A DNA stretch of 41,322 bases from a virus. The position numbers and the translations under genes are program-made. Shown in pieces: positions 1 to 41,322 of the stretch. Every line of letters begins with the position of its first letter. Positions within the stretch are counted from its first letter, which is position 1. Where the stretch lies: the IMG/VR virus record IMGVR_UViG_3300024259_000007, positions 1 through 41,322 of that record; one strand, given 5' to 3'. The notes beneath the pieces are model-generated. The model was given only the letters and a program-made list of their open reading frames with translations, was not told the origin of the DNA and did no database searches.

Positions 1-127
1 CACTTTTAGCTCATTTAGATTCTTTACAATCTCACGACATAAGAATAAATGCAAATTTAGATTCATTAGCTGATCATCTTGATACTTTACAGGCACATGA
101 TACGAGAATAAATAATAATTATGATTC
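1..127. repeat. Left copy of 127-bp terminal direct repeat (contig overlap)
   Basis: Bases 1-127 are identical to 41196-41322. An exact overlap of this length at both ends is what an assembler leaves when it closes a circular or circularly permuted genome. The reading frame of the tail gene continues in phase across the joint, which supports real circularity rather than a chance repeat. It is less likely to be a true physical terminal repeat, because it lies inside a coding region. Confidence 0.9.
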
Positions 128-842
128 GCTTTTCTGGTCAGATGATGGTACGGATTTATTTCCAAAATCAACAAGAAATTTAGATATAACAGGAACTATT
201 CTGGCTACTACTTCATTAACGGTTGGTGATGATATTTTGAATACATCAGGGCAGATAAATGGTATTGCAAGCGATGGTGATGCTTCTGATATACTCTGGA
301 ATACATCAGACCAAATTACATTTAATAATGCTGGCAGTGGTTATGTTTTTGATGGGAAGATTTATTCAAATGATTCGTATATATGGGAATCAGGCACTGA
401 ACTTAAATTCAGAGCTGCAAGCGGTTCAACGTATGGTTTTGGTGCGGGTGCATCTGGCGGAAATGTTGTTACTATTTCAGAAACCGGAGATTTAGTTGCT
501 GCAACAATTTTAAGTGATAGCAGTATAACTGTGTCATCAAATTTAATTAATAGTGTTGAAACTTCAATTACTGCAAGCACAACGCAGGCACAAGGACAGC
601 AACCTTTAACAAAAGATATTAATGAAGTTGCAACCGTTGGAAATGCAAATGATGTTGTTACATTACAAACAGCGATAGCAGGCTTAGAAATATTTATTAT
701 AAATAATGGGGCAAATGTATTACAAATATTCCCTGCAAGTGGGGATGACTTAGGAGCAGGTGTGAATACTTCGACAACGTTAGCAGCGGGGTCAAATGTT
801 ACCTTTGTTTCATTTGATGCTACAAATTGGGAAATTAAATAA
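1..842 (+). CDS. Fibre-like tail protein, C-terminal part (gene wraps around the contig joint)
   Basis: The open frame enters from the left edge (first full codon at 3) and ends with TAA at 840-842. Joined through the terminal overlap to the ATG at 40835 it gives a 400-residue protein. The first part seen here has two ~22-residue repeats of the form LDSLxxHDxRINAN / LDTLQAHDTRIN, probably an alpha-helical trimeric stalk, then SLFWSDDGTDLF and a beta-rich Ser/Thr/Gly-rich region. The last ~90 residues (VNEVATVxN-like, VLQIFPASGDDLG, ending in TNWEIK) resemble a C-terminal beta module common in phage virion proteins. It is paralogous to the protein at 39363. The role is inferred to be a distal tail or fibre component; receptor binding is plausible but unproven. 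Confidence 0.8.
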   Translation, partial: LLAHLDSLQSHDIRINANLDSLADHLDTLQAHDTRINNNYDSLFWSDDGTDLFPKSTRNLDITGTILATTSLTVGDDILNTSGQINGIASDGDASDILWNTSDQITFNNAGSGYVFDGKIYSNDSYIWESGTELKFRAASGSTYGFGAGASGGNVVTISETGDLVAATILSDSSITVSSNLINSVETSITASTTQAQGQQPLTKDINEVATVGNANDVVTLQTAIAGLEIFIINNGANVLQIFPASGDDLGAGVNTSTTLAAGSNVTFVSFDATNWEIK

Positions 843-850
843 TTAAAATT

Positions 851-1027
851 ATGGCAGAATATAAAATTGAAAACGGAAGTCTTGTTTCAATCGAAACACA
901 TGAGAAGTCTTTTAGTATCTCAGATATTGAAAGGGGAATAAGTAATTCAACTGAAAAAATTAAAGAATTTAAGGTTATACTTGAAAAATGGCAAACTTTA
1001 AAATCAGAATATGAAAAGCTGGTATAA
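851..1027 (+). CDS. Small coiled-coil protein (58 aa)
   Basis: An ATG preceded by an A-rich stretch follows the fibre gene by 8 bases and encodes 58 residues. The N-terminal half is beta-like (YKIENGSLVSIET), and the second half is charged and helical (STEKIKEFKVILEKWQTLKSEYEKL), so probably a short coiled coil. The position between fibre and lysis genes suggests a tail accessory or fibre-assembly role, but no family is recognised. Confidence 0.6.
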   Translation: MAEYKIENGSLVSIETHEKSFSISDIERGISNSTEKIKEFKVILEKWQTLKSEYEKLV

Positions 1028-1059
1028 TAAATTTAATAATATTACTAATATAAAATTAA

Positions 1060-1266
1060 ATGGATAGCAAAATTAAAATTAGAGATGTTATATATATAAT
1101 TCTTATAGTTGCATCAGCATTAAGTTCTCATTTTATAACAATGGGATCGGTAAACACAAGATTATCACTTACTGAAAGGGATATTGTATGGATAAAAGAT
1201 AATGTAGATAAAATTCAAAAAGATGTTGGGGAAATTAAAACTATTGTTCTTAGTATTGGCAATTAG
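1060..1266 (+). CDS. Small membrane protein with coiled coil, lysis region
   Basis: 68 residues. A hydrophobic segment at about residues 9-29 (VIYIILIVASALSSHFI) is followed by an alpha-helical charged region with heptad-like spacing (DIVWIKDNVDKIQKDVGEIKTIV). This N-in membrane anchor plus coil layout occurs in spanin-like and hemolysin XhlA-like phage proteins. The 3' end overlaps the next gene by 44 bases in another frame. Function is inferred only from location in the lysis region and topology. Confidence 0.6.
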   Translation: MDSKIKIRDVIYIILIVASALSSHFITMGSVNTRLSLTERDIVWIKDNVDKIQKDVGEIKTIVLSIGN

Positions 1267-1417
1267 TTTATTTGTATTTTCACAGAAAAAAAAAGATACT
1301 TTAAAAACTAATGTCAGACAAATACAATGTGATCTTAAAATAATTAAGAAGAAGGTTGATTCTATAAAATTAAGTAAAAAGATAACGCTGTTAAAAATTA
1401 AAGACACAATAAAATGA
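1223..1417 (+). CDS. Exported small coiled-coil protein, overlapping gene (spanin candidate)
   Basis: 64 residues starting inside the previous gene in a different frame. The N-terminus is a signal peptide or anchor (MLGKLKLLFLVLAISLFVFSQ) ending in FSQ, a typical Bacteroidota cleavage context. The rest is Lys-rich and helical, with KKDTLK and repeated KKVDSIKLSK-type heptads. Overlapping small lysis genes encoding exported coils recall the Rz/Rz1 arrangement, but there is no lipobox cysteine, so an outer-membrane lipoprotein assignment is not supported. The 3' end overlaps the next ATG by four bases (ATGA). Confidence 0.5.
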   Translation: MLGKLKLLFLVLAISLFVFSQKKKDTLKTNVRQIQCDLKIIKKKVDSIKLSKKITLLKIKDTIK

Positions 1418-1602
1418 AAGTAGGAATAAAACAAATACCAAAAAAGACGCCTTCATTTATTAGAAAAATAGGTACTTTTTTAATATCTTTGGGCAGCTCT
1501 GGAAGCGCTTTATTTGCAGGGCTGGGAATGAATAAATTAGCTGTTATTTTTGCAGTTGGCGGATTAATAGGCAAAGGTTTGACTCAGCTTTTCGGTGAAT
1601 GA
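1414..1602 (+). CDS. Holin-like small membrane protein
   Basis: 62 residues with a basic N-terminus (KQIPKKTPSFIRK) followed by two hydrophobic segments at about 20-38 and 42-57, separated by Gly-rich and Gly-Met-Asn turns. Size, charge pattern and position three genes before the endolysin match small class II-like holins. The ATGA overlap with the preceding gene suggests coupled translation. Sequence family is not recognised, so holin is a topology-based call; a structural membrane peptide is the main alternative. Confidence 0.5.
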   Translation: MKVGIKQIPKKTPSFIRKIGTFLISLGSSGSALFAGLGMNKLAVIFAVGGLIGKGLTQLFGE

Positions 1603-1674
1603 AATGGATAAAAATAAAGTTTTCGATTATTCTTAGAATGATTGATACATCATATAAACAAATACTTATAAGAA

Positions 1675-2034
1675 ATGGAAAAAGGAATATTATCAAAAGC
1701 AGCAGAAAAAAAAATCGGCGGAGTTTATTTAGACAACCTGGTAAAAGCCGGAATATTTGAATTATTCGACGGACAAGCATTTACTTTTGCTGTCAGATAT
1801 TTAGACAATAAATTTGGCGACGAAGTACCTGATCCGTACAAAACCGATATAAGAAATTTGATCGACAAAATAGTAGTTGATGAAAATTATGTCGGCACAA
1901 TTGATGAAGTTTGTCTATATTTAGATGATGTTATTGATTTTCCCTTTATTGATGATGAAGGCGAAAAGCTTATTTTTGATGGACTTGCAAACATTTTAAA
2001 GGGTATTTTTAAAATAATTGAAAAAAACGCTTGA
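1675..2034 (+). CDS. Conserved hypothetical phage protein, lysis/late region
   Basis: 119 residues, acidic overall, mostly helical, with no membrane segment or catalytic motif. It has an amphipathic N-terminus and a hydrophobic C-terminal helix (IFDGLANILKGIFKIIEKNA). The stop codon TGA (2032-2034) lies inside the -33 TTGAC box of the next promoter, so the gene closes one transcription unit exactly where another begins. I recall similar proteins in other Bacteroidota phages but know no function. Confidence 0.65.
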   Translation: MEKGILSKAAEKKIGGVYLDNLVKAGIFELFDGQAFTFAVRYLDNKFGDEVPDPYKTDIRNLIDKIVVDENYVGTIDEVCLYLDDVIDFPFIDDEGEKLIFDGLANILKGIFKIIEKNA

Positions 2035-2060
2035 CTTTTCTAAAAAGTGTTGTATATTTG
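2031..2060 (+). promoter_or_regulatory. Bacteroidota-type promoter before the short RNA/endolysin
   Basis: TTGAC at 2031-2035 and TATATTTG at 2053-2060 match the -33/-7 pattern of Bacteroidota primary sigma promoters. Spacing (22 bases from the first T of TTG to TA) is the same, within a base, as the promoters at 3146 and 16842. The expected start is about 2066. Confidence 0.75.
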
Positions 2061-2065
2061 CAGGG

Positions 2066-2148
2066 TAAGATTTTTTCATATTTTTAATATATGATTTTAG
2101 TTAATGATTGAGAAGCGGGGTTTTGGTAAATTTTCCCCGCTTTTTTTT
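2066..2148 (+). ncRNA. Candidate short promoter-to-terminator RNA (~83 nt)
   Basis: Between the promoter at 2031-2060 and the terminator at 2113-2148 there is no convincing open reading frame. The predicted transcript holds a small hairpin (TCATAT...ATATGA, about 2078-2096) and the strong terminator hairpin. It could be a stand-alone small RNA, or a leader whose terminator must be read through for the endolysin at 2160 to be expressed. The 5' end is inferred from promoter spacing. Confidence 0.45.
2113..2148 (+). terminator. Intrinsic terminator just upstream of endolysin
   Basis: AAGCGGGG (2113-2120) pairs perfectly with CCCCGCTT (2135-2142) around a 14-base loop, followed by an uninterrupted T run to 2148. 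This is one of the strongest terminators in the window and sits 12 bases before the endolysin ATG. Confidence 0.85.
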
Positions 2149-2159
2149 ATTTGAAAATT

Positions 2160-2531
2160 ATGACTTTAAGTAAACATCAACAAATCTTTAGTATAAACAT
2201 TGCGAAGCTTATTTTAAAAGCTAATGAATTAGGGATTGGGTTAACATTTGGAGAGGCACATAGAACCGATGATCAGCAATATTTATATTATAAAGGGAAA
2301 AAGATTAAAGACGGTAAACTGGCAGAAGGGATTAAGCGATCTTGGACAATGGAATCAAATCATTTAAGACGTTTGGGCGTTGACTTTAATTTTTTCATCA
2401 ATGGCAAGTTGAATTATGAGTATTTAAAACTCCATGATCTTGGTAAATATTGGGAAAGTTTAAACGAAAATAACCAGTGGGGTGGATTTTGGAAGTACAA
2501 AGACACGCCGCATTTTGAAATGAACGTTTAA
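2160..2531 (+). CDS. Endolysin, M15-family peptidase (VanY / L-Ala-D-Glu peptidase-like)
   Basis: 123 residues from ATG 2160. The family signature is clear: FGEAHRTDDQQ near residues 30-40, then SNHLRRLGVDF with zinc ligands H68 and D75, and PHFE with H118 near the C-terminus. M15 phage lysins cleave the stem peptide of peptidoglycan in the periplasm. The length is that of a catalytic domain alone with no wall-binding domain, usual for Gram-negative hosts, and there is no signal peptide, so a holin should be required. A TTG at 2151 is in frame but lies against the terminator T run, so ATG 2160 is preferred. It lies directly downstream of a promoter-terminator unit. Confidence 0.9.
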   Translation: MTLSKHQQIFSINIAKLILKANELGIGLTFGEAHRTDDQQYLYYKGKKIKDGKLAEGIKRSWTMESNHLRRLGVDFNFFINGKLNYEYLKLHDLGKYWESLNENNQWGGFWKYKDTPHFEMNV

Positions 2532-2533
2532 TT

Positions 2534-2728
2534 ATGAAAGCAAGAATATTAATAATAGTTGACAGAAAACGCACTTTAGGTAATTGGTTTCGTTTCCAAA
2601 AAATGAGAGGTGTCACCACTTTAGGTTGGAAAATTGGTATTTTTAGATATGAAATAAGATTTTATAATGAGGGTTTTAATAATAGTAATTTCAGCAGCGA
2701 TTTTAATAGGATTTGTTCTATTAATTAA
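2534..2728 (+). CDS. Small basic hypothetical protein
   Basis: 64 residues starting two bases after the endolysin stop. The first ~50 residues look protein-like (ARILIIVDRKRTLGNWFRF, then GWKIGIFRYEIRFYN), basic and beta-rich. The last ~20 overlap the start of the next gene in another frame and are Asn-rich. No family known. The close spacing suggests co-translation with the endolysin. Confidence 0.5.
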   Translation: MKARILIIVDRKRTLGNWFRFQKMRGVTTLGWKIGIFRYEIRFYNEGFNNSNFSSDFNRICSIN

Positions 2729-2858
2729 AGGACATTCCGATACAGTAATAAAAAAGGACGCTGTAATTGCAAAAAAAGAAGCTGAAATTATAAGGCTTCG
2801 GAAGGATTTACAATCACTTTATAAGATAAAAAAGGATACTTTAAAGGAATTACAGTAG
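2667..2858 (+). CDS. Inner-membrane coiled-coil protein (Rz-like i-spanin candidate)
   Basis: 63 residues: a transmembrane segment at residues 2-22 (RVLIIVISAAILIGFVLLI) followed by a continuous charged helix (IKKDAVIAKKEAEIIRLRKDL). This is the classical layout of an i-spanin, anchored in the inner membrane with a periplasmic coiled coil. It overlaps the previous gene by 62 bases and ends the lysis cluster before the terminator at 2951. The o-spanin partner is not obvious; the small protein at 1223 is a weak candidate. Confidence 0.55.
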   Translation: MRVLIIVISAAILIGFVLLIKGHSDTVIKKDAVIAKKEAEIIRLRKDLQSLYKIKKDTLKELQ

Positions 2859-2950
2859 AATCAAAATTAAGCTACCATATAAGCTGTATAACGCACGATA
2901 ATATAAAAGTAGTAGTACACACCCAAAACAACTAAAGAGGGGGTAATTTA

Positions 2951-2984
2951 AAAAGGTCTATTCTTAACCAGATAGGCTTTTTTT
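2951..2984 (+). terminator. Intrinsic terminator at end of late/lysis operon
   Basis: A-rich arm plus GGTCTAT (about 2951-2961) pairs with ATAGGCTTTTTTT (2972-2984) around a 10-base loop, with a T tail. It lies about 90 bases after the last lysis gene and before the early promoter at 3146, so it is the natural end of the late transcript. Confidence 0.7.
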
Positions 2985-3145
2985 ATGCCTAAAAAGTTCA
3001 ATAAATTACATAATGTAACAAAACACGCCTAAATTTTAGCACTTTTCAACTACATATTGATAAAATATATTAGTGTTATTTTAGAAACCTTTGTAATAAT
3101 GTTACTAACAGCGACTTACAACACATGAATATTATTTCAATAACA
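2985..3145. other. Gene-free AT-rich intergenic region
   Basis: The 373 bases between 2858 and 3232 contain no supportable gene. Besides the terminator (2951-2984) and promoter (3146-3176) this part is AT-rich with scattered short repeats and no clear iterons. It separates late and early transcription and is the only gene-free stretch over 300 bases, so it could hold a replication or packaging signal, but I see no direct evidence. Confidence 0.5.
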
Positions 3146-3176
3146 TTGACATTTCGATAAAATCGTTGTATATTTA
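3146..3176 (+). promoter_or_regulatory. Early promoter
   Basis: TTGAC at 3146-3150 and TATATTTA at 3169-3176 with 23-base phasing, nearly identical in layout to the promoters at 2031 and 16842. The last base of the -7 box is A instead of G. It faces the early region that begins at 3232. Confidence 0.65.
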
Positions 3177-3206
3177 CATCATAATAATTAACCAAAAAAT
3201 TACCAA

Positions 3207-3220
3207 CCGGCAACCTTAAA
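3207..3220 (+). repeat. 14-base direct repeat, copy 1 (leader of first early gene)
   Basis: CCGGCAACCTTAAA here is repeated exactly at 3455-3468, once before and once after the gene at 3232. A looser relative (GGCAACGCTTAGA) lies inside the tRNA-like element at 3500-3512. Confidence 0.7.
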
Positions 3221-3231
3221 AATTAGAAATT

Positions 3232-3426
3232 ATGAATGCAATCGAATCAATTACTTATGGAAAAACAACTTTCAAAAATGAGAGTTCATATCAGGAAATT
3301 AGAAAAAATAACATTTTAATTGGATTTTACTGCGAATTTGTAGAACCTGATTTGTCTGATAGTCATATTTGGCACGAAGATATAAAAGGTAGCGTATTAA
3401 GTTTTGATGAATTGTTGAGAAATTAA
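3232..3426 (+). CDS. Hypothetical early protein (64 aa)
   Basis: First gene after the early promoter, 64 residues, acidic and soluble, with a patch rich in Asp, Ser, His and Trp (DLSDSHIWHEDIKG). It has no membrane segment or known motif. First-expressed small phage proteins often act on host functions, but nothing in the sequence shows that here. It is flanked by the two copies of the CCGGCAACCTTAAA repeat. Confidence 0.6.
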   Translation: MNAIESITYGKTTFKNESSYQEIRKNNILIGFYCEFVEPDLSDSHIWHEDIKGSVLSFDELLRN

Positions 3427-3439
3427 CATCTTAATCCGA

Positions 3440-3468
3440 GCCGGAGCGGATACTCCGGCAACCTTAAA
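3440..3468 (+). promoter_or_regulatory. Strong GC hairpin with second copy of the 14-base repeat
   Basis: GCCGGAG (3440-3446) and CTCCGGC (3453-3459) form a perfect 7-bp stem with a 6-base loop. The right arm runs into CCGGCAACCTTAAA (3455-3468), identical to 3207-3220. There is no T run, so it is not a terminator; an RNA-processing or protein-binding site just before the tRNA-like element is possible. Confidence 0.5.
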
Positions 3469-3473
3469 TAAAT

Positions 3474-3545
3474 GGCTATCCTCACGGATCGAAAGAGGGG
3501 GCAACGCTTAGATGAGTTGAGGGGGTTCGATTCCCCTGATGGCCG
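3474..3545 (+). tRNA. tRNA-like element (non-canonical; may not be a functional tRNA)
   Basis: The ends fold like a tRNA: GGCTATC (3474-3480) pairs with GATGGCC (3538-3544) over 7 bp including one G-U. A classic T arm (GGGGG, loop TTCGATT, CCCCT; 3521-3537) abuts the acceptor 3' strand, and 3545 would be the discriminator G. The total of 72 nt is tRNA-sized. The middle does not fit: only a 3-bp D-like stem (CTC 3481-3483 with GAG 3495-3497, loop containing GG), and an anticodon-like arm CAAC/GTTG (3502-3519) with an oversized loop containing CTTAGAT, plus one variable base. No CCA is encoded. It could be a degenerate tRNA, a tRNA mimic, or an attachment-site relic; I give no amino acid. Confidence 0.4.
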
Positions 3546-3558
3546 CTAATTATTAACT

Positions 3559-3566
3559 TAAATTTG
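3559..3566 (+). promoter_or_regulatory. Possible -7 promoter box before gene at 3572
   Basis: TAAATTTG matches TAnnTTTG and lies 5 bases before the ATG at 3572, which would give a leaderless or nearly leaderless transcript. No clear -33 TTG is present, so this is weaker than the other promoters. Confidence 0.35.
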
Positions 3567-3571
3567 TAAAA

Positions 3572-3784
3572 ATGGAAACAATTGATATAACATGGAACGA
3601 CAAAGATGTAACCGTTTATGGAAACTATGTAGCCGGTCAAGTACATATTCCTTTCAAAATGGAAGGGATAGCACCAAGATTTGACATTGAAAAAGTTATG
3701 TACAAATATAAGGAATTGGATTTAATAATTTCAGAGTATGAAGAAATTGAACAATTAGTAATTAACCAAATCGAAAATTTATAA
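3572..3784 (+). CDS. Hypothetical early protein (70 aa)
   Basis: 70 residues with an N-terminal beta-rich part (TIDITWNDKDVTVYGNYVAG) and a C-terminal acidic helix (YKELDLIISEYEEIEQLVIN). Followed after one base by the next gene. Small acidic proteins of this shape are common in Bacteroidota phage early operons; no function is known to me. Confidence 0.6.
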   Translation: METIDITWNDKDVTVYGNYVAGQVHIPFKMEGIAPRFDIEKVMYKYKELDLIISEYEEIEQLVINQIENL

Positions 3785-3785
3785 T

Positions 3786-4133
3786 ATGAAAAAATTAACA
3801 TTAAAGGAATTGGCAATAAAACATGATTATTATTGTAGTGATAATAATTATTATAGTAATGAAGCAAGAGTAAGTTATGAAACTTTTTCCGACTTCTATG
3901 AAGAGTTTCATGATGCTGATGTAGATATGAATTTAATATTTAGATGGGATTTGAGAGAACGTGAAGAAAGTAAAAGGCATTATTTAGAATTATTTATGAT
4001 GAATCAACGAAAAGGTATATTTAGACCTATATATATAGCACTATTTGATGAAAAAGATATTGACTTATTTGTTAAATATTTACAGCCACATATTGAAAAA
4101 TTAAAAACTATTTGGAAACCATTTAACTTTTAA
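3786..4133 (+). CDS. Conserved hypothetical phage protein (115 aa)
   Basis: 115 residues, Tyr/Asp/Glu-rich. The central part (DMNLIFRWDL, then LELFMMNQRKGIF) and the C-terminal part (DLFVKYLQPHIEKLKTIW) look like a small alpha/beta domain that I recognise as recurring in Bacteroidota phage early regions, without known function. Soluble, no metal-binding or catalytic signature. Confidence 0.65.
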   Translation: MKKLTLKELAIKHDYYCSDNNYYSNEARVSYETFSDFYEEFHDADVDMNLIFRWDLREREESKRHYLELFMMNQRKGIFRPIYIALFDEKDIDLFVKYLQPHIEKLKTIWKPFNF

Positions 4134-4163
4134 AATATTCTTAAAATCAAGTAATTTATAACG

Positions 4164-4191
4164 ATTCTTAACAAAATAATACTTAAATTTA
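4164..4191 (+). promoter_or_regulatory. Early promoter, copy 1 of a repeated promoter motif
   Basis: ATTCTTAACAAAAT (4164-4177) and TAAATTTA (4184-4191) recur with the same 20-base phasing at 11906-11933. The -7-like box lies 5 bases before the ATG at 4196, implying a very short or leaderless mRNA. Confidence 0.5.
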
Positions 4192-4195
4192 CACT

Positions 4196-4387
4196 ATGAA
4201 AAACAGATATATTGTAACAATGGAGTTTTACATGTTTGCCGAAAACAACGAAATGGCAATTGAAAAAGCTGAGAGATTAGCAAAAAAGCAGAGGCAAAAA
4301 AAAGACAACCAAGCTAAGATTTCTTTAATTCAGAAGCATGATTTTGGTTCTTTAAGTTGCGTAGAAATATTTAAACCGATTTATTAA
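4196..4387 (+). CDS. Hypothetical small basic protein (63 aa)
   Basis: 63 residues: a beta strand (YIVTMEFYMFAE), a Lys/Gln/Glu-rich helix (EMAIEKAERLAKKQRQKK), then another strand pair ending in VEIFKPIY. This is a ferredoxin-like beta-alpha-beta pattern seen in many small phage proteins. It precedes the recombination genes and may be co-transcribed with them. Confidence 0.55.
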   Translation: MKNRYIVTMEFYMFAENNEMAIEKAERLAKKQRQKKDNQAKISLIQKHDFGSLSCVEIFKPIY

Positions 4388-4403
4388 CATAAAATTTACA
4401 GAT

Positions 4404-4931
4404 ATGGAAATTTACAAAAAATTAGCTGCATTCCAAAATGAATGCCCAGTAATTCACAAAGGCACTCAAGGATTTAATTATACCTATGCTGATTTACCTT
4501 CAATATTAGAAATTGTAAATCCAATATTAAAAAAGCATAATTTAGGATTTACGCAACCTTTAGACGGTGAAAATTTAAAAACAATTTTGTTTGATATTGA
4601 AACCGGAGAAACAATTGAAAGTACCGTACATATTCAACAAAACGTACAACTTGCAAAAATGAATGTTTTCCAAGTATTAGGTTCTGCAATTACTTATTAC
4701 CGCAGATATTCGTTAAGTGCTTTATTGGGTATTGTAACAGATAAAGATACAGACGCAGCGGGTAAACCGGAGAAAAAAAGTATTAAACTACCAGAATTAC
4801 TACCGACAAATAAAGCCAATTGGTTAAAAGTAAAACAAGCCTTAAATAACGGTTTTACGATAGATCAGGTAAAAACAAAATGGAGGCTTTCAAAAGAAAA
4901 TCAGGAAATTTTAATAAGTGAAGCGGTATGA
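4404..4931 (+). CDS. erf: ERF-family single-strand annealing recombinase
   Basis: 175 residues. The ERF superfamily core is visible: NYTYADLPSIL near 25-34, an NxGFTQPL-type strand near 46-54, and GSAITYYRRYSLSALLGI at 93-110 followed by the acidic TDKDTDA. ERF proteins anneal complementary single strands during phage recombination and can help circularise or concatenate the genome. Overlap of 4 bases (ATGA) with the following exonuclease gene makes a classic recombinase-exonuclease pair. The C-terminal ~45 residues are a helical tail (TNKANWLKVKQAL...) that may bind partners. Confidence 0.9.
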   Translation: MEIYKKLAAFQNECPVIHKGTQGFNYTYADLPSILEIVNPILKKHNLGFTQPLDGENLKTILFDIETGETIESTVHIQQNVQLAKMNVFQVLGSAITYYRRYSLSALLGIVTDKDTDAAGKPEKKSIKLPELLPTNKANWLKVKQALNNGFTIDQVKTKWRLSKENQEILISEAV

Positions 4932-5701
4932 AGGATTTCAAAATAAGGTGTTCGGCAATTAGTCAAATAATGGGTGATCTTGTTGGTATTACAGATATTC
5001 AATTAAAAGAATTAGACACCCTTCAATCTAAAGAAAAACGAACCGAAAAACAGCAAGAAAAACTAAACTTGTTAATAACAAAAAAAGATACACCAACTGA
5101 ATTATCTGCAGGTGGAAAAACTCATTGTGAAAATTGGTACAAAGAACAATTATACAGCCGTAAAAAGGAATTCTCAAGTAAAATGACAGATAAAGGAATG
5201 ATAATGGAAGATGAAGCAATTGATTTTGTCGCTGATCACCTTAATTTGGGAATGCTTTTAAAGAACGAAAAACATTTTTCAAATGAATATATGAAAGGTA
5301 CACCAGACGTTATTTTACCGAAATTAGTTATTGATACCAAATGTAGTTGGGATTGCTTTACGTTTCCATTGTTTGAAACAAAGATTAATCCAATATATTA
5401 CTGGCAGGGTCAGGGATATATGGAATTAACAAACCGTGATAACTTTAAATTGATTTATGTTTTATTAGACACTCCCGCACATTTAATAAAAAGTGAAGCT
5501 TGGTATTTTGTGAAAAATAACGGATATGATGAACTTGACGAAGAAATGTATCAAAGATTTGTTGATAAAATGACTTATCCCAATATTTCTAAACGTTTAA
5601 AAATTAAAATTTACAGTTTTGCTCGGAATAATGATGACATTGCAAAAATCAAGACTCAAGTTGAAAAATGCAGAAAATATTTAAAAACAATTAAGATATG
5701 A
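4928..5701 (+). CDS. YqaJ/RecE-like PD-(D/E)XK exonuclease
   Basis: 257 residues. The nuclease core has GTPD (D127) followed by IDTK (D136, K138), the PD-(D/E)XK signature, with an upstream helix carrying acidic residues (MIMEDEAIDFV) and the downstream YYWQGQGYMELT stretch typical of the lambda-exo/YqaJ clan. The expected activity is 5'-3' resection of double-strand ends, giving ssDNA for the ERF protein encoded immediately upstream. The N-terminal ~70 residues contain a Lys/Glu-rich helical insert. Start overlaps the ERF stop. Confidence 0.87.
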   Translation: MKDFKIRCSAISQIMGDLVGITDIQLKELDTLQSKEKRTEKQQEKLNLLITKKDTPTELSAGGKTHCENWYKEQLYSRKKEFSSKMTDKGMIMEDEAIDFVADHLNLGMLLKNEKHFSNEYMKGTPDVILPKLVIDTKCSWDCFTFPLFETKINPIYYWQGQGYMELTNRDNFKLIYVLLDTPAHLIKSEAWYFVKNNGYDELDEEMYQRFVDKMTYPNISKRLKIKIYSFARNNDDIAKIKTQVEKCRKYLKTIKI

Positions 5702-5979
5702 CAAAATTAGAAATTTACAAAGAAGCTTTAGAATTAGCTAAAGCCGATTATAAAAGAAAATATTATGTAAAAGGTATTTGTAATTATATGCAAGATGTTG
5801 AATCTCTTTATCATATTGCTTTGACACTTATACCATTTATATTTGATAAATATCCTAAATTTAAAAAATACAAACCAAAAAACCAATATGATGGACTTTT
5901 TTGGTTTCCACAAAACAAAGAAGGTTTACAAAAAAGAATTGACATATTAAAAACCGTAATTAAAGAACTTGAACAATGA
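5698..5979 (+). CDS. Hypothetical helical protein (93 aa)
   Basis: 93 residues, Lys/Tyr-rich, mostly helical with a central aromatic part (NQYDGLFWFPQNKEG). Overlaps the exonuclease by 4 bases and the next gene by 4 bases, so all are probably translated together as a recombination operon. No recognised family. Confidence 0.6.
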   Translation: MTKLEIYKEALELAKADYKRKYYVKGICNYMQDVESLYHIALTLIPFIFDKYPKFKKYKPKNQYDGLFWFPQNKEGLQKRIDILKTVIKELEQ

Positions 5980-6269
5980 AAGCAAAAGAATATTTTAAAA
6001 GATTAAAAGAAGCTGATGACAGAAAAAAAATGTTTATAAAAAACGCAGAGGACTTTGCACTTGAATTTTCAGACATGAGTCATAAAAGGAAAATTAGTAC
6101 AAACACAGGAATAAAAACACTATATAATGAATTTCATAAAAAATGGTGTGTTTATGCTTTAATGGTAAATACTAAATTATATCCATTTGATGAACCAGTG
6201 CGATACGAAGGGTTCAAAAATATGATTAAGATAATTAGTCCCGAATTAGATATATTATTAAAAAATTAA
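5976..6269 (+). CDS. Hypothetical helical protein (97 aa)
   Basis: 97 residues, basic and helical, with no membrane segment or known motif. Ends the operon that began near 4196. The following 200 bases up to the HNH gene at 6469 contain a fresh promoter and a structured leader, marking a transcriptional break. Confidence 0.6.
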   Translation: MKAKEYFKRLKEADDRKKMFIKNAEDFALEFSDMSHKRKISTNTGIKTLYNEFHKKWCVYALMVNTKLYPFDEPVRYEGFKNMIKIISPELDILLKN

Positions 6270-6311
6270 TTATGAAAAATCAAACAACACAAAAAGAAGT
6301 AATAAAAAGTA

Positions 6312-6340
6312 TTGTTTATCCAAATAATTGTTTATCTTTG
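6312..6340 (+). promoter_or_regulatory. Promoter for homing endonuclease leader
   Basis: TTG at 6312-6314 and TATCTTTG at 6333-6340 with 21-base phasing match the Bacteroidota promoter. The -7 box is identical to that at 13972. Expected start about 6346, giving a leader of roughly 120 bases before the HNH gene. Confidence 0.65.
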
Positions 6341-6345
6341 TAGTG

Positions 6346-6468
6346 TCAAAAAATAAATAATGAATAATCACAAAGAAATAAATCCTATTAAAGTATCCGG
6401 TGACCGTGAGGCTTCGGGGGAGTGTTACATTATTAGCTTCTGATAATACTTTAGTAGGTTTTTTTATT
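6346..6468 (+). promoter_or_regulatory. Structured 5' leader of the HNH endonuclease gene
   Basis: CCTATTAAAGTAT (6384-6396) pairs with ATACTTTAGTAGG (6446-6458) over 13 bp with one G-U, and flanking A-rich and T-rich tracts can extend it toward the start codon at 6469. The ~50-base interior is GC-rich compared with its surroundings (includes CCGGTGACCGTGAGGCTTCG). A 27-codon upstream reading frame begins at 6360 and ends at 6443 inside the structure. The stem ends 10 bases before the ATG, so it could limit translation, as known for some homing endonuclease mRNAs such as I-TevI. Confidence 0.5.
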
Positions 6469-7011
6469 ATGGAAATTTGGAAAAATATTAAGGATTACGA
6501 AGGAATGTACCAAGTTAGTAATTTGGGGAATGTAAAAAGTCTTTCGAGAAAATTAAGAGTGCACCATAATAGTATGCGTTTATTAAGAGAAAGAATATTA
6601 AAATGCGGAATATTAAGACAAGGTTATAAAGCTGCTGCATTATGGGAAAATCAAAAAGTAAAATTATGTACAATTCATAGATTAGTTGGAATTGCTTTTA
6701 TTCCAAATCCTAAAAACAAACCTTGTATTAATCATAAAAACGGTATAAAAACAGACAACCGAGTTGAAAATTTAGAATGGGTAACTTATTCAGAAAATAT
6801 GATTCATGCGTTAAAACATAATTTAATAAAAAAGGGTGAGGAAAAATGTAATACACAATTAACTAATAAAAATGCATTAATAATTAAACTGTTATATAAA
6901 GAAGGAATATATACCCAAAAACAAATAGGATTAAAATATAATATTTCACAACATACAGTTAGTAGAATAGTAAATAAAAAATCATGGAAACATATAACAG
7001 AAGTAAATTAA
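6469..7011 (+). CDS. HNH homing endonuclease (NUMOD4-HNH-HTH)
   Basis: 180 residues from ATG 6469. Domains in order: NUMOD4 at 1-45 (EIWKNIKDYEGMYQVSNLG then VKSL), the HNH core at 65-105 (H70-R71 with LVGIAFIPNP, then INHKNGIKTDN with N88-H89, and NLEW), and a C-terminal helix-turn-helix at about 148-172 (TQKQIGLKYNISQHTVSRI). Such free-standing endonucleases nick or cut DNA at a specific site and spread by homing. A GTG at 6400 is in frame but would start inside the leader hairpin, so ATG 6469 is chosen. The gene may be a selfish insertion into the early operon. Confidence 0.88.
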   Translation: MEIWKNIKDYEGMYQVSNLGNVKSLSRKLRVHHNSMRLLRERILKCGILRQGYKAAALWENQKVKLCTIHRLVGIAFIPNPKNKPCINHKNGIKTDNRVENLEWVTYSENMIHALKHNLIKKGEEKCNTQLTNKNALIIKLLYKEGIYTQKQIGLKYNISQHTVSRIVNKKSWKHITEVN

Positions 7012-7205
7012 TAATATTAGATGTATTTGATTATATGCCTAATGAATTTAAAAGTATTGACTTGATAAGACAAACTAAAACAATATTAGGACATAATTCT
7101 ATATTGGATGGGTCAATTTTGAGAATCTTAAGAACATTAAGTAGTGAAAAGAAAGTAAATTATGTTTGTAAGAAAAGATACACCGGTAAATATATAAAAT
7201 TATGA
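6984..7205 (+). CDS. Small winged-helix-like hypothetical protein
   Basis: 73 residues overlapping the HNH gene end by 28 bases. The pattern FDYMPNEFKSIDLIRQTK...LDGSILRILRTLSSEKKVNYVC resembles a compact winged-helix fold with a recognition helix (DGSILRILRTL) and wing (VNYVCKKRYTGKY). A DNA-binding role is plausible but inferred only from this pattern. Confidence 0.55.
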   Translation: METYNRSKLIILDVFDYMPNEFKSIDLIRQTKTILGHNSILDGSILRILRTLSSEKKVNYVCKKRYTGKYIKL

Positions 7206-7357
7206 AAATAACAATTGAATTTGAGTTGGACGATAGTTGGGAAGCCTATTATTCAAATGATGAAGAAATGATATATGACATAATCGGAGAACACGATGGA
7301 GTTATATATAAAATAATTGAATCTGATAGAAAAATTATACAAAATGATAAAAACTAA
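7202..7357 (+). CDS. Small acidic hypothetical protein (51 aa)
   Basis: ATG overlaps the previous stop (ATGA) and the frame runs 51 residues. It is markedly acidic (FELDDSW, SNDEEM, GEHDG) with a basic C-terminal tail. No motif known. Tight coupling to the upstream gene supports it as real. Confidence 0.5.
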   Translation: MKITIEFELDDSWEAYYSNDEEMIYDIIGEHDGVIYKIIESDRKIIQNDKN

Positions 7358-7589
7358 TTACAAAGAGCAAGCCGCCGAAATGAGTATTTACCAATCACAT
7401 GGTAGAAAATTAATATTGCGACCGTTTAGCCGAAACATGCGAGAAAAACACAAATTACAAAAGGGTTATCCTGACCCTAATTTTCTAAACACAGGGCTGG
7501 CATTAGTGGCAGTATTAAAAGAAGACCAGTCATTTTCAGAGTTTAAAGAGTACTGGATAAAAAACCAGAAAATATTTAATGGAAAATAA
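7344..7589 (+). CDS. Hypothetical protein (81 aa)
   Basis: 81 residues from ATG 7344, overlapping the previous gene by 14 bases. Basic and soluble with a His/Arg-rich middle (SHGRKLILRPFSRNMREKHK). An in-frame upstream TTG at 7317 would lie inside the previous gene and is less likely. No family recognised. Confidence 0.5.
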   Translation: MIKTNYKEQAAEMSIYQSHGRKLILRPFSRNMREKHKLQKGYPDPNFLNTGLALVAVLKEDQSFSEFKEYWIKNQKIFNGK

Positions 7590-7626
7590 TTAAATTAGAA
7601 TAAACCAAAATATTAAAAATTAAGAA

Positions 7627-8046
7627 ATGAAAAAGAAAATTAAACTTGCAATAGAAGAATATCAGTGTTTAGGATGTGTTGTTGGATGTGATATATCATG
7701 TTTTAAAATAAATACAACCAGTGGAGTTGGTTGTGGGCAACACTATGCAGGAACAGTGGCAATAGGTATTGGTACTTTCTTTTTAGGAATACCAAAGGGA
7801 TTTAATCGACTTGGTGAGTACACAAAGCTTAAACCTAATATTTATGATACCTTTGAAAGTTCGGAATGGAGTTATGATATGTTGAAGATCCCTGTTTGGA
7901 AATATTTATCAAAAGATGGCCATACATTTGTCAGGGGAATAATGCCACGTAAAAATGAACCTTTTATTCATATATTTCTCGAAAATTGTATAAGTAAAAT
8001 AAACTGTCTTGAAATTACTCCGGCTGATGTTGAAAGTATGGATTAA
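7627..8046 (+). CDS. Cysteine-rich conserved phage protein (139 aa)
   Basis: 139 residues with an N-terminal cysteine cluster (CLGCVVGCDISC, then GVGCGQH) that could bind zinc or an iron-sulfur cluster. The rest (GTFFLGIPKGFNRLG...) resembles a small protein I recognise in Bacteroides-type phages without known function. It lies one gene upstream of the PP-loop protein, and a shared redox or metal chemistry is possible but not shown. Confidence 0.6.
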   Translation: MKKKIKLAIEEYQCLGCVVGCDISCFKINTTSGVGCGQHYAGTVAIGIGTFFLGIPKGFNRLGEYTKLKPNIYDTFESSEWSYDMLKIPVWKYLSKDGHTFVRGIMPRKNEPFIHIFLENCISKINCLEITPADVESMD

Positions 8047-8069
8047 AATAATTCAAAAATAAACACAAA

Positions 8070-8077
8070 TAAGTTTG
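8070..8077 (+). promoter_or_regulatory. Possible -7 promoter box before PP-loop gene
   Basis: TAAGTTTG fits TAnnTTTG and lies 20 bases before the ATG at 8098. A matching -33 TTG is not evident, so strength is uncertain. Confidence 0.4.
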
Positions 8078-8097
8078 TTTAATTGAAAATAAATAGA

Positions 8098-8973
8098 ATG
8101 AAAAAAGATAATTTATTTGTATCAGTATCTGGTGGAGAAACATCATGGTATATGGCTAATCTTATAAAAGAAAAATTAAGTAACAAATATAATCTCCTTT
8201 TTGGATTTGCAAATACAGGGAAAGAAAGGAAAGAAACGTTTGATTTTAATATCAGATGTTCAGAATATTTTGAAATTGATTTGCATTGGATCGAAGCAAT
8301 TGTTCATTATAATAAAAGAAAAGGATGTACTCATAAAATAGTAAATCAAACTAATTATTCAAAAAATGGAGAACCATTTGAAGACGTAATAAAAAAATAT
8401 GGATTACCTAATGTTGCTTTCCCTCATTGCACCAGAGAATTAAAATCAAACCCATTAAGATCATTTGCAAAAGAATATTTTAACGGAGAGAAATTTAAAA
8501 TAGCGATTGGCATACGTGTAGATGAAATTGATAGGGTTAGTAATAATAAAAATTATTTATACCCACTTGTTTCGCTATTCCCGACCATGAAAACCGAAAT
8601 TAATAAATTCTGGAAATTAATGCCGTTTAGGCTTGAATTAAAGTCTTATGAAGGCAATTGTGATTTGTGTTTTAAAAAAACATTAAGAAAGTTATTAACA
8701 GTAATATCAGAAAAAAAATGTAATATTGATTGGTGGAAAGAAATAGAGAAAAAATATGAATATTATAGTGCAAATAGAGATAATTCAAAAGTTCCATTTA
8801 GATTTAATAGAAAAAATATATCGGTTCAAGAATTAATAAACATGAGTTATCCTTATTTTGAAAAGGCTATTGATGAAAAAACAAATTACGGTAGTAGATA
8901 TAAACAATCTGAATTATTTAATTTAAATCTTGATGTTACAAACGGATGTATAGAGAGCTGTGAACCCTTTTAA
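8098..8973 (+). CDS. PP-loop ATPase, PAPS reductase-like (adenine nucleotide alpha-hydrolase superfamily)
   Basis: 291 residues. The PP-loop is SVSGGETSW (residues 9-17), binding the ATP pyrophosphate. FANTGKERKETFDF at about 43-56 is the second conserved segment of the PAPS reductase/sulfotransferase-like family, FPHCTRELK a third, and EGNCDLCFKK (C188, C191) a CxxC element seen in phage members. The family activates substrates by adenylation in sulfur transfer, sulfate reduction or nucleic-acid thiolation. In phages its role is unresolved; DndC, which makes phosphorothioate DNA, is a distant relative, but no other dnd gene is here. ATG 8098 is preferred over an upstream TTG at 8083. Confidence 0.8.
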   Translation: MKKDNLFVSVSGGETSWYMANLIKEKLSNKYNLLFGFANTGKERKETFDFNIRCSEYFEIDLHWIEAIVHYNKRKGCTHKIVNQTNYSKNGEPFEDVIKKYGLPNVAFPHCTRELKSNPLRSFAKEYFNGEKFKIAIGIRVDEIDRVSNNKNYLYPLVSLFPTMKTEINKFWKLMPFRLELKSYEGNCDLCFKKTLRKLLTVISEKKCNIDWWKEIEKKYEYYSANRDNSKVPFRFNRKNISVQELINMSYPYFEKAIDEKTNYGSRYKQSELFNLNLDVTNGCIESCEPF

Positions 8974-9000
8974 AAATTTTAAAAATAATTACAAAAAAGC

Positions 9001-9030
9001 TTGTTTAATCGAAATATTGATTTAACTTTG
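9001..9030 (+). promoter_or_regulatory. Promoter for replication-region leader
   Basis: TTG at 9001-9003 and TAACTTTG at 9023-9030 with 22-base phasing. The expected start is about 9035, exactly where the structured leader begins. Confidence 0.7.
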
Positions 9031-9034
9031 CATT

Positions 9035-9146
9035 ATGGTATCAGGTTATTCATATAGATTTTATTTAATTAATATAATGTTAATTGTTTGGGGGGACTCC
9101 AGCCTGATACCCTGCCCCCCTTCTTTTAACATAAGAGGGTATCATA
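9035..9146 (+). promoter_or_regulatory. Two-state structured mRNA leader 1 (switch candidate)
   Basis: Stem B: GGGGGG (9090-9095) pairs with CCCCCC (9115-9120) around a 19-base loop. The loop holds CCTGATACCCT, which can pair either with the 5' end (GGTATCAGG 9037-9045 with CCTGATACC 9103-9111; two more pairs possible) or with the start region (AGGGTATCA 9136-9144 with TGATACCCT 9105-9113), whose last base is 2 bases before the ATG at 9147. The choices exclude each other and each makes a pseudoknot with stem B. A 41-codon upstream frame begins at 9035 and runs past the gene start to 9160. The topology is the same as at 13986-14088. Confidence 0.65.
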
Positions 9147-9905
9147 ATGGCAGAAAATAAAAAAGGTTTTGTTCTGTATGCTGATTTAATCCATACAGTA
9201 AAAAAATTACCAGACAAAAAAGCCGGTCAATTATTAAAAATCATTTTAAGTTATGTTAATGATGAAAATCCAAAAGTTGATGATCTTATAATTAATATTG
9301 CATTTGAACCGATAAAACAACAATTAAAAAGAGATTTACAAAAATGGGAAACCATAAGAGTTAAAAGATCGGAAGCAGGAAAAATAAGTGCAGAAAAAAG
9401 AAAGCAACAAAAAGCAACAAATTCAACAAATGTTGAAAGTGTTGAACAAAAAGCAACAAATTCAACAGTAAAAGATACAGTTAAAGTTACAGTTAAAGTT
9501 ACAGATACAGTTAAAGAAAAAGTAATAAAAGATAATACTGGCAAACAAAAAAGTTTGCATTCAATTTTACAAAATGACTTTTTAAAATATTATAAATGGC
9601 TTAAAAAAGAGGATTTTTGCTGGTCTGCAAAAGAAGGTACAAATTTAAAAAGCTTAATAACAAAATTAAAATTTTCTATTAAAAATAACAACCATGAACC
9701 TACGGATGAAAACATACAGGCTACCTTTCAAAAAATATTAAAATCAATAAAAGATAAATGGATATTAGAAAAGTTATCTCCATCAATTATAAATTCACAA
9801 TACAATGAAATCATTGGAAAAATCAAATCAAGTCCAGAAGCACTCAGGGAAAAACTGGTTAGAGAAATGGAAGAAGCCGCTATTGAGCATAACGAAAATA
9901 AGTGA
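9147..9905 (+). CDS. Replication-associated protein with DUF6291-like N-terminus
   Basis: 252 residues. The N-terminal ~85 residues (FVLYADLIHTVKKLPDKKAGQLLKIIL...) match the DUF6291-type domain found at the start of phage replication or primosome-type proteins. Residues about 80-126 are a low-complexity linker with two KATNST copies and VKDTVKVTVKVTDTVKEKV, encoded by short tandem DNA repeats. The C-terminal half (LHSILQNDFLKYYKWLKKEDFCW...) is helical. By position and architecture it probably recruits host replication proteins; no helicase or primase is encoded in the window. Expression is likely controlled by the structured leader just upstream. Confidence 0.65.
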   Translation: MAENKKGFVLYADLIHTVKKLPDKKAGQLLKIILSYVNDENPKVDDLIINIAFEPIKQQLKRDLQKWETIRVKRSEAGKISAEKRKQQKATNSTNVESVEQKATNSTVKDTVKVTVKVTDTVKEKVIKDNTGKQKSLHSILQNDFLKYYKWLKKEDFCWSAKEGTNLKSLITKLKFSIKNNNHEPTDENIQATFQKILKSIKDKWILEKLSPSIINSQYNEIIGKIKSSPEALREKLVREMEEAAIEHNENK

Positions 9906-9912
9906 TGTTTTT

Positions 9913-10443
9913 TTGGCGAAAACTCCATCTTTATCATTAATTAAAAAAGAACGTGGAGAGGATGTGATGTTACATTATTTAACATTATGGTTATTGGATA
10001 GAAATAATTTTGCCGGTGGAAAAATGACTGAATCAGAGTTGAAAATAACAGCACAAACAATATATGAAGACTTTTATTTTCTTACGATGGCAGATTTAAA
10101 ATTGTTGGCAAAAAGATTGAGACAGCGTAAATTTATAAGAGTTTCAGGAAATGAAATTTATAATGAATTTGAAAAATATTTTAATGACCGGTGTTTAGAA
10201 TCGCAGAAAGGAAGTCAAAAAGAATCGGATTTGAATAAAAACAATTTTGCACAGGTTTTAACTGATAATGAATTAAAACGACTTTATAAGGATGTAAAAG
10301 ACGGCGAAGCCTTAACGTCGCCTGTAAAAAATGACAGGGGTATTAAAAAGGAAATTCAAAAAGATAAAGCAGCATGGAAAGAATATGTTAAAAGCGAAAT
10401 GATAAGAAAAGAAAAAGAACATTCAGAAAAAATAAAAAAATAA
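9913..10443 (+). CDS. Conserved Bacteroidota phage protein, replication region (helicase-loader-like position)
   Basis: About 176 residues. The recognisable core (TPSLSLIKKERGEDVMLHYLTLWL, then FYFLTMADLKLLAKRLRQ) recurs in Bacteroidota phages next to replication genes as an all-helical protein of unknown function. The C-terminus is Lys/Glu-rich coil. The start is uncertain: TTG 9913 keeps the conserved TPSLSL segment and avoids the upstream gene; ATG 9967 has GGAGAGG before it but would cut the conserved start; ATG 9805 would overlap the previous gene by 100 bases. Confidence 0.6.
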   Translation: MAKTPSLSLIKKERGEDVMLHYLTLWLLDRNNFAGGKMTESELKITAQTIYEDFYFLTMADLKLLAKRLRQRKFIRVSGNEIYNEFEKYFNDRCLESQKGSQKESDLNKNNFAQVLTDNELKRLYKDVKDGEALTSPVKNDRGIKKEIQKDKAAWKEYVKSEMIRKEKEHSEKIKK

Positions 10444-10447
10444 AGTT

Positions 10448-10807
10448 ATGGGAGTGGATTTAAGATTATTACCACAGTACAGCCAAAACGCTGACTTTGC
10501 ACATGATATTTTAGAGTGTGATAGAGATTATTATATGTTTGATATTATAAGCGAGGCTGAGAAACAAAATGGTAGGCAAGTACCAAGAAACGGAATAAAC
10601 ACTTTTACGGCAAGAGGAAAGAATGATGAAATGTGTTATGGAAAAACAATAGAAACTCCTTATGGTGGTGAAATGAATAGTGTGCAGGCACGTAAACTAA
10701 AGAAAGTTTTAGCTAATTATAAAACGAATAGTTGGAGAAATAAGGCTGTTATTGCTTTTTTAAATGAAATACCTGATGAACTTGAAATATGGTTATATTG
10801 GCATTAG
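10448..10807 (+). CDS. Conserved hypothetical phage protein (119 aa)
   Basis: 119 residues beginning MGVDLRLLPQYSQNADFAHDILECDRDY, a start I recognise from small conserved phage proteins. A Gly/Lys/Thr-rich middle (TARGKNDEMCYGKTIETPYGG) is followed by a helical C-terminus ending in LEIWLYWH. No function known. It sits between replication-associated and nuclease genes. Confidence 0.65.
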   Translation: MGVDLRLLPQYSQNADFAHDILECDRDYYMFDIISEAEKQNGRQVPRNGINTFTARGKNDEMCYGKTIETPYGGEMNSVQARKLKKVLANYKTNSWRNKAVIAFLNEIPDELEIWLYWH

Positions 10808-10896
10808 AACATAAAAGAAAATAGCAGTATTAGATTATTTTAAAACCGCTAAGGAAATGGATATTAAATTAAGTGAAATAATTAAAGCATAAGAAA

Positions 10897-11256
10897 ATGA
10901 AAAAAGAAGACTATTTACAAATTGCAGTTGCTGATTATTTAAGAATGCAATATCCGAAAGTATTATTTACGCACGTTGCAAATGAACGTCAAACCTCAAA
11001 AATGCGTGGTTATAAACTTAAAAGAATGGGCGTTCGTGCAGGTATGTCTGACACATTGATATTTAAGTCTAAATATTCTAACGGCTCAATAACTCCTGAT
11101 TATGTTGGTTTAGCAATAGAACTAAAAATCGAACCTAATAAACCGACAAAAGAGCAATTGGAAGTATTAAAACAATTATTTGATAATGGCTGGAAAACGG
11201 CTGTTTGTTATTCATTTGATGAAGCGAAAGAAATTATTGATAATTATTTAAAGTAA
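10897..11256 (+). CDS. VRR-NUC domain nuclease
   Basis: 119 residues covering essentially just the VRR-NUC fold: FTHVANERQTS near 24-34, GVRAGMSD with D52, GLAIELKIEP with E75 and K77 (ExK of the PD-(D/E)XK superfamily), and KPTKEQLEVLKQLFDNGWKTAV. Stand-alone phage VRR-NUC proteins can act as structure-specific or Holliday-junction nucleases; here it may resolve recombination or packaging intermediates. Confidence 0.88.
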   Translation: MKKEDYLQIAVADYLRMQYPKVLFTHVANERQTSKMRGYKLKRMGVRAGMSDTLIFKSKYSNGSITPDYVGLAIELKIEPNKPTKEQLEVLKQLFDNGWKTAVCYSFDEAKEIIDNYLK

Positions 11257-11283
11257 TGAATGGGTAATTAAAAACTTAAAGAA

Positions 11284-11553
11284 ATGGAAATAACAAAAAT
11301 CACTTACAAAAAATTGTTTTCGTTAGAAAATTATGAAAATGAACAAATAGGAATTGAGTTTGAAATCGAAAATGACACTCCTGAAATAGCTTTACAAAAG
11401 GCTAAAGAATGGGTTAATAAAAACAGCACATCTAAAAATATAAGAAATGCTTTAAATAAAGCAAATGATATTTTAGATGACTGGACAAATCATTCTATGG
11501 AAGAAATTCAAGAGGCAAACAAATTAATCAAAGAAGATTATTTACCTTTTTAA
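11284..11553 (+). CDS. Conserved hypothetical phage protein (89 aa)
   Basis: 89 residues: a beta-rich start (ITKITYKKLFSLENYENEQIGIEFEIE) then acidic helices. The opening resembles small proteins frequently found beside recombination genes in phages (KLF..NYENExIGIE pattern). No biochemical role known. Confidence 0.65.
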   Translation: MEITKITYKKLFSLENYENEQIGIEFEIENDTPEIALQKAKEWVNKNSTSKNIRNALNKANDILDDWTNHSMEEIQEANKLIKEDYLPF

Positions 11554-11564
11554 CAAAAAAAGCT

Positions 11565-11906
11565 ATGGAAATAAAATATAGGGCATGGGATTCGTATCAA
11601 AAAAAAATGTATGAATGGGATGAGATATGTGAAATGGATAAAAAAGGTAGTTTAACACTATCAAATTTATTAAACAATAGAATTAAACACATTAAGCCAA
11701 TGCAATTCATAGGATTAACTGATAAAAACGGAAAGGAAATTTATGAGGGTGATAAAATACGTGATTATGTAGGAATTGAATATATTATAAAATTTATAGG
11801 TGGAGCATTTACGCTATCAGACGAAAATAATAATTGGGTAATACATAGCCCAGATAAATTAGAAGTAATTGGAAACATACATGAAAATAAAAGTAATTTA
11901 GAATAA
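11565..11906 (+). CDS. yopX: YopX family protein
   Basis: 113 residues with the family hallmarks: KYRAWDSYQKKMYEW at the start, MQFIGLTDKNGKEIYEGDKI in the middle, and LEVIGNIHEN near the end. YopX proteins are widespread in phages of Firmicutes and Bacteroidota; the fold is known but no function is established. The stop is at the edge of a repeated promoter motif (11906-11933). Confidence 0.88.
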   Translation: MEIKYRAWDSYQKKMYEWDEICEMDKKGSLTLSNLLNNRIKHIKPMQFIGLTDKNGKEIYEGDKIRDYVGIEYIIKFIGGAFTLSDENNNWVIHSPDKLEVIGNIHENKSNLE

Positions 11907-11933
11907 TTCTTAACAAAATTAGTATTAAATTTA
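11906..11933 (+). promoter_or_regulatory. Early/middle promoter, copy 2 of a repeated promoter motif
   Basis: ATTCTTAACAAAAT (11906-11919) and TAAATTTA (11926-11933) repeat the element at 4164-4191 with the same 20-base phasing. It faces the DUF1367 gene at 11945. Confidence 0.5.
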
Positions 11934-11944
11934 CATAAAATAAT

Positions 11945-12352
11945 ATGATTTTCTACGGAATAAAAAAATACGGTCAAATAGTTGCTGCGGGTGATAGTGA
12001 TTATGAAGTTATAAAACGTCTCAAGGAGGGCGAAACTTATAAATTCACTGTAAAAAAAGACCGAAACTATGAATTTCATAAAAAGGTTTTTGCACTTTTA
12101 AGAATTGGTTTTAAAAACCAAGATGAAATAATTTGTGAGGAAATATATCGTAAACTTATGATTATACGAACTGGACGCTTTACTGGAGCTGAATTTGAGG
12201 GCGTTCAAATACCAATAGCTGATTCAATGGATTACGAACGCATGGATCAGGCGGAAATAGAGAATCTTTATAATGATATATTAAATTTACTTATTAAAGA
12301 TTTACACATAAGTAGTGAGGACATTGAAACGGAATTAAGTAATTTTTATTAA
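11945..12352 (+). CDS. DUF1367 family phage protein
   Basis: 135 residues. The segment RNYEFHKKVFALLRIGFKNQ at about 40-59 is the DUF1367 core, typically found in phage recombination/replication regions near NinB-like genes. The C-terminus (IPIADSMDYERMDQAEIENLYNDILNLL) fits the family too. A role in recombination is inferred only from family context. Confidence 0.75.
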   Translation: MIFYGIKKYGQIVAAGDSDYEVIKRLKEGETYKFTVKKDRNYEFHKKVFALLRIGFKNQDEIICEEIYRKLMIIRTGRFTGAEFEGVQIPIADSMDYERMDQAEIENLYNDILNLLIKDLHISSEDIETELSNFY

Positions 12353-12367
12353 CTAAAATATATTAAA

Positions 12368-12697
12368 ATGATAACAATTAACGAATATGAAGAAGCTAAA
12401 AAGGTGATTAAAGATTATGAATCACAACAAATTATTAATGAAGAAAAAATAAAAGAAGGTGATATTAATTTGTTTGATGTTTTAAGTACAAGGATAAAGA
12501 ATTGTTTATTACAACATAATAAAAACTGTAAATTATATCCAAGCTGGTATAGAGATGCTGGAGATGAAATTATATTTGCAAGCGACGCTGCAAAGTTTAT
12601 TAAAAAAACGGGTGATAAATATGCGTTTTTAAAATTAAGAAACATGGGACATAAATCACATAGAGAATTAATGGTATGTATTAAACCATATTTATAA
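12368..12697 (+). CDS. Hypothetical protein with RNA polymerase alpha-CTD-like helix-hairpin-helix
   Basis: 109 residues: an N-terminal acidic helical part and a C-terminal segment FLKLRNMGHKSHRELMVCI at about 85-103 that closely resembles the helix-hairpin-helix of RNA polymerase alpha C-terminal domains (xLLxIRNLGRKSLxEI). It might bind DNA or mimic alpha-CTD to influence host transcription. Only this short motif supports it; generic HhH DNA binding is the alternative. Confidence 0.5.
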   Translation: MITINEYEEAKKVIKDYESQQIINEEKIKEGDINLFDVLSTRIKNCLLQHNKNCKLYPSWYRDAGDEIIFASDAAKFIKKTGDKYAFLKLRNMGHKSHRELMVCIKPYL

Positions 12698-12698
12698 A

Positions 12699-13004
12699 AT
12701 GGAAGACAAAGAAAAAACCCATAAAACAATAAAAGAGCTTTTTATATATGTGTGGCAAAACAGGGATCATGTAAGCGAGCTTTCGGGTAAACCGTTATTA
12801 AATAAAAACCAATTTAAATTTCATTTCCAATTTCTCCACGTCCTCTCAAAAAATACATATCCTAAATACGCTTTAAAATCAAAAAATATTTTATTAGCTT
12901 TGCCGGATGAACACGAAAAGCAAGACACTTATCCAAAATTTAAGGATATGCAATTAAAATTAATACAGGAGTACATGAAAGAATTTTATTCTAAAGAATA
13001 TTGA
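12699..13004 (+). CDS. HNH-like / NinG-like small protein
   Basis: 101 residues. FQFLHVLSKNTYPKYALKSKNILLALPDEHEKQ carries a degenerate HNH-type pattern: His (H47) near a Lys/Tyr-Pro turn, then N63, then H72. Related phage proteins have HHILPKxKYP...NIILLxxxEH. The first residue of the usual HH pair differs here, so nuclease activity is uncertain. The gene begins one base after the previous stop. Confidence 0.55.
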   Translation: MEDKEKTHKTIKELFIYVWQNRDHVSELSGKPLLNKNQFKFHFQFLHVLSKNTYPKYALKSKNILLALPDEHEKQDTYPKFKDMQLKLIQEYMKEFYSKEY

Positions 13005-13005
13005 G

Positions 13006-13176
13006 ATGAAAGTACAATTCATAATCACAACCGAAAAAACAACCAAGTTTAAAAAACGAAGTCGTATTATAACTGAAAAAGAAATCAATACAAAAGATGA
13101 TATTGAAGCATTTATATTTTCAGTACAAAGGGGAATTCCAAGTATCAAATCATTTATTAATCAAAACCTAAAATAA
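13006..13176 (+). CDS. Small basic hypothetical protein (56 aa)
   Basis: 56 residues starting one base after the previous stop and ending in a TAATG overlap with the next. Basic beta strand (VQFIITTEKTTKFKKR) then a helix (DDIEAFIFSVQRG). Coupled translation on both sides supports a real gene. No function known. Confidence 0.5.
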   Translation: MKVQFIITTEKTTKFKKRSRIITEKEINTKDDIEAFIFSVQRGIPSIKSFINQNLK

Positions 13177-13310
13177 TGGATAAATTAGATTATAAAGACA
13201 GGGAAATGTTTGGTGTAGATAAAAGAACAGAAAAATTAATATATACAATATCCTTTTTTGCAGGCATAGGAATTGCTGTTTTTTTATTTTTAATATGGTT
13301 AATATTGTAA
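13176..13310 (+). CDS. Single-pass membrane mini-protein (44 aa)
   Basis: 44 residues: a charged N-terminal cytoplasmic part (DKLDYKDREMFGVDKRTEK) and a hydrophobic C-terminal half (LIYTISFFAGIGIAVFLFL) that spans the membrane. It lies in the middle region away from lysis genes, so superinfection immunity or host-membrane modulation is as likely as lysis. Confidence 0.5.
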   Translation: MDKLDYKDREMFGVDKRTEKLIYTISFFAGIGIAVFLFLIWLIL

Positions 13311-13324
13311 CGAAATTGAGATAA

Positions 13325-13492
13325 ATGACTGAAAAAGAAAAGAAAAAAATTATTGATGATTTTACAATAATGACAGCTAAGGCAACTTTAGAATTGTTTT
13401 ATAAGCTTGGATTAAAAACACATATAGAAGCAATGATTATTAATGATGAGAATGGAGATGAATTTATATTCTCATTTAAAAAATTAAAATAA
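13325..13492 (+). CDS. Small hypothetical protein (55 aa)
   Basis: 55 residues: N-terminal Lys-rich helix (TEKEKKKIIDDFTIMTAKATLELFY) then a short acidic beta part (NDENGDEFIFSF). Part of a run of very small coupled genes. No family recognised. Confidence 0.45.
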   Translation: MTEKEKKKIIDDFTIMTAKATLELFYKLGLKTHIEAMIINDENGDEFIFSFKKLK

Positions 13493-13609
13493 TTGAGTTG
13501 TAAATATTTAGAAAACGGCATTTGTAAGCATAAAGTCATACAATCTTTAAAAGGATTTGGCGAAAAAATGAATTGTTTGATTTGTCCTTTTTTTAGAAAA
13601 CCTGAATAA
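13493..13609 (+). CDS. Four-cysteine zinc-binding mini-protein (38 aa, TTG start)
   Basis: A frame starting at TTG 13493 overlaps the previous stop region and gives 38 residues with C3, C11, C29 and C32, the spacing of a small zinc ribbon. An internal ATG (13568) would remove two cysteines, so the TTG start is preferred. The cysteine pattern and tight packing argue that it is real despite its size. Confidence 0.45.
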   Translation: MSCKYLENGICKHKVIQSLKGFGEKMNCLICPFFRKPE

Positions 13610-13619
13610 AATAAAAATT

Positions 13620-13946
13620 ATGGGATATAAAATAATGAACAGAGAACTTACGGGATGTTCTTTAAGTGGTTTTGATTGTCCGCAAGTTTATGAAAGAAAT
13701 AAAAAATACCATATTTCTAAAAAATACAATTCTTACGGAGATGTACTTGTTAAAACTCAAAAGATATTATCGGGTTTTCAATTAAAATTAAGTATTTTTT
13801 ACAGAAACCATTGGTATTGGAAACCCGTCTATCATTTAAAATATAGAATATATTACTTTCATTGGTTATTTTTTATGTTTTGGATTGACAGAGAATATAC
13901 AGAATCAAAGCCTGAAATTATTAAAGATCATTTAAAAGTAAAATAA
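13620..13946 (+). CDS. Hypothetical aromatic-rich protein (108 aa)
   Basis: 108 residues, unusually rich in Tyr, Trp, Phe and Lys; a central stretch (YRNHWYWKPVYHLKYRIYYF followed by HWLFFMFWI) could be membrane-associated or a beta-rich core. Two cysteines occur near the N-terminus (GCSLSGFDC). No function assigned. It is the last gene before the promoter of the modification cluster. Confidence 0.5.
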   Translation: MGYKIMNRELTGCSLSGFDCPQVYERNKKYHISKKYNSYGDVLVKTQKILSGFQLKLSIFYRNHWYWKPVYHLKYRIYYFHWLFFMFWIDREYTESKPEIIKDHLKVK

Positions 13947-13950
13947 ATCA

Positions 13951-13979
13951 TTGTTAATTCAAAATAATAACTATCTTTG
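13951..13979 (+). promoter_or_regulatory. Promoter for DNA-modification cluster
   Basis: TTG at 13951-13953 and TATCTTTG at 13972-13979, 21-base phasing. Expected start about 13985-13986, immediately before the structured leader. The -7 box is identical to that of the HNH gene promoter. Confidence 0.7.
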
Positions 13980-13985
13980 TAAAAA

Positions 13986-14088
13986 TATGAGGTTCTCAAA
14001 AAATATTAACAGCACAAACAAGCGGAGGTTATCCGAATTGAACCTCAGCCCCTCTGCTTTGTTTTGTGCTAATCAAAAATGAGGTTTA
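13986..14088 (+). promoter_or_regulatory. Two-state structured mRNA leader 2 (switch candidate)
   Basis: A long stem pairs 14011-14028 with 14051-14070 (about 17 bp, two single-base bulges), leaving a 22-base loop. The loop contains ATTGAACCTCA (14037-14047), which can pair with the mRNA 5' end (TGAGGTTC, 13988-13995, 8 bp) or with the gene start (TGAGGTTTAAT, 14080-14090, 11 bp with one G-U), covering the start codon. A further GAGGTT copy at 14025-14030 lies in the stem. A 31-codon upstream frame runs from 13987 to TGA 14080-14082, six bases before the ATG, so translation of it could melt the stem and feed re-initiation. Same topology as 9035-9146. Confidence 0.65.
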
Positions 14089-15480
14089 ATGGAACAATTG
14101 AAAATGTTTAAACAAAAAATCGAATTAATAAAAGTTGATAGCGTTATTGGTTCAGGTTATGAAGAAGAAGTATCAAAATTGGCAATCGAAGACGGGGTGG
14201 CTTACAGGGCTGCAAGAAAAAATATGCAAATTCATTCAGCAATTATATTGAAAATAGATAATGAATTTTGTGGGTTTTTTACGTTTCAAGTAAATCATAT
14301 AGCTAAAGAATTTTGTTTATTGCAATCAGCTATGGATTTAAACAAAAAAGACAGGGATATTTATATCAAAATGGTTGAAAAAATAATCGAACAAAACACG
14401 TTCGGTTATCCAATGATAATGACAGTTAGTACTAAGCATGACTTAGAATGCCCAAAAGTATTTGAAAAGGCAGGATTTAAAACATATTTAAATTTAAGTG
14501 GATTTGAATATATGGTTTACGGTACATTTGAACAAATAAGAATGAAACGCTTAGCACATGCAACTATGACAAACGCATGGACTACAACAAGATCGGACTG
14601 GTTAAAAATGAAAAAGGAATGGAACGCAAAAATAGAAGAAATGGGTGAGAAGCATAATATCCCTAATCCTAAATTTGCTTCACGTGATGGTTGCTGGCAA
14701 GGTTCAAACGGATATTCTAATGTTGTACTTTCAAGTAATGTAGTAGAAAACGGAAAAGTCGTTCATAAAAAGGGAAAATCATTTAATGGCAATGCTTCAG
14801 TTTTAGACCCTGTAGCCTGTGAAGCAATTTTAAGATTTTTTATGCCGACTGACGGAAAAAGAGTTTACAACCCTTTTGGAGGCGGTGTTCAATTTGGTTT
14901 TATTGCGGGGAGTTATGGATATGATTACGTAGCAAGCGAAATAAGGCAAAACCAATGTGACGCCAATAATGAATTATGTAAAGATTTAAAAGGAAATGCT
15001 AAATGGATTAAAAGTAACAGCGCAACCTATGAACCTGATGGAATGTTTGATTTATGTTTTATGTGTCCACCTTATTATAAAGTAGAAAAATATATTGATT
15101 ACGATAATGTTATTCCAGAAGGCGAATTAAATAATTTACCGACTTATGAAGAGTTTAGAGATTCTTTATTTTCTGGCTATAAAAATGCAATTAAACATTT
15201 AAACGATAATTGTTTTTTTGTTGTAATGACAGGTGATTCGAGAGATAAAAATGGTGCTTATTATGGTAGTGAGGCAGAGCATGAATTATTCTTTAAAGAT
15301 CAAGGTTTTCATATTTATAACAAAATTGTTTACCTTGAATGTGAATTTACAAGACTTGCACATGCAAAAAGAACACTTGATTATAGGAAATTTCCAAAAA
15401 GAGAACAAAAAATACTGGTATTTTATAAAGGTGATATGAAAAAAATAAAAGAATTGTACCCACCTATTGGAAGGTTATAA
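14089..15480 (+). CDS. GNAT-like domain fused to DNA methyltransferase (predicted DNA modification enzyme)
   Basis: 463 residues. Residues about 1-155 look like a GNAT acyltransferase fold (AYRAARKNMQIHSAIILKID, then PKVFEKAGFKTYL). From about 240 a class I methyltransferase follows: VLDPVACEAILRFF (motif X-like), NPFGGGVQFGFIAG at 261-274 (motif I), and FDLCFMCPPYY with CPPY at 326-329 in the motif IV position of amino-methyltransferases (usually [D/N/S]PP[Y/F/W]). FPKREQKILVFYKG is the closing strand. A plausible role is adenine or cytosine modification protecting phage DNA; the GNAT part recalls Mom-type modification. Cysteine in motif IV is unusual. The next gene follows after one base. 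Confidence 0.75.
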   Translation: MEQLKMFKQKIELIKVDSVIGSGYEEEVSKLAIEDGVAYRAARKNMQIHSAIILKIDNEFCGFFTFQVNHIAKEFCLLQSAMDLNKKDRDIYIKMVEKIIEQNTFGYPMIMTVSTKHDLECPKVFEKAGFKTYLNLSGFEYMVYGTFEQIRMKRLAHATMTNAWTTTRSDWLKMKKEWNAKIEEMGEKHNIPNPKFASRDGCWQGSNGYSNVVLSSNVVENGKVVHKKGKSFNGNASVLDPVACEAILRFFMPTDGKRVYNPFGGGVQFGFIAGSYGYDYVASEIRQNQCDANNELCKDLKGNAKWIKSNSATYEPDGMFDLCFMCPPYYKVEKYIDYDNVIPEGELNNLPTYEEFRDSLFSGYKNAIKHLNDNCFFVVMTGDSRDKNGAYYGSEAEHELFFKDQGFHIYNKIVYLECEFTRLAHAKRTLDYRKFPKREQKILVFYKGDMKKIKELYPPIGRL

Positions 15481-15481
15481 A

Positions 15482-16270
15482 ATGAAAGAATATTTAGGGA
15501 AAATAACATTAATTAAAAACAAAAGAGGTGTCTATGATTTAGACACCTCGAAGGGATGTTGTAGTGGACTTGAAAATAATAAAAATGGATGTTATAATGA
15601 TTGTTATGCCGCAAAAAATGCAAAAATATATGGTTATGATTTTAGTAAAACTGTTTTAAGAAAATTTGAAAGTGACAGACATAAACATAAAATCATTAAA
15701 CAAATAAATAAATTTAATGTACCGTTTATAAGAATTGGTACAAGTGGTGATCCTTCAGAAAATTGGGGACATACGTTAGATATAATAAAAAAAATATTAG
15801 CTGATTATCAATTAAGTTTATTTCCTGAACAAAAAAAAGAAATAGTAATAATTACAAAACATTGGAATAAATTAACAAAAAAACAACTGAGTAAAATACG
15901 AAAATATAATATTTGTATTAATACATCCTTATCAGCATTAGATAGTAAAAAGCAATTGAAAGCACGTTTAAATCAATATAATATACTAAAAAAATATTGT
16001 AAATCAGTACTAAGAATTGTATCATGTGATTTTAATAAAAAGAATAAAAAAGGCTTAAAATTAAGTAAAATCCAGGATAAATTGTTTAAAAACGAAAATA
16101 TTATAGACACTATATTTAGATGTAGTAAAAACAATATTAATGTTAAATCGGGTTTAATAAATATTGAAAAAATTAAATTCTTAAATCAGTTATGTTATGT
16201 TAGTAGATTTAATAAAAATACATATTTTGGAAAATGTAATAATTGTTTAGAACAATGTGGAATAACATAA
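15482..16270 (+). CDS. Gp88-like / radical-SAM-like cysteine-rich protein
   Basis: 262 residues from ATG 15482, one base after the methyltransferase stop. The N-terminus has GCCSGLENNKNGCYNDCYAA (C26/C27, C37, C41), the Cx10CxxxCYA signature of the phage Gp88-like family, and the C-terminus has GKCNNCLEQC (C252, C255, C259). Between them, FIRIGTSGDPSENW and ICINTSLSALD look like strands of a TIM-barrel radical-SAM-type fold. A metal or Fe-S cluster is likely. Coupling to the GNAT-methyltransferase suggests both work in one DNA-modification pathway, but the reaction is unknown. Confidence 0.65.
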   Translation: MKEYLGKITLIKNKRGVYDLDTSKGCCSGLENNKNGCYNDCYAAKNAKIYGYDFSKTVLRKFESDRHKHKIIKQINKFNVPFIRIGTSGDPSENWGHTLDIIKKILADYQLSLFPEQKKEIVIITKHWNKLTKKQLSKIRKYNICINTSLSALDSKKQLKARLNQYNILKKYCKSVLRIVSCDFNKKNKKGLKLSKIQDKLFKNENIIDTIFRCSKNNINVKSGLINIEKIKFLNQLCYVSRFNKNTYFGKCNNCLEQCGIT

Positions 16271-16278
16271 TTAGAGAC

Positions 16279-16512
16279 ATGAAAAAAAAGAAACTAAAAA
16301 GAAAAATAGCAGATTTGGAGTTAAAAGTTGAATCGTACCATACAACGCTTATTGAAATGATAGCAGGGAATGCCAGAAACATTGATAAATTAAAGGAAAC
16401 TTACAGGAAGAGAATTGCAAAAATTCACAAAAGAATAAATAAATCTCATTTATATTTATCAGAAAGAATAAGAAACCAATTGCCTTATAAAATTAGGGAA
16501 ATAGATTTATAA
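16279..16512 (+). CDS. Basic coiled-coil protein (77 aa)
   Basis: 77 residues from ATG 16279, highly basic (KKKKLKRKIADLELKVESY at the start), with heptad-like leucine/isoleucine spacing throughout. It might bind nucleic acid non-specifically. An in-frame ATG at 16243 would overlap the previous gene. Possibly part of the modification operon. Confidence 0.5.
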   Translation: MKKKKLKRKIADLELKVESYHTTLIEMIAGNARNIDKLKETYRKRIAKIHKRINKSHLYLSERIRNQLPYKIREIDL

Positions 16513-16539
16513 TAATTAAATATAAAAAGATAAAAAATA

Positions 16540-16767
16540 ATGACAGAAAAAGACAAAAAGATTATTGAAGATGCTGAACGTGAAGATATACCTATTTTCG
16601 TATTAACAGCTAAAGACAAATTAAGTATAAACGCATTGTCGGGATATGAAGGAGCTTGCAAAGGATATAACTGTGACCCAAATCATATACTCGGAATCGG
16701 AAGCCGTAAGATGCAGTTTGAACATTGGCAAATTAAAAACCCTGATAAAGTAAAATTACCTGATTAG
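16540..16767 (+). CDS. Conserved small phage protein (75 aa)
   Basis: 75 residues. The pattern PIFVLTAKDKLSINAL...ACKGYNCDPNHILGI...FEHWQIKNPDKVKLPD recurs in Bacteroidota phages; it is helical with two cysteines, C40 and C45. Function unknown. It closes the region before the promoter at 16842. Confidence 0.65.
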   Translation: MTEKDKKIIEDAEREDIPIFVLTAKDKLSINALSGYEGACKGYNCDPNHILGIGSRKMQFEHWQIKNPDKVKLPD

Positions 16768-16841
16768 AAACTAAAGCGGTGCGGGGACAAAGGTTTTACT
16801 TATATGTTTACCTTATAAACTCACTGTATTAATAATAAAAC

Positions 16842-16872
16842 TTGACAAATCAATAATTATAGACTATATTTG
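16842..16872 (+). promoter_or_regulatory. Strong promoter before packaging region
   Basis: TTGACA (16842-16847) and TATATTTG (16865-16872) with 23-base phasing, the best match to the Bacteroidota consensus in the window. Expected start about 16878, 15 bases before the ATG at 16893. Confidence 0.8.
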
Positions 16873-16892
16873 CAAGATGAAATAAAAAAACA

Positions 16893-17246
16893 ATGGAAGC
16901 AAAAGAATTAAGAATAAATAATTATTACCTATCAACAAAATTTAACACTCCGGTAAAATGTAGCATTGAAGACTTTTATAATCTTTGTGTAGATTGTGAT
17001 GGAGCAGAATTAGATTCCGATATTATTGGAAATATTTTTAAACCAATACCATTAACAGAAGAATGGCGATTGAAGGCGGGATTTGTAAACGACAAACTTA
17101 AAGCAGCACATAATACAATAATTTGGTATAATAATCATATAGGAATAAAAGGAATGTTAGGGGTTGTTAAACCAGTTGAATGTAAATATGTACATCAATT
17201 ACAGAATTTATTTTTTGCACTTACTGGTACTGAACTTGATTTATAA
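16893..17246 (+). CDS. Conserved Bacteroidota phage protein (117 aa)
   Basis: 117 residues with the pattern LRINNYYL...IFKPIPLTEEWRLKAGF...YVHQLQNLFFALTGTEL, which I recognise as a widespread small protein of Bacteroidota phages and prophages. Function unknown. First gene after the strongest promoter in the window. Confidence 0.72.
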   Translation: MEAKELRINNYYLSTKFNTPVKCSIEDFYNLCVDCDGAELDSDIIGNIFKPIPLTEEWRLKAGFVNDKLKAAHNTIIWYNNHIGIKGMLGVVKPVECKYVHQLQNLFFALTGTELDL

Positions 17247-17300
17247 AATAGAAGAATATGCACAAAAACAAGTAAAATTAAACAATTAAAAAAATTAACT

Positions 17301-17582
17301 ATGAAAAATGGAATAGTAATTACAGAAGGTTACCCAAAAAGAATGCTTGTTTGGAATGACGGAGAAAAAAACCATAAAAAAGAAAGAACAGTATTATGTA
17401 TGATAATAGGGTGTTTATATCCAGTAAGAGTTGTTAGCGCTCTTTCTGAAGTAGATTATATTAATAATGAACCGTTTAGTGAAACTGCATATCATTATTG
17501 TAAACCAATCCCAGAAGTCCAAAAAATGACAGTATCAGAAATATGCAAAGAACTCGGAAGAGAAATCGAAATTGTGAAATAA
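17301..17582 (+). CDS. Conserved hypothetical phage protein (93 aa)
   Basis: 93 residues. The central part resembles a barrel of short strands (RMLVWNDGEKNHKKERTVLCMII); the end, MTVSEICKELGREIEIVK, is a helix-turn motif common to small phage proteins (MTVxEICKxLGxxIKIVK). The link to DNA binding is not clear. Confidence 0.62.
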   Translation: MKNGIVITEGYPKRMLVWNDGEKNHKKERTVLCMIIGCLYPVRVVSALSEVDYINNEPFSETAYHYCKPIPEVQKMTVSEICKELGREIEIVK

Positions 17583-17593
17583 AATTAACTAAT

Positions 17594-17899
17594 ATGATTA
17601 TAAAAAACGGAATTATAGGAAGATCAGAAAATATTGTAGTAGCTTTGTTTGGAACAGGAACAATACATATAAGAAACGGATTTACACCAAAAGAATTTGG
17701 AGATGTTACATTTGTAACTGGTGAGCCAAAAAAAATAGGTGAAGAATGGAAGTGTGATGAAAGCGAAACATGGGATAATGCACCACCTGAAATAATATTT
17801 AGATTTACAAAAACAGAATCTATCGATGTAGTAATTCACAAATTAAATAAATTAAAAGAAACAATGCTAAGTAAAGAATTTATTAATCCATCTGAATAA
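17594..17899 (+). CDS. Hypothetical protein (101 aa)
   Basis: 101 residues from ATG 17594. Beta-rich N-terminus (IIKNGIIGRSENIVVALFGTGTIHIR) then an acidic loop and a C-terminal helix. No known motif. An in-frame ATG at 17543 would overlap the previous gene. Confidence 0.6.
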   Translation: MIIKNGIIGRSENIVVALFGTGTIHIRNGFTPKEFGDVTFVTGEPKKIGEEWKCDESETWDNAPPEIIFRFTKTESIDVVIHKLNKLKETMLSKEFINPSE

Positions 17900-17900
17900 T

Positions 17901-17908
17901 TAACTTTG
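17901..17908 (+). promoter_or_regulatory. Possible -7 promoter box, leaderless start
   Basis: TAACTTTG ends 4 bases before the ATG at 17913 and matches TAnnTTTG. The -33 region is poor. If used, the mRNA for the terminase operon would be nearly leaderless. Confidence 0.4.
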
Positions 17909-17912
17909 TAAA

Positions 17913-18071
17913 ATGAAAGCAGAAATAATTAAAACTATCGAAGACCTTATTGAAGCAAAAAATAAGGGTAAATTAAACCATCTTAGTAGTACTGTTATTG
18001 GATGTATAGCAATAGCTATAAAAAAAATTGATATTGAAAGAAAACAATTTGGAGATTTAAACACAAGGTAA
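17913..18071 (+). CDS. Small helical protein upstream of terminase (52 aa)
   Basis: 52 residues, helical, mildly basic (KTIEDLIEAKNKGKLNHL...IKKIDIERKQF). Its stop overlaps the terminase small subunit start (TAATG), so it is probably translated with the packaging genes. No known function. Confidence 0.5.
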   Translation: MKAEIIKTIEDLIEAKNKGKLNHLSSTVIGCIAIAIKKIDIERKQFGDLNTR

Positions 18072-18649
18072 TGGAAACCGAAAAGAAATACACTAAAAAA
18101 GAGTTAAAAAAACTACTCACCGAGAAACAAATAATATTTTGTCACCAAATTATAATAGACTGGAACGCAACAAGATCATATCAATTCGCATATCCAGATT
18201 CAAGTTATAATGCAGCAAGGTCAAGTAGTGCCGATCTCCTAACAAATCCTAACATATTGCAATACATTGATTTAATCAAAGATGACATAGAAAAAGAATC
18301 AGGTATAACCAAACTAAGAAACTTAAAAGAACTTGCAAAAATAGCATACTCAACAATCGCACATTTACATAATACTTGGATAGAATTAAAAGAGTTTGAA
18401 TCATTAACAGATGACCAAAAGTCATCTATTGAATCAATAGAAACAAAAGTTTTAAAAAAGAATGTAGTCATAAATGGAAAACCCGAAACAATAAATATTG
18501 AATTTATTAAGATTAAATTATATTCCAAAGTGCCTTCAATTGCAGAAATAAGCAAAATGTTAGGACATTATGAACCAGAAAAACACGAACACGAAATTGA
18601 TGATAAACGTATTTCAAAAGTAACAGTAAACAGACCAGATGGGAGTTGA
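18071..18649 (+). CDS. terS: Terminase small subunit
   Basis: 192 residues. The N-terminal domain (LTEKQIIFCHQIIIDWNATRSYQFAYPDSSYNAARSSSADLL) is the helix-turn-helix region of Terminase_2/XtmA-type small subunits, which recognise the packaging site. A central coiled oligomerisation helix and an acidic tail follow. It overlaps the large subunit gene by 11 bases, the usual order. No cos or pac site can be identified from the sequence alone. Confidence 0.85.
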   Translation: METEKKYTKKELKKLLTEKQIIFCHQIIIDWNATRSYQFAYPDSSYNAARSSSADLLTNPNILQYIDLIKDDIEKESGITKLRNLKELAKIAYSTIAHLHNTWIELKEFESLTDDQKSSIESIETKVLKKNVVINGKPETINIEFIKIKLYSKVPSIAEISKMLGHYEPEKHEHEIDDKRISKVTVNRPDGS

Positions 18650-19874
18650 GTTAGATGTTGGTAAAAATTATGATGAACTTGATTTAAATTTTGATTGGGA
18701 AAAATCAAAGAAACAAATCAAGCAAATCTTTATCCTTGAAGGTGGTGGCGGTAGTGGTAAAACATGGGATATACTGCAATTTATAATAACATATTGTGAC
18801 AATTATTTTAATTGGAATAAAGACATATTAATTGCACGTGATACTTATGCAGAATGTAAGAAAACCGTGATGAAGGATTTTTTTAAAATTCTTAAAAGAC
18901 ACGGAATATACAAAAAAAAGAATCATAAAGAATCACACCCGCAATCATATAATTTATATGGAAATGATATATTTTTTAGTGGATTAGATAGTGAAGGAGC
19001 ACATGGCGAAAGACATGATTTTGTTTATATTAATGAAATATTAGGTACTGATTGGAATGATATAAAGCAAATTAATCAAAGATGTAATGAAGTTTTAATA
19101 GGAGATTACAATCCGGCTTATACAGAACATTGGGTTTTTGATAAATTAATTCCAAGACCTGACTGTATTTATATTCATTCAACACAATTGAACAATCCAT
19201 TTTTACCCGAAGGGCAAAGGCAAGAAATATTAGCATACGAACCAACTACAATAAATATAGATAATGGAACAGCAGATGAGTTTATGTGGAAGGTTTATGG
19301 GCTTGGTATTCGTGCTGCTATGCTTGGGCTTATATTTCAGCATGTAACCTATATTGATGAATTTCCTAAAGGAATAGCTTATGATTACGGAATGGACTTT
19401 GGTTTTACAGTTGATCCGTTAGTTATAACAAAATGTGGAGAGGACACTAATAATATATGGCTTGAATGTTTATGTTATGAACCAATTGAGACACCTCAAG
19501 AAATTCACGAATACGCATTAGCAAAAGGAATAAACATTAAGTTGAGTACAACGGCAGACAGTTCAGATAAACACGTAAGTCAAACAAAGGGAAGTATCGA
19601 AATGGTAAAAGGACTTAGGGATTTAGGTTGGAATATTCATAAAGTCAGTAAAACAATGGGTGTGATGTTTTGGTTACTTTCAATGAAAAAAAAGAAAATT
19701 CACATAGTTAAAAATGAGTTTTATTTACAAGTAAAAAAAGAACAGGAAAATTATCATTTAAAAGAAATCAATGGAATAGCAATTAATCAGCCGGTTGATA
19801 AATGGAATCATTTTTGGGATTCTGCAAGGTATAGGCATATGGCATTTAATAAACCTAAATCAAAAATATATTAG
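18639..19874 (+). CDS. terL: Terminase large subunit
   Basis: 411 residues. Walker A is GGGGSGKT at 35-42, the Walker B-like strand FVYINE is at 128-133, and the RNase H-like nuclease domain starts around YDYGMDFGF (D253), with a later acidic cluster (TTADSSDKH). It packages DNA into the prohead and cuts it. The GGSGKT loop and the size match PBSX/Terminase_3-like enzymes. The first acidic residue of the usual Walker B DE pair is Asn here (N132-E133). Confidence 0.92.
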   Translation: MGVELDVGKNYDELDLNFDWEKSKKQIKQIFILEGGGGSGKTWDILQFIITYCDNYFNWNKDILIARDTYAECKKTVMKDFFKILKRHGIYKKKNHKESHPQSYNLYGNDIFFSGLDSEGAHGERHDFVYINEILGTDWNDIKQINQRCNEVLIGDYNPAYTEHWVFDKLIPRPDCIYIHSTQLNNPFLPEGQRQEILAYEPTTINIDNGTADEFMWKVYGLGIRAAMLGLIFQHVTYIDEFPKGIAYDYGMDFGFTVDPLVITKCGEDTNNIWLECLCYEPIETPQEIHEYALAKGINIKLSTTADSSDKHVSQTKGSIEMVKGLRDLGWNIHKVSKTMGVMFWLLSMKKKKIHIVKNEFYLQVKKEQENYHLKEINGIAINQPVDKWNHFWDSARYRHMAFNKPKSKIY

Positions 19875-19875
19875 C

Positions 19876-20619
19876 GTGAAAAAAAACCAAAGAAAAATAC
19901 ATTATACTGATAATAATATTATTCAGTATGAAGAATATTTGAATAGAATAAAGAATATTGAAACAGAAGAACAATTTATAGAACGAAAAAAACATATTAA
20001 TATGAGTAAATTAAAGGTGAAAGATTTTAAGGTAATAAAAACTAATAAACTTACATGTATGAATTGCCATTTTATCGGTGATGATAATTGTTGTAATGCG
20101 AATAAAATTACTAAAAAACTCGATAAGAAATATGGAGATTGTAAAAAGGGTCATATTTACGTCAAAAAGCTGGATTACAAAGCAATGTTTAAGGCTTGTG
20201 TTGTTATTAATGGTTACGAAGACCAAATAAAAGCACTTGAAAAAGAGAATATAAGATTACTAAACGAATGTCATCAATTTCTTACACAAAATGAACTTTT
20301 AAAACAAGAAGTCAGAGACTACAAAGCAAAGACGAATCACTATCTTAATGAAAACATAGGGTTAAAGCAGGAAACCGGAAATAAAGATGTATTTCTTAAA
20401 GTACAACTACAACAAATCAAAGACCTAAAATTCCAATTAAACCTAAAGGATTCTATTATTAAGCAGATGGACAGTAAAAAAGCAGTAAAGGACTTTGAAG
20501 AACTCAACGAAACCGAGCCGCAAAATCTTATCGAAAGGGATAAATTGACAGGGGATTTTGTTATAAAGTATTATCATATTTTAAAACCATTTGTCCCTTT
20601 TGACCCTAAATATTTATAA
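19876..20619 (+). CDS. Cys-rich coiled-coil hypothetical protein (~247 aa)
   Basis: Start is likely GTG 19876, right after the terminase stop; ATG 20002 is the alternative. A cysteine cluster (CMNCHFIGDDNCCNANKI...YGDCKKGH) in the first half could bind zinc, followed by a long coiled coil (DQIKALEKENIRLLNECHQF onward). The function is unknown; the position next to terminase allows a role in packaging or in the accessory block. Confidence 0.55.
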   Translation: MKKNQRKIHYTDNNIIQYEEYLNRIKNIETEEQFIERKKHINMSKLKVKDFKVIKTNKLTCMNCHFIGDDNCCNANKITKKLDKKYGDCKKGHIYVKKLDYKAMFKACVVINGYEDQIKALEKENIRLLNECHQFLTQNELLKQEVRDYKAKTNHYLNENIGLKQETGNKDVFLKVQLQQIKDLKFQLNLKDSIIKQMDSKKAVKDFEELNETEPQNLIERDKLTGDFVIKYYHILKPFVPFDPKYL

Positions 20620-20632
20620 AAAATCTAATAAT

Positions 20633-20809
20633 ATGACAGATGAAGACGTAAAAACCTTACAATCTTTGAGGGATATAATCAGAGAACAAAAAGAGAAAAT
20701 CAAATTACTTGAAATGGAGTTGAAAGGATATAAAACATGTCCTGATATTGAAATGAACCGTTTTGAATCTGAAAACGAAATGATTAAAAAGGGTTTTACT
20801 TATATTTAG
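20633..20809 (+). CDS. Small coiled-coil protein (58 aa)
   Basis: 58 residues from ATG 20633, with a leucine-heptad helix (VKTLQSLRDIIREQKEKIKL then LEMELKG) similar in style to the coil of the preceding protein and to the one at 24832. It may be an assembly partner. No family recognised. Confidence 0.5.
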   Translation: MTDEDVKTLQSLRDIIREQKEKIKLLEMELKGYKTCPDIEMNRFESENEMIKKGFTYI

Positions 20810-20814
20810 GAGAT

Positions 20815-20925
20815 ATGAAACTACTCTGGACTGGAAGTGATGTATTATTTGCAACGAAATTTCTTATTATTAGAGCAAAGAGAATCCTAATATTTATGAT
20901 ATATTGCGTGAAATTAAAAAACTAA
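20815..20925 (+). CDS. Possible tiny hydrophobic protein (36 aa)
   Basis: An ATG after AGGAGAT (20809-20815) opens a 36-residue frame with a hydrophobic, basic C-terminal half (FLIIRAKRILIFMIYCVKLKN). The Shine-Dalgarno-like AGGAG is unusual in this genome. Nothing else supports it, so it may be chance. Confidence 0.3.
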   Translation: MKLLWTGSDVLFATKFLIIRAKRILIFMIYCVKLKN

Positions 20926-20940
20926 TTAAAAACTAAAATT

Positions 20941-21138
20941 ATGAAAGAAATGACAAAAATTAAAAAAGTATTGGCAATATTTTTTATTGTATTATTTATT
21001 GGAATTGCCATAGCATTTATTATATTTTTATTTATTATTGATACAAAGCTTATGCTTATTCTGTTTGGTGTATTTGGAGGTATAACATTTTTTGTATGGG
21101 GTAGTATTATTATTGAAGAATATTTAGGAATAAAATAA
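20941..21138 (+). CDS. Two-segment membrane protein (65 aa)
   Basis: 65 residues: basic N-terminus (KEMTKIKK) and two hydrophobic stretches at about 10-33 and 37-57, separated by DTK. Holin-like in size, but far from the lysis genes and beside a glycosyltransferase cassette. It may be an accessory membrane protein, for example for superinfection exclusion. Confidence 0.55.
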   Translation: MKEMTKIKKVLAIFFIVLFIGIAIAFIIFLFIIDTKLMLILFGVFGGITFFVWGSIIIEEYLGIK

Positions 21139-21146
21139 TTTAAGTT

Positions 21147-21536
21147 ATGAAATTCCATTACAGAAAGCACAAGATAAGATTTGACAGAGGACGTATGTGG
21201 TACGCTGCATTAGCACCGATTATAACGGCTGTATTAGTAACGCTGTTTATTTCCGATACTTCTTTTATTGGAAAGGTTTTATATGCCTTCGGGGTATTTC
21301 TTCTGATATACATCTTTGGTTATATTGATGATAAAATGAAGCTATTAGACCGAGAGCAAAACGAATATTGTAAGCGAAATCCTTTTTTAGAAGAAATGGC
21401 AAAGGATATTAGGGAAATAAAAAAGAGAACACCGTTAAATGAGAGATGTAGTCAATGTGGATCGAAATTAGGTGAAATAAAAAACAATTCTCGGCTTTGT
21501 TCTTATTGCGGGCATTATGAAAAATTAGGAAATTAA
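21147..21536 (+). CDS. Membrane protein with C-terminal zinc ribbon
   Basis: 129 residues. Two transmembrane segments lie at about 18-35 and 42-60, then a cytoplasmic helix, and a C-terminal zinc ribbon with two CxxC pairs (RCSQCGSKLG... and LCSYCGHYEK). The combination suggests a membrane-tethered sensor or adaptor. It belongs to the accessory block between terminase and portal. Confidence 0.6.
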   Translation: MKFHYRKHKIRFDRGRMWYAALAPIITAVLVTLFISDTSFIGKVLYAFGVFLLIYIFGYIDDKMKLLDREQNEYCKRNPFLEEMAKDIREIKKRTPLNERCSQCGSKLGEIKNNSRLCSYCGHYEKLGN

Positions 21537-21569
21537 AGATAAACTTAAATAATTTAAAATATTATACTT

Positions 21570-21770
21570 ATGAATTGGAAACTATTAAAGAATAAATATC
21601 CTCAAATATGGGATGAAGTATATAACGGAGTAATATTTGATTTAAAAGAATGTATGCCAAGAGCAGATGTTATACTTTATGAAGAAAACTATAAATATAA
21701 TAAATTGAAAAGAATAGCTCATAATGCAGCATTTTTAGCATGCATTGCGGTTCATAAATATAAAAAATGA
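21570..21770 (+). CDS. Hypothetical protein (66 aa)
   Basis: 66 residues, helical and Lys/Tyr-rich (WKLLKNKYPQIWDEVYNGVI). Overlaps the next gene by 4 bases (ATGA). No family recognised. Confidence 0.55.
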   Translation: MNWKLLKNKYPQIWDEVYNGVIFDLKECMPRADVILYEENYKYNKLKRIAHNAAFLACIAVHKYKK

Positions 21771-21961
21771 AAGTATGTAAAAACTGTAAGAACTGGAATA
21801 AATTAAAAATATTTCCAGATGAAGGTGTTTGTATTAAATTAAAAAAACATATATCCTTTGCCTTTACAAATTATGGGGACGCAAATACAATCTATACAAA
21901 AGAAGATTTCGGGTGTAAATTATTTGAGAAAATATCTAATAATATAACAGAATCAATATGA
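21767..21961 (+). CDS. Small CxxC zinc-binding protein (64 aa)
   Basis: 64 residues. CKNCKNW at the start and GVCIKLKK plus FGCKLFE later give four cysteines arranged like a small zinc-binding fold frequently seen in phages. It overlaps the glycosyltransferase start by 4 bases, so it is co-translated with the cassette. Confidence 0.6.
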   Translation: MKVCKNCKNWNKLKIFPDEGVCIKLKKHISFAFTNYGDANTIYTKEDFGCKLFEKISNNITESI

Positions 21962-22749
21962 AAGTATCTGTAATAATAACAACTTACAACCAAGCCGACA
22001 CGATAGAGCGTGCAATTAACAGCGTATTATTTCAGCAGTTTGAGGACTTTGAAATAATAATAATAAATGATGGATCGACAGACCGGACAAAAAGGATATC
22101 AAACCAATATCAATGTCAGTTAAATACAACGGTATTTAATTTGCATAAAGTCGGAATGATGAAAGCTTATTATTTAGGTTTTGAAAGCTGCAAAGGTGAT
22201 TATATTTGTTTATGTGATGGTGACGATTACTGGACTGATATTTATAAACTACAAAAGCAATTCGATTACATGGAAGTTAATCAGGATTGCGGGCTTTGCA
22301 TAACAAAAGTTCATACAAAGTCAGGAGACGTTAATTATCCAATGACAGTTGACGTAGATCATATAAATAAAAATATGTCATTTGATAGTCTATTACTTGG
22401 AAACGCATATATTCATGCACAATCTTATATGATTAGAAAGTCAGTATTTGACAAATATATAGACTTTAGAAAGTTTTTACATTTTTACACTTGGGACTAT
22501 CCAATAGTTTTGGAGTTAATTCGACATACAAGATTTCATTGCTTAAATTTTCATTCGGCTATCTTTGTAAAGAGTTTTGAAAGCGTTACACAGACACGAA
22601 GCCGGATAAAAAGATTAAAACGTGTTTATGGGCAGTATCGAATTAAGTTATATTTTATACTAAAATATGGCTGCAAACCCACAACAATCTTGAGATTAAT
22701 TTATTTAGCAATACGAGCAATTTATTCAATAATATTTAAAAGATGGTAA
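21958..22749 (+). CDS. Family 2 glycosyltransferase (GT-A)
   Basis: 263 residues. VSVIITTYNQADTIERAINS at 3-22 and IINDGSTDRT near 36-45 are the GT2 nucleotide-sugar binding signatures; DGDDYW at 87-92 is the DxD metal-binding motif. The C-terminal ~60 residues are basic and hydrophobic, suggesting membrane association. It transfers a sugar from a nucleotide-sugar to an unknown acceptor: surface polysaccharide, DNA base or virion protein. It is followed by a methyltransferase and a radical SAM protein, forming a cassette. Confidence 0.9.
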   Translation: MKVSVIITTYNQADTIERAINSVLFQQFEDFEIIIINDGSTDRTKRISNQYQCQLNTTVFNLHKVGMMKAYYLGFESCKGDYICLCDGDDYWTDIYKLQKQFDYMEVNQDCGLCITKVHTKSGDVNYPMTVDVDHINKNMSFDSLLLGNAYIHAQSYMIRKSVFDKYIDFRKFLHFYTWDYPIVLELIRHTRFHCLNFHSAIFVKSFESVTQTRSRIKRLKRVYGQYRIKLYFILKYGCKPTTILRLIYLAIRAIYSIIFKRW

Positions 22750-23075
22750 CAATTAAAGGGGAAAATTATAAAGAGAGATGTAATAACCAGCTTAATGAGT
22801 GGGTAAAAGGAAACTCTATACACAATGAAAAAGACAATGAGTGTTGTCCTGACTTTAGTTGTTGTAAAAAAGATTGCTTACAACCGAAAGAAGTTAGAGA
22901 AACATTTTCAATGGTTTTTAAAAAAGCATCAGAAGAAACATTTAATCCAAATTACCATCCATACGAAGATAAAAAAATGGAAATGCTTATGTGTTTCTTG
23001 GGTGGTGCATTTTCTGATAAAAAGAATGTTTATGTAACAGATGGTAATACAAATTATAAAAAAGATTTAAATTAA
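22743..23075 (+). CDS. Cys-rich small protein in modification cassette (110 aa)
   Basis: 110 residues with a cysteine cluster (NECCPDFSCCKKDCLQP at about 32-48) that may bind metal. The end of the protein includes MLMCFLGGAFSDKK. The cysteine segment resembles small proteins of other phages with the CCPDFSCC pattern. It overlaps the glycosyltransferase by 7 bases. Function unknown. Confidence 0.6.
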   Translation: MVTIKGENYKERCNNQLNEWVKGNSIHNEKDNECCPDFSCCKKDCLQPKEVRETFSMVFKKASEETFNPNYHPYEDKKMEMLMCFLGGAFSDKKNVYVTDGNTNYKKDLN

Positions 23076-23089
23076 TATAAATAGGAACA

Positions 23090-23698
23090 ATGGACAAAAT
23101 AAGAAAACCAGGATACGAAACCACTAAACAATTATGGTCTCCAAATCCTAAACACTTGCAGAAATTTGTAGATAAAAAGATAATTCCTTTTCTTAATGTG
23201 AAGCGTGGAGCTTTTTGTTTTGATATGGGCGAAAGAAATCCACGAATGGACTATATTAAAGAGAGGTTAGACTTAGATGTTTTGCAATTCGATAACAATG
23301 ATTTTAATTTTGATATGTCAGATACAATTGAAAAAGCTGATGTAGTATTTGCCTTTGAAGTCATTGAACACCTACAAAATCCTTTATGGTTTATGCGTGA
23401 ACTAAAGAAGCTAACAGACGGATCAATTTACGTTATTATTCCATGCAATCCAAGATGGTTATGGCATGAAATGCACTTCTTTGAAATGAACCGAAAACAC
23501 TTTGAAAAATGGATATTGAAACCGTTAGACTTGGAGATAGTCAGGTATAAAAAGATTAATTTTGTAGCAAGTTGGAAAACTTACTTAATAGGACTAAGAC
23601 CTTTGATTAAGTTACTCACAGGCAAAACAACGTTTAAGAATTTTATAAGATCATTGTTTTACGTTCAATATGGAATTTATGAAATACGAAAAGTTTAA
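23090..23698 (+). CDS. SAM-dependent methyltransferase (class I, UbiG/Methyltransf_11-like)
   Basis: 202 residues. An N-terminal region with CFDMGERNPRMDY replaces the usual GxGxG motif I; ADVVFAFEVIEHLQNPLWFM is the well-known motif IV/V segment of small-molecule methyltransferases, followed by LTDGSIYVIIPCNPRWLW. The loss of canonical glycines in motif I is odd. The C-terminus is basic and hydrophobic. The substrate is probably the sugar or lipid product of the neighbouring enzymes. The gene end overlaps the radical SAM gene by 29 bases. Confidence 0.8.
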   Translation: MDKIRKPGYETTKQLWSPNPKHLQKFVDKKIIPFLNVKRGAFCFDMGERNPRMDYIKERLDLDVLQFDNNDFNFDMSDTIEKADVVFAFEVIEHLQNPLWFMRELKKLTDGSIYVIIPCNPRWLWHEMHFFEMNRKHFEKWILKPLDLEIVRYKKINFVASWKTYLIGLRPLIKLLTGKTTFKNFIRSLFYVQYGIYEIRKV

Positions 23699-24539
23699 AC
23701 TATTTATTTACAGAATCGCAAACGGCTTTTCATTATTACCGTTTCAGTTTACTATTAACATATCGAATATTTGCAATCGAAAATGTAAGTTTTGCCCGAA
23801 CTGGGCTTCGGAACTGGAAGATAGTTATTATTTGCAATGGTTTAAAAAGCAACCTGACTTAATGAACGTTTGTGAATTTGCTGACTTTATGAAGCGTATG
23901 GGAATACTAAGAATGTTTATGAGACAAATTTCAATAACTGGCAGAGGTGACCCAACGTCACACCCCGACCTATTAAAGTTTTGCCAAATAGCAAATAAAT
24001 ATAAAAAGAAGTTTACGATTACAACCAATGGGGATAAATTAACTCCGGAGTTTTTCCACGAACTAAGTAAATTAAAATACTGTGATTATGTTCGGGTATC
24101 ATTATTTGATGTTGATAAGGCTAAATATTGGTTAAAGCTCCAAGATGAAAACAACGTCAAGATAGATTTTATGAATGAAACCGGCGTTCATCTTGACGGT
24201 TATGAAGATGGTTACATTTCAACCAACAATCCTGGAACGGCTAAATATTCAACTATGCCGCTTGACTTTGTTGAAGAAAAGTATTGCAGAGCTCCATTTT
24301 CATTTAATACTTTGAATACTGATGGTACACTCGTAACTTGTATTACTTTCTTTGAGGTCGGCAACGTATTTGAAAAACCTTTTTGGAAAGTATGGAATGG
24401 TAAAAAAATGAGATTAATCAGGAAGCAGGCTCTTAAAATGGCAATACCGAAACATCTTGCTGACTGTCTTAACTGCGGATATTTTACAAGGTTACCGAAA
24501 TACAGGGCTATGAATAACTATAAAAACCATAAAAAATAA
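23670..24539 (+). CDS. Radical SAM protein with SPASM-like C-terminus
   Basis: 289 residues. CNRKCKFC (C35, C39, C42) is the CxxxCxxC 4Fe-4S/SAM motif; ISITGRGDPTSHPDLL is the following GGEP-like strand and FTITTNGD a further barrel strand. The C-terminal part (YCRAPFSFN, LVTCITFFEVGNVFEKPFWKVW, then ADCLNC) has the cysteine layout of a SPASM domain that holds auxiliary clusters. Such enzymes modify peptides, sugars or other substrates. The second in-frame ATG at 23679 is an alternative start. Coupled with GT2 and methyltransferase genes. Confidence 0.87.
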   Translation: MEFMKYEKFKLFIYRIANGFSLLPFQFTINISNICNRKCKFCPNWASELEDSYYLQWFKKQPDLMNVCEFADFMKRMGILRMFMRQISITGRGDPTSHPDLLKFCQIANKYKKKFTITTNGDKLTPEFFHELSKLKYCDYVRVSLFDVDKAKYWLKLQDENNVKIDFMNETGVHLDGYEDGYISTNNPGTAKYSTMPLDFVEEKYCRAPFSFNTLNTDGTLVTCITFFEVGNVFEKPFWKVWNGKKMRLIRKQALKMAIPKHLADCLNCGYFTRLPKYRAMNNYKNHKK

Positions 24540-24567
24540 AATAACAATTTATATAAATATTTAAAAA

Positions 24568-24828
24568 ATGAAACCTTTAAAATTTAAAGAAGCAACAATT
24601 GAATTAAAAAAACCTGCGTCAATGACAGATGAAGAATGTAGTAGTTTATGGATATTTCAATCTAAACGTAATGGATATAATGAATGTATTTCATTATGGA
24701 GTGTATCATTATGGCAAAGATTAAAATTCTTATTTCATGGGAAATTATGGCTCGGAGTAGTAAGCGGAAAATCTCAACCGCCTGTTTGGTTAGATATGAC
24801 TAAAACAGTATTTATTAAAGAAAAATAA
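24568..24828 (+). CDS. Conserved small phage protein (86 aa)
   Basis: 86 residues. The pattern CSSLWIFQ...CISLWSVSLWQRLKFLFHGKLWLGVVSGKSQPPVWL is one I recognise in many Bacteroidota phages. It contains aromatic-rich helices near the membrane-like segment RLKFLFHGKLWLGVV. Function unknown. Confidence 0.7.
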   Translation: MKPLKFKEATIELKKPASMTDEECSSLWIFQSKRNGYNECISLWSVSLWQRLKFLFHGKLWLGVVSGKSQPPVWLDMTKTVFIKEK

Positions 24829-24831
24829 AAC

Positions 24832-25011
24832 ATGCAACACATAGAAATACTAACAGGCGAAAACCAAAGCCTGAAATTTAAAAATAAGAAACTAAAAACC
24901 GAAAACATAAAGCTAAAAAAGATAATCGAAAACATGAGAAAGGAATTAGAAGCACAGAAATCTTATCCTTATGCTGAATATAACTTAAACTTTGATGAAG
25001 TAAATATATAA
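24832..25011 (+). CDS. Small coiled-coil protein (59 aa)
   Basis: 59 residues from ATG 24832, Lys-rich with heptad-like spacing (ENQSLKFKNKKLKTENIKL) and an acidic C-terminus. Resembles in style the coil proteins at 20633 and 19876. No known role. Confidence 0.5.
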   Translation: MQHIEILTGENQSLKFKNKKLKTENIKLKKIIENMRKELEAQKSYPYAEYNLNFDEVNI

Positions 25012-25015
25012 AATT

Positions 25016-25243
25016 ATGAGTAGATTTTTAAAAGAAATGATAATAGCACATAAATTCTTTACAAGGAAATCGCAACATTATATGTTAGGGAATTGGAGTG
25101 TATATGAATCAAAAAATTATTGGTTTAATACATGGGCTTATCCTGAAAAAGCAAAGCAATATAGAAATTATTTATTGAATTATCCGAAGGCATATATTAA
25201 ATTTATGTGGTTTAGTTGTATGGATTATATACATTTTAAATGA
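25016..25243 (+). CDS. Hypothetical aromatic-rich protein (75 aa)
   Basis: 75 residues rich in Tyr, Trp and Phe (HYMLGNWSVYESKNYWFNTW...). Overlaps the next gene (AAATGA). No motif recognised. Possibly structural or host-interacting. Confidence 0.5.
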   Translation: MSRFLKEMIIAHKFFTRKSQHYMLGNWSVYESKNYWFNTWAYPEKAKQYRNYLLNYPKAYIKFMWFSCMDYIHFK

Positions 25244-25446
25244 TCCTAATAAACACTAAAACCGGTCAATCTTTTTCAAATGTAAGCAAAACCGAAGTAG
25301 CTCGCAAGATAGGCGTTTGTTCAAAAACAGTAGGTAATTGGCAAAAATCTAAAACACTCGAATACTTTAATCATTGGATTGTTGGCTTACATGAGATAAA
25401 ACTAAAACAAATGAAAGGTTTTAAAATACGTGTTTATACGACGTAA
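25240..25446 (+). CDS. Small helix-turn-helix DNA-binding protein
   Basis: 68 residues. SKTEVARKIGVCSKTVGNW at about 16-34 is a clear helix-turn-helix, followed by a basic C-terminus. It is the only obvious small HTH regulator in the late half and sits just upstream of the portal promoter, so it might control the structural operon. Confidence 0.6.
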   Translation: MILINTKTGQSFSNVSKTEVARKIGVCSKTVGNWQKSKTLEYFNHWIVGLHEIKLKQMKGFKIRVYTT

Positions 25447-25512
25447 ATCTGAAAATACGCTCTTATTTATAGAATAAAATCCCAAAAATAGATAAATTCT
25501 TAATATTGTAAT

Positions 25513-25520
25513 TAATTTTG
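25513..25520 (+). promoter_or_regulatory. Possible promoter of structural operon
   Basis: TAATTTTG fits TAnnTTTG and ends 8 bases before the portal ATG at 25529. The -33 region is poor. It falls in the 82-base gap between the HTH gene and the portal gene. Confidence 0.45.
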
Positions 25521-25528
25521 TATTAATT

Positions 25529-27142
25529 ATGATATTTGAAGACTTATCGGAAATACTGAAAATAATTAAATCCGGTCGCCCTGATTGGTTTGAATTAGCT
25601 GAAAAAGAACATTTACGGCTAAACGTTCATATTAACGGAATTGGTACATCTTATTATCTTAAAAAGATTGATTCGATTGAGAATGACGAGCAATTAAGTT
25701 TAAGAAAGAAATACCTTACAACAAACCGTTACCTGTTTACAAACCTAATTAGACCAATAGATAAGGTCTTTTCTGCTAAAGGTGGCAATAGGATAATTCC
25801 AGAGAAATCAAAAGACACTATTAGTAAGCTTACAAATCTAACAAGTGGGCTACCAATTAGAAAGTGGATTGAAAATATTCAGTCAAATAAATATTATACC
25901 GATCCTGCGGGTATTGTATTCATTGAACATAAAGACTACAATCCTTATCCTACCTTAAAATCAATTAAGTCAATATTCAACTATGGGCAAAATGGTAGAT
26001 TATTAGAATGGATTATATTCAAACCATTTAAAATAGATGATCGAAAAGGTGACTTTTATCGAGTTGTAGATGATGAAAAGGATATAATTGTCAACGTTGT
26101 AGATGATAGTAATATCATAGAAGTAGAAGAACTAAACGGCGAAAAGCAAAGTTTTGAAAATCCATTTGGTAAAGTCCCTGCAATTTTAAATAGTGACAAG
26201 ATAAATTCACAGCTTTTATATATGGAAAGTCCTTTTGAGGATGTTATATCTTTGGCTGACCATTATTTAAGGACAGGAACTATTAAGAATTTGAATGAAT
26301 TTTTACATGGATTTCCTATATTTTGGCGGTATTTAACAGATTGCAAGGAGTGTAAAGGAACTGGATTTATTGACGGTAAAAAATGCGATTCATGTAACGG
26401 TAGGGGTAAATCCTTAAACAAAGATATTACTGATATTATCCAAGTTGAGAAACCTGAAGTCGATGAAGCTGTAATTACTCCTAACGTTGCTGGTTGGGTT
26501 GTCCCTCCGGTTGAAAGTTGGCGGGAAATGCGGGTTGAAATGGATTGGATTAATGACTTAATGCAGTTAACTACGTGGGGTTCTAAGATGGCAAAAGACG
26601 CCACAAACGAAACGGCAACCTCAGCATTTTTAAATATCCAGCCAGTTAATGAACGATTAAACAACTTTTCAGATACATACGAAAACTTAGAAAACCATAT
26701 TATTGAATTTCTGTCTATATTTTACAACGAAAAAAAAGGAGTTTCAAGTTATGGCAGAAGGTACTTAATTGAATTGCCTGATGTTATTTGGAAAAAATAC
26801 CAAGAAGCACGGGAAAAGGGAGTTGCAAAAGCTCTTTTAAATTATCTACTTCGTCAGTATTTCCAGACAGAATATGCCAACGATATTGAAAGCATGATGG
26901 TTGCTGAAAATAGCATGAAGTATGAACCATTTATTCATAAGACAGATGAAGAGGTTTTGGCTATGCCTATATTGGAATATGATAAATTTAGGAAAATATA
27001 TTTTAATGAATTTTATATAAAATATAAACCGTCAGAGATATTAGAATTAACACAAGATAAATTCAACAAACAATTTGATAAATTTTTAGAAAAAAAACAT
27101 AAACAATTTAAAAACGAAAACGATGGACAAGAAACACAGTGA
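25529..27142 (+). CDS. Portal protein with internal DnaJ-type zinc motif
   Basis: 537 residues, right size and position (after terminase, before scaffold and capsid) for a portal, the dodecameric ring through which DNA enters the head. Typical stretches include LRPIDKVFSAKGG-like clip/stem regions and LTTWGSKMAKDATNETATSAF in the C-terminal half. A zinc-binding insert CKECKGTGF...KKCDSCNGRGK (C272, C275, C286, C289) has the DnaJ CxxCxGxG repeat pattern. The 3' end overlaps the next gene by 20 bases. Confidence 0.8.
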   Translation: MIFEDLSEILKIIKSGRPDWFELAEKEHLRLNVHINGIGTSYYLKKIDSIENDEQLSLRKKYLTTNRYLFTNLIRPIDKVFSAKGGNRIIPEKSKDTISKLTNLTSGLPIRKWIENIQSNKYYTDPAGIVFIEHKDYNPYPTLKSIKSIFNYGQNGRLLEWIIFKPFKIDDRKGDFYRVVDDEKDIIVNVVDDSNIIEVEELNGEKQSFENPFGKVPAILNSDKINSQLLYMESPFEDVISLADHYLRTGTIKNLNEFLHGFPIFWRYLTDCKECKGTGFIDGKKCDSCNGRGKSLNKDITDIIQVEKPEVDEAVITPNVAGWVVPPVESWREMRVEMDWINDLMQLTTWGSKMAKDATNETATSAFLNIQPVNERLNNFSDTYENLENHIIEFLSIFYNEKKGVSSYGRRYLIELPDVIWKKYQEAREKGVAKALLNYLLRQYFQTEYANDIESMMVAENSMKYEPFIHKTDEEVLAMPILEYDKFRKIYFNEFYIKYKPSEILELTQDKFNKQFDKFLEKKHKQFKNENDGQETQ

Positions 27143-27407
27143 ATTTAAAGTAACCCTTAATCAAAAGGGTAAAATTACAAGTAAAGTATTTAAAAGGTTT
27201 GTTATGATTTCGGATAAAGACGCTCAAACAAACAACCTTTATACCAATGCAACCTTATTGCATTATGAATTAGATACAACAAAAGCAGATGAAGAAAAAG
27301 CTGCTAAAGCAAAAGCAGAAAAAGCTGAAAAAGCAAAAGCTGCTAAAATTGCTAAGGAAAAAGCAGAAGCAGAAAAGAAAGAAAAAGAGAATGAAGGTAA
27401 AAAATAA
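27123..27407 (+). CDS. Small protein with Ala/Lys/Glu-rich tail (94 aa)
   Basis: 94 residues: a short beta-rich N-terminal half, then a low-complexity helical tail of KAxAEKAEKAKAAK-type repeats, encoded by GCx-AAA tandem repeats (27290-27395). Overlaps the portal by 20 bases and precedes the scaffold-like gene. It may be a capsid assembly accessory; not recognised. Confidence 0.55.
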   Translation: MDKKHSEFKVTLNQKGKITSKVFKRFVMISDKDAQTNNLYTNATLLHYELDTTKADEEKAAKAKAEKAEKAKAAKIAKEKAEAEKKEKENEGKK

Positions 27408-27414
27408 ATAAAAG

Positions 27415-28257
27415 ATGTTAAACACAGAGCAAACAACAATTCTGACAGATACGTTCGGAATGGATATTGAAGCATTGAAAAGTGCTTTAACCTCAGAAGA
27501 CGAGGTAAAGATTAAATTTAAGTCTGGGACTTTTTTAGACGAAGAAGGAATGGAAGACCTGAAAACAAGGTTAGTGAAAAACAATGGCAAAGAATTAGTT
27601 ATTTCAGGAACAGAACAATTATTCAAAGCTATAAAAAGGCAAAAAGATTTAAATTTTGAGGGTAAAGTAAAATTAGACCCTACTGGAAAAGTTGATTTTG
27701 ATAAAACCGCTGAATTGATTACATCGCATTATGATGAAAAAGTAACAAAAGAAGCTAAAATTCCAATCGACAAAAAGAATCAGGATTTAACTCAAAGTCT
27801 TGAAAACCTACAAAAGAAGTACGAAACTGATCTTGGACTTAAAGATCAAGAATTAACAGGTTTGAAAAACAACCTTAAACAAACAAAAATTAATAACGAA
27901 TTACAGCAATTTGTCCCAGAAGGGATTAAGGGTATAAAACCAAATCAGGCGGTAATATTGGCAAAAACTGAGTATGATTTTGATTATTCTGATACGGGTC
28001 AATTGATCGCTATGAAAAATGGAAAGGTTTTAAACGATAAACTTGAAAAGCCTATTCCTGTCAATGATGTTTTAACTGACTTTGCAAAAAATAACGGTTG
28101 GTTATCTATTGATGGTCGGGGTAGTGGAAATAATCAAGGTACTATAAATGGATTCGAGACAATGAATGATGTTTATAAGCACATGGAAGAAAACAAAATT
28201 GATCCAATGTCCTCTGAGGGAGAACAATTAATTGCTGATTTTAATAATAAAAAATAA
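27415..28257 (+). CDS. Scaffolding-like capsid assembly protein
   Basis: 280 residues, acidic with a central coiled coil (NQDLTQSLENLQKKYETDLG...) and the position immediately before the capsid gene, which is typical of phage scaffolds. The C-terminus (FETMNDVYKHMEENKIDPMS...) is a helical capsid-interaction type end. No protease domain is seen, so scaffold release probably does not depend on a gene fused here. Confidence 0.65.
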   Translation: MLNTEQTTILTDTFGMDIEALKSALTSEDEVKIKFKSGTFLDEEGMEDLKTRLVKNNGKELVISGTEQLFKAIKRQKDLNFEGKVKLDPTGKVDFDKTAELITSHYDEKVTKEAKIPIDKKNQDLTQSLENLQKKYETDLGLKDQELTGLKNNLKQTKINNELQQFVPEGIKGIKPNQAVILAKTEYDFDYSDTGQLIAMKNGKVLNDKLEKPIPVNDVLTDFAKNNGWLSIDGRGSGNNQGTINGFETMNDVYKHMEENKIDPMSSEGEQLIADFNNKK

Positions 28258-28262
28258 AAATT

Positions 28263-29303
28263 ATGGCAAATTTCGCAGACAGTGTTTGGAATGCCGCACA
28301 ATACAAATTGAACGAGATGATGCAAAAGCCAGAGTTTAAGCATAAACCTTCGGCTGCATTATCGGTATTTCTGAAAAACACGCAATTTTTAATTCCGGCG
28401 TCTGAACGTGAACGCTTATGGAATCAGAAACCATCTGATTCAATAGGTGTAACAATCAAAACGCTTGATAAACAAACTACTACGGCGGCAAGTGCAAGGG
28501 CAGCGGCTCACACAGGAAACAATAACGACGCTACTACTACAACCGCTACATATGTAACTTATGCACAAAAGTTTAAATATTCAATTAAAGAAAGTGATAA
28601 ACACGTTTTTAACTTAGCAGAAATGGTAGCGGCTCAGATTCGTTCAGCTTCTATTGCTTTACATGCAGTAGTTGAAACCGCTTACTTAGCACTATTGAAT
28701 ACATACAAAACTCAGGTTGTAGTAAGTTCATCACCTCAATCGGGTACATGGGATGGTACAGCTTTCATTTTTGAAGTAAATTCAAGTCAGGCAAATTTCT
28801 ATTTTCAACGCTTGATAGCATTTATGCAAGAACAATATTACTCAGGTAATTTTGATGTTGTAAATAATATGGCAGCTTCAATAAGTGCTGGACAATTAGT
28901 ACAACAAGGACAAGGAAACCAGACTAATTTAGGCTGGCAAATGATGGGTTTAAATATGGTAACTTCTACCGAGTACACTAATCCGACAGGATATACACAG
29001 GCGAGTTATATAATTCCTGAAGGAACTATTGGGGTACTACCTTGGATACCTGATTTAAACCGTCGAGGATTTGGTGACACTTTCGGAAATGGCGGTTCTT
29101 ATAGAACAATGCCAGATCCGTTGGGTTCGGGATTGACATTTGCAGTCCACGAATACGCAACCGGAGCAGATACGAATTCAACTTATGGTGAAACTCAGGA
29201 TATTGATATTCAAGTGGAAATTTCAGTTGATTTAGCTCCTGTAATTGCTCCTATGAGTACATCTAATTTAACACCAATTGTAAAAGCAGGTTTATTGATA
29301 TAG
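28263..29303 (+). CDS. Major capsid protein
   Basis: 346 residues following the scaffold gene. Ala/Thr/Asn-rich loops (TTTAASARAAAHTGNNNDATT), a long helical middle (FNLAEMVAAQIRSASIALHAVVETAY) and a beta-rich end fit an HK97-fold capsid protein of the kind found in Bacteroidota phages. The role is based mainly on position, length and composition. Its C-terminus abuts the signal-peptide protein at 29306. Confidence 0.75.
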   Translation: MANFADSVWNAAQYKLNEMMQKPEFKHKPSAALSVFLKNTQFLIPASERERLWNQKPSDSIGVTIKTLDKQTTTAASARAAAHTGNNNDATTTTATYVTYAQKFKYSIKESDKHVFNLAEMVAAQIRSASIALHAVVETAYLALLNTYKTQVVVSSSPQSGTWDGTAFIFEVNSSQANFYFQRLIAFMQEQYYSGNFDVVNNMAASISAGQLVQQGQGNQTNLGWQMMGLNMVTSTEYTNPTGYTQASYIIPEGTIGVLPWIPDLNRRGFGDTFGNGGSYRTMPDPLGSGLTFAVHEYATGADTNSTYGETQDIDIQVEISVDLAPVIAPMSTSNLTPIVKAGLLI

Positions 29304-29305
29304 TT

Positions 29306-29752
29306 ATGAAAAAGTTATTTATAATTTTAGTACTGATTTTCACAATTGGAATAGGTACGCAGACAAAAGCACAAACCGGAGAAGTTTTTGCAATTACACC
29401 AGATACATTATTAGCTGTTGAGACGTTATATTTCACAGCTCAGATAAGCGGTACGTATAATTCGATTGCTTTTACTACTTTGTTTAGTGATCCAAGCACA
29501 GGCGTTGCAAGTACTCCAGATGGGAATGCCATTCTTGAAGCCTCTGTTGATGGCACTTCTTATGTTGTTATTGATGAAAATGCTCAGAATGTTGGAAAAT
29601 ATATATTCTTTCCGACTGATTCTGTTACTATTGTTGAAGATTATATTTGGAATGCGGCTGTAATTGACCCGTCATTTAAATATTATAGGGTTGCAGCAAC
29701 AGGAACTGCAAACGATACGACTTTGGTAACTGTAAAATACATATTAAAATAG
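29306..29752 (+). CDS. Signal-peptide-bearing beta-sandwich protein after capsid gene
   Basis: 148 residues. A textbook signal peptide covers 1-23 (KKLFIILVLIFTIGIGTQTKAQ with AxA-Q cleavage context). The mature part is beta-rich (ETLYFTAQISGTYNSIAF, then ILEASVDGTSYVVID, then KYYRVAATG), resembling a discoidin-like or jelly-roll domain, and has the same layout as the protein at 40431. A cleaved exported product between the major capsid and head-joining genes is unexpected: a head decoration, or a host-surface product, are both possible. Confidence 0.65.
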   Translation: MKKLFIILVLIFTIGIGTQTKAQTGEVFAITPDTLLAVETLYFTAQISGTYNSIAFTTLFSDPSTGVASTPDGNAILEASVDGTSYVVIDENAQNVGKYIFFPTDSVTIVEDYIWNAAVIDPSFKYYRVAATGTANDTTLVTVKYILK

Positions 29753-29753
29753 G

Positions 29754-30803
29754 GTGATACGCATAAGCGAAATACAAGCTCTTTTAGGGTTAGTTGGATT
29801 TAGACAATCGACAATCACAGCATACGCAATACTTGACGCTGGAAATCTGGCGTCAAGTAGCGGTTTGTATGTAAATGATATTTCAGCTCTAATTACAACA
29901 AAAAACATTAAGTCATGCCATGAGGATAAGGATATTTCCAATGCTAATTTTAATACTTTCTTAGATGATAGGCAAAAAAGCTCTTTAGTAAATCTATGTA
30001 ATGCTGTTTTTTCGGAAAGCGATTTAATCGAAAACCGAGTATTATATAATTATGAAAATGATTTTATTACTGAATTAACAAATGATACTTCTTTTGTTGG
30101 ATACGAAATTGATCCCGCAAAAAGTAAGGATTTAGCTTTAGTAATTAATAAAGTTATGCTTGAGTTTTCAACTATTGATTCTGTAAAGGTATTATTATTT
30201 CATAGTTCAAAGAATGCTTCGCAACAAGATGAAACGATTACAACGGTTGCGGATTCTGCAAAGCATACAGCCGTTGGATGGGATTTACCTTTGTTTAATT
30301 CGGTTGTCGGTGGGAAGTGGTATGTTGGATATTTACGTTCAGGATTAACAGCAACGGCATACGATCGTAATTATGATTCGGCTAATGTTCAAAGCATATA
30401 TAATATGTTTGGAATCGAGCCTATTCAGGTTGCTGATTGGGACGCTGAAACTTTGTTTGATGTGAACGATATTGAATATACTGACAAATCCTACGGAATG
30501 AACTTTGATATTACTTCATATAAGGATTTTACTTCTTTAATAGTTGAAAATAAAAACAGGTTTGCCAAGGCTTTGCAATTGCAAATAGCTGCGGACTTGC
30601 TGACTTTAATTGCAACTACTACAAGAAGTAATACAGATGAAAGAATTATCAACGGTCAGGCATTATTGGAATTGAACGGTGAAAGACCCTATGAAGGGCA
30701 GCCAGTTTCAATTGGTGTATTGAAGCAATTGAAAAATGAAATAAAAGAGTTGAAAGACATATTTATTAATCCTCCAAAACTTGAAAAGGACACTTTAGTA
30801 TGA
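29754..30803 (+). CDS. Virion protein, head-tail region (Bacteroidota phage type)
   Basis: 349 residues from GTG 29754, one base after the previous stop. The N-terminus (IRISEIQALLGLVGFRQSTI) matches what I recall of a conserved structural protein of Bacteroidota phages, in the place where connector proteins sit. It contains a perfect 10-bp inverted repeat at DNA level (29830-29859). Exact role unknown; head-tail connector or adaptor is likely. Confidence 0.6.
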   Translation: MIRISEIQALLGLVGFRQSTITAYAILDAGNLASSSGLYVNDISALITTKNIKSCHEDKDISNANFNTFLDDRQKSSLVNLCNAVFSESDLIENRVLYNYENDFITELTNDTSFVGYEIDPAKSKDLALVINKVMLEFSTIDSVKVLLFHSSKNASQQDETITTVADSAKHTAVGWDLPLFNSVVGGKWYVGYLRSGLTATAYDRNYDSANVQSIYNMFGIEPIQVADWDAETLFDVNDIEYTDKSYGMNFDITSYKDFTSLIVENKNRFAKALQLQIAADLLTLIATTTRSNTDERIINGQALLELNGERPYEGQPVSIGVLKQLKNEIKELKDIFINPPKLEKDTLV

Positions 30804-31309
30804 GTCAGGGAATAGATGTACCTATTAATGCGTTAGTAACAAGGCTAAGGGCTAAGTTATGGACAACCAAAACCGTCGATTTTAATGGACGGGTATTTAG
30901 GAACGAGCGAATTGTTAATGACGAAACTGTTATTATTCCTGAAACTTATATTTCATCGACAGAATACAAAAAAGATGTAGTTTTTAATGATCGCAAAGAC
31001 GCGGGTTGTTTTTTTGATGTGTTGCCTGAACGTACCTTTGAAAATGGTTTATATACTGCAAAGGTTTGGATTTGTTTTTATGTTAACTTAGTTGAGGTTT
31101 ATCCGTTAGATACAACCGAACGAGTTACCGAAGCAATCCATAAGGACGTACACGATCAAGTAAATGGAACGAGGTTTAATATTACAGGGCTAACGACAGG
31201 GATAGAGGCATTTTCTGAATATGACTTAAAACAAGTTAAAATAGATATGCACCCCTATTATGTATTTCGCTTTGATACGGAAATAAATTTTAGAATAAAT
31301 GAATGTTAA
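30800..31309 (+). CDS. Head-tail joining / tail completion protein
   Basis: 169 residues overlapping the preceding gene by 4 bases. Mixed alpha/beta (PINALVTRLRAKLW start; KVWICFYVNLVEVYPLD; YYVFRFDTEINFRIN end) with the size and position of tail-terminator or completion proteins between connector and tail tube genes. Sequence family not firmly recognised. Confidence 0.6.
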   Translation: MSQGIDVPINALVTRLRAKLWTTKTVDFNGRVFRNERIVNDETVIIPETYISSTEYKKDVVFNDRKDAGCFFDVLPERTFENGLYTAKVWICFYVNLVEVYPLDTTERVTEAIHKDVHDQVNGTRFNITGLTTGIEAFSEYDLKQVKIDMHPYYVFRFDTEINFRINEC

Positions 31310-31321
31310 AAAAAGAAAATT

Positions 31322-32236
31322 ATGAGTGCATGTAAACCAGCATATTTCAATAGCTGGGGCAGTTGTGCCCCTTTATTGGAAAAAATGAATGGATGTGCCA
31401 TTGAAATAAAAGGTAATACGTGGACAGACGCAACGGCGATAGACCTTGACCAATGGCAAACGCAGATAGCTGATGATGATAGTTCTGTTAGAACTGTATT
31501 AGCTATACCGATACAGAGTTTTGAAAATACGACAGATGACCCTGAAATTACAACGAGTCAATTAAATAAAAAATCAATGAGTTCAAAGCCTATTCCATCT
31601 GGAATGATAGCTTTAGACTCTTCTCTTTGTGATTACAAACATTTGCACGCATTACAAGACACATACTATGAGTTCATACCATACTTTCAAGATGGTTCGT
31701 TTTGGATGACTCGGAAATATGACGGAACTTTAAAAGGTTTTCGTTGTAAAATAAACACAAAAGCGGGATTACCGCCAGAAGACAAATCTCTGTCGTTTCC
31801 TGTTTACTTGTTCTTTGACAGTTATCAAGAATTTGAAAAGGTTGTTATTATAAGTCCTAACTTTGCTTTTAGCGATGTAAGGGATTTATCGCCAGCGGCT
31901 TTAGATATTCGAGTTACTACTGGATATACTTCAGGCGACGTTGTTGTTTTGGTAACTAAAAGAGGTACTGGATTAGCTATGACAGGTTTAGTTGCAGGAG
32001 ATTTTGAAGTAATGGAATCTAACGCAACACCGACGGTAGTAGTTACGGTATTAGTTGAAGATGGATTAGGTTATTATACTTTGACAATTAAAAAGGATAA
32101 TGATGGCACACCAACGAATTTCGGAACTACTGATACATGTATATTACAGCCCCACGATGACGACGCAACGAATCTGACTTATTTAGGTCATGTTGTTGAG
32201 ATTTTAGGAAACGGCGATATTGGTAGTCCATTATAA
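31322..32236 (+). CDS. Major tail (tube) protein with C-terminal Ig-like domain
   Basis: 304 residues. The N-terminal ~200 residues carry the features expected of a tail tube subunit by position. From about residue 205 a Val/Thr-rich beta domain (DIRVTTGYTSGDVVVLVTKR..., GLVAGDFEVMESNA) looks like an Ig-like or big-like decoration domain, common on tail tubes. A terminator shortly downstream would raise its level relative to later tail genes. Confidence 0.65.
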   Translation: MSACKPAYFNSWGSCAPLLEKMNGCAIEIKGNTWTDATAIDLDQWQTQIADDDSSVRTVLAIPIQSFENTTDDPEITTSQLNKKSMSSKPIPSGMIALDSSLCDYKHLHALQDTYYEFIPYFQDGSFWMTRKYDGTLKGFRCKINTKAGLPPEDKSLSFPVYLFFDSYQEFEKVVIISPNFAFSDVRDLSPAALDIRVTTGYTSGDVVVLVTKRGTGLAMTGLVAGDFEVMESNATPTVVVTVLVEDGLGYYTLTIKKDNDGTPTNFGTTDTCILQPHDDDATNLTYLGHVVEILGNGDIGSPL

Positions 32237-32246
32237 AATTAATAAG

Positions 32247-32393
32247 ATGAAAAAAATAAGTATTAATTTTAAAGAAGCTCCTAAAAAGTTAGAGGAGTTT
32301 AAGAAGTGGCATGCAAAGGCATGCAAGAACGATCCTATGAAATCAGAAGAAAGATTTGCCTTTGAAATGGCAGAACTTAAAAAGAAAAAGTAG
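32247..32393 (+). CDS. Small basic protein (48 aa), possible tail assembly factor
   Basis: 48 residues from ATG 32247, Lys/Glu-rich helix with a central cysteine (KKWHAKACKNDPMKSEERF). It lies between tail tube and terminator, where small tail assembly proteins sit. No frameshift site with the next gene is evident. Confidence 0.5.
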   Translation: MKKISINFKEAPKKLEEFKKWHAKACKNDPMKSEERFAFEMAELKKKK

Positions 32394-32399
32394 TTTAAC

Positions 32400-32423
32400 G
32401 GGGGATTAAACTCCCCCTTTTAA
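32400..32423 (+). terminator. Intrinsic terminator after tail tube genes
   Basis: GGGGG (32400-32404) pairs with CCCCC (32413-32417), with A-T closing toward the loop, followed by TTTTAATT. It stands 7 bases after a stop and 3 bases before the next ATG, so it probably reduces expression of later tail genes while leaving capsid and tube high. Confidence 0.75.
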
Positions 32424-32425
32424 TT

Positions 32426-32869
32426 ATGGGAATACATGCAATAGCTAAAAACGCAAAGCGAATAAATCAAAACATAAGGCTCTTAGTTGCTGAAGCAGTT
32501 GAGAACGTTGAAAAGCCTTTAGTTAATATTAATCGTAGTCAAATGCTAAGGCATAAATTATCTGATGGCAGGGATTTTGTAAATACAAGGACGGGTAAAA
32601 AAACACTTTCTAAAGCATATGCAAGGCGAACAAATAAGCGTTATCCAAATTTATACGAAAGTGGCACGTTTCAAAAAAATATGTTTTTAGATGTTAATGA
32701 GAATAATTTAACAATGCAGTTTAGTTCATATTGGGATAAAACAAATTATTTAGAAGATCAATATACTTTAAAGATTTGGGGTATTATGCCGAAAAACATA
32801 CCAAAAGCTCGTAAGATAGCAGTAAAAGAACTATTTAGAATTTATTATAAACAATTATTGGGTGCTTAA
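32426..32869 (+). CDS. Tail-region hypothetical protein (147 aa)
   Basis: 147 residues, strongly basic, with KLSDGRDFVNTRTGKKTLSK and LYESGTFQKNMFLDVNENN. The pattern is shared by small minor tail proteins of Bacteroidota phages as far as I recall. Overlaps the next gene by 8 bases. No enzymatic signature. Confidence 0.55.
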   Translation: MGIHAIAKNAKRINQNIRLLVAEAVENVEKPLVNINRSQMLRHKLSDGRDFVNTRTGKKTLSKAYARRTNKRYPNLYESGTFQKNMFLDVNENNLTMQFSSYWDKTNYLEDQYTLKIWGIMPKNIPKARKIAVKELFRIYYKQLLGA

Positions 32870-33551
32870 ATCAATACATACATTAACGATTCGGGAATAT
32901 TCTTTGTTTGAAAAAACAGGGGAGGTTAAGTATTTATTAGAAGAATGTAAATATTGCTATGGTAAAGGATTTATTAATAATAAAGAATGTAAAAAATGTA
33001 ATGGTACTGGCAGGGTCGTAACTAAAAAGCCTTTAAATACTTCTTTACTATTACAGGAAATATCAATTGGACTAAACGGCGAAAACGAAAATACAGCACA
33101 GCTACAAAAAGAAAATCATAAACTAAAGTCACAATATAGAATCCAATTATTAATTACTCTATATGACGCTTGTTACAATCTGATGGTTTTACAGACAGAA
33201 TTAAACGAATGGAAAATTTTAATAGGTGATAAGCCAACGGATTTAAAAAACCTTAAAAAATATACCGATGAAATTAAAAGAGTTACTAATATAGAAATAG
33301 AAACTATTGAGGACTTACTGAAATTAAAAAAAGAAATTGAACGATGGACAGATAAATATGCAGAGAACTTTCCAAAAAGCGATATTGAGAAGGAAGGATT
33401 GACATTTATGCAAATTGTTTTAGGTGTATTCGCTGCAACCAACATGAGCTTAGATTATCAAATGTATTTATCTGATTTCTTTATATTAAAAAAAGACGCT
33501 GAAGAATTAAACAAAAGAATGAAACAAAGTCAAGAAAAAGTAAATGGCTGA
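32862..33551 (+). CDS. Tail assembly chaperone-like protein with DnaJ-type zinc motif
   Basis: 229 residues from GTG 32862. A zinc motif CKYCYGKGF...KECKKCNGTGR (C29, C32, C43, C46) with CxxCxGxG spacing occupies the N-terminus. The rest is helical (YKNLKKYTDEIKRVTNIEI-like helices) and ends just before the tape measure gene, which it overlaps by 8 bases. The place of a tape-measure chaperone is normally here, but no frameshift pair is seen, so the role is inferred. Confidence 0.55.
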   Translation: MLKSIHTLTIREYSLFEKTGEVKYLLEECKYCYGKGFINNKECKKCNGTGRVVTKKPLNTSLLLQEISIGLNGENENTAQLQKENHKLKSQYRIQLLITLYDACYNLMVLQTELNEWKILIGDKPTDLKNLKKYTDEIKRVTNIEIETIEDLLKLKKEIERWTDKYAENFPKSDIEKEGLTFMQIVLGVFAATNMSLDYQMYLSDFFILKKDAEELNKRMKQSQEKVNG

Positions 33552-36096
33552 AGACATAAATAAACTGATACCAAAAGACGCAATTGCTTCTATAATCAAA
33601 CTTAATGAATCTATCATAAAGTTAGATGAAACTTATATGAAGTTGATTAAGGATATTCAGTCAGGTCAGGAAGTATTAAAAACTCAAAAGACAACATTTA
33701 AAGAATTAGGCGAACATCAAAAAACTATAAAAAAAACAACCGAGCAATTAACTACGGCTGAAAAAGAACAAAAAAAGGCGGCTGAATCCTTAGCAAAACA
33801 AAGACAAAGAGGTTTGGCTGCAATGGCTAAACAGGAAGCAAAAGAAAAGGCTTTAATCGAAGCAGCAACTAAAGAAATAAAATCAGTAGATGATTTAAAA
33901 GCAAGAATAAAAGCACTTACAGCATTAAGAAACAGACTTGACAAATCAACTACTGAAGGTAAAAAGAATTTTGATAAATTAACTCAAAGCATTAAAAAGA
34001 ATCGACAGGAATTAAAAAGTACAAGTACAGCGACAGGTGGCTTGGCGGCTGCGTTTCAAAAGTCGTTCTTAAAAATAGGTGTTGCGGTTGCTGCGGTTGT
34101 CGGAATTTATAAAAAGTTTTCTGGATTTATAACAGATTCCATAGAAAAATTCGATCAACAACAACTGGCAGAAGTAGCATTATCGACAGCATTAGGCAAA
34201 ACTTCAAAGGCTTTATTGAATCAAGCAAGTGCGTTTCAAAAATTAACTCGTTTTGGTGATGAAGAAATAATAAGAGGTCAGGCGTTTTTAGCTCAAATGG
34301 GATTGACAGAAAAACAGATTGAAAGAATAGTCCCAAGAATATTAGATTTTGCACAAGCCAAAGGAATAGATTTGAAAATTGCAGCGGACTTGGTTGCTAA
34401 GTCGATTGGTTCTGAAACAAACGCATTATCAAGATACGGAATACAAATCGAAGGAGCGGCGGGAAGCCAGGAACGTTTAGAAAGTGCTTTTAGTGCTTTA
34501 GATGATAAATTTAAAGGTCAGGCAGAGGCAGCATTAACCGGAGCAGGTGCATTAAAACAATTATCTAATACGTGGGGGGATTTAAAAGAGAGAGTCGGTG
34601 GTTTTATTGCAAAAGCAATTAATCCTTTTATTAGAAGTTTAAACGAAGCATTGACAGTAACAGAATCGCAAAGCCTTGCATTAATTCAAGAAAAAAACGA
34701 ATTAAATGTTTTAGTTGGTGCAATAACAAACGTCAATACAGAACAGGAAGCAAGAAACAGACTGATAACAGAATTAGAACAAAAATATCCTAACTTTTTA
34801 GAAAATTTAGATACTGAGAATGTTGATAATAAAACTTTAAAAGATAGATTAACCGATGTAAATGACCAATACGAAAGACGAATATCATTAATAATAGCTC
34901 AGGAATTACAAGCGGAGGCAGCAAAAGAATTAGCAGAATCATATAAATCTGAGCTGCAACAATTAAAGTTAATAGCTTTTTTAGAAAAAGAAATTGCAGA
35001 GGGTAGGGCTTTTACAGAAGGCGATGTATTAACACAAGTTGACAGAAACCAACAATTAGAAATAGCAGTTACCAATTTAGGGAAAATAAAAGATGAGCAA
35101 TTAGCAATAAATACAGCTACTCAGGAAACTATTAGACTTGCAACCGAAGCCACTGAATTATTAGGGCAGCAAGAATTTTTCACTGGTGCAGGTGTAGATG
35201 AATTAACAGAAGATGAAAAACTAAAAAATATCGCCTCAATAACAGGTATAAGTATAACAGAAGAAGATCTTGAAGTTGTGCGAAGACAATTAAAGAAACT
35301 TGATGTAATAATAAAAGAACAAAGGGAACAACAAAAATTAGAAAATGAGATATTTACATTAGAAGAAGAAGAGAATGTAAAAGATGAATCCGAAAAGTTA
35401 GCAGAAATTTATAAACAAAATGCCGAAAACTTTACAGCATTAGAAGAAGAAAAACGAAGGCAAAAACTTGCAACACTCGGAGTAATAGCCGATGGTTTTG
35501 GACGGGAAACATTAATAGGTAAGGCAGCACTTGCAATGCAACGAGCCAACGCAATTAAACAAAGTTTAATTTCTTTAGGTATTATAAATGCTAAAAATGC
35601 AGAGGCACAGGCAAAGTCAGCCGCAGCCGCTCCGTTTCCTTTTAATATTCCTTTGATACTTGGTGCTATTGCTCAATTTGCAAGTATTATACAATTATTT
35701 ACAAAAGCTAAAAAGTTCAAGCATGGTACGCATGGAAAACATGATACACCCGATACATTTATAACTTCAGAACCTGGAGCTGGTGTTGAAGGTATTGAAA
35801 CTAATGGCTTATTAACAATAACAGATAAACCAACTTTACATACTGGTAAAAAAGGGTCAAGGGTTTATTCGGAAAGTGAATTAAAGCGATACCCAAATAA
35901 AGCAATTCAATCTTTGACTAAAAATGCGGGTTATGATAGTATTGATTTACGTGGCGTGATCGAAAGTAATAAAGAAATAGTAAAAGCAATTAAAAACCAA
36001 AAGCAATATATTGTAAACAACGGAAAAATAACAGGATTTAAGCAAAGTAATTACAAGAGAACCTATATTGATAGAATGACTAATAATGGGAATTAA
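33544..36096 (+). CDS. Tape measure protein
   Basis: 850 residues, the largest gene. Long coiled coils (QKTTFKELGEHQKTIKKTTE, TAEKEQKKAAESLAKQRQRG) occupy the N-terminal 160 residues; a hydrophobic helix lies at about 175-192 (LKIGVAVAAVVGIY) and another around 694-720 (PFPFNIPLILGAIAQFASII). A domain with RYGIQIEGAAGSQERLESAF is typical of phage tape measures. It sets tail length. No lytic domain is evident. It overlaps the next gene by 11 bases. Confidence 0.85.
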   Translation: MAEDINKLIPKDAIASIIKLNESIIKLDETYMKLIKDIQSGQEVLKTQKTTFKELGEHQKTIKKTTEQLTTAEKEQKKAAESLAKQRQRGLAAMAKQEAKEKALIEAATKEIKSVDDLKARIKALTALRNRLDKSTTEGKKNFDKLTQSIKKNRQELKSTSTATGGLAAAFQKSFLKIGVAVAAVVGIYKKFSGFITDSIEKFDQQQLAEVALSTALGKTSKALLNQASAFQKLTRFGDEEIIRGQAFLAQMGLTEKQIERIVPRILDFAQAKGIDLKIAADLVAKSIGSETNALSRYGIQIEGAAGSQERLESAFSALDDKFKGQAEAALTGAGALKQLSNTWGDLKERVGGFIAKAINPFIRSLNEALTVTESQSLALIQEKNELNVLVGAITNVNTEQEARNRLITELEQKYPNFLENLDTENVDNKTLKDRLTDVNDQYERRISLIIAQELQAEAAKELAESYKSELQQLKLIAFLEKEIAEGRAFTEGDVLTQVDRNQQLEIAVTNLGKIKDEQLAINTATQETIRLATEATELLGQQEFFTGAGVDELTEDEKLKNIASITGISITEEDLEVVRRQLKKLDVIIKEQREQQKLENEIFTLEEEENVKDESEKLAEIYKQNAENFTALEEEKRRQKLATLGVIADGFGRETLIGKAALAMQRANAIKQSLISLGIINAKNAEAQAKSAAAAPFPFNIPLILGAIAQFASIIQLFTKAKKFKHGTHGKHDTPDTFITSEPGAGVEGIETNGLLTITDKPTLHTGKKGSRVYSESELKRYPNKAIQSLTKNAGYDSIDLRGVIESNKEIVKAIKNQKQYIVNNGKITGFKQSNYKRTYIDRMTNNGN

Positions 36097-38212
36097 TTTT
36101 AATAACATATCATCCGATACGCCTAAAAAGTACAAGTTCGTATTTGATTCTGAATTTGATACTAAGACTTTGAAAACTGCTCCTTTGGAGTGGGCTTCGG
36201 CTTCTATTAAATTCTCACGTGATTCTCTTTTCGATGGTGTTTTCACAGAATATATTGCAGATAAATTAACTTTTATTAAAAGTGAATATTTATATTTAAA
36301 AGATATTTATGCAGCGAGTGGCTTGTTTTCAAAATGTGATCTTTTAGTATATTATTATGATTATAATACTTTGACTTATATACAATTTCCGACGGCTTAT
36401 GAATTAGATTTTAATACTTATAGAGTTGTAAAAATAACAAAAGCGATTGAAGGAATAGAAATTAAACCTTTACCGATTGGGTTGCTTTCAAAACTAAATA
36501 AACGAAGAAAAACGAAAGTAGATTTAACACAACTGACCTCAATAGGCGAGCTTGAATTAACTGATTATACTTCTTTGCCGAGTAACTTAAGATTTCCGGC
36601 TATTAATGCATATCGTACTGCGAAATTTAATTCAACTGATACTAATCAATTTAGTTTAGCATCTGGAACTGAAACCGTAACCTGTCCGACTACTGAAATT
36701 TCATCAGATTTTTCTGAAACTGATACAGTATTATTTGCTCAGGATGTAGTCATAGGACATGGAAACGCTTTATTTTCTCAATCTACTCAAAATAGAACTT
36801 TAGTATTTATAGGTACTGTTAATTTTAAATTCGATTCGACACTTCGGGGAACTTTGAATTTTTATACGGCAAAAGTTGAGGTAGGTGGTGCGTTGGTTGG
36901 TTCGGTAACACAGGCAACTTATACAGCGGGTGCAACTGGTTCAAAGTCTTTTACTATTGATGAAACTTATGCTTTAACGACTGGCGAAAGTCTTGTTTTG
37001 TATGCTTCTGGTTTTGCAACTCATCAATGGGAATTTAGTTATGTTTCAAATGAATTACAAATTTCAGAAGCAGTTGTACAAAGTCCTTTGACAGCTACGC
37101 ATGCATTTCCATTATACGAAGCACTGGAAAGAAACTTGCAATTAATATTGGATTTACAATTTCCTTTGTATTCAACTAAATTCGGTCGTACTGATGTTGT
37201 AAAAAATGCAGCGGGTGATTTTTATGCTTCTGAAAGTTCTTTGACATTTGGAAGTGTTATCAATGGTTTGAGTGTTCGGGGCTTGGCTTTAGCTGATGAA
37301 ACTAATACGGTCGCAGTAACATTTGAGGACTTATTTAAAAGCCTGAAAGCCATTTATAATATTGGAGGTGGTTTTGAAACCGCAGAAAGTGAGGATAGGT
37401 TTGTAATCGAGGACTGGACATATTTTTATGTAGATTCAGTTGGTTTGGATTTATCAGCAAGAATAGACGCTAACGAAGTAGAAGAAGAAGTATTGCCAGA
37501 ATACGCATACTCACAAATCAAGACAGGATTTAAAGCATTTTTATATGAAGACATAAACGGCAGGGGTGAATACAATGTAAAAAATGAATTTACAACGCGA
37601 ATACCAAATGATAATGTTTTCGATAATGTTTCACCTTATAGAGCAGACACACGCGGTTTAACTTTATTATTGGAAAATGCAATAAACACAACTGGAACGA
37701 CAGATGTAAAAGGTGACAATGATATATTTATTGTCAAGTCTCAAAGCGGTGGCGTAAATTGGATAGCTGAAACCGATGAACTGATTACAGTATTAAATGA
37801 TACTTCGATGTTTCAAGACGGTTCGTTTAATTTAATCTATTCACCAAAACGCAATTTGATAAGGCATTTAGGTAAAATCATGTCAGGACTTGATAAGTCA
37901 CCAGCTTCAATTGTTCAATTTCAAACCTCAGATAAAGACGCTCAACTTGAAACTTCTGACGGCATAGTTGGACCGACTCACCAATTTGTAGAAAACGATG
38001 ATTTAAATGTTTCTGACTTGGGTGATCCACGTTGGAATCCTAAAGCATTGATTTGGGAGGGTAGATTTTTTGAAGCTGACTACATTACTTTGAAAAACAA
38101 TCTTAAAAAGCTGGTAAGATTAGCAACTGGAAAAGAGGGTTGGATATTAGAAGCAGACTATAAATATACAGAAAATAAAATAAAACTTAAATTACTTGAA
38201 AAATGGGCTTAG
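36086..38212 (+). CDS. Distal/minor tail protein (708 aa)
   Basis: 708 residues following the tape measure gene, the position of the distal tail and tail-hub proteins. The middle is a beta-rich domain (FSLASGTETVTCPTTEIS..., TLRGTLNFYTAKVEVGG) that may be a carbohydrate-binding or Ig-like insert. The C-terminal part includes VQFQTSDKDAQLETSDG. No known family; a baseplate or hub role is inferred from synteny. Confidence 0.6.
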   Translation: MGINFNNISSDTPKKYKFVFDSEFDTKTLKTAPLEWASASIKFSRDSLFDGVFTEYIADKLTFIKSEYLYLKDIYAASGLFSKCDLLVYYYDYNTLTYIQFPTAYELDFNTYRVVKITKAIEGIEIKPLPIGLLSKLNKRRKTKVDLTQLTSIGELELTDYTSLPSNLRFPAINAYRTAKFNSTDTNQFSLASGTETVTCPTTEISSDFSETDTVLFAQDVVIGHGNALFSQSTQNRTLVFIGTVNFKFDSTLRGTLNFYTAKVEVGGALVGSVTQATYTAGATGSKSFTIDETYALTTGESLVLYASGFATHQWEFSYVSNELQISEAVVQSPLTATHAFPLYEALERNLQLILDLQFPLYSTKFGRTDVVKNAAGDFYASESSLTFGSVINGLSVRGLALADETNTVAVTFEDLFKSLKAIYNIGGGFETAESEDRFVIEDWTYFYVDSVGLDLSARIDANEVEEEVLPEYAYSQIKTGFKAFLYEDINGRGEYNVKNEFTTRIPNDNVFDNVSPYRADTRGLTLLLENAINTTGTTDVKGDNDIFIVKSQSGGVNWIAETDELITVLNDTSMFQDGSFNLIYSPKRNLIRHLGKIMSGLDKSPASIVQFQTSDKDAQLETSDGIVGPTHQFVENDDLNVSDLGDPRWNPKALIWEGRFFEADYITLKNNLKKLVRLATGKEGWILEADYKYTENKIKLKLLEKWA

Positions 38213-39363
38213 TTGTAAGTGTTTTAAATAGTATTCATTTTTCGATTGTAGATTCAAATCTACGAAATAGGGAAAATACGCTTACATCTGACGAAAAGTT
38301 TGCAGCGTTTTGGATGAAGTGTTATAAGCAAAAATTTGATGACGGCGATACGATTACTTGCCAGTGTACCGATGACGGTTCGGCAGCGTTGCCTACTGTT
38401 ACTGTATATGCTAACGGCTTAGTTGATCCTTTGGCAAGAAGTTTAAAATCTACTTATGGATCACCTGCTGATAGATGGTATTTTGAATTTGATGTAGTAA
38501 TGGCTTCTTATACCGCTTACGATAGATTTTATATTGAGGTGGTTAAAAGCGGGGTTACATGGCGAAGCGAATATATCCAATCTATTGATTTGGAAGACGA
38601 CTTGGAAAATGGTAATATGTTAAAATTAGAGTACACAAACAAAGACCATTCGTCAGATTTTCCGACTCGACAAGTAGATTGGACAACTGATATTGAAATG
38701 TCATTATATATTGAATCGACTGACATAGAAAGCCTTTATGAAATGGAGGATGAAGTATTTACAAATATTGATTCTAAAGAGTTAATAGAGTCGCAGGTGT
38801 TTGTAGGGTTTAACTTTAAAACTTCACCTTTACCAAAAAACATAATAAGAAAAATAGCATTAGCCTTACGTTGTTACTTAGTTGTAATTAATGACTTGCA
38901 ATATGTAGCAGAAGGAGCTGCGGAGGTCACACCAATGGGAGGAACTAATTTTGAAGAACTAAAGCAAAAAATGTTAGCTTCTGACTTTTTAGGATTAACA
39001 ACAAATAGTAGAGGATTTGACATTGAAAAAGACATTGAAAGCGAAATGGTAATAACAAGAAAGGTAACAATTAATGGTAGCTCAAAAGATACTTTTGAAA
39101 TACCGGCGGGTTATGTTATGCACACTTTTACGTGTGGGCATGATTCTGGTTCGGCTGGGGACTATACATTTAAAGCGGGTTACGCAGACGGCGATGATGA
39201 TATAATTACAGATTTTGTAGGTGTAGTGCCTCAAACGGGTGGCAACGTACCTATTCCTGTACACCATCAATATTCATTTGACGCTGCTAAGACGGTTCAT
39301 ATATCAGTAACAGGTGCAAGCTCAAAATCTAAAATTTGGATTCAATTAATACAAAACGAATAA
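38203..39363 (+). CDS. Minor tail protein (386 aa)
   Basis: 386 residues, overlapping the upstream gene by 10 bases. Mixed alpha/beta, with beta-rich C-terminus (GYVMHTFTCGHDSGSAGDYTFKAG-like region) suggestive of a distal tail attachment module. Ends TAATG into the first fibre-like gene. Role inferred from position. Confidence 0.6.
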   Translation: MGLVVSVLNSIHFSIVDSNLRNRENTLTSDEKFAAFWMKCYKQKFDDGDTITCQCTDDGSAALPTVTVYANGLVDPLARSLKSTYGSPADRWYFEFDVVMASYTAYDRFYIEVVKSGVTWRSEYIQSIDLEDDLENGNMLKLEYTNKDHSSDFPTRQVDWTTDIEMSLYIESTDIESLYEMEDEVFTNIDSKELIESQVFVGFNFKTSPLPKNIIRKIALALRCYLVVINDLQYVAEGAAEVTPMGGTNFEELKQKMLASDFLGLTTNSRGFDIEKDIESEMVITRKVTINGSSKDTFEIPAGYVMHTFTCGHDSGSAGDYTFKAGYADGDDDIITDFVGVVPQTGGNVPIPVHHQYSFDAAKTVHISVTGASSKSKIWIQLIQNE

Positions 39364-40382
39364 TGAAATATTTAATATACATATTGTTTTTTATATCATT
39401 TGCAGGGTATTCACAAAACGCAAGATTTAAGAGGGTAGAAATAACCGATAACTTAAAAATTGATTCGATTGCTACAATGCTACAATCAGGTATGATTATA
39501 AACGGTTCTGATACTATGGTATCTGCAAATATTATTTATGATTATGTTGATACGGCTTTTCTTCAATTTAGCGATACTACTGCAACAATTGCAACAAGGT
39601 ATGACATTGATACACTTACAAACGCTGTTTATGATACACTTTCAGACCATTTAGATACTTTGCAGGCACATAATACAAAAATTCTTGCAAACTTAGATTC
39701 TTTAGCAGACCATTTGGACACCTTGCAAGCACACGACTTACGAATAATTGACGTTGTGGACTCTTTATTTTGGTCAGATGACGGTAGTAACTTGTTTTCT
39801 AAGACTGGCAGGGATTTGAATATTTTATCGGGAAATATAGCTTGGACAAATGGGACAGATATCCAAAATGATGACGCTGATACGTTGGAAATTGCAGAAG
39901 CTATTACAAAAATCAGGGGTAGTTTGTTTGTTACTGGAAATATTTATGAAGATGATATAATACATTTATTTTCTTACTTTGGTGATTCTGCAGTTTCTTT
40001 AGCTTATTCAACGAGTTGGACTCATTTAACTAATGTAGGTTATTCAATGTATGTGCATGATGAATTAGACGGATTTACAATTTCAAATGATACTATTACA
40101 ATTTTAAGGGCTGGAGATTACGACCTAACGGCTTTTCATACTCACGACGGCGACAATGCAGAAACAGTAAGTATAAGGTTTTACAACGTAACACAGACAG
40201 CTGGTTGTCCGGTTGCTGGTGCAAATACAACGAGAGGAGCAAATAATTTTATGACCACTCCAGTAAGTTCATATTTTGAATTTGCTGCAAATGACAAATT
40301 AATTTTACAATATAAAGGAGACGCTAATGGAACGGCTGTTTTTAAAAATGGAATTATTAAAATATATTATAAACATGAATAA
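39363..40382 (+). CDS. Fibre-like tail protein with signal peptide, copy 1 (paralogue of 40835/1-842)
   Basis: 339 residues from ATG 39363, overlapping the previous stop. Residues 1-18 are a signal peptide (MKYLIYILFFISFAGYSQ). Then come SGMIINGSDTMVSANIIYDY, two copies of a ~22-residue stalk repeat (LDTLQAHNTKILAN / LDTLQAHDLRI), and DSLFWSDDG, all closely matched in the gene at 40835. The C-terminus differs: a beta-rich domain (AGDYDLTAFHTHDGDNAETVSIRFYN, ...KLILQYKGDANGTAVFKNG) like a C1q/TNF-type jelly roll. Probably a trimeric receptor-binding or adhesin-like protein. Confidence 0.75.
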   Translation: MKYLIYILFFISFAGYSQNARFKRVEITDNLKIDSIATMLQSGMIINGSDTMVSANIIYDYVDTAFLQFSDTTATIATRYDIDTLTNAVYDTLSDHLDTLQAHNTKILANLDSLADHLDTLQAHDLRIIDVVDSLFWSDDGSNLFSKTGRDLNILSGNIAWTNGTDIQNDDADTLEIAEAITKIRGSLFVTGNIYEDDIIHLFSYFGDSAVSLAYSTSWTHLTNVGYSMYVHDELDGFTISNDTITILRAGDYDLTAFHTHDGDNAETVSIRFYNVTQTAGCPVAGANTTRGANNFMTTPVSSYFEFAANDKLILQYKGDANGTAVFKNGIIKIYYKHE

Positions 40383-40409
40383 TATTTGTAAAAGATAAAA
40401 GAAAATTAA

Positions 40410-40417
40410 TAACTTTG
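40410..40417 (+). promoter_or_regulatory. Internal promoter before second signal-peptide protein
   Basis: TAACTTTG fits TAnnTTTG and lies 13 bases before the ATG at 40431, in a 48-base gap. The upstream TTG element is not clear. It would allow separate expression of the last tail genes. Confidence 0.45.
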
Positions 40418-40430
40418 TAAAAAAAAAGAA

Positions 40431-40838
40431 ATGAAAAAACTAATTTTAATAATTTTAATCGCAGTTGGGTTACAGGTGTCAGCTCAACAAGTTGATGTAG
40501 ATTTTATAAAACAATATACATTAACGACATATACAATGGACGGGGATACATCTTATGTATTCAAAACGACGGCACAATATTATTTTGATATTCAATTTGT
40601 TTGGGCTTCTTTGGATCAAACGGACGGAAGTGTAAAAGTACAAATATCTGAGGATGGAACTAATTATGAAGACTATCCTAATACAGATAGTCTATTATTT
40701 AATTCCGCCGGAGGTTCTGGTATAATAAGAGATACATATAAGGGAACTGCAAGCAGATATATAAAATTAAATGTAGATTCTGGCACTTGTTCGGCTGGTA
40801 CTTTAGATATTTTCGGTAATTTAGCAAAAAAGAAATGA
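40431..40838 (+). CDS. Signal-peptide-bearing beta protein (135 aa)
   Basis: 135 residues. The signal peptide spans 1-18 (KKLILIILIAVGLQVSAQ). The mature part (YYFDIQFVWASLDQTDGSVKVQISEDGTNYEDYP..., SRYIKLNVDSGTCSAGTLDIFG) is a small beta sandwich that resembles the protein at 29306 in layout and in the SxDGTxY and YxKL/YYR strands. Overlaps the final gene by 4 bases (ATGA). Confidence 0.65.
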   Translation: MKKLILIILIAVGLQVSAQQVDVDFIKQYTLTTYTMDGDTSYVFKTTAQYYFDIQFVWASLDQTDGSVKVQISEDGTNYEDYPNTDSLLFNSAGGSGIIRDTYKGTASRYIKLNVDSGTCSAGTLDIFGNLAKKK

Positions 40839-41322
40839 AAAAGTTATTAATTTTATTCAGTTTATTGCCATTTGTGATATATTCACAGACAGGCACAGTA
40901 ATAGAACCAAGAATAGACGCACAAACCTTAAATGGTTTTGCTTCATCTTACTTTGTTGACACTGCAACAAACCAAACCATAAGCGGAAATAAAACTTTTA
41001 TGGATAATTTATTTTTGAATGCTTACGGGGTTTTAGGTACTTCTGGAATGATTCTTAACGGTTCAGATACTTTAGTGGACGCCAACGCTGTTTATGATTA
41101 TATTGATACAACTGCCGTTTTATTTTGGGGTGATACTATTAGTCTTTTAGGCACAAAATATGATGTTGATACGTTAGCGGCTTCGGTTTATGACACACTT
41201 TTAGCTCATTTAGATTCTTTACAATCTCACGACATAAGAATAAATGCAAATTTAGATTCATTAGCTGATCATCTTGATACTTTACAGGCACATGATACGA
41301 GAATAAATAATAATTATGATTC
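40835..41322 (+). CDS. Fibre-like tail protein with signal peptide, copy 2, N-terminal part (continues at 1-842)
   Basis: ATG 40835 overlaps the previous stop. The first ~18 residues are a signal peptide (MKKLLILFSLLPFVIYSQ). The frame remains open to the window edge and re-enters in phase at base 3; the full protein is 400 residues. The part here contains SGMILNGSDTLVDANAVYDY and the stalk repeats, paralogous to 39363. The N-terminal 60 residues (TLNGFASSYFVDTATNQTIS) differ from copy 1. Confidence 0.8.
   Translation, partial: MKKLLILFSLLPFVIYSQTGTVIEPRIDAQTLNGFASSYFVDTATNQTISGNKTFMDNLFLNAYGVLGTSGMILNGSDTLVDANAVYDYIDTTAVLFWGDTISLLGTKYDVDTLAASVYDTLLAHLDSLQSHDIRINANLDSLADHLDTLQAHDTRINNNYD
41196..41322. 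repeat. Right copy of 127-bp terminal direct repeat
   Basis: Identical to 1-127; see the left copy. If the ends are joined, the non-redundant circle is 41195 bases and all genes are intact. Confidence 0.9.

Follow-up and report, generated by a model that had tools for sequence, protein, structure and literature searches.

The window, by which we mean the whole stretch of DNA analysed, is a 41.3-kb virus record. The genes for the large terminase subunit (terL) and the portal protein are separated in it by approximately 5.65 kb of small genes, which include a GT2-family glycosyltransferase (GT2), a predicted class I SAM methyltransferase (MT) and a radical SAM enzyme (rSAM). These three are intact open reading frames (ORFs) and lie between terL and portal at the positions given by a first-pass annotation of the sequence, which is confirmed in this respect. 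The features of the locus are as follows.

18639–19874, + strand: terL, the left flank of the insertion (PF04466, E=3.9e-12)
20815–20938, + strand: vestige of a short GT-B (GT4-like) glycosyltransferase gene (from tblastn and translation)
20941–21138, + strand: small ORF of 65 aa with two hydrophobic segments
21147–21536, + strand: small membrane protein with two predicted TM segments (two-TM protein), which accompanies GT2 in relatives
21767–21961, + strand: Cys ORF of 64 aa, the stop of which overlaps the GT2 start (ATGA)
21958–22749, + strand: GT2 (PF00535, E=5.9e-28), with DGDD, a hydrophobic C-terminal segment and a KRW end
22743–23075, + strand: Cys ORF of 110 aa between GT2 and MT
23090–23698, + strand: MT, class I by predicted fold, with the unusual conserved motif I DMGERNP
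23679–24539, + strand: rSAM, a BtrN-like radical SAM/twitch-domain enzyme with CxxxCxxC, C206-x17-C224 and C266-x2-C269 (289-aa numbering from 23670)
25529–27142, + strand: portal protein, the right flank (phrog_7376, E=3.5e-44)

The rSAM probably starts at 23679 (MKYE...), in which case it overlaps the MT gene by 20 nt, exactly as it does in the related L004/L049. The base composition of the cassette is unremarkable, with no foreign signature in a composition check. An internal promoter for the cassette was considered and rejected, as no Bacteroidota-type motif lies just upstream and those nearby fall within coding sequence. The position of the cassette in the late-gene block suggests late expression. 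Elsewhere, the window carries a phosphoadenosine phosphosulfate reductase-like gene (8083–8973; PHROG 424, E=7e-37). Neither an integrase nor a repressor was recognized among the ORFs scanned, so that lysogenic conversion is unsupported.

In named phages with a related portal, terL adjoins the portal gene and there is no cassette at this site. The portal gene lies within about 100 bp after terL in Polaribacter phage P12002L and Rhodobacteraceae phage LS06-2018-MD05, in agreement with the earlier premise that the two genes are normally contiguous. In another relative (L003; portal 44%, MCP 60%) the gap is filled by about 2.1 kb of other ORFs. The adjacency in the two named phages and the different content in L003 show that the site is variable. 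The cargo of the L003 gap (3806–5591) includes an ORF that reads like a metallophosphoesterase (4749–5591).

The named relatives of the portal include Polaribacter and Bacteroides phages, the two best being a Rhodobacteraceae and a Pseudanabaena phage. Ribosome-binding motifs precede ORFs at chance level (5 of 47; random 4.3), and their scarcity is expected in Bacteroidota. Together with an MT family that is common in a sample of Bacteroidota genomes (see below), these observations make a Bacteroidota host likely.

Identity of the three enzymes

The GT2 contains a family-2 domain with a DXD-type motif; the DGDD reported originally is found at residues 87–90 and is invariant across the four cassette GT2s. 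Polysaccharide glycosyltransferases are its best-scoring matches (TuaG and EpsE among the best), and the N-terminal part gives GtrB-like PHROG matches (best E=1.4e-11). Its C-terminal segment means that the protein is probably membrane-associated.

The MT has a weak Pfam match, below the curated cut-offs (Methyltransf_23/31, E about 4e-4). The best Foldseek matches of its AlphaFold model (pTM 0.70) are class I SAM methyltransferases (E about 1e-6). In place of the canonical glycine-rich motif I, which is absent, the sequence reads DMGERNP or DIGEYNP, and bacterial members of the family deviate similarly. The predicted fold outweighs this deviation, and by that fold the protein is a putative class I SAM methyltransferase. 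The class assigned in the first-pass annotation thus stands, but not its description of motif I as degenerate, the motif being unusual and yet conserved across the family. A decayed enzyme was considered and rejected for the same reason.

The rSAM matches PF04055 (E=6.7e-15) and PF13186 (E=1e-8). The CxxxCxxC motif is invariant in the four cassette rSAMs, as are four further cysteines (C206-x12-G-x4-C224 and C266-x2-C269). The latter form the AuxI pattern (C-x12-G-x4-C ... C-x2-C) of a single auxiliary cluster, the twitch cluster being defined as CX9-15GX4C ... CX2C (PMC6231123). A full SPASM domain has two auxiliary clusters and seven cysteines, including CX5CX3C-gap-C, and this arrangement is absent, there being no cysteine past C269. 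The original call of a radical SAM protein is upheld, whereas the ‘SPASM-like cysteines’ prove to be the four of AuxI only, and the enzyme is of the twitch type. Only about 20 residues precede its core, too few for a recognition domain.

In a search of PDB sequences, a profile built from the four phage rSAMs and four distant bacterial ones scores best against BtrN (E=8e-21), and the four auxiliary cysteines fall on those of BtrN in the alignment; the four phage proteins alone do not reach BtrN. BtrN (4m7t) is also the best Foldseek match (E=3.6e-9) of the rSAM model (pTM 0.71, mean pLDDT 67). The reaction of BtrN is the oxidation of an aminocyclitol alcohol (PMC9012708). Within the SPASM/twitch subfamily function is hard to predict from sequence (PMC6231123), and any reaction given below for the rSAM is for this reason put conditionally.

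Viral and bacterial relatives of the cassette

A search of IMG/VR found GT2, MT and rSAM, identically ordered, in three virus lineages besides that of the window, represented by one contig (L002/L004/L007/L049), two near-identical contigs (L005/L006) and L008. Identities to the window in the L004-type, L006 and L008 are 84, 72 and 67% for the rSAM, 71, 66 and 68% for the MT, and 61, 58 and 54% for the GT2. The four lineages, window included, come from IMG/VR and genome scans that rely on short exact patterns and miss distant relatives, and several of the contigs end within or beside the cassette. The MT is absent from the isolate phages of the collection, and the closest rSAM among isolate phages is only about 27% identical. 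A lack of correlation among the three genes in relatives had been named at the outset as an argument against a functional set. The opposite was found, as MT and rSAM were found only together and always with this GT2. The GT2 also occurs without them.

The backbones that carry the triad differ. The terL of L004 is 23% identical to that of the window, and the window terL does not match the terL of L006 and L008, which is a different one. The cassette directly follows terL in L006. In L008 a few extra genes follow terL before the cassette and then a portal-like ORF, and there are in addition an SGNH hydrolase and a weak YfhO-like fragment. In L004/L049 the cassette lies upstream of the terminase genes. 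Its recurrence elsewhere, on unrelated backbones, and its absence at this site in portal relatives support the view that it is an inserted accessory biosynthetic block.

All between-lineage comparisons of the cassette give pN/pS values of 0.13–0.44, with pS near saturation in many pairs. These values, well below 1, show that GT2, MT and rSAM are under purifying selection. With the gene order repeated in three other lineages, they also argue that the triad is not due to chance. Between L006 and L008 the pN of terL is 0.018 and that of the cassette genes 0.14–0.20 (pS 0.43 versus 0.58–0.66). The higher divergence of the cassette indicates a history different from that of the neighbouring terL, and a conserved terL beside a diverged cassette suggests allelic exchange. 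Separately, the L005, L063 and L068 contigs end within the cassette or the two-TM gene, possibly because the locus varies in the population.

The gene set is wider than was first described, its core consisting of a short GT-B gene, the two-TM protein and GT2. In L051/L052 these three are present, and MT and rSAM are absent. The GT2 of L051 is 57% identical to that of the window and the GT2 of L054 43%; in L053–L056 the GT2 (43%) is followed by the two-TM protein 1.4 kb downstream. The two-TM protein adjoins GT2 in L049 and L051, and in L006/L008 the rSAM is followed by a split GT-B and a possible two-TM relative (E=0.004 in L006). The window retains only the two ends of GT-B (20815–20938), the middle being missing. 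The first ~17 codons (MKLLWTGSDVLFATKF) were found by tblastn with the L049 GT-B as query (13/17 identical at 20815–20865, E=0.002), and the last ~23 codons (SKENPNIYDILREIKKLIKN) lie in another frame, the match having been read from the translation.

Damage to GT-B takes other forms in other contigs. In L051 (6519–7094) and L063 there is a TGA near the start where the intact gene of a close relative, L068, has TGG. In L006 (3906–4524) and L008 (8125–8743) the gene is divided between two frames, which overlap by 47 nt in both contigs. A GT-B broken in several lineages and a cassette more diverged than terL are what changing selection on a trait would be expected to produce.

The two Cys ORFs, which the first-pass annotation had counted as members of the set, adjoin the cassette genes in the window only. 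They are missing from the cassettes of relatives and do not belong to the set. The one at 22743 occupies the exact place where GT2 and MT overlap in L049, and its N-terminal part matches a Rhizobium phage sequence.

Among 395 Bacteroidota genomes the MT has matches in 165 (E≤1e-3) and the rSAM in one (E≤1e-8); a scan of genome contigs found only two distant relatives of the rSAM. A glycosyltransferase gene lies beside the MT in all 20 bacterial loci fetched. Seventeen of these share a GT4-GT2-MT-GT4-flippase-YfhO-like cluster, in which the gene that we take to be YfhO-like gave no Pfam match; L034 has the MT beside a GT4 and a flippase, and L045 and L046 have a GT2 only. The rSAM context is drawn from two loci, a third relative (L010) being left out. 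L009 lies among genes for NeuB, UDP-GlcNAc 2-epimerase, GT11 and a DegT aminotransferase, and L058 among those for NeuB, nucleotide-sugar enzymes, a GT2 and an acyltransferase.

These host relatives of the cassette enzymes are distant (about 22–32% identical), and the phage GT2 profile does not match the GT2s of the 17 clusters at E≤1e-3. The bacterial loci are therefore taken as context and not as orthology. Close homology to an ordinary host operon with a known product, which had been raised as a counter-argument, is not seen at such identities, although the loci that contain the relatives are ordinary ones for surface polysaccharides. Transfer of an operon directly from a host was also considered; it is rejected, as the host MT and rSAM are distant and the rSAM has a single match in 395 genomes.

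Proposed role of the cassette

It seems somewhat probable that the cassette is a phage-borne, horizontally exchanged set of genes that remodels the envelope glycan of the host. This reading draws on the gene set, its conservation and selection, its different backbones, the likeness of the rSAM to BtrN, and the polysaccharide-locus context. Among the roles suggested earlier, namely host-surface remodelling, virion decoration and DNA hypermodification, it is the best supported, given the genomic surroundings of the relatives in bacteria, the partner gene for a membrane protein and the likeness of the rSAM to BtrN.

The mechanism that we infer, from membrane association and acceptor to reaction order and benefit, would run as follows. 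The GT2 and the two-TM protein, originally also with the short GT-B, would transfer a sugar to an envelope glycan, lipid-linked or still being assembled, which may be the O-antigen, capsule or lipooligosaccharide of a Bacteroidota host. The rSAM could then oxidise or otherwise modify a sugar carbon that bears a hydroxyl, and the MT may cap a hydroxyl, amine or carboxyl of the sugar so modified. An altered surface would remove or mask the phage receptor, leading to less superinfection and less re-adsorption of progeny to debris.

Alternatively, the modified glycan made by these enzymes might be attached to a capsid or tail protein, where it could shield the particle or alter adsorption. Glycosylated capsids and tail tubes have been described in mycobacteriophages, and the action of phage glycosyltransferases on virions is established (Freeman 2023, as cited in PMC10877033 and PMC12619734). 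The structural module of a Cellulophaga siphophage likewise contains a glycosyltransferase (PMC11946311), and the cassette lies within the packaging/structural block, where terL and portal flank it in the window and L008 and where it comes immediately behind terL in L006. This late position is not decisive for either envelope or virion, and suits virion decoration as well or better. However, the bacterial relatives lie in envelope-polysaccharide clusters, a small membrane protein goes with the GT2, and the L004/L049 cassette is upstream of the terminase genes. As phages with unrelated terminases have the cassette in common, a shared virion acceptor is also less natural, and virion glycosylation, which ranks second among the readings, appears rather unlikely. 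The genes might also be no more than cargo, carried passively or belonging to an unrelated metabolism, as with host exopolysaccharide genes that bring the phage no benefit. This would fit the broken GT-B and the other cargo (about 2.1 kb in L003) in the terL–portal gaps of relatives. It is improbable with three enzymes intact in four lineages at pN/pS of about 0.13–0.44.

Phage glycosyltransferases can also put diverse glycans on DNA (Pyle 2024, as cited in PMC12619734), and a DNA methyltransferase is encoded elsewhere in the phage (14089–15480). The suggestion that the cassette modifies and glycosylates nucleobases against restriction is nevertheless highly improbable; the relatives of GT2, MT and rSAM point to glycans rather than nucleobases. 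No pyrimidine hydroxymethylase, base kinase or similar gene was recognized to support it among the ORFs scanned, which cover the small ORFs in part, in a record that may be incomplete. Maturation of a peptide (RiPP), with the Cys ORFs as precursors modified by rSAM, glycosyltransferase and MT, might be proposed since SPASM/twitch enzymes mature peptides (PMC6231123) and in the window each Cys ORF overlaps an enzyme gene or lies next to one. Such precursors are not conserved, with GT2 and MT overlapping directly in L049 and one Cys ORF matching Rhizobium phage sequence. Nor does the rSAM have the N-terminal extension of a recognition domain or full SPASM cysteines, and a role in peptide maturation is hardly credible.

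Returning to envelope-glycan remodelling, a more specific form of it can be offered tentatively. The cassette would be a serotype-conversion-type module with radical chemistry, in which a BtrN-type dehydrogenase and the MT make an unusual host or virion sugar, and the MT–rSAM pair is a supplement exchanged between unrelated phages with a glycosyltransferase core in common.

Comparison with known systems

Most of what is known about phage genes that rewrite the host surface comes from a small number of temperate enterobacterial and Pseudomonas phages, in which transferases and acetylases are used. To our knowledge, no phage receptor-modification system with a radical SAM enzyme has been described. 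A literature search for cassettes of glycosyltransferase and radical SAM genes likewise found no described system, only pooled marine-virus gene lists (PMC7150976). What is new here is the enzymes, the general idea of surface-glycan change by phages being already known. If the proposal is correct, a conserved set on unrelated backbones, with Bacteroidota-type hosts, would extend surface rewriting to radical-mediated sugar editing, and would provide a concrete candidate for unusual sugar chemistry in phage–host conflict. In mycobacteriophage virion glycosylation we know of no radical SAM enzyme or MT. That system likewise uses phage-encoded glycosyltransferases to make a glycan of benefit to the phage (Freeman 2023, as cited in PMC10877033).

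The serotype-conversion systems gtrABC of P22 and oac of D3 (PMC11436027) similarly comprise a phage-borne glycosyltransferase set with a small membrane protein, as is proposed here for altering the host surface glycan. The gtrABC system consists of a GtrA flippase, a GtrB bactoprenol glycosyltransferase and a variable GtrC. The cassette differs in that the two-TM protein has no GtrA match, the GT2 is weakly GtrB-like and no GtrC-like protein was recognized. It also has the additional MT and rSAM and a site in the packaging/structural block, with no lysogeny genes recognized.

The ‘BtrN protein’ cluster of Campylobacter phages CP20 and CPt10 is another phage-borne run of biosynthetic-looking genes with a BtrN-like rSAM (27% identity). 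There, in contrast, the BtrN-like gene accompanies three other radical SAM genes and an amidinotransferase, with no adjoining glycosyltransferase or MT recognized. In the CP20 record (L062, 72823–85476) these four radical SAM genes and the amidinotransferase constitute an unexplained biosynthetic cluster.

In polysaccharide clusters of Bacteroidota (such as L028 and L031) a GT2 gene adjoins that of an MT which belongs to the phage MT family and shares its unusual motif I. This MT is only about 30% identical to that of the phage, and the stretches examined contain no radical SAM match. BtrN itself, the 2-deoxy-scyllo-inosamine dehydrogenase of butirosin biosynthesis, shares with the phage enzyme the radical SAM core, the twitch domain and four auxiliary cysteines in the same pattern. 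The identity is low (19% in the Foldseek alignment), and a BtrN-type reaction in the phage is suggested by sequence and model. The phage enzyme lies in a glycan cassette, whereas BtrN belongs to an antibiotic cluster.
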